This document shows, one piece after another, positions 1 to 49,483 of a stretch of DNA of 49,483 bases (position 1 is its first letter; every line of letters begins with the position of its first letter). Made by a program: the position numbers and the translations under genes. Source of the stretch: Nitrospinota bacterium. GTDB lineage: Bacteria > JADFOP01 > DATKYB01. The notes beneath the pieces are model-generated. The model worked only from the letters and a program-made list of their open reading frames with translations. It ran no database searches and was not told where the DNA came from. The stretch lies in assembly GCA_035528715.1 (NCBI GenBank), contig DATKYB010000043.1:1-49483 (forward strand), in the 5' to 3' direction.

Positions 1-920
1 TTCTTGGGGCGGGTATGCTTTTTCGCGAAGAGCTCATCGTCGAAACCTACATTGACGGATCCGTGCAGGGCTTAGATGTCGGTGCTCCGGTCAAGTTTCG
101 TGGTGTTAAGGTTGGAGAAGTCAAAGAAATTACCTTAGTAAGGATGGCATACAAAATCAGACAAACTGCATATCCCTACGTAGTGATTCGTTTCACCATT
201 GATTGGGCTTTGATAGGAGTTGAGAAAGAGGAAAGAGAGGAGTTCGTAACTCGATTGAAGGTAGCAACAGAAGAGGTAGGCTTTCGGGTTCGGTTAGCCT
301 CACAGGGGCTGACCGGAGTTGCTTATCTCGAAGCTGATTTCCTTGACCCGGAGCGCTTTCCGCCTCTGGAATTTGATTGGGAGCCAAAATATCCTGTTAT
401 TCCCTCTGCCCCGAGTACTTTAACAGCAATAAAAGAATCGATTGACAAGATTTCGATAAGTTTGGAAAAGGTTAATTTTGAAGAGCTTGCTGATGAGGTG
501 AAAGGAACCTTAAATGCTATAGAGGAAAAAGTTGAAGACATTGATACTAAAGGGATAAGCGACGAAGCAGTCGGTCTGCTCGCAGAGGTCAGGAAGACTA
601 ATAAGCGCTTCAAAAAGATTCTGGATAAACCGGAAATAGACGATACCCTTTCTGACCTTAAAGAAACAATGGCCAATGCTAATGTGCTTACAGGTTCGCT
701 CAGCAACAAATTACCTGAGACAGTTGCCGAGATAAGGAAGGCCATACGCAGGATTGATAATATGATCTCCAGCCAGCAGTATGATATTGAAGTGATGATT
801 GAAAATCTCAGGCTGATTTCCAGTAACATCAGGGAGTTGACAGAAAACATCAAGAGATATCCTTCAGAGATTATTTTCGGAAAGCCACCAGCTCCCTCTA
901 AGACAGGAGGAGGAGAATGA
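1..920 (+). CDS. MCE/MlaD family lipid-transport protein (5' end outside window)
   Basis: Periplasmic substrate-binding protein of an Mla/Pqi-like lipid transporter, the family that moves phospholipids or other hydrophobic molecules between the two membranes. The frame is already open at position 3 and reads LGAG before the first Met at 15, so the true start and the N-terminal membrane anchor lie upstream of the window. The MCE core is clear: VETYIDGSVQGLDVGAPVKF, then RGVKVGEV, and later the LASQGLTGVAYLEAD strand. The C-terminal half (about residues 130-285) is charged and heptad-like, as expected for the coiled coil of longer MCE proteins. Its stop overlaps the start of the next gene (ATGA), so the two are translationally coupled. 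The permease and ATPase genes would be expected upstream. The family is secure; the transported lipid is unknown. Confidence 0.88.
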   Translation, partial: LGAGMLFREELIVETYIDGSVQGLDVGAPVKFRGVKVGEVKEITLVRMAYKIRQTAYPYVVIRFTIDWALIGVEKEEREEFVTRLKVATEEVGFRVRLASQGLTGVAYLEADFLDPERFPPLEFDWEPKYPVIPSAPSTLTAIKESIDKISISLEKVNFEELADEVKGTLNAIEEKVEDIDTKGISDEAVGLLAEVRKTNKRFKKILDKPEIDDTLSDLKETMANANVLTGSLSNKLPETVAEIRKAIRRIDNMISSQQYDIEVMIENLRLISSNIRELTENIKRYPSEIIFGKPPAPSKTGGGE

Positions 921-1561
921 TGAATAAGAAAAACATAGTCGGTCTTTTTGTTTGCCTGTCTGCTCTGCTTTTCCTATTTTTCGGATGTTTGCAGGGTGGT
1001 GATAGGGTCGCTGTTGAGAAGCGTTACTTTGCCATAGATGTTTCTCGGCCAGGAGAAGAGGTTTCTTCTTCAAAGAAAGGAGTAGTCCTGAGAGTGCAAA
1101 AATTCCGCGTTTCTGCCAGGTATCGAGGAAAAGGTCTCATATACCGAACGGATGAGGATAGCTACGAGTCAGACTTCTACAACGAATTTTTCGTACCCCC
1201 TGGTCCCATGATTGCTGAAAATGTTCATGACTGGCTGTCAAAGTCCGGCTTATTTCAAAATATTGTGAAATCCTCGAGCCGGGCTGAATCTACGTATGTT
1301 CTGGAAGGCGTTGTTTTGCCCATATACGGAGATTACCGGAACACGAAAGCCCCAAAGGCTGTCTTAGGGATAGAGTTCTTTGTTATTAACGATGCTTCCT
1401 CTCTTTCCGATATTGTTTTCCAAAAGCGATATCTTAAGAAGGTCCCCCTAAAAGAGAAGTCTCCTGATGGCTTGGTCAAAGGCTGGAACGAGGCCCTCAA
1501 ACAAATCTTGGTAGACTTCGAAAAAGATTTGCAAGAGACCAATTTAAATGCTAAAATCTAG
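917..1561 (+). CDS. ABC-type transport auxiliary lipoprotein (PqiC-like)
   Basis: Predicted lipoprotein partner of the MCE transporter. The N-terminus is a lipoprotein signal peptide, with a hydrophobic run ending in FFGC and Cys24 as the lipidated residue. The mature part has the pattern of the auxiliary lipoprotein family: RYFAIDVSRPGE, VLRVQKFRVSARYRGKGLIY, YNEFFVPPGPMIAENVHDWL and YVLEGVVLPIYGDYR. These proteins sit on the inner leaflet of the outer membrane and are thought to receive or dock the MCE tunnel. The start at 917 overlaps the upstream stop, which supports both this start and co-transcription. The family assignment rests on motif recall and the operon position. Confidence 0.82.
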   Translation: MMNKKNIVGLFVCLSALLFLFFGCLQGGDRVAVEKRYFAIDVSRPGEEVSSSKKGVVLRVQKFRVSARYRGKGLIYRTDEDSYESDFYNEFFVPPGPMIAENVHDWLSKSGLFQNIVKSSSRAESTYVLEGVVLPIYGDYRNTKAPKAVLGIEFFVINDASSLSDIVFQKRYLKKVPLKEKSPDGLVKGWNEALKQILVDFEKDLQETNLNAKI

Positions 1562-1613
1562 CAAATTCTAGTAGAGCAGTTTTCTCTTGTAATATTCATA
1601 TAAGGAGACTTCT

Positions 1614-2153
1614 ATGTGGAGACCAGCATTTTTTTTCGCCTTAATTCTTTTCTTATGTTTCTTGGTCTCAGATGCTCTCGCATTCCTTCCGCTTTGTCAG
1701 ACTACAGATAGGCTGTGTGAGGTAAAGAAGGAGGCTTTGTTAAAAGGGCCTTTTTCCACGAAGGAGTATAAAGTAACAGAAATAATAAATACTGACCCTG
1801 AAAGGGACAATAGAAGCAAACAATTGACCAGAACATTTATTTGTCTGGAGGAAGGCTACATTTTAAAGAGCAGGGGAGAGGAATTAGAGAAAATCACTGC
1901 CCATAATGAAAAGAAACAGCTCAAAGCAATTGTTCAAGAATTTATGGAGCATCTCAAACAGATCCCTAATGTCAATACAGAGCATTATACCATCACTTCA
2001 ATACAAGTTGGCGGAAAAGAAATCGGATGGATAATAAGGCACAATGAAGGTGTAGAAAAGATAGATTTATGGATATTTAAAAAAAAGATAATTTTTGCCA
2101 CAAAGTTTAAATCGCTGGCAGAAGTTAGTGGAGATGCATCTATGGAGGATTAA
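1614..2153 (+). CDS. Exported protein of unknown function, 179 aa
   Basis: I do not recognise this protein. It has a signal peptide (a very hydrophobic stretch RPAFFFALILFLCFLVSDAL, with probable cleavage after ALA), then two Cys residues (LPLC and RLCEV) near the mature N-terminus and a third (TFICLEE) further in. The rest is soluble, rich in Lys and Glu, and has no repeat or catalytic motif. It begins 52 bases after the lipoprotein gene with a good ribosome site (AAGGAG just before the ATG), so it may be the last gene of the lipid-transport operon. It converges on the next gene with only 14 bases between the two stops and no obvious terminator there. Confidence 0.6.
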   Translation: MWRPAFFFALILFLCFLVSDALAFLPLCQTTDRLCEVKKEALLKGPFSTKEYKVTEIINTDPERDNRSKQLTRTFICLEEGYILKSRGEELEKITAHNEKKQLKAIVQEFMEHLKQIPNVNTEHYTITSIQVGGKEIGWIIRHNEGVEKIDLWIFKKKIIFATKFKSLAEVSGDASMED

Positions 2154-2167
2154 GCTGCTTTACCTTT

Positions 2168-3262
2168 TTACTTCTCCTGGTAGAGTTCCTCGATGTTTTT
2201 TTTGACCTTTGTCATTTTTTTGTCCACCAAGTCTCGTGCCCCGCTATAGAGACTCATCGCAAGAAAGCCTGGGATTTCACGTAAAAGATCAATTCTTGAC
2301 CTATCGAGGTGTAACAAGTAGAAACTAGAATCACCCTTTTCAGGGTTATTTACCGTCGCTGTGAGGCGAAGGGCAGCTTCAAAGTAGTGAGTCGCATAGA
2401 GCTGCTTTGAGGCGAGGATTGTTGCTCTCTTCGTTCCCCGCTTGTAAAACACAGTATGGTTTAAGCTTGTAATAGGACGATCAGCTTGCTCAAATTTTTC
2501 TTTCATCCAGTAGATGACGCTTTTGGCACCAGGCAGTTTGCTGTTTGGAAAGTCCTCAAGATATTTGTGAAGTTCAGGCAAAAAATTAAACAGATATGGC
2601 GATTCATTGAGAAGGTCATAAAACTGTTCAGCTATTCTGACTGGATTTTTCTTATCTTGATATTCTGCTAAGGCTTTGTTGCCGCCTTTCAGATATGCCT
2701 GGATATACTCTACCATTTTCTGTCGAGCGAGTCTGTTTGCCTGATCAAGAAAATCGGGTGCATTCTTGTCGAGTTTGTGGAATGTTTCGATGCCCTTAGC
2801 AGTCATTTTGACATTACAGCTTCCGACTTTACATTTCATGAGATCATTTATATCACTTTTTGGCATGATAAAGTTATTAACATCGCCTCTTTCTGGAGGG
2901 TTGCTAAACTCTCCCTTTTCATATGCTGCCGCAGTCTCGATGTTCACCCCCTCCTCCTCGTAATGCTCAAGAAAAAATTTTCTGGGAACATCGATTCTTG
3001 AAATGCTGAAGATTGCGAGCTCGTGCCCTATATCAGTATCCAAAAGTTTTGTGACGACATAGCCGTCCTTTACATCTTGAAGCTCTTTCTCGGAAAAGCC
3101 CATCTCATCCTCCAGAAACTGGTAAAGCCTGCTTTGCTTTTCCTGTGCTTGGGCTATGAAAAGGTCAGTTCCTAAAAAGGTGGTGAGGCATAAAAAGGCG
3201 AGCGATACCCATACGATACGTAGCTTAGGTAAGATGAAAAAATTCTTTTTTGTTAGTAACAT
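2168..3262 (-). CDS. Conserved exported protein of unknown function, 364 aa
   Basis: Function unknown. The first 40 residues form a long signal peptide: a basic start, a hydrophobic stretch IVWVSLAFLCLTTFLGTDLF, and a likely AQA cleavage site. The mature protein is mostly helical and soluble, with a Cys pair in MKCKVGSCNVKM. The C-terminal half (around FLPELHKYLEDFPNSKLPGA and the following YWMKEKF) has the look of a conserved domain found in exported hypothetical proteins, but I cannot name it. The gene stands alone on the minus strand, convergent with the previous gene and divergent from the histidine kinase, so it probably has its own promoter in the 346-base gap. A weak candidate is TTGACT at 3357-3362 (minus strand). 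Confidence 0.6.
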   Translation of the reverse strand: MLLTKKNFFILPKLRIVWVSLAFLCLTTFLGTDLFIAQAQEKQSRLYQFLEDEMGFSEKELQDVKDGYVVTKLLDTDIGHELAIFSISRIDVPRKFFLEHYEEEGVNIETAAAYEKGEFSNPPERGDVNNFIMPKSDINDLMKCKVGSCNVKMTAKGIETFHKLDKNAPDFLDQANRLARQKMVEYIQAYLKGGNKALAEYQDKKNPVRIAEQFYDLLNESPYLFNFLPELHKYLEDFPNSKLPGAKSVIYWMKEKFEQADRPITSLNHTVFYKRGTKRATILASKQLYATHYFEAALRLTATVNNPEKGDSSFYLLHLDRSRIDLLREIPGFLAMSLYSGARDLVDKKMTKVKKNIEELYQEK

Positions 3263-3518
3263 AGCAAAATCCTTTTCGAGAGAGTTACCCTCAATTTAAC
3301 AATCGTAGATACCGTAAAATTTGGACGAACTGTCTTTTATCAAAACAATAGGGTTTAGTCAATAGTTTTTTAGTTTATCATTTAGACTGAAAAAAGCAGA
3401 TATTAGCTAAGTCTCAGTAAAAAAAATTAATAAAACCCTTTTTAAGAAGGGGAGACTTTGGTATGAAGGAAAAATGATACGTTCATCTTGAAAAAAAGGG
3501 AAAAAGCGAAGGGTTTTC

Positions 3519-3547
3519 TTGACAAATACTCAAAAAAGTTATTAAAT
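3519..3547 (+). promoter_or_regulatory. Probable sigma-70 promoter of the two-component operon
   Basis: A perfect TTGACA (3519-3524), a 17-base spacer and TTAAAT (3542-3547) lie about 60 bases before the histidine kinase start. The rest of the 3263-3608 gap is AT-rich and I see no other gene or repeat in it. This is a pattern match only. Confidence 0.45.
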
Positions 3548-3608
3548 TAAAAACTTCCATAACTTATGAATTTTTTGATGTTTTGATGAGCGAAAAAGGA
3601 AGTTCTTT

Positions 3609-5141
3609 ATGATTGAAGAGAAAAGCCACTTTTCTATCCTAGTCGGTATACTTCTTCTGTTTGGACTCTACCTGACCAGCCTCAAGAGTTACCTCCTTTT
3701 TCACAGTCTCGCTGAGATATTCGGCATTGCTGTTGCCTGTGGCATTTTTATGATTGCCTGGAACTCCCGTCGCTTTCTCGATAACAACTATCTCCTTTTC
3801 ATCGGCATTGCTTATCTGTTTATTGCTGCCCTAGACTTCATTCATCTCCTTGCCTACAAAGGCATGGGCGTATTTGCGAGTTATAACGCAAATTTGTCTA
3901 CTCAACTTTGGATTGCTGCGAGGTATCTGGAAAGCCTCTCCCTTCTTATTGCTTCTTTTTTTATTGGCAGAAGGCTTAGAGTGAATGTTGTGCTCCTGGG
4001 CTATACATTGGTCTTTATCCTTCTCATTTGGTCCATTTTTTCGGAAATTTTTCCTGTCTGTTTTGTTGAAGGGGTGGGATTGACTCTTTTTAAAAAAATC
4101 AATGAGTATGTTATCTCTCTCATCCTATATGGCTCCATTGCTATGTTATTTAAAAAGCGTCATGATTTTGATAAAGGCATATTACGTTTACTGATTACAT
4201 CCATCATCTTAACCATTGTTTCGGAACTCGCTTTTACCTTTTACGTTAGTGTCTATGGGCTTTCTAATTTTTTAGGCCACTACTTTAAAATTCTCTCCTT
4301 TTATCTCATATACAAAGCCATTATCGAGACAGGCCTCAAAAGGCCTTATTCCCTCCTTTTTAGAAACCTAAAACAAAGAGAGGAAGAGCTGCAGGAAGCC
4401 AAAGGTGATCTGGAGATCAAGGTCAAGGAACGTACAAAAGAACTTCATGAAAATATGGAGAGACTGGTCGAGAGCGAGGAAAAATTACATATGCTCACGC
4501 GGAAACTTCTTACCACTCAAGAAGAAGAGCGTCGCCGTTTAGCAAGAGAACTTCACGACGACCTGACTCAACAACTTGCAGTTTTGGCCATTGATATTGG
4601 AAAGCTTGAGGTGGAGAGCGGATCCACATCAGATTCAATTCATGATAAACTGCAAAAAGTTAAGGAAAAGTTAATAAAGCTATCAGCCGATATCCATGCA
4701 ATTTCTCGCCAGCTCCACCCTTCGATTATAGATGATCTGGGGTTGGTCGAAGCAGTCGAATCGGAATGCAACAGTTTTACTAAACGAGAAGGGATTACAG
4801 TTAACTATAAGTCAAATGGTATCCCTAAAAATCTTCCCAAGGATATTGCTATATGTATCTATCGTATTCTCCAGGCCTCTCTGAGGAATATCTCCAAACA
4901 TGCTCAAGCAGACAAAGTTGATGTTTCATTGATTGGCGAGAACAACACAATCTCTCTTACGGTTAGAGATTATGGTATTGGATTTGACCCCGACAATATA
5001 AAAAAAGGCAAAGGCTTGGGCCTTTCCAGCATGAAAGAGAGGGCTCATTTAATTCAGGGTGATTTATCAATACAATCTCGTTTGGGAGAGGGTACGGTGA
5101 TAAAAGTCCGTGTACCATTATCAGGAAGGAGTGTATTATGA
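3609..5141 (+). CDS. Membrane sensor histidine kinase (MASE3 + HisKA_3 + HATPase)
   Basis: Sensor of a NarL/DegS-type two-component system. Residues 1-240 hold about seven membrane helices with the MASE3 pattern (SYLLFHSLAEIFGIAVACGI, then FLDNNYLLFIGIAYLFIAAL and DFIHLLAYKGMGVF), an integral membrane sensor domain whose ligand is unknown. A coiled-coil linker (about 255-300) follows. The HisKA_3 box is RRLARELHDDLTQQL, with the phosphorylated His at residue 316. The ATPase domain at 405-505 has an N-box (LRNISKHAQ), G1 (DYGIGFDP) and G2 (GKGLGLSSMKERA). A ribosome site AAGGAAG precedes the ATG. The stop overlaps the regulator start (ATGA), so the two are coupled partners. Confidence 0.92.
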   Translation: MIEEKSHFSILVGILLLFGLYLTSLKSYLLFHSLAEIFGIAVACGIFMIAWNSRRFLDNNYLLFIGIAYLFIAALDFIHLLAYKGMGVFASYNANLSTQLWIAARYLESLSLLIASFFIGRRLRVNVVLLGYTLVFILLIWSIFSEIFPVCFVEGVGLTLFKKINEYVISLILYGSIAMLFKKRHDFDKGILRLLITSIILTIVSELAFTFYVSVYGLSNFLGHYFKILSFYLIYKAIIETGLKRPYSLLFRNLKQREEELQEAKGDLEIKVKERTKELHENMERLVESEEKLHMLTRKLLTTQEEERRRLARELHDDLTQQLAVLAIDIGKLEVESGSTSDSIHDKLQKVKEKLIKLSADIHAISRQLHPSIIDDLGLVEAVESECNSFTKREGITVNYKSNGIPKNLPKDIAICIYRILQASLRNISKHAQADKVDVSLIGENNTISLTVRDYGIGFDPDNIKKGKGLGLSSMKERAHLIQGDLSIQSRLGEGTVIKVRVPLSGRSVL

Positions 5142-5779
5142 TGAAGAAACGCATGTTGTTAGCTGATGATCACAAAATCGTCCTCGAAGGCTTACGGAGC
5201 TTGCTGGAACCCGAGTATGAAATCGTGGGAGCTGTGGAGGACGGTCGTGAGCTCTTGGCTAAAGCAAAAGAACTGCGTCCCGATGTAATCATTGCGGATA
5301 TTTCAATGCCAAAGCTTAATGGTATTGAGGCTGTCAGTCAGATCAAAAAGACTGATTCACAAATTAAAGTTATTTTTCTGACAATGCATCCAGACGTGAC
5401 CTATGCAAAGCGAGCATTTGAGGCTGGGGCATCAGGCTATGTTTTAAAGCATTCAGCGTCTACTGAACTTATCACAGCTATTGAGGAAGCGCTCAAGGGA
5501 CGAACCTATGTGACACCGATGATTGCCGGGGAACTCATGCAGTTTTATAAAAAAGAGACTTACATAAAGGATGACATCACTAAAAAGCTGACACCCAGGC
5601 AGCGGGAGGTTTTGCAGCTTTTAGCTGAGGGTCATTCAGCTAAAGAAATTGCCTCAATTTTAAACATCTCTACGAGAACGGTGGAATTCCACAAGTACCG
5701 AATGATGGAAGAGCTCAACATCAATACAACTGCAGAGTTGGTGCAGTATGCCATCAAACAAGGTATTGTTACGATTTAA
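5138..5779 (+). CDS. NarL/FixJ-type response regulator
   Basis: DNA-binding partner of the upstream kinase. The receiver domain (residues 5-120) has the acidic pair D10-D11, the phosphoacceptor D54 (IIADISMPKLNG), the switch Thr (IFLTMHP) and the conserved Lys (GYVLKHS). After a linker comes a LuxR-type helix-turn-helix at about 145-208 (LTPRQREVLQLLAEGHSAKE, then IASILNISTRTVEFHKYRMM). All catalytic residues are present. Length is typical. The start at 5138 overlaps the kinase stop. Target genes cannot be told from the sequence; the sugar phosphorylase-acetate operon downstream is a natural candidate only by position. Confidence 0.93.
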   Translation: MMKKRMLLADDHKIVLEGLRSLLEPEYEIVGAVEDGRELLAKAKELRPDVIIADISMPKLNGIEAVSQIKKTDSQIKVIFLTMHPDVTYAKRAFEAGASGYVLKHSASTELITAIEEALKGRTYVTPMIAGELMQFYKKETYIKDDITKKLTPRQREVLQLLAEGHSAKEIASILNISTRTVEFHKYRMMEELNINTTAELVQYAIKQGIVTI

Positions 5780-5895
5780 ATAAGCCAAACCCCGTATTTT
5801 ATTTCACAAAAACTGGTAATTTTCCTAGTTGTTCTCAACATCTTTCCTATCTACTATATCTTTATAACCAAATCAATTATTTGTGAGAGAATATC

Positions 5896-6297
5896 GTGAA
5901 GAAAAGAAAAGTCATTCTCGCTGATAGCCACCAAAACATGCTCGAAGGAATTCGAGGTTTGCTTGAAATTATGTTCGATACAGTTGTGATGGTCGCTGAT
6001 GAAAATTCCATGTTTGAGGCCATTGAAAATATCAAGCCTGACCTTATGGTTGTTGACCTTTCTTTACCGGTTTCTGGTGAATCCAATATTGTCGTTAAAA
6101 TAAAGAGTTGCTATCCTGATCTTAAATTTATTGTTCTCAGTGTCCATGATGAGTCGGCAATTGCCAAAGAGATGATATCTTCAGGTGCTTCAGGTTTTGT
6201 GCTGAAGCGCTCAATAGCTTTTGACCTGATACCAGCAATCAAAAAAATCATGCAGGGACAAACCTATATTTCCCCTTCAGTGAAATCTCATTCCTAA
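5896..6297 (+). CDS. Orphan receiver-domain protein with no output domain
   Basis: A stand-alone receiver, 133 residues, starting at GTG with GAGAGA upstream. It resembles the receiver of the preceding regulator along its whole length (LLADDHKIVLEGLRSLLE there, ILADSHQNMLEGIRGLLE here), so it is probably a duplicate that has lost its DNA-binding half. The phosphoacceptor D54 (MVVDLSLP) and the Lys (FVLKRS) are kept, but the second acidic-pocket residue is Ser11 instead of Asp, which should weaken Mg binding. The frame ends at SPSVKSHS, where the linker to a helix-turn-helix would begin, and no decayed helix-turn-helix is visible downstream. It could act as a phosphate sink or a decoy for the kinase, or be inactive. 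Confidence 0.75.
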   Translation: MKKRKVILADSHQNMLEGIRGLLEIMFDTVVMVADENSMFEAIENIKPDLMVVDLSLPVSGESNIVVKIKSCYPDLKFIVLSVHDESAIAKEMISSGASGFVLKRSIAFDLIPAIKKIMQGQTYISPSVKSHS

Positions 6298-6311
6298 AGA
6301 AATCGTTAATG

Positions 6312-6341
6312 TTGACAAGGGTAAAGCTAATACGGTATATA
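6312..6341 (+). promoter_or_regulatory. Probable promoter of the sugar phosphorylase-pta-ackA operon
   Basis: TTGACA at 6312-6317, an 18-base spacer and TATATA at 6336-6341, about 50 bases before the phosphorylase start. The -35 is perfect and the -10 matches four of six. Pattern match only. Confidence 0.4.
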
Positions 6342-6395
6342 TTTCTATTAATATTTCATTGACGAAAGTATTCTAAAATAAAAAGGCTGGTGGAA

Positions 6396-8303
6396 ATGAC
6401 AGCTTCGTCAAAAAAAGATAAGAAATCTCTTAACGAAGAATCGTATCATGATATTGCAACCGCCTACAATCCAGAGCCGGATTTTACAAAGCCCCTTTTT
6501 AAGATTCCACCGAAGGCGCGCAAAAAGATGCTGGCGCGGCTGACTTTTCTCTATGGGAAAAGAAAAGCAAAGGCCTGGATGCCTGAGCTGGAACGTATCC
6601 TTAAAGTACATTATGCCCATAAGCCAGAGAAATTGATTGAAAAAGAAAAGGATTATGACCCTAAGGAGCTGTTTACGGAAAGGGATCTCGTTCTCATTAC
6701 CTACGGCGATATTATAAAGAGTAGAAAGTATGCCGGCCTTACCACATTACATAAATTTGTTAAGAAATACAACCGGGGTGCCGTTAATACCCTCCATATC
6801 CTTCCCTTCTTCCCCTATTCCTCAGATAGGGGGTTTGCCGTTGTCGACTATAACCAGGTAGACCCGAACCTGGGGACCTGGCAGGATATCTTGGAGATGG
6901 ATAGGGATTATAAGCTCATGTTTGACGCTGTTCTCAACCACTGTTCCTCCAGGAGTGATATGTTTAAGGAATTCTTAAACGGCAATCCGGCGTTTAAAGA
7001 TTTTTTTATTGCCTATAAGTCCCCTCATGACCTGACTCCTGAGCAGAGAAGCAAAATCTTTCGCCCCCGAACATCGGACATCCTCACAAGATTCGAGACG
7101 ATAAATGGTCCGAAGTATGTCTGGACCACATTCTCTGAGGATCAGGTCGACCTCAATTTCAGGAATCCAGCAGTCCTGATGGCAATTCTTGAAGGACTTC
7201 TTTTTTATATACGTTATGGAGCCAATCTTCTTCGTATGGACGCAGTGACCTATATATGGGCGGAACCGGGAACTGAGTCCGTGCATCTGCCACAAACCCA
7301 TGAGATTGTTAAGCTTATTCGTGACGTGATAGATACGGTTGCACCAGGTATAGCCATCATCACAGAGACAAATGTTCCTCACAGGCTGAATGTTTCCTAT
7401 TTTGGTAATGGCTATGATGAGGCGCACATGGTCTACAACTTTGCCCTGCCTCCCCTTGTCCTCTATACATTCTACAGAGAAGATGCCACAGCCCTCTCGA
7501 AATGGGCAAGTGAGCTCAAACCCCCCTCTAAGATTGCCACGTTCTTCAATATGCTGGACACCCACGATGGAATCGGACTCATGGGGGTCAAGGGAATCCT
7601 TTCTAAGGAGGATATCGATTTTATGATTAAAAAGGCCAAGGAGTGCGGTGCCTTAATCAATTATAAGATGAAGAAAGACCGAACCCATGAACCGTATGAA
7701 ATCAACTCAACCTGGTGGAGCGCAATCAACGATTATAAAAGTAATGAAGATATTGATCTTCAGATCAAGCGCGCTCTTGCCTCAAGGATCATTTCCCTTG
7801 TGATTCAGGGTGTGCCGGGCCTGTATATTCATGGTATACTTGGGACCCCCAATGATCATAAACTCGTCAAGAAGACAGGAGTAAACCGCGATATCAACCG
7901 GGGGGTGATTGACCCTAAGGCCATTGAAAAGGAGCTGCAAGACCCCAAATCCAAGTTCTCTCGCATACGAAGACTCGCCAGCGATGTCTATCTCAAACGC
8001 ACAAGAGAGCGCGCCTTTCATCCTCACGGCAGGCAAAAGGTCTTGATGGTATCTCCAAGTGTATTTACGGTTTTCAGAACATCACCCGAAGGCGACCAAC
8101 ACATCTTAGCCATGACCAATGTAACCAGCAAGACCTGCCAGATAGACATCCCCCTTTTCCGACTTAATATAAAAGAAAAGCGCTGGTTTGACCTTGTAGG
8201 GGAAAAAGAGTGGAAGGCCGAAAATAACAAATTATCTATTACCTTGAAGCCTTACGATATCATCTGTCTCAAGCCCCTGACAGAGGTAAAAAAGGGGTAC
8301 TAA
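6396..8303 (+). CDS. GH13 sugar phosphorylase (sucrose/glucosylglycerate phosphorylase-like)
   Basis: Alpha-amylase-family enzyme that probably splits an alpha-glucoside with phosphate to release glucose-1-phosphate. The (beta/alpha)8 core is clear: VNTLHILPFFPYSSDRGFAV, MFDAVLNHCS, LLRMDAVTYIW with the likely nucleophile D282, IITETNVPH with the likely acid/base E324, and MLDTHDGIG with D391. The FFPYSSDRGF segment and the phosphorylase-like length point to subfamily GH13_18, which holds sucrose, sucrose-6-phosphate and glucosylglycerate phosphorylases. I infer the subfamily; the acceptor is not readable. Translation could also start at GTG 6390, but ATG 6396 is better placed after AAGG. No signal peptide, so it is cytoplasmic. 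It leads an operon with pta and ackA, and Pgm, Pgi and Pfk nearby would feed its product into glycolysis. Confidence 0.82.
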   Translation: MTASSKKDKKSLNEESYHDIATAYNPEPDFTKPLFKIPPKARKKMLARLTFLYGKRKAKAWMPELERILKVHYAHKPEKLIEKEKDYDPKELFTERDLVLITYGDIIKSRKYAGLTTLHKFVKKYNRGAVNTLHILPFFPYSSDRGFAVVDYNQVDPNLGTWQDILEMDRDYKLMFDAVLNHCSSRSDMFKEFLNGNPAFKDFFIAYKSPHDLTPEQRSKIFRPRTSDILTRFETINGPKYVWTTFSEDQVDLNFRNPAVLMAILEGLLFYIRYGANLLRMDAVTYIWAEPGTESVHLPQTHEIVKLIRDVIDTVAPGIAIITETNVPHRLNVSYFGNGYDEAHMVYNFALPPLVLYTFYREDATALSKWASELKPPSKIATFFNMLDTHDGIGLMGVKGILSKEDIDFMIKKAKECGALINYKMKKDRTHEPYEINSTWWSAINDYKSNEDIDLQIKRALASRIISLVIQGVPGLYIHGILGTPNDHKLVKKTGVNRDINRGVIDPKAIEKELQDPKSKFSRIRRLASDVYLKRTRERAFHPHGRQKVLMVSPSVFTVFRTSPEGDQHILAMTNVTSKTCQIDIPLFRLNIKEKRWFDLVGEKEWKAENNKLSITLKPYDIICLKPLTEVKKGY

Positions 8304-8348
8304 GCCATAACTTCGAAAAAGTTCGGAGTTTTTTAAAAGGAGAGTATC

Positions 8349-10466
8349 ATGGCAAACAATCTCTTTATTACTGCCACTGAGGCCAGAAGTGGAAAATCGG
8401 TCATATGCCTGGGTATAATGGAGATGCTTCTGCGCAAGGTCGACAGGGTCGGCTTTTTCCGTCCACTTATTGAGGGGGAAAAGAATCAAAAAGGCCTTGA
8501 TCATGATATCAATCTTATTTCATCACGTTTTAAACTAGGGATTCCCTATGAGAAGATGTATGGCTATACCAAAGCAGAGGCTGAGGATCTTATTTCTCAT
8601 GGAAGGAAAGAGGAGGTTCTCGAAGGAATCATAAAGAAATATGACCAGCTGGAGGAGATATGCGATTTTATCTTATGTCTGGGTACTGACTTTGCCAGCT
8701 CCTCAGCTGCCTTTGAATTCGATATTAATGCTGAGATCAGCAAGAACCTCAGATGCCCGGTTTTACTCGTGGCTAATGCCTATCAAAAGAGCAAGGAAGA
8801 CACACTGCGCTCCATTGAGATGGCCCTTGAATCCCTGGAAGAAAAGGGATGTCTCACAATTGCCACAATCGTTAACCGCACAGACACAAAAGAAGAAAAG
8901 GCCATTATTAATTTTCTGAAAGATAAGGAATTAACCAGAGAACAGTTGATCTTTACCATACCGGATGAGCCGTTTCTCGATAGCCCCACAATAGGCGAGA
9001 TTGCCGATATTCTCAATGCTGAGATCCTTCGTGGAGAAAAAGAGCTGAACCGCCATGCGTATTGCTTTTCCGTGGCAGCTATGCAGTTGCCCAACCTTTT
9101 ACCGAGGATAGAGAGGGGTTCGCTTGTCATTACACCCGGGGACAGGGCGGATGTCATTGTTGGCTGCCTGGCAGCAGTTTCATCCAGAGCCATGGAGAAT
9201 ATTGCAGGGATTGTTTTAACAGGCGGCTTGAAACCGGAGGAAGCGATATGGAAAATTATCAAAGATATTGCAAAAAATGTCCCCATTCTCAGTACCAAGC
9301 AAAACACCTTTCCCACTGCCAGGATTGTTGATAATATCCATTCTAAAATATCGCCGGATGATGAGCGCAAAATAACCCAGGCCCTGGCGATTTTTGAAAA
9401 GAACATTGATGTAGAAAGGCTTGGAGAAAAAATCATTACCACCAAGACCTCCACAGTAACCCCCATGATGTTCGAATACGATCTCCTGCAAAAGGCAAGA
9501 ACAAACAAGCAGCATATTGTCTTACCCGAGGGAGAGGAGGAAAGGATACTGCGCGCCGCTGAAATACTACTCAGTCGAGAGATTGTGGATATCACCCTTC
9601 TTGGAAATGAAGAGCAGATAAAAGAGAAGATTGCACATCTGGGGCTCCAATTGGAAAACGCTCAGATCATTGACCCTACAAGGTCCGATTTTTTTGATGA
9701 TTATGTCAAGACCTATTATGAATTGAGAAAACACAAAGGTATCACCGAGGACAATGCTCATGATAGTATGTTGAGTGTAATCTATTTTGGAACCATGATG
9801 GTCTATAAGGGACATGCTGATGGCATGGTCTCCGGCTCGGCTCACAGCACGGCTGCCACAGTTCGCCCGGCCCTTGAGATCATCAAGACCAAGCCCGGTT
9901 TTTCCATTGTCTCGAGTGTATTCTTTATGTGTCTGGAGGACAGGGTACTTGTTTACGGGGACTGTGCTGTGAATCCCAAACCAGATGCAAAGCAGTTGGC
10001 TGAAATTGCTCTCAGCTCGGCACAGACCGCAAAGACCTTTGGCATTGAGCCTTATGTGGCCATGCTCTCCTATTCAACAGGGGAATCAGGTACGGGAGAG
10101 GATGTGGACAAGGTCCGGGAAGCCACAAAAATCGCTAAAGAGATGGCGGCAAAAACTTATCCTGACCTGAAGATTGAGGGGCCTATACAGTATGATGCTG
10201 CGGTTGACCCTTCCGTAGCCAAAACAAAGCTCCCAGACAGCGACGTCGCAGGGAAAGCAACCGTATTTATCTTTCCTGATCTGAACACAGGAAACAACAC
10301 ATATAAGGCAGTTCAAAGGTCAGCCAAGGCCCTGGCCATTGGCCCTGTGCTTCAGGGGCTCAAACACCCTGTAAATGATTTGAGCCGTGGGTGTACGATT
10401 CCGGATATCGTCAATACCGTAGCGATTACGGCAATTCAAGCACAATCTGAAAAGGAATCTTTATGA
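8349..10466 (+). CDS. pta: Phosphate acetyltransferase (long, three-domain form)
   Basis: Converts acetyl-CoA and phosphate to acetyl phosphate, the first step of acetate formation. This is the long Pta type of 705 residues. The N-terminal BioD-like P-loop domain has TATEARSGKSVICLGIMEML, the middle DRTGG domain spans about 215-330 (LVITPGDRADVIVG), and the catalytic PTA domain covers about 375-700 (HIVLPEGEEERILRAAEILL, VSGSAHSTAATVRPAL, and PDLNTGNNTYKAVQRSA near the end). The ribosome site AAAAGGAGAG lies just before the ATG. Its stop overlaps the ackA start by four bases (ATGA), so the pair is coupled. All expected segments are present. Confidence 0.95.
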   Translation: MANNLFITATEARSGKSVICLGIMEMLLRKVDRVGFFRPLIEGEKNQKGLDHDINLISSRFKLGIPYEKMYGYTKAEAEDLISHGRKEEVLEGIIKKYDQLEEICDFILCLGTDFASSSAAFEFDINAEISKNLRCPVLLVANAYQKSKEDTLRSIEMALESLEEKGCLTIATIVNRTDTKEEKAIINFLKDKELTREQLIFTIPDEPFLDSPTIGEIADILNAEILRGEKELNRHAYCFSVAAMQLPNLLPRIERGSLVITPGDRADVIVGCLAAVSSRAMENIAGIVLTGGLKPEEAIWKIIKDIAKNVPILSTKQNTFPTARIVDNIHSKISPDDERKITQALAIFEKNIDVERLGEKIITTKTSTVTPMMFEYDLLQKARTNKQHIVLPEGEEERILRAAEILLSREIVDITLLGNEEQIKEKIAHLGLQLENAQIIDPTRSDFFDDYVKTYYELRKHKGITEDNAHDSMLSVIYFGTMMVYKGHADGMVSGSAHSTAATVRPALEIIKTKPGFSIVSSVFFMCLEDRVLVYGDCAVNPKPDAKQLAEIALSSAQTAKTFGIEPYVAMLSYSTGESGTGEDVDKVREATKIAKEMAAKTYPDLKIEGPIQYDAAVDPSVAKTKLPDSDVAGKATVFIFPDLNTGNNTYKAVQRSAKALAIGPVLQGLKHPVNDLSRGCTIPDIVNTVAITAIQAQSEKESL

Positions 10467-11677
10467 AAATACTCGTCATCAATTCTGGAAGTTCTTCTAT
10501 TAAGTATGAGCTGTTCGATATGACGCATCATAAGGTAATGGCTTCAGGCATAGCCGAAAAGATCGGTGAAGAGACAGGTATTCTTACCCACAAGATAATC
10601 CTAGAAAATGGCGAAGCTGTAAAGAAGGTTAAAGAGGGTAGGATTAAAGATCACCAAGAGGGACTGAACAGGATTGTAGACCTTTTGTTAAACAAAGAAC
10701 ACGGTGTCATTAAAGATAAATCGGAAATTTCAGCTGTGGGCCACCGCGTGGTTCATGGGGGGGAGACCTTTCACTCGACAACAATTATCGATGATAAGGT
10801 TATTGCAGCCATTAAAGAGAATATCCCCCTGGCTCCTCTGCACAATCCTCCCAATTTGGAAGGAATTGAGGTCGCCAGAGAAATTTTTCCAGATTCGCCG
10901 CAGGTAGCTGTGTTTGATACTGCCTTTCATCAAACCATTCCCAAAAGGGCTTTTCTCTATGCCATTCCTTATGAGTTGTATAAAAGGGACCATGTGCGCC
11001 GATACGGTTTTCACGGGACATCTCATGCGTATGTTGCTGAAAAGGCAGCCGAGTATCTGGGCAGGCCCTTGAATGAACTGGGTATCATCACGATTCATCT
11101 GGGAAACGGCGCAAGCATGGCAGCAGTAAAGAACGGTAAGTGCATCGATACAAGCATGGGAATGACACCCCTCGCAGGACTCATTATGGGAACCCGCTCG
11201 GGTGACATCGACCCTGCAATCCCTTTCTTCATGGCAGACCATCTGGGTATGTCTCTCAAGGATATTGATAAAATTCTCAACAAAGACAGCGGGCTTAAGG
11301 GAATTTGCGGAACAAATGACATGCGTGAGGTGATAGAGAAAAAGAATGCAGGTGATGAGAGGGCAAAAATTGCTCTGGATGTTTACACCTACCGAATAAA
11401 AAAATATATCGGTGCTTATCTTGCAGCCCTGGAATGCCTTGATTGTATAGTTTTTACAGCAGGCATAGGAGAAAACTCTTCTGATATCCGCGAACTCTCC
11501 TGCCAGGGATTAGAGAAAATGGGAATCAAGATTGACCTGGAAAGAAACAAGAAAGCCGGAAAAGAGATTAGAGAAATCAACACCTCAGATAGTAATGTTA
11601 AAATCCTTGTTGTTCCGACAAATGAGGAGCTGAAGATTGCACAGGAGACAAAGAGGGTTATTGAAAATACCAAGTGA
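10463..11677 (+). CDS. ackA: Acetate kinase
   Basis: Transfers phosphate from acetyl phosphate to ADP, giving acetate and ATP. All family signatures are present: INSGSSSIKYELFD at the N-terminus, GHRVVHGGE, FDTAFHQTIP with the catalytic Asp, RRYGFHGTSH with the catalytic His, HLGNGAS, MGTRSGDIDPAI and FTAGIGENSSDIR. The 404-residue length is normal. Start 10463 overlaps the pta stop. With pta it gives substrate-level ATP from acetyl-CoA, or acetate activation in reverse. Confidence 0.96.
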   Translation: MKILVINSGSSSIKYELFDMTHHKVMASGIAEKIGEETGILTHKIILENGEAVKKVKEGRIKDHQEGLNRIVDLLLNKEHGVIKDKSEISAVGHRVVHGGETFHSTTIIDDKVIAAIKENIPLAPLHNPPNLEGIEVAREIFPDSPQVAVFDTAFHQTIPKRAFLYAIPYELYKRDHVRRYGFHGTSHAYVAEKAAEYLGRPLNELGIITIHLGNGASMAAVKNGKCIDTSMGMTPLAGLIMGTRSGDIDPAIPFFMADHLGMSLKDIDKILNKDSGLKGICGTNDMREVIEKKNAGDERAKIALDVYTYRIKKYIGAYLAALECLDCIVFTAGIGENSSDIRELSCQGLEKMGIKIDLERNKKAGKEIREINTSDSNVKILVVPTNEELKIAQETKRVIENTK

Positions 11678-11756
11678 GCTTGGATTAACAAAATTTTCAT
11701 AGCGATTATGAGTTTGGTAATGTATAATTTAGATTCTCGCAAAGGGGGTGTGGAGA

Positions 11757-12542
11757 TTGTCAGGTGAAAAAAAATTTCTCGTTAATGTGGGAATGAAGGA
11801 TCTGCCCTTTCCCATTAAGGTAGTATCCAAGGCTGAACCAGAGGGCCAAGCCACAGTTGCCAATATCTCTATTGATGCCCGCATCATGCAGGAATTCGAA
11901 GCGCACTGGATTGATAAGTTTATTCAGATTGTTCACAAACATCACGACCGCATAGGAACAAAGACCCTCAGAGAGAACATCCTCGATTACATAGAAGCGC
12001 TGAAAGCCAAGAATGTGAGAATAGATTTTGACTATCCCTTTTTCATCGAAAAAACGACTCCCGTATCCAAGGAAAAGTGCCTTGTGAAATATCAGTGTAC
12101 CTATTCTGCAAGGACATCGGCTATAGAAGAGGTACCCAAAATCATATTTAAGATGAACATCCCCTGCATAACTACATATCCTGCTTCGGGCATAGAAACC
12201 GAGGGGGGATTATTCGGCCAGCTGAGCATTTTGACCATGGAGGTTGAGTCCAGGGATGATATCTATCCGGAAGACCTGGTCAGTTTGGTAGACAAGCATT
12301 CACTATCCCCTGTCTATTCCTTTTTAACCAAAGAAGACCAGCTTTCCATTATCCACAAGGTCCATTCAGAAAAGAAAACCAGCGTGGTGGTCATAGACCA
12401 TATAAAAAACGAGCTTGCCCATAACCGTAATATTGACTGGTATGCGGTAAGGGCTTCCAATTATGGAATGCTCCATTCCTACAGCACATTTATAGGAACC
12501 GAAAAAAGCAGTTGGATTCCTTTCAGCGGGTATGAAGAATAG
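11757..12542 (+). CDS. folE2: FolE2/MptA-type GTP cyclohydrolase homologue with altered metal site
   Basis: Family of GTP cyclohydrolase IB enzymes, which make dihydroneopterin triphosphate for folate-type pterins. The family pattern is visible at the start (GMKDLPFPIKV, QATVANISI) and in the middle (VKYQCTYSARTS, KIIFKMNIPCITTYPASGIE). However, the usual Cys-containing motif (CPCS in many FolE2) reads YPAS at residues 141-144, and the usual GAHNQ reads GLFGQ at 151-155, so the metal-binding Cys and His seem to be lost. Near the C-terminus, SIHxH-like sequence reads MLHSYS. It may therefore be a non-catalytic paralogue. I prefer TTG 11757, seven bases after AAAGGGGGTG, over GTG 11748, which sits inside that ribosome site. 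A TATAAT at 11723-11728 may be part of its promoter. It lies between ackA and pgi. Confidence 0.72.
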   Translation: MSGEKKFLVNVGMKDLPFPIKVVSKAEPEGQATVANISIDARIMQEFEAHWIDKFIQIVHKHHDRIGTKTLRENILDYIEALKAKNVRIDFDYPFFIEKTTPVSKEKCLVKYQCTYSARTSAIEEVPKIIFKMNIPCITTYPASGIETEGGLFGQLSILTMEVESRDDIYPEDLVSLVDKHSLSPVYSFLTKEDQLSIIHKVHSEKKTSVVVIDHIKNELAHNRNIDWYAVRASNYGMLHSYSTFIGTEKSSWIPFSGYEE

Positions 12543-12572
12543 TTATAGTATCCTTATCTGAACTTTCTTTAA

Positions 12573-14249
<1,677 letters not shown>

Positions 14250-14322
14250 AGAAATTAAAGGGTAATATGAAATCTGTTTAGTCGCATTCTATAGTTAATC
14301 TTAGACATAGAAGACAAGATTG

Positions 14323-15525
14323 ATGAAAGAAATCTGCATTCTGAAAAATCCGATTCAGTATTATGCATGGGGTTCCCATACGGCGATCTCCGAACTCCTA
14401 GGTAACCCGACCCCTTCAGAGAAGCCAGAGGCAGAACTCTGGATGGGTGCCCACCCAATTGCACCTTCTGAGGTTCTGGTTGATGGTAAATGGAAGCCTT
14501 TGCCAGAATTGATAGATAATTTGCCTGTAGACATACTCGGGAAGCGGGTTGCGGAAAAGTTTTCCGGCAAGCTCCCTTTTCTATTTAAGGTTCTTGCAGC
14601 GGCAAAGCCCCTTTCTATCCAGGCCCATCCCAGCTTTGATCAAGCCAAAGAGGGATTCGCACGAGAAAATAGACTCGGAATTCCGATGACAGCGCCAAAT
14701 CGAAATTATAAAGACAACAATCACAAGCCGGAAATCATCTGTGCATTAACTGCTTTCTGGACACTCAATGGCTTTCGAAAAATAGACAAAATCGTTTATC
14801 TGCTCAAGGAAATCAATCCTTCTGGACTTTTAGAGGAAATAAAGGAGCTAGAGAAAAATCTGGATTCTAATGGTCTGAAGAATTTTTTCAGCACCATCAT
14901 GACAATGGATGAGAAAAGAAAGAAGCATATTGTGGAAGAGGCTATCGGATTTGCTGAAAGGCGTTTTGATGAGAATCCTGTTTTTGAGTGGATGCTGAAA
15001 CTCAACGCCGAGTATCCTGGTGACATTGGTATCCTGAGCCCTGTTCTTTTAAACCTCGTCAAACTGGAGCCGGGTCAGGCCATGTTTTTGCATTCAGGCC
15101 AGCTGCATACCTATCTGGAAGGAGTGGGGATAGAACTCATGGCTAACTCCGATAATGTCCTGAGGGGCGGTCTCACTCCCAAGCATATCGACGTCGCAGA
15201 GCTTCTGAGAATCCTGCATTTTAACGAGAAGGAAATAGAAATCCTTGAGACTAAAGATAAAACGGATGGCGAACGCAAATATGCATCGAACGCAGAGGAA
15301 TTTCGTCTATCAATCATTGCAGTTAATACAAGCACATCTTACATAAGCCCAGAGGACAGAAGTGTCGAAATCATGATATGTATGAGTGGTAAAGCAACTC
15401 TTAAGAATTTAGAAAATGATAAAGTTTTGGAACTTAGGAGAGGGGTGTCTGCTCTGGTTCCGGCAGGTGTTCATCAGTATTCCATCGAAGGTGAAGCAAT
15501 TCTGTACAAAGCCTCAGTGCCGTAA
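14323..15525 (+). CDS. manA: Mannose-6-phosphate isomerase, type I
   Basis: Zinc enzyme that interconverts mannose-6-phosphate and fructose-6-phosphate. Type I signatures are present: NPIQYYAWGSHTAISELLG, EAELWMGAHP, LFKVLAAAKPLSIQAHPS with zinc ligands, and NNHKPEIICALTAFW. The C-terminal cupin-like strand (MICMSGKATL, LVPAGVHQYSI) closes the fold. The length of 400 residues is typical. ATG 14323 is preferred to the adjacent TTG 14320. It follows pgi by 73 bases on the same strand and converges on pgm. Its product may serve mannose use or GDP-mannose for surface sugars. Confidence 0.93.
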   Translation: MKEICILKNPIQYYAWGSHTAISELLGNPTPSEKPEAELWMGAHPIAPSEVLVDGKWKPLPELIDNLPVDILGKRVAEKFSGKLPFLFKVLAAAKPLSIQAHPSFDQAKEGFARENRLGIPMTAPNRNYKDNNHKPEIICALTAFWTLNGFRKIDKIVYLLKEINPSGLLEEIKELEKNLDSNGLKNFFSTIMTMDEKRKKHIVEEAIGFAERRFDENPVFEWMLKLNAEYPGDIGILSPVLLNLVKLEPGQAMFLHSGQLHTYLEGVGIELMANSDNVLRGGLTPKHIDVAELLRILHFNEKEIEILETKDKTDGERKYASNAEEFRLSIIAVNTSTSYISPEDRSVEIMICMSGKATLKNLENDKVLELRRGVSALVPAGVHQYSIEGEAILYKASVP

Positions 15526-15571
15526 TTGTTTTTTTGGCTCGTGATTTGAGTTTTCACATCATTTAAAAAGA

Positions 15572-17221
15572 TCAAGCCACAGAAGAAAATGTTTCGTTGA
15601 TGATTGCCTGTGCTTCTTCCTTAATCCTCTCAAGATGCTCTTTTCCCTTAAAGCTTTCTGCATAAATTTTGTAGATATCCTCTGTTCCAGATGGGCGGGC
15701 TGCAAACCAGCCATTTTCTGTAACAACCTTCAATCCTCCGATGGGAGCATTGTTCCCAGGCGCTTTGGTGAGTTTGGCAGTGATGGGTTCTCCGGCGAGT
15801 TCTTTTGCTGAAACGGCTTCTGGAGATAGTTCTTTAAGGACTGACTTCTGCTCAGGCGTGGCAGGAGCATCAATACGCTCATAAACAGGGCTTCCAAATT
15901 TTTCTTCTAACTCTTTATACAGCTCTGCCGGATCCTTGTTAGTCTTAGCAGTTATTTCAGCTGCAAGGAGATCCATGATGATTCCGTCCTTGTCCGTTGT
16001 CCAGACCGTGCCATCTTTTTTTAGAAAAGAAGCCCCGGCGCTCTCCTCTCCGCCAAAACCGTAAGAGCCGTCAATAAGTCCATCAACAAACCATTTAAAT
16101 CCAACAGGGACCTCAGAAAGCTTTCTCTTGAGATAAGCGGCAACCCTGTCGATCATGGAACTAGATACCAGAGTTTTTCCAACTGCTGCGTCGCTTCTCC
16201 AACCTGGTCTGTTCTGAAAGAGGTACCAGACGGCCACTGAGAGGTAGTGATTCGGATTTAAAAGCCCCGCACTTTTGGTGACAATGCCGTGGCGGTCCGT
16301 GTCTGTATCATTACCAAAGGCGATATCAAATTTATCCTTCAGCTTGATCAAACCTGCCATGGCATAGGGCGAGGAGCAATCCATACGGATTTGGCCGTCT
16401 TTGTCCACAGTCATAAAGGAGAAGGTTGGGTCAACAGTTCCATTCACAACCTCTATCGATAGTCCGTATTTTTTAGCGATGGGTTCCCAGAAGTGTATGG
16501 AAGAACCGCCGAGCGGATCAACACCGATCTTAATACCTCCTTTGGCAATGGCTTCCGTATCAATAACATTCTTAAGATCTTCAACATACGGCGAAATGAA
16601 ATCATACTCATGTGTAGTATCTGCCTTTATGGCCTTTTCAAAGGGTATTCGTTTTACGTCTTTAAGTCTCTTGTTTAGAATTTCGTTGGCTCTGTCTTCA
16701 ATGATCTTGGTTGTTTCTGTGTCAGCCGGGCCCCCATCAGGAGGATTGTATTTGAATCCGCCGTCATGAGGCGGGTTATGTGAAGGAGTAATCACCACCC
16801 CATCTGCAATCCCCTTTTTTTTGTTTCGATTGTAACTCAGAATAGCGTGCGAGATAACCGGTGTGGGTGTGTAACCAAGCCCCTTTTGAATCATAACCGT
16901 GATAGCATTTGCAGCGAATACTTCAAGTGCGCTTTTAAGCGCTGGTTCGGAAAGAGCATGAGTATCCATGCCCATGAACAGAGGCCCTGCTATTCCTTTA
17001 AATTTTCTATAGTCACAGATGGCTTGAGTGATAGCCAAAATATGGTCTTCATTAAAGCTGCTTTTAAGTGAAGACCCTCTATGGCCCGAAGTGCCAAACG
17101 AAACCCTCTGACTTGTTTCAGAAACATCAGGTTTAAGGGTATAATAGGAAGAGATAAGCTTGGGAACATTGATAAGTATTGATTTCGGCGCAGGTTTTCC
17201 GGCAAGTTCGTGTAAGGCCAT
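15572..17221 (-). CDS. pgm: Phosphoglucomutase (alpha-D-glucose phosphate-specific)
   Basis: Interconverts glucose-1-phosphate and glucose-6-phosphate. Signature motifs in order are [22 protein letters not shown] with the phosphorylated Ser, [10 protein letters not shown] with the Mg-binding Asp residues, [10 protein letters not shown] for sugar recognition, and [17 protein letters not shown] for the phosphate loop. Length (549 residues) fits the bacterial glucose-specific type. AGAGGAG before the ATG is a strong ribosome site. It lies 20 bases after pfk on the same strand, so the two form an operon. It would take up glucose-1-phosphate from the phosphorylase at 6396. Confidence 0.94.
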
Positions 17222-17241
17222 TTTTTCTCCTCTAAAAGCAA

Positions 17242-18531
17242 TTAGAGCATTTCTCTTGGCTGGCCCGTTGATTCAAGGACAGAACTCCAAAGCCTTCCAT
17301 TTGGGTCAATCTTCTTTCGCTCAGACACAGCCATAGGAATCGGCACATGTGTGAATTCGTTCTTCCAGTAGCCCACGACCATATTTGTTCTTCCGGTCAT
17401 TCCCGCATGCGCAGCATTGTGACCGAGAAGCAGACAGAATACAGAATCATAGGGGGTCGCAGGCATACTCCGTATGGTGTAGCTCGGGTCAATATATTTA
17501 AGATTTGCTTCTATCCCTTCTTTTTTGAAATATTCTTTAATCTTGTCTCTTAAGTAAAGGCCGATATCTCCAAAACGGACATTGCCGGATGCATCTCGCT
17601 CCTGCGTTTTCTCTAAAAGGTCCTGTCCGGCTCCCTCTCCTACAACAATCACGGCATGCTGTCTACTTTCCAGTCTTTCTCTCAGTGCCTTGAGAAAGGC
17701 CTCAAGAGAAAAGCGGACTTCGGGAATAAGACAGAAGTTGATCTCATTATTGGCGAGTGTGGCAAATGCTGCAATGAATCCCGATTCTCTGCCCATTAGC
17801 TTCACAAGGCCAATACCATTTCTTGCTCCCTCGGCTTCCACATGAGCAGAGTAGCTTGCTGTTGTCGATTCTGAGACTGCTGTAACAAAGCCGAAAGATT
17901 GCTGCACATGAGAGATATCGTTGTCTATGGTTTTTGGAATTCCGATCACAGAAATCTTCAAACCGCGTTGCTCGATTTCCTTGGAAATAGCCTGAGCTCC
18001 ACGCAGCGTCCCGTCTCCACCTATTGTAAAAAGGATACCAATATTCATCCGCTCTAAGGTATCGACCATTTCAGAGACATCTTGAGGTCCGCGCGATGAA
18101 CCTAAGATTGTCCCTCCTTTTTGATGAATGTCGCTGACATTTTCTGGTAAAAGCTCAAGAGGAACATGGCAGTGTTTAGGCGAGAGTCCCTCATAGCCAT
18201 AACGAAAACCATAGATTGTTTTCACACCGTAATGATGGTAGAGGCTTAAGACAATGGCCCGGATTACATCGTTCAAACCAGGGCATATGCCCCCGCAGGT
18301 TACGATTCCGCATTTTAGTTTTGTTGGATCAAAGTAGATTTTTTCTCTCGGTCCAGCCATCTCAAAACTCGGTAGCTTTTTACCGGCTTTTATATGCTTT
18401 TCAATCTCTTTTGTACTTGAATGATAGAGCACATGTTCTTCATCGTTTATAAAATTCACAGCAGTCATAGGTGAGGAGATACGGCACTCACCCAGTTTCG
18501 AAATCGTAAAATCAAGCTCGCTCTCTTTCAT
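17242..18531 (-). CDS. pfk: 6-phosphofructokinase, probably ATP-dependent (long form)
   Basis: Phosphorylates fructose-6-phosphate to fructose-1,6-bisphosphate. The PFK core is clear: [57 protein letters not shown] and [11 protein letters not shown]. The residue that usually tells the phosphate donor (Gly in GGDGT, where PPi enzymes have Asp) points to ATP. The Lys in PKTIDND is shared with PPi-type enzymes and with the ATP-using group that includes trypanosome and plant Pfk. The N-terminal extension (about 80 residues) is typical of that group. Upstream partner of pgm in one operon. Confidence 0.9.
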
Positions 18532-18664
18532 AAAAAACCCTTTCTAATAATTTCTAATTTTTAATGTATATTAAAGAGACGATCCTTATGTCAAGCACGG
18601 GATTAATTAATTTTGTCATGAGATCAGCTCTAAAGCAGCTATTCAGTAATTAAATTGATTTCCA

Positions 18665-19618
<954 letters not shown>

Positions 19619-19747
19619 TTAGTCATTCAATATAATTTATAGAAATAAAAAAGTTGGATGTCAACTTTAAATTGTATCCATCTTTTTGTAATTGAAGGCT
19701 TTTTTAAACGTCAAAGGGGAAGGTAAAGGCATAAACTACTTATTTGT

Positions 19748-19775
19748 TTGACATAATTCCCTAAATCAGTAATAT
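19748..19775 (+). promoter_or_regulatory. Probable promoter of the aldolase gene
   Basis: Perfect TTGACA at 19748-19753, 16-base spacer, and TAATAT at 19770-19775, in the divergent gap between ldh and fba. Pattern match only. Confidence 0.4.
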
Positions 19776-19832
19776 TTTATTAATAAAATAAACTTGTTCA
19801 CTCTATGAGAATCTATTGATAAGGAGAGCAAA

Positions 19833-20828
19833 ATGGCAATTAGTTATAAGGATCTCGGTCTTGTTAATACAAAAGAGATGTTTGGAAAAGCAATGAAGGG
19901 TGGATATGCGATTCCAGCATACAATTTCAACAACATGGAACAATTGCAAGCCATTATTCAGGCATGTGTGGAGACAGAATCACCTGTTATCCTTCAGGTA
20001 TCCTCTGGAGCAAGAAAATATGCCAATCAGACTATACTTCGCTATATGGCAGAAGGCGCTGTTCAGTATGCAAAAGAGCTTGGAAGAGAGATTCCTATTG
20101 CACTCCATCTTGATCATGGAGATACTTTCGAACTTGCAAAAAGCTGTGTGGATATGGGATTTTCATCAGTCATGATCGATGGCTCACATCATCCTTATGA
20201 CAAAAACGTGGAGCTGACAAAAAAGGTTGTCGACTACTGTGACCAATACGACGTTACTGTTGAAGGTGAGCTCGGTGTCTTAGCTGGTGTTGAAGACGAG
20301 GTATCTGCAGAGAAATCAACATATACAAAGCCAGAGGAAGTAGAAGACTTTACAAAAAAAACAGGTGTTGATTCACTCGCTATCTCCATTGGCACATCAC
20401 ACGGCGCAAACAAATTCAAGCCCAAGCAGTGCACTAAGAACGAAAACGGCATTTACATTCCCCCTGAGCTTCGTTTCGACATCCTTGAAGAGTGTGCAAA
20501 AAGGCTTCCTGGATTCCCCATTGTTCTGCACGGTGCCTCTTCAGTGCCTCCTCATCTTGTTAGAATTATAAATGAACACGGAGGAGCCCTGAAAGACGCT
20601 ATAGGCATCCCTGAAGAACAGTTAAGAAGGGCTGCAAAGTCCGCCGTTTGCAAGATCAATATCGATTCAGACGGTCGTCTGGCCATGACAGCTGCAGTTA
20701 GGAAGGTTTTTGTTGAAAGCCCAGCAGAATTTGACCCGAGAAAATATCTTGGGCCTGCGCGAGAAGCTTTAAAAGAACTATACAAACATAAAATCATTCA
20801 CGTGCTTGATTCAAACGGTAAGGCATAA
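19833..20828 (+). CDS. fba: Fructose-bisphosphate aldolase, class II
   Basis: Zinc aldolase that splits fructose-1,6-bisphosphate to dihydroxyacetone phosphate and glyceraldehyde-3-phosphate. Signatures are YAIPAYNFNNMEQLQAII at the start, ALHLDHGDTFE with the Asp and zinc His, VMIDGSHHPYDKNVE, EGELGVLAGVED, SIGTSHGANKF and VLHGASSVP with the other zinc His residues. The 331-residue length fits. The ribosome site AAGGAG lies just before the ATG. It is a single-gene unit closed by a strong hairpin at 20845-20880. Confidence 0.94.
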   Translation: MAISYKDLGLVNTKEMFGKAMKGGYAIPAYNFNNMEQLQAIIQACVETESPVILQVSSGARKYANQTILRYMAEGAVQYAKELGREIPIALHLDHGDTFELAKSCVDMGFSSVMIDGSHHPYDKNVELTKKVVDYCDQYDVTVEGELGVLAGVEDEVSAEKSTYTKPEEVEDFTKKTGVDSLAISIGTSHGANKFKPKQCTKNENGIYIPPELRFDILEECAKRLPGFPIVLHGASSVPPHLVRIINEHGGALKDAIGIPEEQLRRAAKSAVCKINIDSDGRLAMTAAVRKVFVESPAEFDPRKYLGPAREALKELYKHKIIHVLDSNGKA

Positions 20829-20844
20829 TTTAATTAAAAAATAG

Positions 20845-20880
20845 AAAAGGCAGGTCTTAAGTTTTTAAGACCTGCCTTTT
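20845..20880. terminator. Bidirectional rho-independent terminator
   Basis: A 16-base perfect stem AAAAGGCAGGTCTTAA / TTAAGACCTGCCTTTT with a four-base GTTT loop. A-rich and T-rich ends flank it, so it can stop both fba (plus) and the convergent DUF3313 gene (minus). Confidence 0.9.
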
Positions 20881-20911
20881 ACCTATCTTAGTGAAATAAC
20901 TATTGTATGTC

Positions 20912-21633
20912 CTATTGTTTTATCGGTTCATAAATACCCTTAACAGGCTTTCCATGTGCCTCATCTAACTTCTGCCGTAGCATAAGTGCCCATTCTTCAA
21001 AGACGACTTTGACATGACCCCATTTGCTCATGCCTTTAAAAACTTTGACTTTCAGAGCCCCTCTTCTATCTAACGCGGCAGCAAGCTGTTCATTGGTTAC
21101 TGAGTCGAGGAATTCTGCCTCAAGAGTTGCTTCTCCCACAAATGCATGAACACCTGTTGTAATTTTTTTTACAGTACTAATAACCAAACCAGGTGGTCCA
21201 ATACTTGTGATTGTGTTTAAAGCCGGTTTGCTCGGGACTATATCTGTTATGGCCGTCCGAATTCGAAGCACGCCTGGACCTGGTCTGTCACTATTGGATA
21301 TTCTTTACCCAAGGCTTCCACAAAAGCCTTGTGAAAGGCATCGGCCAGCTCTTTCATCTCATCTGGATTAATCCCTTTATATTGTGCATCCGCTTTAAAA
21401 AAGAAAACGACGCGGTCCATTAAGACCTTATTGTAATTCTTTAAATCGAAACCCTCTTTTTCATAGAGATAATCAACTCCGCTTTGATCAGAATAGCTTT
21501 CAGGACCAGGTTTAAGCTTTGAGTAGTCTGAAAGAAACCCTGAGCCTTGGTATTTATATTCGGAAAATCCTGTGGATGTGGTTAAGGCAAAAACAATACC
21601 TACCAGTAAAACTAACATCCATCGAAACCTCAT
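20912..21633 (-). pseudogene. DUF3313-type exported protein, broken by a one-base frameshift
   Basis: Two overlapping minus-strand frames (21247-21633 and 20912-21271) read as one DUF3313-like protein. The first half has a signal peptide (MRFRWMLVLLVGIVFALTTS) and the family pattern SGFLSDYSKLKPG, then NYNKVLMDRVVFFFKADAQY. It runs to EYPIVTD, then goes out of frame and stops. The second half resumes as PGPGVLRIRTAITDIVPSKP and carries the rest of the domain to the C-terminus. Joining them needs one extra base near 21281-21286, so a one-base deletion (or a sequencing error) is the simplest reading. Function of the family is unknown; members are outer-envelope or periplasmic proteins. It shares a promoter element with the solute-binding protein gene at 21863. 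Confidence 0.75.
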
Positions 21634-21700
21634 TATTTCCTCCTTAATAAGGTTAATATTGTTAAGAATTTTTGAGAATATTTTTCCGTATTCTCAATTA

Positions 21701-21780
21701 ACAATAGTAAATCGAGCAGCCTTTGACAACTCGAGAAAATACTAGTTTTTTCAATAATTTTTATGGTATTTAGTAAAGAT
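21701..21780 (-). promoter_or_regulatory. Promoter and upstream element of the DUF3313 gene
   Basis: On the minus strand: TTGTCA (21724-21729), a 17-base spacer and TATTGT (21701-21706), about 70 bases before the gene start. The 57 bases from the -35 upstream (21724-21780) align without gaps to 22791-22847, upstream of the next minus-strand gene, with about 43 identical positions by hand count. Confidence 0.5.
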
Positions 21781-21862
21781 GAATTTATAAAAAAGGTATC
21801 TTTCTCTTTCTTCCGAATTAAGTGGATAGGATTCTTGTATCTGATGATTTAGACAAAACCCC

Positions 21863-22699
21863 TTATTTTTGGAAGAGCATCGTATAATCTTTTGTATCAG
21901 GTAATCTTTTCAACCAGGACGTTTCTTCGAACCAGCGCTTTGACAAGTTCATGAGGATATTTGTCGCCTTAAGTGTGGTGAGAAGGTTCTCTACCCAATT
22001 AATCAGCAGTGGATCATTCGGAGGCAAAGCAATGCCTATTGGCTCAAAATTGATAGGTGTCTTCACAGTTGCCAGGCCTTTATGCTTATAGCGAAATGCA
22101 GATACCACACAGAAGGGATAATCAGAAACCATGGCGTCAACCTTGCCTTGAATAACGAGGTCCAATGATTCATCCAAGCTCTTTGTGATCACGTGCTTGG
22201 CCTTGGGTACAAATTGCTTGACAAAAACATGGCTGGTAGAACCTTTAAGCACGGCCACAGAAAAATCGGATTTATCTATATCTTTGGTACCTGAAAAAGA
22301 GATAATCGTGTCAACTTTAGCTAGGAGGGCCTTGCCGGAAATAAAATATGGGCCAACAAAGGCCACCTTCAGATTTCGAGTTTGGGTCATGGTCATGTTG
22401 GATAAAATCATGTCTATCTTACCTTCCTGTAGCGCTGGTAGCAGTTTATGAAAGGGAATATTCTCAATCTTAAGCTTTACGCCCATGGCATCGGCCATGA
22501 TTCTGGAAAGATCGACATCAAGACCGATTATTTTTCCATCTTTGGTTTTTACATTGAGCGGAGGTTGGTCGCCGGACATCCCCACTACCAGTTCACCCCT
22601 CTGTAAGATACGATCGATCACTGGTCCAGCTAGGGCTGTGATAGAGAACAGAAATGTTAATGAAAAAACGAAAAAAACAACAAAAACTCCTTTCTTCAT
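21863..22699 (-). CDS. Periplasmic solute-binding protein, SBP_bac_3 (amino-acid type)
   Basis: Extracellular solute-binding protein of the family that serves polar amino-acid ABC transporters. It has a signal peptide (GVFVVFFVFSLTFLFSITAL, then AGP) and family segments ILQRGELVVGMSGDQPPLNV, IIGLDVDLSRIMADAMGVKL, GKIDMILSNMTMTQTRNLKV and VAVLKGSTSHVFV. The C-terminal part includes IGIALPPNDPLLINWVENLL. Length (278 residues) is normal. No permease or ATPase gene is nearby, so it is an orphan receptor, or feeds a transporter coded elsewhere. It could also be a periplasmic sensing protein. Substrate unknown. Confidence 0.82.
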   Translation of the reverse strand: MKKGVFVVFFVFSLTFLFSITALAGPVIDRILQRGELVVGMSGDQPPLNVKTKDGKIIGLDVDLSRIMADAMGVKLKIENIPFHKLLPALQEGKIDMILSNMTMTQTRNLKVAFVGPYFISGKALLAKVDTIISFSGTKDIDKSDFSVAVLKGSTSHVFVKQFVPKAKHVITKSLDESLDLVIQGKVDAMVSDYPFCVVSAFRYKHKGLATVKTPINFEPIGIALPPNDPLLINWVENLLTTLKATNILMNLSKRWFEETSWLKRLPDTKDYTMLFQK

Positions 22700-22768
22700 A
22701 CTCTTTCTCCTTTCTTTTGAGAATGATGGAAAATTGATTAGTTCGCGTTCTATAAAATATAGCCAACA

Positions 22769-22847
22769 TATATATGGTTTAAGTGGATTCTGTCAACTAG
22801 GAAAAATACTAGTATTTTATTGTTTTTTTATGATATATAGTAAAAAT
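22769..22847 (-). promoter_or_regulatory. Promoter and upstream element of the solute-binding protein gene
   Basis: On the minus strand: perfect TTGACA (22791-22796), a 16-base spacer and TATATA (22769-22774), about 70 bases before the gene start. The 57 bases at 22791-22847 repeat the element at 21724-21780. Confidence 0.55.
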
Positions 22848-22929
22848 CGTATTGCCGCTAGAAAATAAAGAAATATTTTTATTTAACCTTTACTTTTTTA
22901 GATAAGAAAAACGAGAGTAAAAAATCTTC

Positions 22930-22957
22930 TTGACTTTCTTTGTAAAGCTACTATATT
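22930..22957 (+). promoter_or_regulatory. Probable promoter of the 144-residue exported protein gene
   Basis: TTGACT (22930-22935), 16-base spacer and TATATT (22952-22957). The 170-base stretch after it up to the gene holds a second GAAAGGAGG-like site near 23010 with no usable reading frame, and an imperfect GCTAGAGGAG / GAGGAGCTAG pair at about 23080-23125. The rest of the 22700-23128 gap is AT-rich and otherwise featureless. Confidence 0.4.
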
Positions 22958-23128
22958 AAAGACTAAATATCGGTTTTAAGATAGAATCTAGAACTTATAA
23001 ATTTTTTTTAGAAAGGAGGGTGTAAGAAGGTAATTTTACGATTATTAGTGTAAGCAAAACTTTGAAAGTAGGTATCATGAGCTAGAGGAGTTTTAGAAGT
23101 ATTAACTTATTAGAGGAGCTAGATTGAT

Positions 23129-23563
23129 ATGAAGTTTCGCTCAATGTTAGTTATACTGGTAGCTATCTTTTTTGTTGTGGGCACAGCATTTGCTGCAGAG
23201 GTAAAAGAGCCTGTTGGAACTGTAACGATTGATTCAAAATCTCTTGCAGCTGGCATTGGTTTTCAATGGGGCGGTGGTGTACTCACCATTGATGGGAAAA
23301 AATATAATTTTAAAGTCAGCGGCCTCAATATTCTTGATATAGGATTTGCAGGTATAAGCGCAGTTGGAGAGGTTTACAATCTTAATAGAGTATCTGATTT
23401 TAGTGGCACATATACAACCGGCGAGATAGGATTTGCTTTGGCTGGCGGTGTTGGTGGTTTGACAATGAAGAATCAAAACGGCGTTGTCATCAACCTGAGC
23501 TCCACCCAGCAGGGTGCCAGACTGACACTTGCAGCTGGAGGTCTCAAAATTACGCTGAAATAA
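23129..23563 (+). CDS. Exported Gly-rich protein of unknown function, 144 aa
   Basis: Small secreted protein. The signal peptide is MKFRSMLVILVAIFFVVGTA with cleavage after AFA. The mature part is Gly-rich and beta-like: FQWGGGVLTIDGKKYNFKVS, GEVYNLNRVSDFSGTY, FALAGGVGGLTMKNQNGVVI and LSSTQQGARLTLAAGGLKIT. I recognise the pattern (NQNGVV, STxQGA, GLKI) from a family of small periplasmic or outer-membrane-associated proteins, but cannot name it. It contains no catalytic motif. It is a single-gene unit with its own promoter and terminator. The signal peptide is close to that of the DUF3313 protein nearby. Confidence 0.7.
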   Translation: MKFRSMLVILVAIFFVVGTAFAAEVKEPVGTVTIDSKSLAAGIGFQWGGGVLTIDGKKYNFKVSGLNILDIGFAGISAVGEVYNLNRVSDFSGTYTTGEIGFALAGGVGGLTMKNQNGVVINLSSTQQGARLTLAAGGLKITLK

Positions 23564-23596
23564 GATAAAAGAGTTAATCTCAATAGAAAAAGTAAT

Positions 23597-23629
23597 AAAA
23601 AGGTCATCGAAAGATGACCTTTTTATTTT
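23597..23629 (+). terminator. Rho-independent terminator
   Basis: Stem AAAAAGGTCATC / GATGACCTTTTT (12 base pairs) with a GAAA tetraloop, followed by ATTTT. It closes the 144-residue exported protein gene. Confidence 0.9.
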
Positions 23630-23783
23630 GCAAGAGATTATCAGGATGAGCTGCAAAAATCATTCTTATCTGCTTTTGTTTCATTTGATACCTAATAAAT
23701 TTTTATCTATACTTCATGCAAAAATTTGTATAAAATCATTTACCCTAACTGAGAAGGTAATATTGTTAAAAAAGGAGTTTATA

Positions 23784-24209
23784 ATGGCAGAGTTGGAATT
23801 CTATGTTGAGTTTTACGGGCATTGGAGAGAAAGCAAAAAAGAACTTATACCACCTCATTTTGGTGTTTTTTGTGTATATGATTGCTCATACCATCCTGAT
23901 AGTGATAGGGTTAAAATTGATAGGTTAATTTATATAGGCGAAGCAGAAAATGTAAGAGAGGGTATTAGTAATCATGAAAAATGGGATGAATGGAAGCAGA
24001 ATATAGGGGATGGAAAAGAACTATGTTTTTCTTTTGGCGCAGTAGATAAAAGTTTCCGCGAGCGTGTCCACGCTGCTTTTGTTTTTCAAAACAACCCACC
24101 ACTCAATGATAAATATAGAAATAGTTTTCCATTTGATAAAACAACGATAACAGCAAGAGGAGGCGTAGAGCTTCTGATAACCGACTTTTCTGTTGAAAGA
24201 ACTTCATAG
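23784..24209 (+). CDS. Divergent GIY-YIG-like small protein, 141 aa
   Basis: The start is ATG 23784, after AAAGGAG. An upstream extension of the frame has no ribosome site. The order of motifs matches the GIY-YIG nuclease fold: GVFCVYD (27-33) in the GIY position, LIYIGEAENV (48-57) in the YIG position, NHE at 63-65, then FVFQNNPPLN (99-108), which looks like the C-terminal PxLN end of the fold. The usual catalytic Arg four residues before the His is Gly60, and the usual metal-binding Glu seems to be His96. So it probably keeps the fold without normal nuclease activity. A related protein sits at 27414-27728. This is my own fold reading and could be wrong. No clear partner gene. Confidence 0.55.
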   Translation: MAELEFYVEFYGHWRESKKELIPPHFGVFCVYDCSYHPDSDRVKIDRLIYIGEAENVREGISNHEKWDEWKQNIGDGKELCFSFGAVDKSFRERVHAAFVFQNNPPLNDKYRNSFPFDKTTITARGGVELLITDFSVERTS

Positions 24210-24263
24210 AATCACCTATATTTTTTTAATTTTCGTTTTAAAAGATGATCGTTAGGACAAGGA

Positions 24264-24743
24264 ATGAAAGAAAAGATTCCTATCACTAAGCAAGGTTTTG
24301 AAAAGCTTCAGGAGGTTCTTAAGCACTTAAAGACCGTTGAGAGAAAAAAGGCTTCAGAGTTAGTTGGTGAGGCTGCCTCTCACGGAGACCTTACAGAGAA
24401 TGCTGAGTATGATGCTGCGAAAGAGCACCAGGCTCGGATAGAACACCGAATTATATCATTAGAGGATCGGCTTGCTAGGGCTGAAGTTATTGATGTATCC
24501 TCTCTTTCAGGAGATAGGGTCGTCTTTGGCGCCAAAGTATTTTTAGAGGACCTCGATACAAGTGATGAGCTCACATATACAATCTTAGGAGAAGATGAGA
24601 CTGATGTCTCTAACAATCGCATTTCCATCAAATCCCCTATTGCAAGAGCCTTGATCGGAAAGAGTGTAGATGATGAGGTAGCTGTTGCTGTTCCTTCGGG
24701 AAAGCGCAGATTTTTAATCCTTGATATAAAGTTTGGCGAATAA
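24264..24743 (+). CDS. greA: Transcription elongation factor GreA
   Basis: Binds RNA polymerase and helps rescue stalled complexes by stimulating cleavage of the nascent RNA. The N-terminal coiled coil carries the signature GDLTENAEYDAAKEHQARIE with the acidic tip residues. The C-terminal FKBP-like domain is VVFGAKVFLEDLDTSDELTY to SIKSPIARALIGKSVDDEV. Length of 159 residues is normal. It is followed at once by an alcohol dehydrogenase gene, with 40 bases between the stop and the preferred start. Confidence 0.95.
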   Translation: MKEKIPITKQGFEKLQEVLKHLKTVERKKASELVGEAASHGDLTENAEYDAAKEHQARIEHRIISLEDRLARAEVIDVSSLSGDRVVFGAKVFLEDLDTSDELTYTILGEDETDVSNNRISIKSPIARALIGKSVDDEVAVAVPSGKRRFLILDIKFGE

Positions 24744-24783
24744 AAAATTAAAACTGAATAATAAGGATATAGCGAGGCTTGTA

Positions 24784-25788
24784 ATGCGGGCAATGATTTT
24801 GAAACAACCCAAACCTATAGAAGAAAGTCCATTATTTTATGAAGATGTAGAAGAGCCGTTTCCAGGAAAAGGCGAGATTAGAATCAAAATCAAGTCCTGC
24901 GGAGTATGTCATACTGATCTTCATACTATTGAGGGAGATCTGTCATTACCCAAGCTCCCCATTATTCCGGGACATCAGATAGTTGGAATTGTTGATAACC
25001 TCGGCTCTGATACTCATCGATTCAAGGCAGGAGAGCGTGTCGGGGTACCCTGGCTTTATTCTACCTGTCAGGATTGTCAGTTTTGTATAAGAGGTTTAGA
25101 AAACCTCTGTGAAAAGGCCTATTTTACAGGGCTTCACAAAGATGGCGGTTATGCTCAATACATAGTGGTACCAGAAGACTTTTCTTATCCTCTACCTGAT
25201 AGATTTCCAGACCTTCAAGCAGCACCTCTTCTTTGCGCTGGTATTATTGGCTACAGGTCATTGAGGCTGAGTGAAATAAAGCCTGGGGAGAAACTTGGCA
25301 TGTATGGTTTTGGAGCATCTGCGCATGTAACCATCCAGGTAGCTCGTTATTTGGGATGTGAGGTTTATGTCTTTACAAGAAGCGCTGAACACAGAAAACA
25401 TGCTGAGGAACGGGGGGCTTTTTGGACAGGCTCTGCTGATGATAAACCACCAGTATTGATGGATAGCAGCATCATTTTTGCTCCCTCTGGAGACCTTGTG
25501 CTCAAAGCTCTTAAGATTTTAAGGAAAGGAGGGACTCTCGCTTTAGCCGGGATTCATATGAGCCCTATACCAAAGATGGATTATCATCTTATTTATGGGG
25601 AGCGGACGATAAGGAGTGTTGCTAATAGCACGAGAGGTGATGCAGAAGAGCTTTTAAAACTTGCAGCAGGGATTCCCCTTCATACAGATATTGAAGTCTT
25701 TCCCTTAAATGAGGCAAACGAAGTTTTAAAGCGCTTAAAAAGGAGTGAAATCAAGGGAGCAGCAGTACTTGAGATTCCTGAAGGATAA
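24784..25788 (+). CDS. Zinc-dependent alcohol dehydrogenase (AdhP-like)
   Basis: Medium-chain dehydrogenase that oxidises alcohols or reduces aldehydes with NAD(P). The catalytic zinc site starts SCGVCHTDLHTIEGD and continues PGHQIVGIVD. The structural zinc lobe has four Cys in CQDCQFCIRGLENLC. The cofactor fold is GEKLGMYGFGASAHVTIQVA with a GxGxxxH-type turn. I chose ATG 24784 (MRAMILKQPKP), which is the usual N-terminus, over TTG 24733 inside greA. Length of 334 residues fits. The substrate is not readable. It may be co-transcribed with greA and converges on the next gene with a 12-base gap. Confidence 0.88.
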   Translation: MRAMILKQPKPIEESPLFYEDVEEPFPGKGEIRIKIKSCGVCHTDLHTIEGDLSLPKLPIIPGHQIVGIVDNLGSDTHRFKAGERVGVPWLYSTCQDCQFCIRGLENLCEKAYFTGLHKDGGYAQYIVVPEDFSYPLPDRFPDLQAAPLLCAGIIGYRSLRLSEIKPGEKLGMYGFGASAHVTIQVARYLGCEVYVFTRSAEHRKHAEERGAFWTGSADDKPPVLMDSSIIFAPSGDLVLKALKILRKGGTLALAGIHMSPIPKMDYHLIYGERTIRSVANSTRGDAEELLKLAAGIPLHTDIEVFPLNEANEVLKRLKRSEIKGAAVLEIPEG

Positions 25789-25800
25789 AACCATTTGTCT

Positions 25801-26643
25801 TTATAGGGCTGATTTTAATATGATGTCACCGATATTACACCCCACATCTTTTGCGCTGCAGTAACACTTGGTCTTAAAGAGGAAGAATATAGGCTTGGTC
25901 TCTTCTGAGAGGGCTTCAAAGTTTCCCTGTCCTTTGCTTATTACAAATTTTGAATTTTTATAGATTTCTAAAAAATCCTTTGAGCAGTACTCCAAAATTG
26001 TACCAGGGGCATCTGAGCCGCTGCTGATAATCTTAGCAACTTTATCCATTTCACAAAAGAGCGCATCTTCTATCAAAGCATCATTGATTATCGGCTCATC
26101 TCTAACTACGTATATGATTTCTTTATTCAATTCTTCGATCAATATTTTATCAAACACCACCTCTCCAGCATTGTCTGCCAGATAGAGGATCTGTGATGTG
26201 CTCGTCAGAGAGTTTTTAAATTTTTCATAGTCGAAAATAGCAAAATCTTTTTTGAGGGTATCATCTATTTCATCGTCAACATTAAAGGAGTTTGGCGTTC
26301 CATAATCGATTACATTACCTGCAATCGATAGTCTTATTGCTGTCAGCAGAGGATCTTTTGACTCTTTAACCTTTTTCTTCAGGTTGGGGTAGAGGTTAAG
26401 AGCAATTTTATTAAATCGATATTTTATTTCTTTGAAGGGGTCCGGGTTTCCTGTAACGTCTCTAACAAGGGCATAGATATCTTTTCCCATTTCAGGTGGC
26501 TTTTGTTCGAGGCTGAAATCTGGAATCATCTGAGAAAGTTTATCGAGAACCTTTTTCTGAGTAACCTCATCCGCGCCTGCAATTTGACTGGCTATAAGGG
26601 CCTGTTTGAAAAAACAGGGTATACACTCTAAATATGTCTTCAT
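25801..26643 (-). CDS. ARMT1-like/DUF89 damage-control phosphatase family protein
   Basis: Metal-dependent family whose studied members are phosphatases acting on damaged or excess phosphometabolites. Motifs are an N-terminal CIPCFFKQAL with a Cys pair, ILYLADNAGEVVFDKILIEE with the metal-binding Asp and Asn, YVVRDEPIINDALIEDA, and ISKGQGNFEAL. The C-terminal KCYCSAKDVGCNIGD adds more Cys residues, typical of the short prokaryotic subgroup. Substrate unknown. A minus-strand TATACT at about 26688 may be its -10. No operon partner. Confidence 0.85.
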   Translation of the reverse strand: MKTYLECIPCFFKQALIASQIAGADEVTQKKVLDKLSQMIPDFSLEQKPPEMGKDIYALVRDVTGNPDPFKEIKYRFNKIALNLYPNLKKKVKESKDPLLTAIRLSIAGNVIDYGTPNSFNVDDEIDDTLKKDFAIFDYEKFKNSLTSTSQILYLADNAGEVVFDKILIEELNKEIIYVVRDEPIINDALIEDALFCEMDKVAKIISSGSDAPGTILEYCSKDFLEIYKNSKFVISKGQGNFEALSEETKPIFFLFKTKCYCSAKDVGCNIGDIILKSAL

Positions 26644-26766
26644 CTAAATCATACAAATCTTAATTTAAAATGGTTTACATTAAGAGGATACTAGTATAAG
26701 AATTTAAACAGCAAAAGCAAGCCTTTTCATTGAATTGACTTTTTTATCTTAGAAATTGAGAATGTT

Positions 26767-27186
26767 TTATTGGGAAGAATTTTGTTCTTGATTGACACGC
26801 CGCTCACACTCATCCAACCATCTTTCTAATTCTTTAAGACTAAAGGGCTTTTTGAAAACCTTACATCCCAGAGTTTCTGCTTTTTTGATATCTTCTTCTG
26901 AAAAATTCCCTGACATGATGGCTGTATTTTCTTTGATTGCCTTGCAGCCCTTTTTTAATTGAAGCTCAAAGAAGTCTATACCTTTCATCCCGGGCATATG
27001 ATTATCAAATATACCTATGTCCCTACATCTTTCTTTACGGTTGCAGCATGAATCGTGGTTATGATAGAGAGGACATATAATCGGAGATTTGTAAAAACTA
27101 ACTTCATAACTCCTTTGTTTAAAAAGTTCCTTTAAGAAGTTTTGTATTCCTAATTCGTCTTCAAGAACGAGACATCTTATCTTCAT
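26767..27186 (-). CDS. Single-domain receiver with a Cys/His-rich insert
   Basis: Response-regulator receiver of 139 residues with no output domain. Conserved sites are E9-D10, phosphoacceptor D61 (IGIFDNHMPGMKG), S92 (AIMSGNF) and K113 (FKKPF). Between beta-2 and beta-3 lies an insert with C38, H42, H44, C47, C48 and C54 (ICPLYHNHDSCCNRKERC), well placed to bind a metal ion or form a disulphide. ATG 27186 follows GGAG and is better than TTG 27198. There is no kinase gene nearby. It may be a redox- or metal-responsive receiver, which is inference. Confidence 0.78.
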   Translation of the reverse strand: MKIRCLVLEDELGIQNFLKELFKQRSYEVSFYKSPIICPLYHNHDSCCNRKERCRDIGIFDNHMPGMKGIDFFELQLKKGCKAIKENTAIMSGNFSEEDIKKAETLGCKVFKKPFSLKELERWLDECERRVNQEQNSSQ

Positions 27187-27413
27187 TTTTTTCTCCAATG
27201 TTTGGATAGTTTTAAGACTTTTTATATCAATTCATAAGCAGAACAAACTTTTCTTAATCAAATTTTTTTTAATAATAATAGTAAGATAGAGACAAGACGA
27301 CAAATAAAGAAAATTTTTTGGAGCAATATTATTTTAAATATAGGTGAAGAGGAAAGATTTTATCCGTTGGCTCAAAAAGAACCAAAAGAGCTGAAAAGGA
27401 TTAAATTTCGTTT

Positions 27414-27728
27414 TTACTTCGGTCCACAGGGAACAAAAACATCACCATCACGAATCTCTTCTTCCATCTTTTTTCGACCTTCCTTATCAAGATTTGGGGT
27501 ATAGTAAACAGCAAATGTGATTATTCCCTCCTTAGAATTTTCTTTCCAGCATTCCAGCCTTTCGTGGTTTTGGGCGCTACTCTTTACCTTATCTGATTCA
27601 TCAACATCAATAATATAATACCCCCTGTGTTTGAGACAATATACAACAAAGAGACCTGGTTTGTCTTCCATTTGGTCTGGTGAACTTATGGGGCCATCAA
27701 ATCGATACTTCCCAACAGGAAACTTCAT
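27414..27728 (-). CDS. Small divergent GIY-YIG-like protein, 104 aa
   Basis: Function unknown. It resembles the protein at 23784: PGLFVVYC in the GIY position, GYYIIDVDESDKV in the YIG position, and NHERLECWKENS, to be compared with NHEKWDEWKQN there. The usual catalytic Arg is Ser here, and there is no clear metal-binding Glu. It is shorter, lacking the PxLN end. AGGAGGTTCTT before the ATG is a strong ribosome site. Minus-strand TTGATT and TATACT with a 16-base spacer upstream (about 27770-27800) could be its promoter. It probably belongs to the same unnamed subgroup as the 23784 gene. Confidence 0.55.
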   Translation of the reverse strand: MKFPVGKYRFDGPISSPDQMEDKPGLFVVYCLKHRGYYIIDVDESDKVKSSAQNHERLECWKENSKEGIITFAVYYTPNLDKEGRKKMEEEIRDGDVFVPCGPK

Positions 27729-27850
27729 AAGAACCTCCTTTTACTAAATCAATCTTATGATAATAATGGGTTTTAGAACTGACCTATTAGTATAAAAAAT
27801 TACTTGTTAAAATCAAGTATTTTTATTTTACTTTTTACCATAGAAAGAAG

Positions 27851-27876
27851 AAGGTGGGAAGGTTAGTTCCCACCTT
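27851..27876. terminator. Probable terminator hairpin
   Basis: Stem AAGGTGGGAA / TTCCCACCTT with a six-base loop lies just past the stop of the DUF5320-like gene. The T-tract on the minus side is weak (CTTCTTTCT), but the position suits the end of the DUF134-DUF5320 operon. Confidence 0.6.
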
Positions 27877-27878
27877 TT

Positions 27879-28166
27879 CTATTTCTCCTCCTTTTTGAGC
27901 TCTTTTTCTATTTCACCCAGTCTCTTTTCAAGTTCGGCTTTTTCATCCTTTAGGATCTTTAGTTCATACTCAAGGTCTTCTTTTGTAGCTGATGGAGGAG
28001 GGACAGGACCAAAGCTGTATACATGGGAAGCATGGGCCATTCGACCAGTTGAATCTTGGAAAAAAGCATGGGGTCCAAACCCACATAGACAGGGCCCTAC
28101 ATAAGAATAGCCTGAAGGAACTGCTCTAGACCATCTATATCCTAAACCTCTTCCTCTGCCATACAT
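27879..28166 (-). CDS. DUF5320-like small protein
   Basis: Small protein with a Gly/Arg-rich N-terminus (MYGRGRGLGYRWSRAV), a middle with a Cys pair (GPCLCGFGPHAF), and a C-terminal coiled coil (EYELKILKDEKAELEKRLGE). This layout fits DUF5320 proteins, which are often found next to DUF134 regulators and NifX/NafY-like genes. Function unknown. AAAGGAGGTG is a perfect ribosome site. ATG 28166 sits nine bases after it and is better spaced than GTG 28172. It lies 75 bases downstream of the DUF134 gene, in one operon. Confidence 0.72.
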   Translation of the reverse strand: MYGRGRGLGYRWSRAVPSGYSYVGPCLCGFGPHAFFQDSTGRMAHASHVYSFGPVPPPSATKEDLEYELKILKDEKAELEKRLGEIEKELKKEEK

Positions 28167-28241
28167 ATTCACTCACCTCCTTTAGTTTAATATTTAGTTA
28201 TAAAAGACTAGATTTTGCGCTTAAATAGTCATATAAAAGTT

Positions 28242-28718
28242 TTATCTCCATGGAGGACCATGACCTCTTCTTGGGCCTCGGCCTCTCCCAAATCTCCAGC
28301 GGAAGGGTTGACCTTTTCTTATCATACGTATTGATGTATTTTTGCATTCAGGGCATTCTTGGGGGATATTATTTTTGGATTCCATAACCCATCTATTTTC
28401 GCAATCACGACAATAGAAGAACCCTTCAGACATGACATAATTACCGCCTTCGATCTTTAAAAGTTTTCCCTGAACAAGAGATTCTGCTATTTTTCTATGA
28501 GCCTCTTGCAGGATTCTTCCAAAGGTTTGCCTAGAAATCTTCATCATCTTTGCCGCCTCTTCCTGATAAAGACCTTCAAAGTCTGCCAGTCTTATAGCCT
28601 CAAATTCATCAACACTTAGAGTTAGATATTCTGTTTGAGAGATTCTTATACCTCCTGGTCTAAAAGAGGTTAAAATAGGTTTTCCCCATACAAATCTATT
28701 TTTTCTTGGACGTACCAT
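28242..28718 (-). CDS. DUF134 (UPF0251) DNA-binding regulator with C-terminal zinc ribbon
   Basis: Predicted transcription factor. The N-terminal DUF134 region (LTLSVDEFEAIRLADFEGLY, QEEAAKMMKISRQTFGRILQ) is a sigma-70 region 4-like helix-turn-helix. A two-CxxC zinc ribbon follows (FFYCRDCENRW, then ECPECKNTSIRMI), and the tail is Arg/Gly-rich (RWRFGRGRGPRRGHGPP). A ribosome site GAGAGGA precedes the ATG. It probably controls its own operon through the palindrome at 28736-28751, and perhaps the divergent alternative complex III operon. The ligand is unknown, with a metal or redox signal being plausible. Confidence 0.85.
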   Translation of the reverse strand: MVRPRKNRFVWGKPILTSFRPGGIRISQTEYLTLSVDEFEAIRLADFEGLYQEEAAKMMKISRQTFGRILQEAHRKIAESLVQGKLLKIEGGNYVMSEGFFYCRDCENRWVMESKNNIPQECPECKNTSIRMIRKGQPFRWRFGRGRGPRRGHGPPWR

Positions 28719-28735
28719 TGAATCCTCTCTTTATA

Positions 28736-28780
28736 ATGAGCATATGCTCATAATATATGACCAATGAATTTATTTGTCAA
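28736..28780 (-). promoter_or_regulatory. Promoter with palindromic operator for the DUF134-DUF5320 operon
   Basis: On the minus strand: perfect TTGACA (28775-28780), 17-base spacer and TATATT (28752-28757). Directly downstream of the -10 is the perfect 16-base palindrome ATGAGCATATGCTCAT (28736-28751), covering the expected transcription start. A protein bound there would block the promoter. DUF134 itself is the obvious candidate (inference). Confidence 0.7.
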
Positions 28781-28846
28781 GGTTTTTTCGATAATAAAAT
28801 TATATTTGGTGAAAAAAACTAATTCAGAATACAGCACAATTAAGGA

Positions 28847-28876
28847 TTGACAATAGTGTTTAGTAATTGGCATAAT
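28847..28876 (+). promoter_or_regulatory. Probable promoter of the alternative complex III operon
   Basis: Perfect TTGACA (28847-28852), 18-base spacer and CATAAT (28871-28876, five of six matches), 40 bases before actA. It is divergent from the DUF134 promoter, with 66 bases between the two -35 boxes. Confidence 0.6.
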
Positions 28877-28916
28877 CCTTAAGAATTTTTTAAGAACAAA
28901 CAATCTATTTTTTTCA

Positions 28917-29417
28917 ATGAAGCTATTTAAAAAGCCCCTTCTAATATTCTTATCAGGATGTGTGATTCTTTTTTTTGGTTCTGGCTTTTTAAAAAGTCCT
29001 TATGCTCCAGTCCAACCTATAGAATTCAGTCATAAGATACATGCTGGCAACTACGAGTTGGCCTGCTTATACTGCCATTCCTATGCAAATCGTTCCTCTT
29101 ATGCAGGTATCCCTTCAGTGCAGAGATGCATGGGTTGCCATAAGATTACAGCCCAGAATAAACCAGAGGTAAAAAAGATTCATGAATACTGGAACAAAAA
29201 AGAGCCTATTCCATGGGTAAGGGTATATAAGGTTCCTGATTTTGTTTACTTTACTCACAGAAGACACGTTAACAAGGGTATTAATTGCACAACTTGTCAC
29301 GGTGAAGTAGAAAAGATGGAGAAGATTCAAAAGGTTTCGTCATTGAAAATGGGCTGGTGTGTGAAATGCCATAAGGAAAATCAAGTAAGCAGGGACTGTC
29401 TTATCTGTCATAAATAA
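28917..29417 (+). CDS. actA: Alternative complex III subunit A, pentaheme cytochrome c
   Basis: Membrane-anchored multiheme cytochrome c of a quinol:acceptor oxidoreductase. An N-terminal helix (LLIFLSGCVILFFGSGFL) anchors it. Five CxxCH sites are visible: CLYCH, CMGCH, CTTCH, CVKCH and CLICH, matching the five-heme ActA type. The segment SHKIHAGNYELACLYCH is typical. It is the first gene of a six-gene run in the usual act order. ActA passes electrons within the complex on the periplasmic side. Confidence 0.9.
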   Translation: MKLFKKPLLIFLSGCVILFFGSGFLKSPYAPVQPIEFSHKIHAGNYELACLYCHSYANRSSYAGIPSVQRCMGCHKITAQNKPEVKKIHEYWNKKEPIPWVRVYKVPDFVYFTHRRHVNKGINCTTCHGEVEKMEKIQKVSSLKMGWCVKCHKENQVSRDCLICHK

Positions 29418-29429
29418 AATGGGGGTTTT

Positions 29430-32378
29430 GTGAGGTTCTCTTTAAACAGAAGAAATTTTTTGAAAATGCTCGGTTTTGGAAGTGCTTCGACAGCTTTGAG
29501 TGGTTGCAGTTCTGAACCGATTGATAAGATTATTCCTTACTTGATCCCCCCAGAAGAGTCGGTCCCAGGGGTTGCTGATTGGTATGCTACTGTTTGCAGA
29601 GAATGTCCTTCAGGATGCGGTCTTCTTGCGAAGCTGAGAGAAGGGAGACCTATAAAGGTTGAAGGAAATCCTCATCATCCTGTGAACAGAGGTGGTTTGT
29701 GTATGCGAGGGCAGGCATCCTTACAAAGCCTCTTCAATCCTGATCGTATTAGAACACCCATGATAAAAAGAGAGAGTGGTGATTTTCAAACAATATCCTG
29801 GAAGGATGCTGAAAAAGAGATATTAGATATTTTAAAGACTAAAATAGATCAGCAAAAAACTGATGAAATAGCTGTGATAACCCCTCTCATTACAGGTAGC
29901 CTTGAGAGGCTTCTAAAAAAATGGATGGATGCCTTTCATATTAAAAACCATCTGATTCATGAGCCCATTTCATATGAGGATATTAAAGAAGCCAATAGGA
30001 TTGTTTTTTCAAAGGCCGAAATACCCCTTTACTCAATTGAAGAGTCAGAAATGATTCTCTCGTTTGGAGCTGATTTTCTTGAGACATGGATTTCTCCGGT
30101 AGAGTATTCAAAGGCCTTTGGAAATATGAAACGAGCGGATATGAAGAGACAATTTATCTATATCGGACAGAGAATGTCACTTACCGCTGCTAATGCTGAT
30201 GAGTGGATAAGTCTCAAGCCCGGTACAGAGAAAGCTCTTATTTTGGGTCTTATTCATTTTATTTTGAAAGAAAAACTGCATGCTGATCTTCCTTTTCTTG
30301 AGCGAGAGGTGATTAAAGAGCTCGTAAAAGATTTCTCATTGGATAGGGTTTCTTCTTATACGGGAGTCTCCCAGCAAACCATAGAAAGAATAGGAAAAGA
30401 GTTTTCTAAAGCAAATCCTGGACTGGCTTTAGGCGGTGGGATAGCTGTAAAAGGGCTTTATGCCACAGATATCTCAGTGGCTGTAAATCTCCTAAATTAT
30501 ATATGTGGGAATATTGGAAGAACAGTTCGTTTCGGCCATGAAATCGGTATTGGCAGGGTTAATCCATACAGAGATATGCTAAGATTAATTGAATCCATAG
30601 AGCAATCGAGACTAAAGGTCATTCTTCTGTATAATGTTAATCTTGTGTATAACCTTCCTGATTCTTCAGGTTTTCAAGAGGCTATAAAACGGATTCCTCA
30701 TGTCATCTCCATTTCTCAGTTCATGGATGATACAGCAAAAGAGGCAAATCTTATTATTCCATCTTCTATGTCCTTTGAAGAATGGGGTGATTATATGCCC
30801 AGGAAAGGGGTTTTTGGGCTTCAACAGCCAGTGATAAAACCACTTTTCGAATCAAGGGGTTTTGGGGATATTCTTCTAAGCCTTGTTAGATCAATTGATG
30901 AAAAACAAAAAGGACAAATCCCATGGAACAATTTTCATGATTATCTCAAAGACTCCTGGAAAGGAATTCACAAAGACTTATCTCCAGAAATTGGATTTGA
31001 CCATTTTTGGGAAGGGAGTCTCAGGAGGGGAGGGGTCTTTAGGGCTGAAACCGACAAAGAGGTCAAGCTCTCAACCAAAGTATCTTTGGATTCTAAGATA
31101 GATTTGAAAGATAAAGAGGATGAAAAATCCTCTACCCTTCTTCTCTATCCTTCCATTAAATATTTTGATGGCAGAGGAGCAAACAAGCCTCTGCTTCAGG
31201 AGATTTCTGATCCCCTTTCCAAGATTGCCTGGGATACATATTTGGAGATGAACCCAGAGACAGCTGTTGCTCTAAAGGTTCTGGAGGGAGATTTTGTATC
31301 TGTTGAGTCAAAGGATGGAAGGATGGAACTCCCCGTTCACATTTATGAAGGGATAAGAAAGGATGTTGTGGCCGTTCCTCTTGGATTAGGTCATATAGAA
31401 TATGGAAGATATGCAAAGCAAAGAGGGGTAAATCCCGTTAAGCTTTTGTCAAAGAAGACAGAAGAAATTTCCGGAGGAGTGATATGGTCGCCTATACTTG
31501 TCAAGATAGAAAGAATTAATAAGAAAAAATCATTGGCATCAACGCAGGGAGGCCGAAGGCAGTTTGGGAGAAGGATAGCTCAGGCACTCTTTTTTAGCAT
31601 TGGAAAAGGAATTCTCCACCTCAAGGGAGAAAAAGATATTAAAAAAGAAAAAAAGAGGGATCTCTATAAAGCTCATCCTTACAAGGATCACAAGTGGGGT
31701 ATGGTGATTGATCTCAATGCCTGTATTGGTTGCAATGCCTGTGTTGCTGCTTGCTATATGGAAAATAATATTGGTATTGTAGGAGAGAGGGAAGTGATAC
31801 GAGGGAGGGAAATGGAATGGATAAGGATAGAAAAATATGTTGAAAATAGGGGAGATGAGCTTGATGTAAGATTTGTACCGATGTTATGCCAGCATTGTGA
31901 AAATGCACCTTGCGAACCAGTTTGCCCGGTTTATGCGGCATATCACAATCCTGAAGGTTTGAATGCCCAGATATACAACCGCTGCGTTGGCACGCGTTAC
32001 TGCTCTAATAACTGCCCCTACAAGGTTCGAAGGTTTAACTGGTTTTCCCATTCATGGCCAAAACCTCTTAATTGGCAGTTAAATCCTGATGTAACAGTAA
32101 GGGAGGTAGGGGTTATGGAGAAATGCACCTTTTGCATACAGAGGATAAGAGAAAAGAAAGAAGTTGCAAAAGAAGAGGGAAGAAGGCTCAGAGATGGAGA
32201 GATCATACCAGCCTGCGCACAGACATGTCCCACAGAAGCCATTATATTTGGAGACCTGAAAGACCCAAAGAGCAGGGTTTCCAAACTTTGGAATAGCCAA
32301 AGAGGCTACAGGGTTCTTGAAGAAATTAATACAAAGCCTTCTGTGGTTTATCTGAAGAAGATAAAACGAGAGATTTAG
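29430..32378 (+). CDS. actB: Alternative complex III subunit B (fused molybdopterin-like and iron-sulphur domains)
   Basis: Large periplasmic subunit. It starts at GTG with a twin-arginine signal (NRRNFLKMLGFG). The first 700 residues are the molybdopterin-oxidoreductase-like B1 domain, which begins CRECPSGCGLLAKLREGRPI and has a fourth Cys at GGLCMRGQAS. The C-terminal B2 domain (about 750-980) has ferredoxin-type motifs: IGCNACVAACYMEN, CQHCENAPCEPVCPV, CVGTRYCSNNCPYKV, CTFCIQR and CAQTCPTEA. Studied ActB proteins carry no molybdenum cofactor, so this should move electrons rather than catalyse. The retained N-terminal Cys set could bind an extra cluster. A length of 982 is normal for the fused form. 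It lies 12 bases after actA and 2 bases before actC. Confidence 0.92.
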   Translation: MRFSLNRRNFLKMLGFGSASTALSGCSSEPIDKIIPYLIPPEESVPGVADWYATVCRECPSGCGLLAKLREGRPIKVEGNPHHPVNRGGLCMRGQASLQSLFNPDRIRTPMIKRESGDFQTISWKDAEKEILDILKTKIDQQKTDEIAVITPLITGSLERLLKKWMDAFHIKNHLIHEPISYEDIKEANRIVFSKAEIPLYSIEESEMILSFGADFLETWISPVEYSKAFGNMKRADMKRQFIYIGQRMSLTAANADEWISLKPGTEKALILGLIHFILKEKLHADLPFLEREVIKELVKDFSLDRVSSYTGVSQQTIERIGKEFSKANPGLALGGGIAVKGLYATDISVAVNLLNYICGNIGRTVRFGHEIGIGRVNPYRDMLRLIESIEQSRLKVILLYNVNLVYNLPDSSGFQEAIKRIPHVISISQFMDDTAKEANLIIPSSMSFEEWGDYMPRKGVFGLQQPVIKPLFESRGFGDILLSLVRSIDEKQKGQIPWNNFHDYLKDSWKGIHKDLSPEIGFDHFWEGSLRRGGVFRAETDKEVKLSTKVSLDSKIDLKDKEDEKSSTLLLYPSIKYFDGRGANKPLLQEISDPLSKIAWDTYLEMNPETAVALKVLEGDFVSVESKDGRMELPVHIYEGIRKDVVAVPLGLGHIEYGRYAKQRGVNPVKLLSKKTEEISGGVIWSPILVKIERINKKKSLASTQGGRRQFGRRIAQALFFSIGKGILHLKGEKDIKKEKKRDLYKAHPYKDHKWGMVIDLNACIGCNACVAACYMENNIGIVGEREVIRGREMEWIRIEKYVENRGDELDVRFVPMLCQHCENAPCEPVCPVYAAYHNPEGLNAQIYNRCVGTRYCSNNCPYKVRRFNWFSHSWPKPLNWQLNPDVTVREVGVMEKCTFCIQRIREKKEVAKEEGRRLRDGEIIPACAQTCPTEAIIFGDLKDPKSRVSKLWNSQRGYRVLEEINTKPSVVYLKKIKREI

Positions 32379-32380
32379 AT

Positions 32381-33706
32381 ATGAAATATAGCAAAGATAT
32401 CACCTATGGAAAAGTCAACACAGATATCTTGAAGACTTTGGAAAGGCCGGGGAAGATCTATTATTTTTTACTCTTTATAGCCCTTTCGGTCTTTAGCCTT
32501 GGTTTTTTTGCATGGGTCTACCAGATATACGCAGGTATTGGTGTTGCAGGGATTACTCATCCTGTTGCGTGGGGGATTTATATAACCAACTTTGTTTTCT
32601 GGGTTGGTATTGCCCATTCAGGAACCCTTATCTCTGCAATACTCTATCTCTTCAGGGTCAGGTGGAGGAACTCTATTTACAGGAGTGCGGAGGCCATGAC
32701 CGTTTTTGCGATAATGACCGCAGGCTTATTTCCAATCATACATCTTGGAAGGAGCTGGTATTTCTATTATCTTGTTCCCTATCCCTCCCAAACCATGTTG
32801 TGGCCCAATTTCAGATCCCCTCTTATCTGGGACGTCTTTGCTGTCACTACCTATTTTATTATCAGCTTTATCTTCCTTTATATGGGACTGCTGCCTGATA
32901 TCGCAGCTGTAAGGGATAAGGCTAAAGGATTTAAAAAGAAGATTTATTCTCTCATATCACTGGGATGGAGCGGAACTGACAGGGAATGGAGACATCACTC
33001 AAGTGCCTATCTCTTCTTGGCTGCCATGGCAACTCCTCTTGTTGTCTCTGTTCACAGCGTTGTATCCTGGGATTTTGCCATGTCTATTGTCCCGGGATGG
33101 CATAGCACCATCTTTGCCCCCTATTTTGTTGCCGGAGCTATCCATTCGGGATTGGCAATGGTTTTAATCCTGCTGATTCCCTTAAGAAAGGTCTTTAAAT
33201 TGGAAGAATATATTACTCAGAAACACTTCGAAAATCTGGCAAAGATTATTATCTTTACAGGGCTTATTGTAGCTTATTCCTATGCTACGGAATTCTTTAT
33301 TGCCTGGTACAGTAATAATATCTATGAACAGGAAATATTTAAATATAGAGTCATAGGGGATTATGCGATTTATTTCTGGATCATGGTTATTTTTAACACA
33401 ATTGTTCCTCTCCTTTTCTTTTTTAAGAAAATGAGGACAACTACGGTCTCTCTTCTCATTATTTCTATTCTGATCAATATTGGGATGTGGTTCGAGCGTC
33501 TCGTTATTATTGTAACATCTCTTGCTCATGAATATATTCCATTTTCATGGGGACTCTACAGGCCCACATGGGTTGAAATAGCTATATTGGCGGGTGGTTT
33601 TGCCTTTTTTGCCTTGTTGTTCCTTCTTTTTGTGAAGGTTTTACCAGCGGTTTCTATTAGCGAAATCAAAGAACAAATCGAACCGCCCAGGAAAGGGGAA
33701 TCATAA
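32381..33706 (+). CDS. actC: Alternative complex III subunit C, NrfD-like quinol-binding membrane protein
   Basis: Polytopic membrane protein of the NrfD/PsrC family with about ten helices, for example YFLLFIALSVFSLGFFAWVY and ITNFVFWVGIAHSGTLISAI. In this complex ActC takes part in quinol oxidation and possibly proton movement. The motif WRNSIYRSAEAMTVFAIMTA and the segment WHSTIFAPYFVAGAIHSGLA are typical. Its start lies two bases after the actB stop. ActF downstream is a shorter relative of the same fold. Confidence 0.92.
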   Translation: MKYSKDITYGKVNTDILKTLERPGKIYYFLLFIALSVFSLGFFAWVYQIYAGIGVAGITHPVAWGIYITNFVFWVGIAHSGTLISAILYLFRVRWRNSIYRSAEAMTVFAIMTAGLFPIIHLGRSWYFYYLVPYPSQTMLWPNFRSPLIWDVFAVTTYFIISFIFLYMGLLPDIAAVRDKAKGFKKKIYSLISLGWSGTDREWRHHSSAYLFLAAMATPLVVSVHSVVSWDFAMSIVPGWHSTIFAPYFVAGAIHSGLAMVLILLIPLRKVFKLEEYITQKHFENLAKIIIFTGLIVAYSYATEFFIAWYSNNIYEQEIFKYRVIGDYAIYFWIMVIFNTIVPLLFFFKKMRTTTVSLLIISILINIGMWFERLVIIVTSLAHEYIPFSWGLYRPTWVEIAILAGGFAFFALLFLLFVKVLPAVSISEIKEQIEPPRKGES

Positions 33707-33710
33707 AGGT

Positions 33711-34226
33711 ATGAAAAGAAGAGCTTCAGGAGTATTAGGAATCTTTTCTCATCTCGATTTGGTTGTGAAAACCATTAAGAGACTCAAAGAGGAAGGCCAT
33801 CAAGACTTAAGGGTAAGCTCGCCAGCACCTTTCCATGAGATTGAGGAGGTCTTAGAGTCTCGTGTTAGTCCTGTTAGGTTTTTTGCTTTAATAGGGGGGA
33901 TATTGGGTGCACTAAGTGGATTTGCCCTGACTATTGGAACCTCTGTTTCTTGGCCATTGATAACAGGAGGAAAGCCAATCATTTCTATCCCTCCCTTTTT
34001 AATCATCGTATTTGAGCTCACAATACTCTTTGGGGGTGTTGGGACCTTAATCGGGGTTTTCTTGAATGCAAAGCTTCCCAAAATATCTCTTGATACGACT
34101 TATGACCCAAGGTTTTCTGAGGATCTCTTTGGTGTCTTTGTTTCCTGCCCAAAAGAAAAATTTCATTCAATTGCAGAGATCTTAAAATCATCAGGTGCTG
34201 AGGAGGTTCGGTTTGAAGAGGATTAG
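33711..34226 (+). CDS. actD: Alternative complex III subunit D (DUF3341)
   Basis: Small membrane subunit with two central helices (FFALIGGILGALSGFALTIG, then PFLIIVFELTILFGGVGTLI) flanked by soluble parts. The opening GVLGIFSHLDLVVKTIKRLK and the later KLPKISLDTTYDPRFSEDLF are characteristic of DUF3341. It stabilises the complex; no cofactor is known. The 171-residue length fits. Its end overlaps the actE start by 14 bases. Confidence 0.9.
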   Translation: MKRRASGVLGIFSHLDLVVKTIKRLKEEGHQDLRVSSPAPFHEIEEVLESRVSPVRFFALIGGILGALSGFALTIGTSVSWPLITGGKPIISIPPFLIIVFELTILFGGVGTLIGVFLNAKLPKISLDTTYDPRFSEDLFGVFVSCPKEKFHSIAEILKSSGAEEVRFEED

Positions 34227-34707
34227 TCTCTTAATAATCTTTTCAATAATTTTAACCATGGGTTCTTTCAGCATTGTTTATGGATGGCCATGGAGCAAGG
34301 ATATGGCAGATCAACCCTCTATCAAACCCCATGAAGGACCCATGAAACCTCCTGAAAATACCCTTCCCACTACAGGAGAGAGATTGCCCATGACAAGAGA
34401 AGAATTGGGTGAAAGGATTACTAACCCAATAAAGCCATCAAGAGAATCTATAGATAATGGTAAGAGGCTCTATATGACTCACTGTAGTATGTGCCACGGA
34501 AGAGAAGGCAAAGGTGATGGAAGCGTATCCAAGAAGTTCATCACACCTGCAGACCTCAGCCAAGACTTTTATAAAAAGAGGTCTGACGGGTTTATATACG
34601 GTACGATAAAAAATGGCGGGGCTGTGATGCCCTCTTATGGAGAAAACATGTCTGACAAAGAAAGATGGGATGTAGTCAATTTTATAAGGGCTTTACAGGG
34701 AAAATAA
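34213..34707 (+). CDS. actE: Alternative complex III subunit E, monoheme cytochrome c
   Basis: Periplasmic cytochrome c with one heme site, CSMCHGREGKGDG. An N-terminal signal or anchor (SLLIIFSIILTMGSFSIVYG) leads a Pro-rich linker. The axial Met is probably in GAVMPSYGENMSD. I prefer TTG 34213, since a perfect AGGAGG lies at 34201-34206, six bases upstream inside actD. GTG 34195 has no such site. It is tightly coupled with actD before and actF after (TAATG). ActE is a likely exit point for electrons. Confidence 0.87.
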   Translation: MKRISLLIIFSIILTMGSFSIVYGWPWSKDMADQPSIKPHEGPMKPPENTLPTTGERLPMTREELGERITNPIKPSRESIDNGKRLYMTHCSMCHGREGKGDGSVSKKFITPADLSQDFYKKRSDGFIYGTIKNGGAVMPSYGENMSDKERWDVVNFIRALQGK

Positions 34708-35957
34708 TGGACAAGGAACTTCAAGAGAAGATGGTTTCAAAAACGATAAAGGCTTTACCTAAAGGGCTTCTTTTCCTTTTGTGGGGTCTTCTATTCGTGG
34801 GGATTCTTGTCTTTTTGTTTGGAGCCTTAAAAATAGATGAATTAAGGGCGTGGCAAACTTTTTTAATAAACTTTTTATTCTGGTCGGGGATATCCCTTTC
34901 TGGGGTTATCTTTGCAGCTATCCTCCAGATGACAAATGCCAGGTGGGGGAGACCCATTAAGCGTATTTCAGAGGGTATGGGATCCTTTCTTCCAGTATCC
35001 TTTATCCTTTTTCTTCTTATTTTCTTAGGGAGAGAGGTAATCTTTCCATGGGCAGTACACCCCGTACCTGGCAAGGAGAAGTGGTTGAGCATTCCGTTTC
35101 TCTTTTTACGAGACGGCATTGGTCTTATCATTTTATATGGTTTAAGCATAACGTTCCTTTATTTTTCTCTGAAGCCAGACCTTATTTTTGTAAAAGGCAT
35201 GGGAAGGGTTCATGAAAAAGGAATTTTAAGTCGTATTATGAAGAGGTGGAAGGGAGTGGAAGAGGAGAGGCAGAAAAGCCAAAAAATCCTTACGATCTTA
35301 ACTCCAATTATCCTTATCGCCTATGCCGTTATCTTTACTCTCATTGCCTTTGATCTGGTCATGTCTCTTGACCCACACTGGTACAGCACACTTTTTGGTG
35401 GATACTTTTTTATGGGGAACCTCTATATTGGTCTGGCATCGATTGCAATCATATCAATACTTGTTAGAAAATATTTAGGATTAGAGGAGTATATTGATAT
35501 ACCCCTTCTTCATGACCTTGGAAAGCTTATTTTTGCTTTTTGTCTGATCTCCCTGGATTTCTTCTGGTCTCAGTTTCTTGTCATATGGTATGGCAATCTT
35601 CCTGAAGAGACAGGTTTTGTTATCCTGAGAGGGATGGAAATGCCGTGGGCTCCCCTTTCCTGGAGTGTACTTGTTGTTTGCTTTATCCTCCCATTTCTCA
35701 TCATGCTGAGCCGAAATGTAAAGAGAAACCCCAAAACCCTCTTTGCTTTGTGTATGGTAATCGTTTTAAGTATGTGGCTCGAGAGATATGTGCTTATCGT
35801 TCCTTCTTTATGGAAGGGAAATACAGCACCTTTTGGGCTGATGGAAATATTTATTACTCTCGGCTTTTTTGCCGGATTTGCCCTGACCTTTCTCTATTTT
35901 ATAAAAAAACTTCCAATTTTCCCTGTTACTGACCCTCTTTTCCAAAAAAGAGATTGA
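34707..35957 (+). CDS. actF: Alternative complex III subunit F, NrfD-like membrane protein
   Basis: Second large membrane subunit with about ten helices (LLFLLWGLLFVGILVFLFGA, then AWQTFLINFLFWSGISLSGV). It resembles ActC, with which it forms the membrane core. ATG 34707 overlaps the actE stop (TAATG) and follows AGGG. An upstream ATG at 34665 inside actE lacks a ribosome site. It is the last gene of the act run; no cytochrome oxidase subunit follows, unlike many act clusters. Confidence 0.88.
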   Translation: MDKELQEKMVSKTIKALPKGLLFLLWGLLFVGILVFLFGALKIDELRAWQTFLINFLFWSGISLSGVIFAAILQMTNARWGRPIKRISEGMGSFLPVSFILFLLIFLGREVIFPWAVHPVPGKEKWLSIPFLFLRDGIGLIILYGLSITFLYFSLKPDLIFVKGMGRVHEKGILSRIMKRWKGVEEERQKSQKILTILTPIILIAYAVIFTLIAFDLVMSLDPHWYSTLFGGYFFMGNLYIGLASIAIISILVRKYLGLEEYIDIPLLHDLGKLIFAFCLISLDFFWSQFLVIWYGNLPEETGFVILRGMEMPWAPLSWSVLVVCFILPFLIMLSRNVKRNPKTLFALCMVIVLSMWLERYVLIVPSLWKGNTAPFGLMEIFITLGFFAGFALTFLYFIKKLPIFPVTDPLFQKRD

Positions 35958-36033
35958 GTATAAAATTTTTATTTTCTTTTATTCGCTTTTTAAAGTCTCC
36001 TTTTTATTTTCTTTTCATTTTGATAAGGTTATT

Positions 36034-36061
36034 TTGAAAAGATTTTTTTTGGTGATATATT
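36034..36061 (+). promoter_or_regulatory. Probable promoter of the copper ATPase gene
   Basis: TTGAAA (36034-36039), 16-base spacer and TATATT (36056-36061), 54 bases before the preferred start. I see no clear CueR-type or CsoR-type operator. Confidence 0.35.
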
Positions 36062-36114
36062 TATACACATGAAATATCAGTATTTAGATTTAGATTTTCC
36101 AAAAGGGAATGATA

Positions 36115-38760
36115 ATGGTTAAAGACCCGATCTGCGGAATGGAAGTCGAGAAAGAAAGAGCTGCCGCTACTTCTGAGTATAAGGGGATAACATACTATTT
36201 CTGTGCAAAGGGTTGCAAGGAGCGGTTTGACAAACATCCTGAGGCATATATTGAAACAAAGGAGAAAGAAGGAGACATTAAAGACAGAGAGGATGTTTAT
36301 GAAGAGGGAACTAAGAAAATTGACCTTCCCATCAAAGGGATGAGTTGTGCCAGTTGTGCTTCAAAAATAGAGAAGGGGTTAATGGCTTTAGAAGGCGTGA
36401 TGAAAGCCAGTGTAAATTTTGCTACAGAGAAGGCCACTGTTACTTATGATTCAAAGAGGGTCGAACCATTAAACTTTATTGAAGCAGTTTCTGGCCTTGG
36501 ATATGAGATTCCTCACGAAAAAATAACCTTTCCCATTCAGGGGATGTCTTGCGCATCCTGTGTAAATAAGATTCAAAAAGCATTAGGCAGTCTTGATGGG
36601 GTAGTTAAGGCTAGTGTAAATTTTGGGACTGAAAAGGCATCAGTCGAGTATATTCCGTCCCTTGTAAATATCTCAGATTTTAAAAAGGTGGTATCCTCTT
36701 CAGGGGCATATAAGGTTATAGATGTTGAAGAGGACAAAACAGCCCTTGATAGAGAAAAAGAGGAGAGAGAAAAGGAAGTCGCCATACTAAAAAGAAAATT
36801 TATCTTTGGCCTTGTGATTTCCAGTATTATTTTTATAGGAGGTTTTTCAAAATGGTTTTCTTTCTTACCAGAAGGATTCATAAGATTTATTTCCAATCCT
36901 TTTCTTATGCTTATTCTGGCAACCCCTGTACAGTTCTGGGCAGGGTTTCAATTTTACAGAGGGACTTGGGCAGGAATAAAACATTTTAGTGCGGACATGA
37001 ATACCCTTATTGCTGTTGGCACCTCTGCGGCCTATTTCTATAGTGTTTCTGCTATCTTTTTTCCATCTTTTTTTGTTGGCGAGGGCCTTAAACCTGAGCT
37101 CTACTTTGATACTGCAGTAGTAATCATCACTCTCATACTTTTAGGAAGGTTTCTTGAGGCAAAGGCCAGGGGTCAAACCTCAGAGGCCATAAAAAAGCTT
37201 ATGGGTCTTCAGGCAAAGACAGCAAGAGTCATAAGAAATGATGAAGAGATAGATATTCCTATTGAAGATGTTTTGAAGGGAGATTTAATTGTTGTAAGAC
37301 CAGGAGAGAAGATCCCTGTTGATGGTATCATCAAAAAGGGAAGTTCAGCCGTGGATGAATCTATGTTGACTGGCGAGAGCATTCCTGTTGAAAAAAGGGT
37401 AGGGGATGAGGTTATAGGCGCTACAATCAATAAAACAGGTTCTTTTAGATTTGAGGCAACAAAGATAGGAAAGGAGACGGTTCTTTATCAAATCATCCAG
37501 ATGGTGGAAGAGGCTCAGGGCTCAAAGCCTCCTATCCAGAGGCTTGCAGATACGGTTGCAGGTTATTTTGTCTCGGTTGTTATGCTGATTGGACTTACAA
37601 CTTTTTTGGTATGGTATTTCTTTGGGCCTGAGCCAGCCTTTAATTTTGCACTATTGAATTTTGTGGCAGTTCTCATTATTGCATGCCCCTGCGCCTTAGG
37701 TTTGGCCACTCCTACCTCTATCATGGTTGGAACGGGGAAAGGGGCAGAAAATGGTGTATTGATAAAAGGTGGCGAGGCTCTGGAGAGAGCCCAAAAATTA
37801 AATGCTGTTATCTTGGATAAGACAGGGACCCTTACGAAAGGGGAGCCATCTGTTACTGATATTATTGTGACTGAGGAATTTTCTGAAGATGATGTTCTTA
37901 GAGTTGCGGCCTCTGCTGAAAGGGGTTCGGAACATCCTTTAGGGGAGGCCATTGTATATAAAGCCAAAGAAAGAAATATTGCTCTGGATGATCCAAGAGA
38001 CTTTAATGCGATAGCAGGACATGGTATCGAAGCAAAAATAGGTGATAATCAGGTATTACTGGGAAACCTTAAGTTAATGAGGGACAGAAAAATTATTCTG
38101 GGAGACCTTGATAGAAGAGCAGAGGCTTTATCAAGTGATGGTAAAACACCGATGTTTGTGACCGTTAATGGGAAGGCAGCAGGAATCATTGCTGTTGCAG
38201 ATACCCTTAAAGAGAATTCAAAAGAAGCCGTAAAGTCTCTCCATAAGCTTGGGCTTAGGGTCATCATGATCACAGGGGACAACAAACGGACTGCTGAGGC
38301 TATTGCAAAAAGGGTAGATATTGATAGAGTGCTGGCAGAGGTATTGCCAGAGGATAAGGCGATAGAGGTAAAGAAGCTACAGGAGGAGGGAAACTGTGTC
38401 GCTATGGTGGGAGACGGTATCAACGATGCCCCAGCCCTAGCACAGGCAGATATTGGCATTGCTATTGGAACAGGGACAGATATTGCTATGGAAGCATCGG
38501 ATATTACCTTAATCAGCGGTGATTTGAGAGGTGTGGTAACCTCCATAAAACTCAGCAAGGCAACCATGAGAAATATTAAGCAAAACCTCTTTTGGGCATT
38601 CTTTTACAATGTTTCTCTCATACCTGTTGCAGCAGGTATTTTATATCCCTTTTTTGGTCTTCTTTTAAGCCCCATATTTGCTGCTGCAGCCATGAGCCTT
38701 TCTTCTCTTACAGTCGTATCCAATGCCCTGAGGTTAAAGAGATTCAGTCCCCTCATCTGA
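36115..38760 (+). CDS. copA: Copper-type P1B ATPase with YHS and two metal-binding domains
   Basis: Pumps Cu(I) (or Ag(I)) out of the cytoplasm. The domains run as follows: an N-terminal YHS domain ([28 protein letters not shown]), two HMA domains each with GMSCASC, eight membrane helices, the CPC channel motif at residues 524-526 ([13 protein letters not shown]), DKTGT with phosphorylated D568, [19 protein letters not shown] and [11 protein letters not shown]. The CPC motif with tandem HMA domains points to copper. ATG 36115 lies six bases after GGGA; ATG 36109 abuts it. Sited between the alternative complex III and cytochrome conduit genes, it might supply copper homeostasis for respiratory enzymes, though no copper oxidase is in the window. 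Confidence 0.93.
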
Positions 38761-38882
38761 AATAAAAGACCTGAACTTTAAAAGCTTACCATAAAGATTT
38801 AATTATACTTTACTAAATTAGTCAATTCTCTTCTTGCTATTATTTAATCATTATATTATAGAAGATAAAAATTGGAGGAAAG

Positions 38883-39272
38883 ATGTTTGGCATGAAAAGT
38901 CTTAAAGGAAAGATGATAGTCTTTATAGGGCTAATATTAATTATATCAATAGGTATTTCTACCTTTTTGACGATAAAGATTCAGCGAAAATATCTTTTAG
39001 AATCAAAGATAACCAAGTTAAATATAATCACAAATGCAATTGAAAAAAGTTTAGCTTATGATATGAAGCTAGGAAGGTCAGATAAGGTTCAAAAGATTAT
39101 AGAGATGATTGGAAGAAACGGGGACCTAAGAAAGATTAGAATCTTTTCAAAAAATGGGACGATTTTAAAATCGGATAATAGGAAAGAAATTGGTAAGATT
39201 ATAGATTCTATCTTTATCCATTCTGTGAAAGACAGAGATACCACCCTTTTTCATGAGGCGTATTCAATATGA
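38883..39272 (+). pseudogene. Truncated membrane sensor (N-terminal part only)
   Basis: A good ribosome site (GGAGGAAAG) and start lead a 129-residue product: one membrane helix (GKMIVFIGLILIISIGISTF), then a periplasmic stretch (SLAYDMKLGRSDKVQKIIEM, LRKIRIFSKNGTILKSDNRK). This looks like the start of a histidine kinase or chemoreceptor with a heme- or ligand-binding periplasmic domain. The frame ends at LFHEAYSI, before the second membrane helix and any signalling domain. No continuation is seen in other frames downstream. It is probably a remnant cut short by deletion, though a short membrane protein cannot be ruled out. Confidence 0.5.
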
Positions 39273-39327
39273 TTCTGTTTGCATACATGACGGAAATAAG
39301 CTGAAGTTTTAAATTACGATGGTAGTG

Positions 39328-39356
39328 AAAGGAGGTTTTTAATGAGGAAGGAGGGG
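39328..39356 (+). promoter_or_regulatory. Tandem ribosome-binding sites with possible leader peptide
   Basis: AAAGGAGG at 39328-39335 is followed six bases later by ATG 39342, which opens a seven-residue frame (MRKEGKV) whose TGA at 39363-39365 overlaps the decaheme cytochrome start (ATGA). A second site, AAGGAGGGG, at 39348-39356 lies inside that frame and serves the cytochrome gene directly. Confidence 0.35.
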
Positions 39357-39361
39357 AAAGT

Positions 39362-40303
39362 ATGATGGAGAAGGTCAAGAATTCTTTACTCTCTATTTTC
39401 CTATTGGCTCTCATGCTAGGATTTTTCCTCGTGTTCATTCCAAAAGATGCAAGGGGTGAGAGCGGCTATGCGGGTGCAGAGACCTGTAAGAGCTGTCATG
39501 CTTCTATGTATGAAAAGTATGCTTATACTCTTCATGCTGAGAAGAGCGACCCCAGGACGCCAGCTTCCAAAATGGGATGCGAGACCTGTCATGGTCCGGG
39601 CAAAGCCCATGTTGAAGCCGGTGGTGGAAAAGGGGTCGGTGGAATCATGGCTCTGGGTCCAGAATCAACGATATCGAAAGAAAAGAGAGATGCCACATGC
39701 CTTCAGTGCCACTCAAAGGGTAAAGTAGTGATGTGGAAAGGCAGCACCCATGAGAGCAGGGGGCTCTCATGTACGAATTGCCACAGTGCCCACTCTGGTT
39801 ATCGCAAAAATCTTGCAAAGAAAACCCAGGTTGAGGTTTGCACTCAGTGCCATAAAAAAATAAGATCCGATTTGAGGAAAAGCTCCCATCACCCCATAAG
39901 GGAAGGGAAGATGCAGTGTACAAGCTGTCATAACCCTCATGGAGCAATTGCAGACAAGTTAATAACTGCCAATTATACTAATTTGAAGTGCTATGAGTGT
40001 CATGCTGAAAAGAGGGGGCCATATCTCTGGGAACACTCTCCCGTTACAGAAGACTGTACTACATGCCATACGCCTCACGGCTCTAATCACGAATTTCTCT
40101 TGAAGGGAAAACAGCCGTATATCTGCCAGAGATGCCATGCCAATTCAAGGCATCCGAGCCAACTCCGTGCGAGAAGCACAACCAATGCAGGACAGTCCGT
40201 ATACACCAGTCAAGGCGCGCAGTTGTTTTATCGTTCTTGCCAGAACTGCCACATCCAGGTGCATGGAAGCAACCATCCATCTGGTAAATCCTTGATGAGA
40301 TAA
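39362..40303 (+). CDS. Decaheme cytochrome c (MtrA/DmsE type)
   Basis: Periplasmic multiheme cytochrome. A signal peptide (SLLSIFLLALMLGFFLVFIP, then DARG) is followed by ten CxxCH motifs: CKSCH, CETCH, CLQCH, CTNCH, CTQCH, CTSCH, CYECH, CTTCH, CQRCH and CQNCH. Ten hemes in about 300 residues and the order of spacers match MtrA/DmsE/PioA. These proteins sit inside an outer-membrane porin and form a wire across the membrane. The porin gene follows 12 bases downstream. Either ATG 39362 or 39365 could be the start. No separate surface cytochrome gene of the MtrC type is present, as in PioAB and MtoAB systems. Confidence 0.9.
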   Translation: MMEKVKNSLLSIFLLALMLGFFLVFIPKDARGESGYAGAETCKSCHASMYEKYAYTLHAEKSDPRTPASKMGCETCHGPGKAHVEAGGGKGVGGIMALGPESTISKEKRDATCLQCHSKGKVVMWKGSTHESRGLSCTNCHSAHSGYRKNLAKKTQVEVCTQCHKKIRSDLRKSSHHPIREGKMQCTSCHNPHGAIADKLITANYTNLKCYECHAEKRGPYLWEHSPVTEDCTTCHTPHGSNHEFLLKGKQPYICQRCHANSRHPSQLRARSTTNAGQSVYTSQGAQLFYRSCQNCHIQVHGSNHPSGKSLMR

Positions 40304-40315
40304 GGGGAGGAGAAA

Positions 40316-42775
40316 ATGAGAAAAAAGCTTACATTCACTATACTGATCACTGGCTTATTGGTGCTAACGGCATCTTTTTTCTTGCCTTCCCAGGTTTATG
40401 CAATTCCATCCATACCCCACGGTCTGGAGGGAAGGGATAACTGCCTTCAATGCCACGGACAAGGAAAGATTAAGCCATTTCCTGCCGACCATAAGGGAAG
40501 AGACAATAAAAGCTGCGTTCAATGCCATAAACCCAAAGACGAGAAAGCATCCGAAAAGAAGTCTTCTGTTATGGAGAAGATTTCCGGTATGGCAGGTATT
40601 ACTGTAAGGGGTGTAGATAATGAAAGGGAGTCGGCGAAGTTCAATGAGTACAGAGACCTTCAGGATGGTGTCACAGGCAGTGTAGACCTTAGATACAAAG
40701 AAGAGAACGGTTATTTTATTGACCTTAAAGCCAAAGAAATAGGCCTGGATGACCAGAATACAAGTTTAAAAGTGGGTAAATACGGGAAGTATAAAGTAGA
40801 GTTTGTCTATGACGAGCTTCCCCACAGATTTGCCTATGATGCAAAGAGCCTTTATGCCGGAGAAGGCTCAGGAGACCTGAGGCTGAACAGTTCATTAAGG
40901 TCAGACCTTGCTGCAGGAATTAGTGAAGCAGAGCGTGCCACGATTCTTAAAAATGCATTTGAGGACAGTGCACATGAAATAGACCTTGAGCTCATGAGAA
41001 AAACGGGGAAGGTAAATATTGATATTGCCGCATTTGACCCGTTCAGCATGCGGCTTGAGCTGAGCAGGGAGGAAAGGGACGGCACACGCCCCTATTTTGG
41101 CGCCTTCGGCTTTCACAATACCATAGAAATACCTCAGCCAATAGATTATGATACATCAGAAATTAGGTTCATAGCCGAGTACGCAAAAGACGCGCTCTAT
41201 CTGAATGCAAGCTACTATTTCTCCGATTTTAAAAACAATATCGATACTCTGAGATGGGATAACCATTCCGAGACGACTGACAGCACAGGCAACACTGCTT
41301 ATATAAACTTCTCAGCTGGGCCTGCAGCAGGACTGATAGACCTTGCTCCGGACAACACGTATCACCAGGCATCTTTTTCAGGCTCATACAATGACCTCCC
41401 CCTAAAGAGCAGGATTTCAGTCGCTGCATCATGGGGATGGATGGAGCAGGATGATAACTTGGTGGCTTACGCAACCAATACGGCTATCACCGCGACATCT
41501 ACTCCTGCCGCGCCTTTCAATGCCTCTGACCCGGCTAACCTTCCCAAAGGCAGCCCTGATGCAAAGGTTGATACAACACTTTACAATGTCCTGTTTACAT
41601 CCAAGCCTTTAAAGTTCATGGACGTAAAGGCAAGATACCGCTTCTATGAATACGAAAACAAGACAGCGCAGATAGAGTTCCCCGGCTGGGTGAGAACGGA
41701 TGCTCTATGGGAGGAGCTTGGTGGTGGTGTAGACGTCATAACCGAGCCCACAAGCTATAAGAAGCACACTGCATCATTCGATCTCGGCTTTGATATATTC
41801 AAAAGAACCAGATTTAATATTGGCTACGCCTATAATAAGACAGAAAGAGAGCACAGAGAGGTCCACAAACAGGAAGAGGATACATACAGGGCTTCAATTG
41901 ACAGCAAGCCATTTTCGTGGGGAGAATTCAGAGTGTCCTATGAATTCTCAAAACGGGACGGGTCCTATGATTACACAGTCCCCTGGGAAAGGACCATTGA
42001 AGCAGGAGACAATCCTGCCCAGTTGCCATGGCTCAGGAAATACGACGAGGCTGAAAGGGACAGAAACAGGATTCAGCTCCTTGCAACGGTTTACCCGACA
42101 GAAAAGCTTTCCGCAACAGGCTCTTATATATTTGGATATGATGACTTTGACAACTCTGAATTCGGGCTCCTCAAGGACAAGCACAATATCTTCTCCATTG
42201 ATGCAAATTATGCACCTCATGAAAGGTTAAGTCTCTATGCCTTCTACACCTATGAAAAGTATGAGAATGACATGAAGTCAAGACAATGGACCGCGGGTAG
42301 TACAGGTGACCCCTTTACTACTGAGCCATCAACAGTCTCAGACAGCAACTGGTATAATGATAACGAAGATGAGACCAACACCTTTGGCGGTGGTTTTCTG
42401 CTTGCCCTTCTGCCAAAAAGACTCGACCTCGATGTCTCCTACTCCTATGCAGACACAGACGGAGTCGCTAAGTTCTCCAGCCCTGTAGGGACTGTTGATG
42501 CAAATGACTTCACACCTGTTGACTACACAGAGGTAGATGATACAAACCTCCAGACACTGCATGCCAAACTGAAATATAAGTTTAAGAAAAAAGGGCTTTC
42601 CGCTACACTTGGCTATATGTGGGAGAGATTTGATATCGAGGATTACAACAAACAAGGGTTTACAAATGTTCCCACTGATTCCAGTGGAAATTTTAGTGAT
42701 GCCCTTCTTATGGGGACACTTCCTGAAAACTATGAAGTGAATCTTGTCTACGCAAATCTTCAATATAAATTCTAA
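40316..42775 (+). CDS. MtrB/PioB-family outer-membrane porin with N-terminal diheme segment
   Basis: Large beta-barrel that wraps a decaheme cytochrome. A signal peptide (LTFTILITGLLVLTASFFLP, cleavage near VYA) comes first, then two heme-binding motifs, CLQCH (about residues 43-47) and CVQCH (about 65-69). These are followed by the barrel of 700 residues with alternating amphipathic strands (for example YKVEFVYDELPHRFAYDAKS and TSEIRFIAEYAKDALYLNAS). The C-terminus ends VYANLQYKF, with a terminal Phe as in outer-membrane proteins. The usual family has at most a CxxC at the N-terminus, so the two full heme motifs are unusual. It is the second gene of the conduit operon, closed by the terminator at 42786. 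Confidence 0.87.
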   Translation: MRKKLTFTILITGLLVLTASFFLPSQVYAIPSIPHGLEGRDNCLQCHGQGKIKPFPADHKGRDNKSCVQCHKPKDEKASEKKSSVMEKISGMAGITVRGVDNERESAKFNEYRDLQDGVTGSVDLRYKEENGYFIDLKAKEIGLDDQNTSLKVGKYGKYKVEFVYDELPHRFAYDAKSLYAGEGSGDLRLNSSLRSDLAAGISEAERATILKNAFEDSAHEIDLELMRKTGKVNIDIAAFDPFSMRLELSREERDGTRPYFGAFGFHNTIEIPQPIDYDTSEIRFIAEYAKDALYLNASYYFSDFKNNIDTLRWDNHSETTDSTGNTAYINFSAGPAAGLIDLAPDNTYHQASFSGSYNDLPLKSRISVAASWGWMEQDDNLVAYATNTAITATSTPAAPFNASDPANLPKGSPDAKVDTTLYNVLFTSKPLKFMDVKARYRFYEYENKTAQIEFPGWVRTDALWEELGGGVDVITEPTSYKKHTASFDLGFDIFKRTRFNIGYAYNKTEREHREVHKQEEDTYRASIDSKPFSWGEFRVSYEFSKRDGSYDYTVPWERTIEAGDNPAQLPWLRKYDEAERDRNRIQLLATVYPTEKLSATGSYIFGYDDFDNSEFGLLKDKHNIFSIDANYAPHERLSLYAFYTYEKYENDMKSRQWTAGSTGDPFTTEPSTVSDSNWYNDNEDETNTFGGGFLLALLPKRLDLDVSYSYADTDGVAKFSSPVGTVDANDFTPVDYTEVDDTNLQTLHAKLKYKFKKKGLSATLGYMWERFDIEDYNKQGFTNVPTDSSGNFSDALLMGTLPENYEVNLVYANLQYKF

Positions 42776-42785
42776 ATCACATCAA

Positions 42786-42814
42786 AAAGGGGCTTTTTAA
42801 AAAGCCCCTTTCTT
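42786..42814 (+). terminator. Rho-independent terminator of the conduit operon
   Basis: Perfect palindrome AAAGGGGCTTTTT / AAAAAGCCCCTTT (42786-42811) ten bases after the porin stop, followed by CTTT. Confidence 0.9.
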
Positions 42815-43097
42815 TATCCTTTCCAGAATTTAGTTAACATTTTTCAGTGGATTTGTCAGTTTCTCAAAAGTTAGGATAAGAGATATTTTTTGCTCCACTC
42901 ATTAAATTGCCTTCGATTTTCTATTTAAAAATCGATTTCTCTATTGATATATTTATAATTTTCATCTCACCTTTAGTCTTCTCTTTTTTATATCAAAAGA
43001 ATTTAAAAAACAAGTAAAGGGTTTAAATTCAATCAATTAGAATGTTAGAGATTTTTTGCAAGAATTCCTTGTATGAAAATAAAAATTGCTTTTTTTA

Positions 43098-43151
43098 TTG
43101 ACTTATAAATTCTTTTTTGTTATTTTACAAAAGTTTTCACTGACTTATAAA
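43098..43151 (+). promoter_or_regulatory. Probable promoter and direct repeat upstream of formate dehydrogenase
   Basis: TTGACT (43098-43103), a 17-base spacer and TATTTT (43121-43126) form a candidate promoter. The 11-base TGACTTATAAA occurs exactly at 43099-43109 and again at 43141-43151, 42 bases apart, that is about four helical turns. The rest of the 42815-43194 gap is very AT-rich with no reading frame of note. I see no clear sigma-54 site. Confidence 0.35.
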
Positions 43152-43194
43152 AATTTATAGAGTTTAATTTAAAGAAAGGAGGGGAACCAATTCT

Positions 43195-46100
43195 ATGGAT
43201 GTTTCACGTAGGGGTTTTCTAAAACTCACCGGAACAACTCTTCTCGTTGGTGGCCTTGGTATTGATCTTAAGCCCATTGAGACTTTTGCCCAACCAAAGA
43301 AGATCAAATACACCAAAGAAACCACCACCATATGTCCCTATTGCGCTGTTGGCTGTGGAATCATCGTTCACAGCAGAAACGGTAAAATCATCAATGCCGA
43401 AGGTGATCCAGATCATCCTATCAACGAGGGAACGCTCTGTAGCAAGGGAGCATCTGTCTATCAGTTGTCTGGAGATGCCAATGAAAATCGTCTCAAGAAG
43501 CCGCTTTATCGAGAACCTTATGCTAAAGAATTTAAAGAAATAAGCTGGGATGAGGCTATTGACAAGATTGCCAAGAATGTGAAAAAGAGCAGAGATAAAG
43601 GCTTCGTAATAAAAAATGCGAAGGGACAAGTTGTAAACAGAAATGATGATATAGCTCATATAGGAAGCGCTGCTTTAGATAATGAAGAGTGCTATATCCT
43701 ACAGAAACTGATGCGCGGATTAGGGCTGGTGTATATCGAACACCAGGCACGCATCTGACACTCCGCTACTGTAGCGGCTCTGGCAGAGTCGTTTGGTAGA
43801 GGGGCAATGACAAATCACTGGATAGACATAAGAAACAGCGATGTCATCTTGGTGATGGGAAGCAATGCTGCTGAAAACCATCCCATTTCCTTTAAATGGG
43901 TAATGAAAGCCGTTGAGAACGGTGCAACACTTTTGAGTGTTGATCCTCGTTTTACCCGAACTTCTTCAAAGGCTCATGTTTTTACCCGCTTGAGATCAGG
44001 AACAGATATTGCCTTTCTTGGCGGCATGATCAAGTATATTCTCGACAACGATCTGATTCAAAAAGAGTATGTTGCAGAATATACCAACGCCTCCTTCTTG
44101 ATCGATAAGGGATTTGATTTTAGAGATGGCCTTTTTTCGGGTTATGACCCTGAAAAAAGAAAATATGATAAATCCACATGGAAATATCAGGTGGATGAGG
44201 ATGGTATTCCTAAGCAGGATAAGACACTACAGCATCCAAGGTGTGTGTACCAGTTATTGAAGAAGCATTACTCACGCTATAATGAAGACCTGGTATCTTC
44301 TATAACAGGAACACCCAAAGATGATCTCTTGAAAATCTATAAGATCTATTCTGCAACAGGTAAGCCGGATAAGGCTGGAACAATCATGTATGCCATGGGC
44401 TGGACCCAGCACACGGTTGGGACCCAGAATATTAGGACCATGGCTATGATACAGCTTCTCCTTGGCAACATCGGAGTAGCCGGAGGAGGAGTCAATGCCC
44501 TCAGAGGAGAGTCTAATGTTCAAGGTTCAACAGACCATTGTTTGCTTTTTCATATCCTTCCTGGATATCTCAAGACTCCAACGGCGTCTTTACCTACTTT
44601 AGAAGCCTACAACAAGAAATTTACCCCAAAGACCAATGATCCTAAGAGTGCTAACTGGTGGGGTAACTATCCCAAGTATTCTGTGAGTCTCCTCAAGGCA
44701 TTCTTTGGGAAGAATGCTACAAAGGAGAATGACTTTGGATACTCCTGGCTGCCGAAATTGGATGATGGACAGAATGCTTCTTGGCTGATGCTCTTTGATC
44801 AGATGAGCGAAGGGAAGTTTTCAGGTTTCTTTGCTTGGGGACAGAACCCTGCTTGCAGTGGATCGAATGCAGGAAAGGTAAGAAAATCCTTGGAAAAATT
44901 GGACTGGATGGTTAATGTTAATCTCTTTCCGAATGAGACTGGCTGGTTCTGGAAGGGCCCTGGAAAGGATCCTTCCAAGATAAAAACCGAGGTTTTTGTT
45001 CTTCCTTGTGCAGCCTTTTATGAGAAAGAGGGAAGCCTTACCAACAGCGGCAGGTGGAGTCAGTGGAGGTACAAGGCAATCAATCCTCCTGGAGAGGCAA
45101 AGCCTGATGCTGAGATTATGACAGAACTTTATTACAAGGTAAGAGAATTATATGAGAAGGAAGGTGGAGCATTTCCAGAACCTATCCTGAATTTAACATG
45201 GGACTATGGTCCCAAAGGACCGGATGGAAAGCTGCTGCATCTCAACGTCCATGAAATCGCCAGGGAGATCAACGGATACTTCCTGGAAGATGTTGATTTT
45301 CCCAAGAAGAAAAAGAGTTTTAAGAAAGGTCAACTTGTTCCAAGTTTCGCCTATCTCAAGGATGATGGTTCCACCTCTTCTGGTAACTGGCTCTACTGCA
45401 ACAGTTACACAGAAAAGGGAAATATGGCTGCAAGGCGAAATAACAAAGACAATCCTGAAGGTATAGGATTATATCCAAACTGGTCATGGTGTTGGCCTGT
45501 AAACAGAAGAATCATATACAACAGGGCATCAGTAAATCCAAAAGGTGTTCCATGGGCTATGAAGAAGCCTGTTATTTTTTGGAATGGTAAGAAATGGGTA
45601 GGGGATGTTCCAGATGGAGGATGGGCTCCAGGAACAAAACACCCCTTTATCATGAAGCCAGAAGGACACGGAAGGATTTTTGGAATGGGTCGGGCAGATG
45701 GACCATTCCCAGAGCATTATGAACCCTTAGAGTGCCCTGTAGCTAAAAACGCTATGTCTTCTCAGAGGATTAATCCTACGGTTAAACTTCTATCCAAGTC
45801 TGGGGCTGCTGAAGGAGAAGGTGGAGACTTATATCTTACCTGCGATGTGAGATTCCCTATTGTTTGTACAACATACAGGGTTAGCGAACACTGGCAGACT
45901 GGAGTTATGACAAGATGGACACCTTGGCAGCTTGAATTAGAGCCCCAGTTGTTTGTCGAGATGAGCAAGGAGCTTGCAAAAGACAAGGGGATTGAGAATG
46001 GTGAAAAGGTCAAAGTAAAGTCTGTTAGAGGAGAGGTCATAGCCGTTGCGATGGTTACTGAGAGGTTTAAGCCTTTTAAGATCGGGGATCTGATAGTCCA

Positions 46101-46260
46101 CGAGGTCGGTCTCCCATGGCATTATGGTTGGCTCTATCCAGATGATGGAGGAGATAGTGCTAATCTCCTGACACCAACTATTGGGGATGCCAATACCATG
46201 ATTCCGGAGACAAAGGCTTTTATGGTCAATGTGGAAAAGATTGGAAAGGGGGTGATGTAG
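43195..46260 (+). CDS. fdnG: Formate dehydrogenase-N major subunit, selenocysteine-containing
   Basis: Periplasmic molybdenum or tungsten enzyme that oxidises formate to CO2. Read through the in-frame TGA at 43756-43758, the gene codes for 1021 residues with selenocysteine at 188 in the context HQARI-Sec-HSATVAALAESF, which is the standard active-site setting of this family. A twin-arginine signal (SRRGFLKLTGTTLLVGG) and a [4Fe-4S] site (CPYCAVGCGIIVHSRNGKII with a later TLCSKGAS) lead the chain. Further molybdopterin signatures are IMYAMGWTQHTVGTQNI and GGVNALRGESNVQGSTDH; the tail has ELAKDKGIENGEKVKVKSVR. AAAGGAGGGG precedes the ATG. Without Sec decoding it would look like two genes. The fdnH gene starts two bases after the stop. 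Confidence 0.95.
43756..43777 (+). promoter_or_regulatory. Sec UGA codon and bacterial SECIS hairpin
   Basis: The TGA at 43756-43758 is followed within the coding region by the perfect stem CCGCTA / TAGCGG (43763-43768 and 43772-43777) around a CTG tip, or a five-pair stem with loop ACTGT. A short hairpin with a GU-containing tip a few bases after UGA is what SelB binds. The frame stays open and family-like on both sides. Confidence 0.85.
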
Positions 46261-46261
46261 T

Positions 46262-47050
46262 ATGGGTGAGAAGATAAAATTGATCGATCTTTCAAAATGT
46301 ATTGGATGTCGGGCTTGTCAGACTGCATGTAAACAGTGGAATCAATTAAAGCCTGTTAAGACCATTAACAGGGGAACCCATCAAAATCCTCCTGACTTAT
46401 CCCCTGAGACCTATACGCTCATCAGGTATGATGAAGTTTCAGACGGAAATGGTGGTTTGAAGTGGCTCATGAGAAAGGATGGATGCATGCATTGTACTGA
46501 TGCTGCCTGTCTTATCTCCTGTCCTGCTCCTGGCGCTCTTACCTATAGAGAACATGGGGCAGTGGTTTTAAACAGAAGCCTTTGCATCGGATGTAAAAAT
46601 TGCGTGATAGCATGTCCGTTTAGTATCCCGAGATTTGATGAAAAGGCTGAGAAGCCCTATAAGTGCACACTCTGTTATGACAGGATTACTGATGGGCAGA
46701 TTCCTGCATGTATTAAGTCCTGTCCCACTGGAACACTGACATGGGGCGATAAGAACACGATGATTAAAAAGGCCTATGCAAGGGCTGAAAAGGTGGGTAA
46801 AGGGTCGATCGTCTATGGTGATAAGTTTGTTAAGGGAACGCATGTCATGTATGTGCTGACTGAAAAGCCAGAAACCTATGCTGCATTACCGGCAAGTCCG
46901 AAGGTGCCATTGTCAGTCAGGGCTTGGAAGGATATTCTAAAGCCTCTGATTACGATTGGCATTATCGGTAGTATTGCAGCTGCTTTATTCCACTACTTCA
47001 CATTTGGTCCAAAAACAGTTGAAAAATTTGAAAAAAAAGGAGGTGAATAG
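46262..47050 (+). CDS. fdnH: Formate dehydrogenase-N iron-sulphur subunit
   Basis: Electron-transfer subunit carrying four [4Fe-4S] clusters. Ferredoxin motifs are CIGCRACQTACKQWN, CMHCTDAACLISCPAPGAL, CIGCKNCVIACPFSIPRF, and CTLCYDR with CIKSCPTGTL. A C-terminal membrane helix (LKPLITIGIIGSIAAALFHY) anchors it next to the cytochrome b subunit. The 262-residue length is a little shorter than the E. coli form. It starts two bases after fdnG and is followed three bases later by fdnI. Confidence 0.93.
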   Translation: MGEKIKLIDLSKCIGCRACQTACKQWNQLKPVKTINRGTHQNPPDLSPETYTLIRYDEVSDGNGGLKWLMRKDGCMHCTDAACLISCPAPGALTYREHGAVVLNRSLCIGCKNCVIACPFSIPRFDEKAEKPYKCTLCYDRITDGQIPACIKSCPTGTLTWGDKNTMIKKAYARAEKVGKGSIVYGDKFVKGTHVMYVLTEKPETYAALPASPKVPLSVRAWKDILKPLITIGIIGSIAAALFHYFTFGPKTVEKFEKKGGE

Positions 47051-47053
47051 GAG

Positions 47054-47674
47054 ATGAGTCAATATATAAAAGCATCCACACCCATTGAACGCTTCATCCA
47101 CTGGGTTCTGGCTATTAGCTGTCTCCTTCTGATTATATCTGGTCTTGGATTTATGTTTCATGACCTAAGCTTCGTTTCCAGATTCTTTGGTGGCCTTTAT
47201 GCTATGAAGGTGATCCATAGCTATTTGGGTATTGTCTTCGGCATATCTTTACTCTTTTCCCTATTCACCTGGTTGGAAGCGGCAAAGTTTGATTCTAAAG
47301 ACATTGAATGGATCAAGGTAGGCGGTGGATACCTGAAGAAAGACGTGCAGATACCAGAGGTGGGACGATACAATGCTGGTCAAAAGATGTTCTTTGTTTT
47401 CGTTATCGTCTTTGGAGCTCTGATCTTTATTTCAGGTCTCATGATGTGGTTTCCCTTTTCGTTTCCTAAGGGATTGGTAAGACTTAGCTATGTTGTTCAT
47501 GTCTTGAGCTTCTTGGCCCTCGTTCCATTCATTGTAGTGCATATCTATCTTGGCTCGATTGGTGCTCCTGGAGGAATTCATGCTATGATTACGGGATATG
47601 TTGCTAAAGAATGGGTTGAGAAACATCATCCAGGATGGCTAAAGGAGGTAGAGAGCGGACAGAGAGAGGGATAG
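47054..47674 (+). CDS. fdnI: Formate dehydrogenase-N cytochrome b subunit
   Basis: Membrane subunit with four helices that carries two hemes b and hands electrons to menaquinone. Segments are ERFIHWVLAISCLLLIISGL, IHSYLGIVFGISLLFSLFTW, FFVFVIVFGALIFISGLMMW and LSYVVHVLSFLALVPFIVVH with candidate heme His residues. AGGAG lies just before the ATG. Third gene of the fdn operon, which then meets a terminator. Confidence 0.92.
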   Translation: MSQYIKASTPIERFIHWVLAISCLLLIISGLGFMFHDLSFVSRFFGGLYAMKVIHSYLGIVFGISLLFSLFTWLEAAKFDSKDIEWIKVGGGYLKKDVQIPEVGRYNAGQKMFFVFVIVFGALIFISGLMMWFPFSFPKGLVRLSYVVHVLSFLALVPFIVVHIYLGSIGAPGGIHAMITGYVAKEWVEKHHPGWLKEVESGQREG

Positions 47675-47690
47675 ATAATCGATAAAAATA

Positions 47691-47725
47691 AAAAAGGCTT
47701 GCCTTTTTGGTAAGCCTTTTTTATT
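47691..47725 (+). terminator. Terminator after fdnGHI
   Basis: Stem AAAAAGGCTTGCC / GGTAAGCCTTTTT (one G-T pair) with a TTTTT loop, followed by TTATT. It separates fdnGHI from fdhE, which may be read by partial read-through. Confidence 0.88.
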
Positions 47726-47759
47726 ATGTACGGACAAAAAACTTATTTTGGAAATAAAA

Positions 47760-48635
47760 ATGAAAGAATTGAATAAAGAGCTTGAGAGAATAGATGAGAA
47801 GATAAAGAAAAATCCGGTATATTCTGATATTCTTGAGCTCTATAAAGAGATATTAAAGGCCAAAAACAGATATAAAGATATTTTGAAGGTAGAGCCTTTG
47901 GATATAGATGAAGAGATGATAGAAAGAGCAATAAAAAACGAATTTCCTGCAGTTCGTAAAGATAAAATCAATGCGGATTTTGAGGCATTGGAGAAATATT
48001 TTTTTGAGTTATTGAATCTGTTTAAAGAGAAAGAGGAAGATTTGGCAGAGGAATTAAAATCAGCAATTCAAAGAAGAGAAATTAATCTTAAGGAATTGGT
48101 AAGGGATGTGTTAGTAAGGGGCGTTGATACTAAAGGAGAGAATGGTGATGCAGAAGAAGAATCGTGGAGTGACAATAAGACAGTCAGGCTTCTTATTTAT
48201 GAGGCCTTAAGACCTGTTATGGAATCTTATTCCCAAACGTTAAAAGATAAGATCAAAGATGAAGATTGGGGGAAGGGAGTTTGCCCTGTGTGTGGTGAGA
48301 AACCAAGGATGGCCGAACTTCGAGGAGAAGAGGGAAAGAGAATTTTCATGTGTTCTCTCTGTAGCCATGAGTGGTCTTTTATGAGGGTCAAATGTCCATT
48401 CTGTGAAAATGATAATCAGGAAGAATTGGGATACCTTTCCGTTGAAGGAGAGCCAAATTATCGGATTAATATCTGTAAGAAATGTAAAGGATATATTAAG
48501 ACCATTAATACGAAAGATTTCGGTGAGGATGCAGATGTATCCCTTGTTTTAGAAGACATCACAACCTTACACCTCGATATATTGGCAAAGAAAGAAGGTT
48601 TTAAAAAAGAGAATATTGCTTTATTCTATCCATAA
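47760..48635 (+). CDS. fdhE: Formate dehydrogenase accessory protein FdhE
   Basis: Cytoplasmic maturation factor needed to assemble active formate dehydrogenase-N/O. The N-terminal half is helical and charged. The C-terminal half carries the expected rubredoxin-like zinc or iron sites: CPVCGEKPRMAELRG, MCSLCSHEWSFMRVKCPFCE and NICKKCKGYIKTINT. ATG 47760 follows GGAA; TTG 47748 is an alternative. Being next to fdnGHI supports the role. Confidence 0.88.
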   Translation: MKELNKELERIDEKIKKNPVYSDILELYKEILKAKNRYKDILKVEPLDIDEEMIERAIKNEFPAVRKDKINADFEALEKYFFELLNLFKEKEEDLAEELKSAIQRREINLKELVRDVLVRGVDTKGENGDAEEESWSDNKTVRLLIYEALRPVMESYSQTLKDKIKDEDWGKGVCPVCGEKPRMAELRGEEGKRIFMCSLCSHEWSFMRVKCPFCENDNQEELGYLSVEGEPNYRINICKKCKGYIKTINTKDFGEDADVSLVLEDITTLHLDILAKKEGFKKENIALFYP

Positions 48636-48773
48636 TCAGAAAATAATATTTTCACACTTTTTGTTATATTTATCTACTCAATAAACTCCATTTTTTAAAA
48701 AATGCTTGACTAAGAGTTTAATTTGAATTATTTTAAGTTCTCGCAAAGCCTTCCACAGGTTTTATGAGGATGT

Positions 48774-48849
<76 letters not shown>

Positions 48850-48859
48850 CTCATAATCT

Positions 48860-49483
48860 TTAGGAATCAAGCACTTGAAAGGCTTTAGCATCTCTCTCTT
48901 TTTTCTCCTTTTCGCGAGTTATTACTAAATTTATACTGTTTTTTGTTTTGTGATAGTCTGTAAGCCTCTTGGAAGCCTCTTTTAGGTCTTCCTCGTCAAT
49001 GATATTGTACCGTTCAAACACGCTTCTTGTTTTCCAGCCTCCTATCTTCATGATCACGCTCTCAGAAACGCCGGCCTTCCTCATATTCCTTGCAGCGGTC
49101 CTTCTGAGATCATGAAATATCTTACCATGAAGCTCTGCAGCATCACGCGCCTTGTTCCATGCCTTTCTATAGTTCCTTATCTGTCGACCTTTGCGAGAGG
49201 AAAACACCCATGGACATTCGGGAAATTTGGTATTTCTCGCATAGAGCTGAAACTTGATTATCTCAAACAGCTCACCATCCATGTATAAGATTCGAGGCTC
49301 TTTGTTTTTAGTGGTCCCGACCTCTAATTCAATCTTTTTCTCGAGCAAGTCAACCTGATCCCATTTAAGACTCAGGATTTCTTCTATCCGGCAGGCTGAA
49401 TAATAGCCCATTGTCAAAACCGGTCTTAAATAATCGGGTAAGGCTTCCCTCATTTTTTGGTATTCCTCATATTCAAAGAAACC
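48860..49483 (-). CDS. Tyrosine integrase (5' end outside window)
   Basis: Phage or island type site-specific recombinase. The reading frame stays open to the window edge (FFEYEEYQKM before the first internal Met at 49453), so the N-terminal arm-binding and core domains are cut off. The catalytic residues are visible: Arg in YSACRIEEILSLKW, Lys region VGTTKNKEPRILY, His-x-x-Arg in FHDLRRTAARNMRKAG, and Tyr in SVFERYNIID. Its 3' end points to tRNA-Phe and lies 10 bases from it, the usual position of an integrase at an attachment site. The element itself would extend to the right. Confidence 0.92.
   Translation of the reverse strand, partial: GFFEYEEYQKMREALPDYLRPVLTMGYYSACRIEEILSLKWDQVDLLEKKIELEVGTTKNKEPRILYMDGELFEIIKFQLYARNTKFPECPWVFSSRKGRQIRNYRKAWNKARDAAELHGKIFHDLRRTAARNMRKAGVSESVIMKIGGWKTRSVFERYNIIDEEDLKEASKRLTDYHKTKNSINLVITREKEKKERDAKAFQVLDS

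Follow-up and report, generated by a model that had tools for sequence, protein, structure and literature searches.

The palindrome lying on the promoter of the DUF134 gene is, with a probability that we put at about 0.88, the operator of the adjacent DUF134 protein, which would bind it as a dimer and most likely represses its own promoter together with DUF5320. We analyzed a stretch of 49,483 nucleotides from a Nitrospinota bacterium, here called the window. In the proposed mechanism, each subunit of the dimer would place one sigma-region-4-like helix-turn-helix on a 10-base half-site, TTATGAGCAT, where Arg68 would read G(-6), residue 67 would set G or A at -4 and residue 64 may influence -5. 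Bound in this way, the protein would cover the expected start site (elsewhere the spacer between the -35 and -10 hexamers) and RNA polymerase would be blocked, repressing both the DUF134 promoter and the downstream DUF5320 gene.

The 16-base palindrome ATGAGCATATGCTCAT, read from the sequence, starts directly after the -10 hexamer of the DUF134 promoter, the two hexamers of which are separated by a 17-base spacer and match the sigma-70-type consensus at 11 of 12 positions. The sequence confirms the initial annotation, which had placed a palindrome directly after the -10 of a near-consensus promoter. A start site 6–8 bases past the -10 hexamer would sit near the palindrome centre. The encoded protein belongs to the DUF134 family (PF02001, 89.2 bits against a gathering cut-off of 27, residues 2–95), and DUF5320 begins 69 bases downstream on the same strand.

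Table 1. Features of the DUF134 promoter and operon (window coordinates).
Feature	Position	Strand	Basis
Palindromic operator (predicted), ATGAGCATATGCTCAT	28736..28751	.	motif search, conservation at DUF134 genes
Window copy of the 20-base family consensus TTATKRRCATATGYYMATAA, 19/20	28734-28753	.	consensus scan
-35 hexamer TTGACA of the DUF134 promoter	28775..28780	-	promoter scan
-10 hexamer TATATT, abutting the palindrome	28752..28757	-	promoter scan
Shine-Dalgarno-like AGAGAGG	28724..28730	-	read from sequence
DUF134 gene (ATG at 28718, end at 28242); protein of 158 aa, sigma-region-4-like helix-turn-helix and C-terminal zinc-ribbon-like segment	28242..28718	-	Pfam PF02001, AF2 model, fold comparison
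Codons of recognition-helix residues 62–68, SRQTFGR; residues 64, 67 and 68 co-vary with operator bases	28515..28535	-	co-variation, AF2 model
DUF5320 gene (GTG at 28172), probable second operon gene	27879..28172	-	PF17253, 27.7 bits against a cut-off of 27

Side observations concern other genes of the window. A receiver-domain-like protein (26767-27198, minus strand; PF00072, 25.3 bits, under the 30.2 cut-off) is unusually rich in Cys and His (CPLYHNHDSCCNRKERC) close to where phosphorylation would be expected. Two small proteins, at 23628-24209 (plus strand) and 27414-27728 (minus strand), look alike by eye; the second has no Pfam match, and the first, as we take it, recalls GIY-YIG domains.

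The symmetry of a 16-base palindrome proves little alone, because five perfect ones occur within this one window, where ATGAGCATATGCTCAT is the sole match allowing up to three mismatches (0.34 expected). What is beyond chance is the recurrence of the same palindrome at DUF134 genes. In the window's own genome (1.99 Mb, 152 contigs, 96.9% complete), DUF134 occurs three times, each gene with a palindrome directly upstream at its promoter, two of them exact and one reading ATGAACATATGTTCAT, with two paired changes; a genome-wide search allowing up to three mismatches returned eleven places, the best three being the three DUF134 promoters. In a first set of 66 genes, drawn from 49 loci found with the window protein together with genes from relatives and the own genome (including L075, which duplicates L038), 47 match the consensus TTATKRRCATATGYYMATAA at 17/20 or better near their start, compared with 3 matches at this threshold elsewhere in these loci (267,835 bases). 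According to record titles, this set covers Chlorobium, Spirochaetes, Desulfovibrionales, Desulfobacterales, Omnitrophota, Nautiliaceae and Bacteroidetes, with Clostridia, Spirochaetota and Enterobacterales plasmids as further groups.

The consensus was derived from the first set and frozen before it was applied to held-out genes, taken from a search of 386 genomes. At least 17/20 was reached by 25 of the 55 held-out genes, but by only one of 947 background windows of 210 bases. Among the 30 held-out genes below this value, some carry clear variants (GTGCATATGCAC, TGAACCATAGTTCA) and some show no operator variant by inspection. Repeats of the loci of the window's genome (L001–L003, L083, L084), identical proteins (L075, L095) and loci to which the start rule assigned no start (L020, L024, L058, the second frame of L085, L126, L132) were left out of this test; L020 and L024 have good sites in the first set. 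A contig-edge place above threshold (G298:C104) and places below the Pfam cut-off were not counted as DUF134 genes. Plasmids behave alike, with 9 of 11 examined records passing 17/20 (11 of 30 listed, from 189 plasmid records with a match), and among the genome-wide matches listed, 15 of the 17 sites with at most one mismatch stand beside DUF134. In viral contigs, there were 16 pattern matches and no relative. DUF134 genes without the palindrome are often internal to operons: of the 38 whose best score is below 16, 17 have a co-directional gene no more than 60 bases upstream, against 4 of 80 genes with a site. The family itself scores above cut-off in 67 of the 386 sampled bacterial genomes and, in the control, registers in M. 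jannaschii and M. acetivorans.

A conserved palindrome at the gene's own promoter, the mark of an autoregulatory operator, is found in the own genome, the first set, the held-out genes and the plasmids. The initial annotation had named the site a candidate DUF134 operator and had pointed to other DUF134 promoters, and to the rest of this genome, as the places to search for it; since DUF134 homologues have the conserved palindrome beside them, the point on which the proposal had been staked beforehand, the operator reading survives. A chance palindrome is ruled out by the recurrence in first-set and held-out genes relative to background. The wider proposition, that the palindrome functions at the RNA level or arose by chance as an inverted repeat in an AT-rich leader, is scarcely credible: the abundance of perfect palindromes in the window would fit it, and the start site may place part of the palindrome in the transcript, but what recurs is a family-specific sequence beyond symmetry, sites of the spacer class (see below) fall outside the transcript, and the palindrome tracks residues of the protein.

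This last relationship was analyzed by numbering the half-site TTATGAGCAT from the centre, -10 to -1, and the residues as in the window protein (S62 R63 Q64 T65 F66 G67 R68), using sites picked blind to positions -6 to -4 in 79 of 118 genes. All 28 half-sites of Asn68 proteins have T(-6), and 104 of the 126 of Arg68 proteins have G(-6); Gly67 goes with G(-4) in 107 of 110, Thr67 with A in 12 of 12 and Ser67 with A in 15 of 22, and Gly64 with T(-5) in 9 of 12. An unsupervised scan of residues 6–95 against all ten bases ranked residue 68 with -6 first and placed residues 64 and 67 paired with -4, and residue 64 paired with -5, near the top; a few low-information pairs, such as L44 with -9, and certain residues beyond the helix, such as V10 with -5, also scored high. 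Among held-out genes, 29 of 31 obey the residue-68 rule, where 2000 permutations gave a mean of 22.4 and at most 28; for residue 67, the count is 22 of 26, where permutation gave a mean of 12.9 and at most 20. L090, L102, L114, L119 and L142 break a rule, and L092/L093 have mixed half-sites. Collapsing the genes to 36 clusters (60 shared positions) gave Fisher p values of 1e-5 and 8e-5. On a tree built without the helix residues, we counted 5 changes at residue 68 and 5 at base -6, and 7 at residue 67 and 8 at base -4; the best tree has 5 independent pairs for residue 68 and 7 for residue 67. The co-variation is partly phylogenetic, and the tree test alone is weak, because well-supported branches hold only one independent pair per trait.

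Considering that the operator bases co-vary with the recognition helix, together with the parallel in DeoR described below, DUF134 itself very probably binds the site. That another transcription factor binds the palindrome, with DUF134 merely its target, is highly improbable: a common regulator would likewise give recurrence at DUF134 promoters, but the operator bases change with the recognition helix of the DUF134 protein encoded alongside, even between paralogues of one genome (in the own genome, two SRQTFGR proteins have GAGC operators and an SRPTFTR protein has GAAC), and the sites accompany DUF134 genes across many bacterial groups. Two further observations concern the helix. L102 (G286:C3; site TTATGGGTATATACTCATAA) has Gln for the near-invariant Arg63 and T for C at -3, possibly a further residue-base pair, seen in one case. 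For proteins lacking Arg68 (L179, L181, L182, L186, L115), the sites are of the TTGACATATGTCAA type, with the -35 hexamer lying inside them.

In the AlphaFold model of the window protein (mean pLDDT 80), helices span residues 36–47, 52–59 and 63–83, the last being the recognition helix, and are followed by strands with a CxxC...CxxC zinc-ribbon-like segment; this motif occurs past residue 88 in 48 of 118 DUF134 proteins. Fold comparison returned, with modest scores, sigma region 4 domains (including sigma-E on -35 DNA) and the DeoR DNA-binding domain. Sequence comparison gave no solved relative at E ≤0.001, and the fold searches gave no match at E ≤0.001 (Foldseek) or Z ≥8 (VIA-align); the likeness to sigma region 4 suggested by the model is a modest one over a small domain. 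In Pfam, the sigma region 4 profiles stay below cut-off (Sigma70_r4_2, 20.6 against 25.7 bits; Sigma70_r4, 19.9 against 24.1) and region 2, which recognizes the -10 element, has no match, on which grounds we rejected classification as a sigma-70 family factor. Membership of the SorC/DeoR family was likewise rejected, the protein having 158 aa and no Pfam match to the C-terminal sugar-binding effector domain of about 250 residues.

The sign of control is suggested by where the sites lie. Of 80 sites scoring at least 16, 69 have a TTGACA-like hexamer no more than 60 bases upstream, compared with 382 of 1600 random points; the site centre falls 9–13 bases past TTGACA, in the -35/-10 spacer, in 27 of the 80, and 29–38 bases past it, at the start site, in 30, the window included. 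Autorepression is the best reading because both positions should exclude polymerase. MerR proteins activate by distorting the -35/-10 spacer. It is unlikely that DUF134 binds and activates in this manner: the spacer class would suit it, but in the start-site class a bound dimer should block transcription, and the DUF134 fold is sigma-region-4-like. Tandem operator-like palindromes, which suggest cooperative binding, stand upstream of DUF134 in L052–L054, L085, L116, L117, L181, L183 and L184.

The initial annotation had also considered that the divergent act promoter could be co-controlled. The act/Qrc-type operon is a divergent neighbour (act start at 28917), but its promoter (28847-28876, plus strand) begins 95 bases beyond the palindrome and the window has no second site above 16/20. 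For want of a nearby site, control of this operon is not supported, and such a role of the palindrome is very unlikely. One long frame (29430-32378, plus strand) matches both QrcB (residues 47–696) and QrcC (756–977), each below its cut-off; it is predicted from these matches to be a fused Act/Qrc-type subunit, beside a multihaem cytochrome.

The genes around DUF134 point to what it may control besides itself. In 118 DUF134 loci, NifX-like genes (PF02579) occur in 73, Mrp-like genes in 32, DUF5320 in 20 and any of these in 86, as counted with a home-made profile that overlooked the window's own DUF5320, found by Pfam. Among the matches listed at two mismatches or fewer, 55 sites in 40 genomes are away from DUF134; all 55 were examined, and 31 lie inside reading frames and 24 between genes. 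Of the latter, 6 are located within 250 bases before a NifX (3), Mrp (2) or DUF5320 (1) gene, while these genomes contain only 33 NifX genes, in 16 genomes. In one genome whose DUF134 proteins are of the N68 type (G120), N68-type sites precede a YibE/F permease, DUF5320, and a Cys/Met enzyme that has a DUF364 heavy-metal chelation gene behind it. Fusions of DUF134 with NifX make up 3 of 118 DUF134 proteins, and four more are plasmid-borne. The extra sites and the fusions point to a regulon of metal-cluster carriers. For the own genome, a wider regulon was rejected: the three remaining matches listed at two mismatches or fewer to the degenerate 20-mer (L214–L216) all fall inside reading frames, and nothing in the NifX/Mrp cluster of contig C95 scores above 15/20. 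Conjugative Klebsiella and Citrobacter plasmids (e.g. L183, L184) carry DUF134-NifX pairs, in L184 with PaaI thioesterase and Dps genes alongside, a puzzling cargo.

Because the sites precede NifX, Mrp, DUF5320 and metal genes and DUF134-NifX fusions exist, it is plausible that DUF134 responds to a metal or iron-sulfur cluster, perhaps to its state when held by the NifX-like or Mrp partners. A broader picture, which we offer as speculative and on balance doubtful, is that DUF134 proteins would be stand-alone sigma-region-4-like repressors with a residue-base code, running a NifX/Mrp/DUF5320 metal-cluster carrier regulon and sensing cluster status via a NifX-like partner (fused in some genomes), and that the subclass without Arg68 would read its TTGACATATGTCAA palindrome, -35 hexamer included, as if still reading a -35 element.

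An autoregulatory palindromic operator is of a known kind; what is new is the family, for which no DNA target was found described, and the residue-base code. No description of a DUF134 operator or DNA target was found in the literature searched, the scope of which stopped short of subscription journals and regulon databases, and the parts available of papers naming DUF134 or DUF5320 (among those found, PMC4608573 and PMC5886521) contain nothing on an operator. With an operator common to the family and a specificity that can be predicted, a domain of unknown function becomes a transcription factor open to testing; the code predicts which DUF134 protein binds which site, and the operator gives access to how NifX-like, Mrp and DUF5320 proteins are regulated. 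The Klebsiella and Citrobacter plasmid copies make tests in E. coli practical.

Three known systems come closest. The Orange protein (ORP) complex and MrpORP of Desulfovibrio are of the same type as the NifX-like and Mrp proteins that adjoin DUF134 and have sites in trans; in the part of the source available (PMC6345978), the D. vulgaris orp operons are controlled by sigma-54 with DVU2106 and IHF, not by a described DUF134. Region 4 of ECF sigma factors on the -35 element has its helix-turn-helix fold in common with DUF134, E. coli sigma-E (2h27) superposing by Foldseek at 0.9 Å over 51 columns; DUF134, however, lacks a region 2 match and is below the Pfam region-4 cut-offs, and its site is palindromic whereas that of sigma-E is single. 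In our own alignment, we take DUF134 residues 67 and 68 to lie opposite R171 and S172. These two sigma-E residues contact bases, as given in the accessible text of PMC6713349. The third system is B. subtilis DeoR of the SorC family (PDB 7bhy), which differs in having a sugar-phosphate effector domain, for which window DUF134 has no Pfam match, and in binding as a tetramer to a two-part operator, compared with the one palindrome of the window. Its helix, SRPTVSR, matches the SRPTFSR class of DUF134, and its half-site TTGAACA (PMC11229326, in part) matches the TTATGAACAT / TTGAACAT class, with the arginine at the end of the motif meeting the same G. R34 and R39 of DeoR would, by their spacing, be the two arginines of this motif; R39 contacts G4 in the 3.7 Å structure, a resolution at which the authors call such contacts uncertain (PMC11229326), and by analogy this arginine–guanine contact would be the equivalent of the DUF134 pair Arg68 and G(-6).
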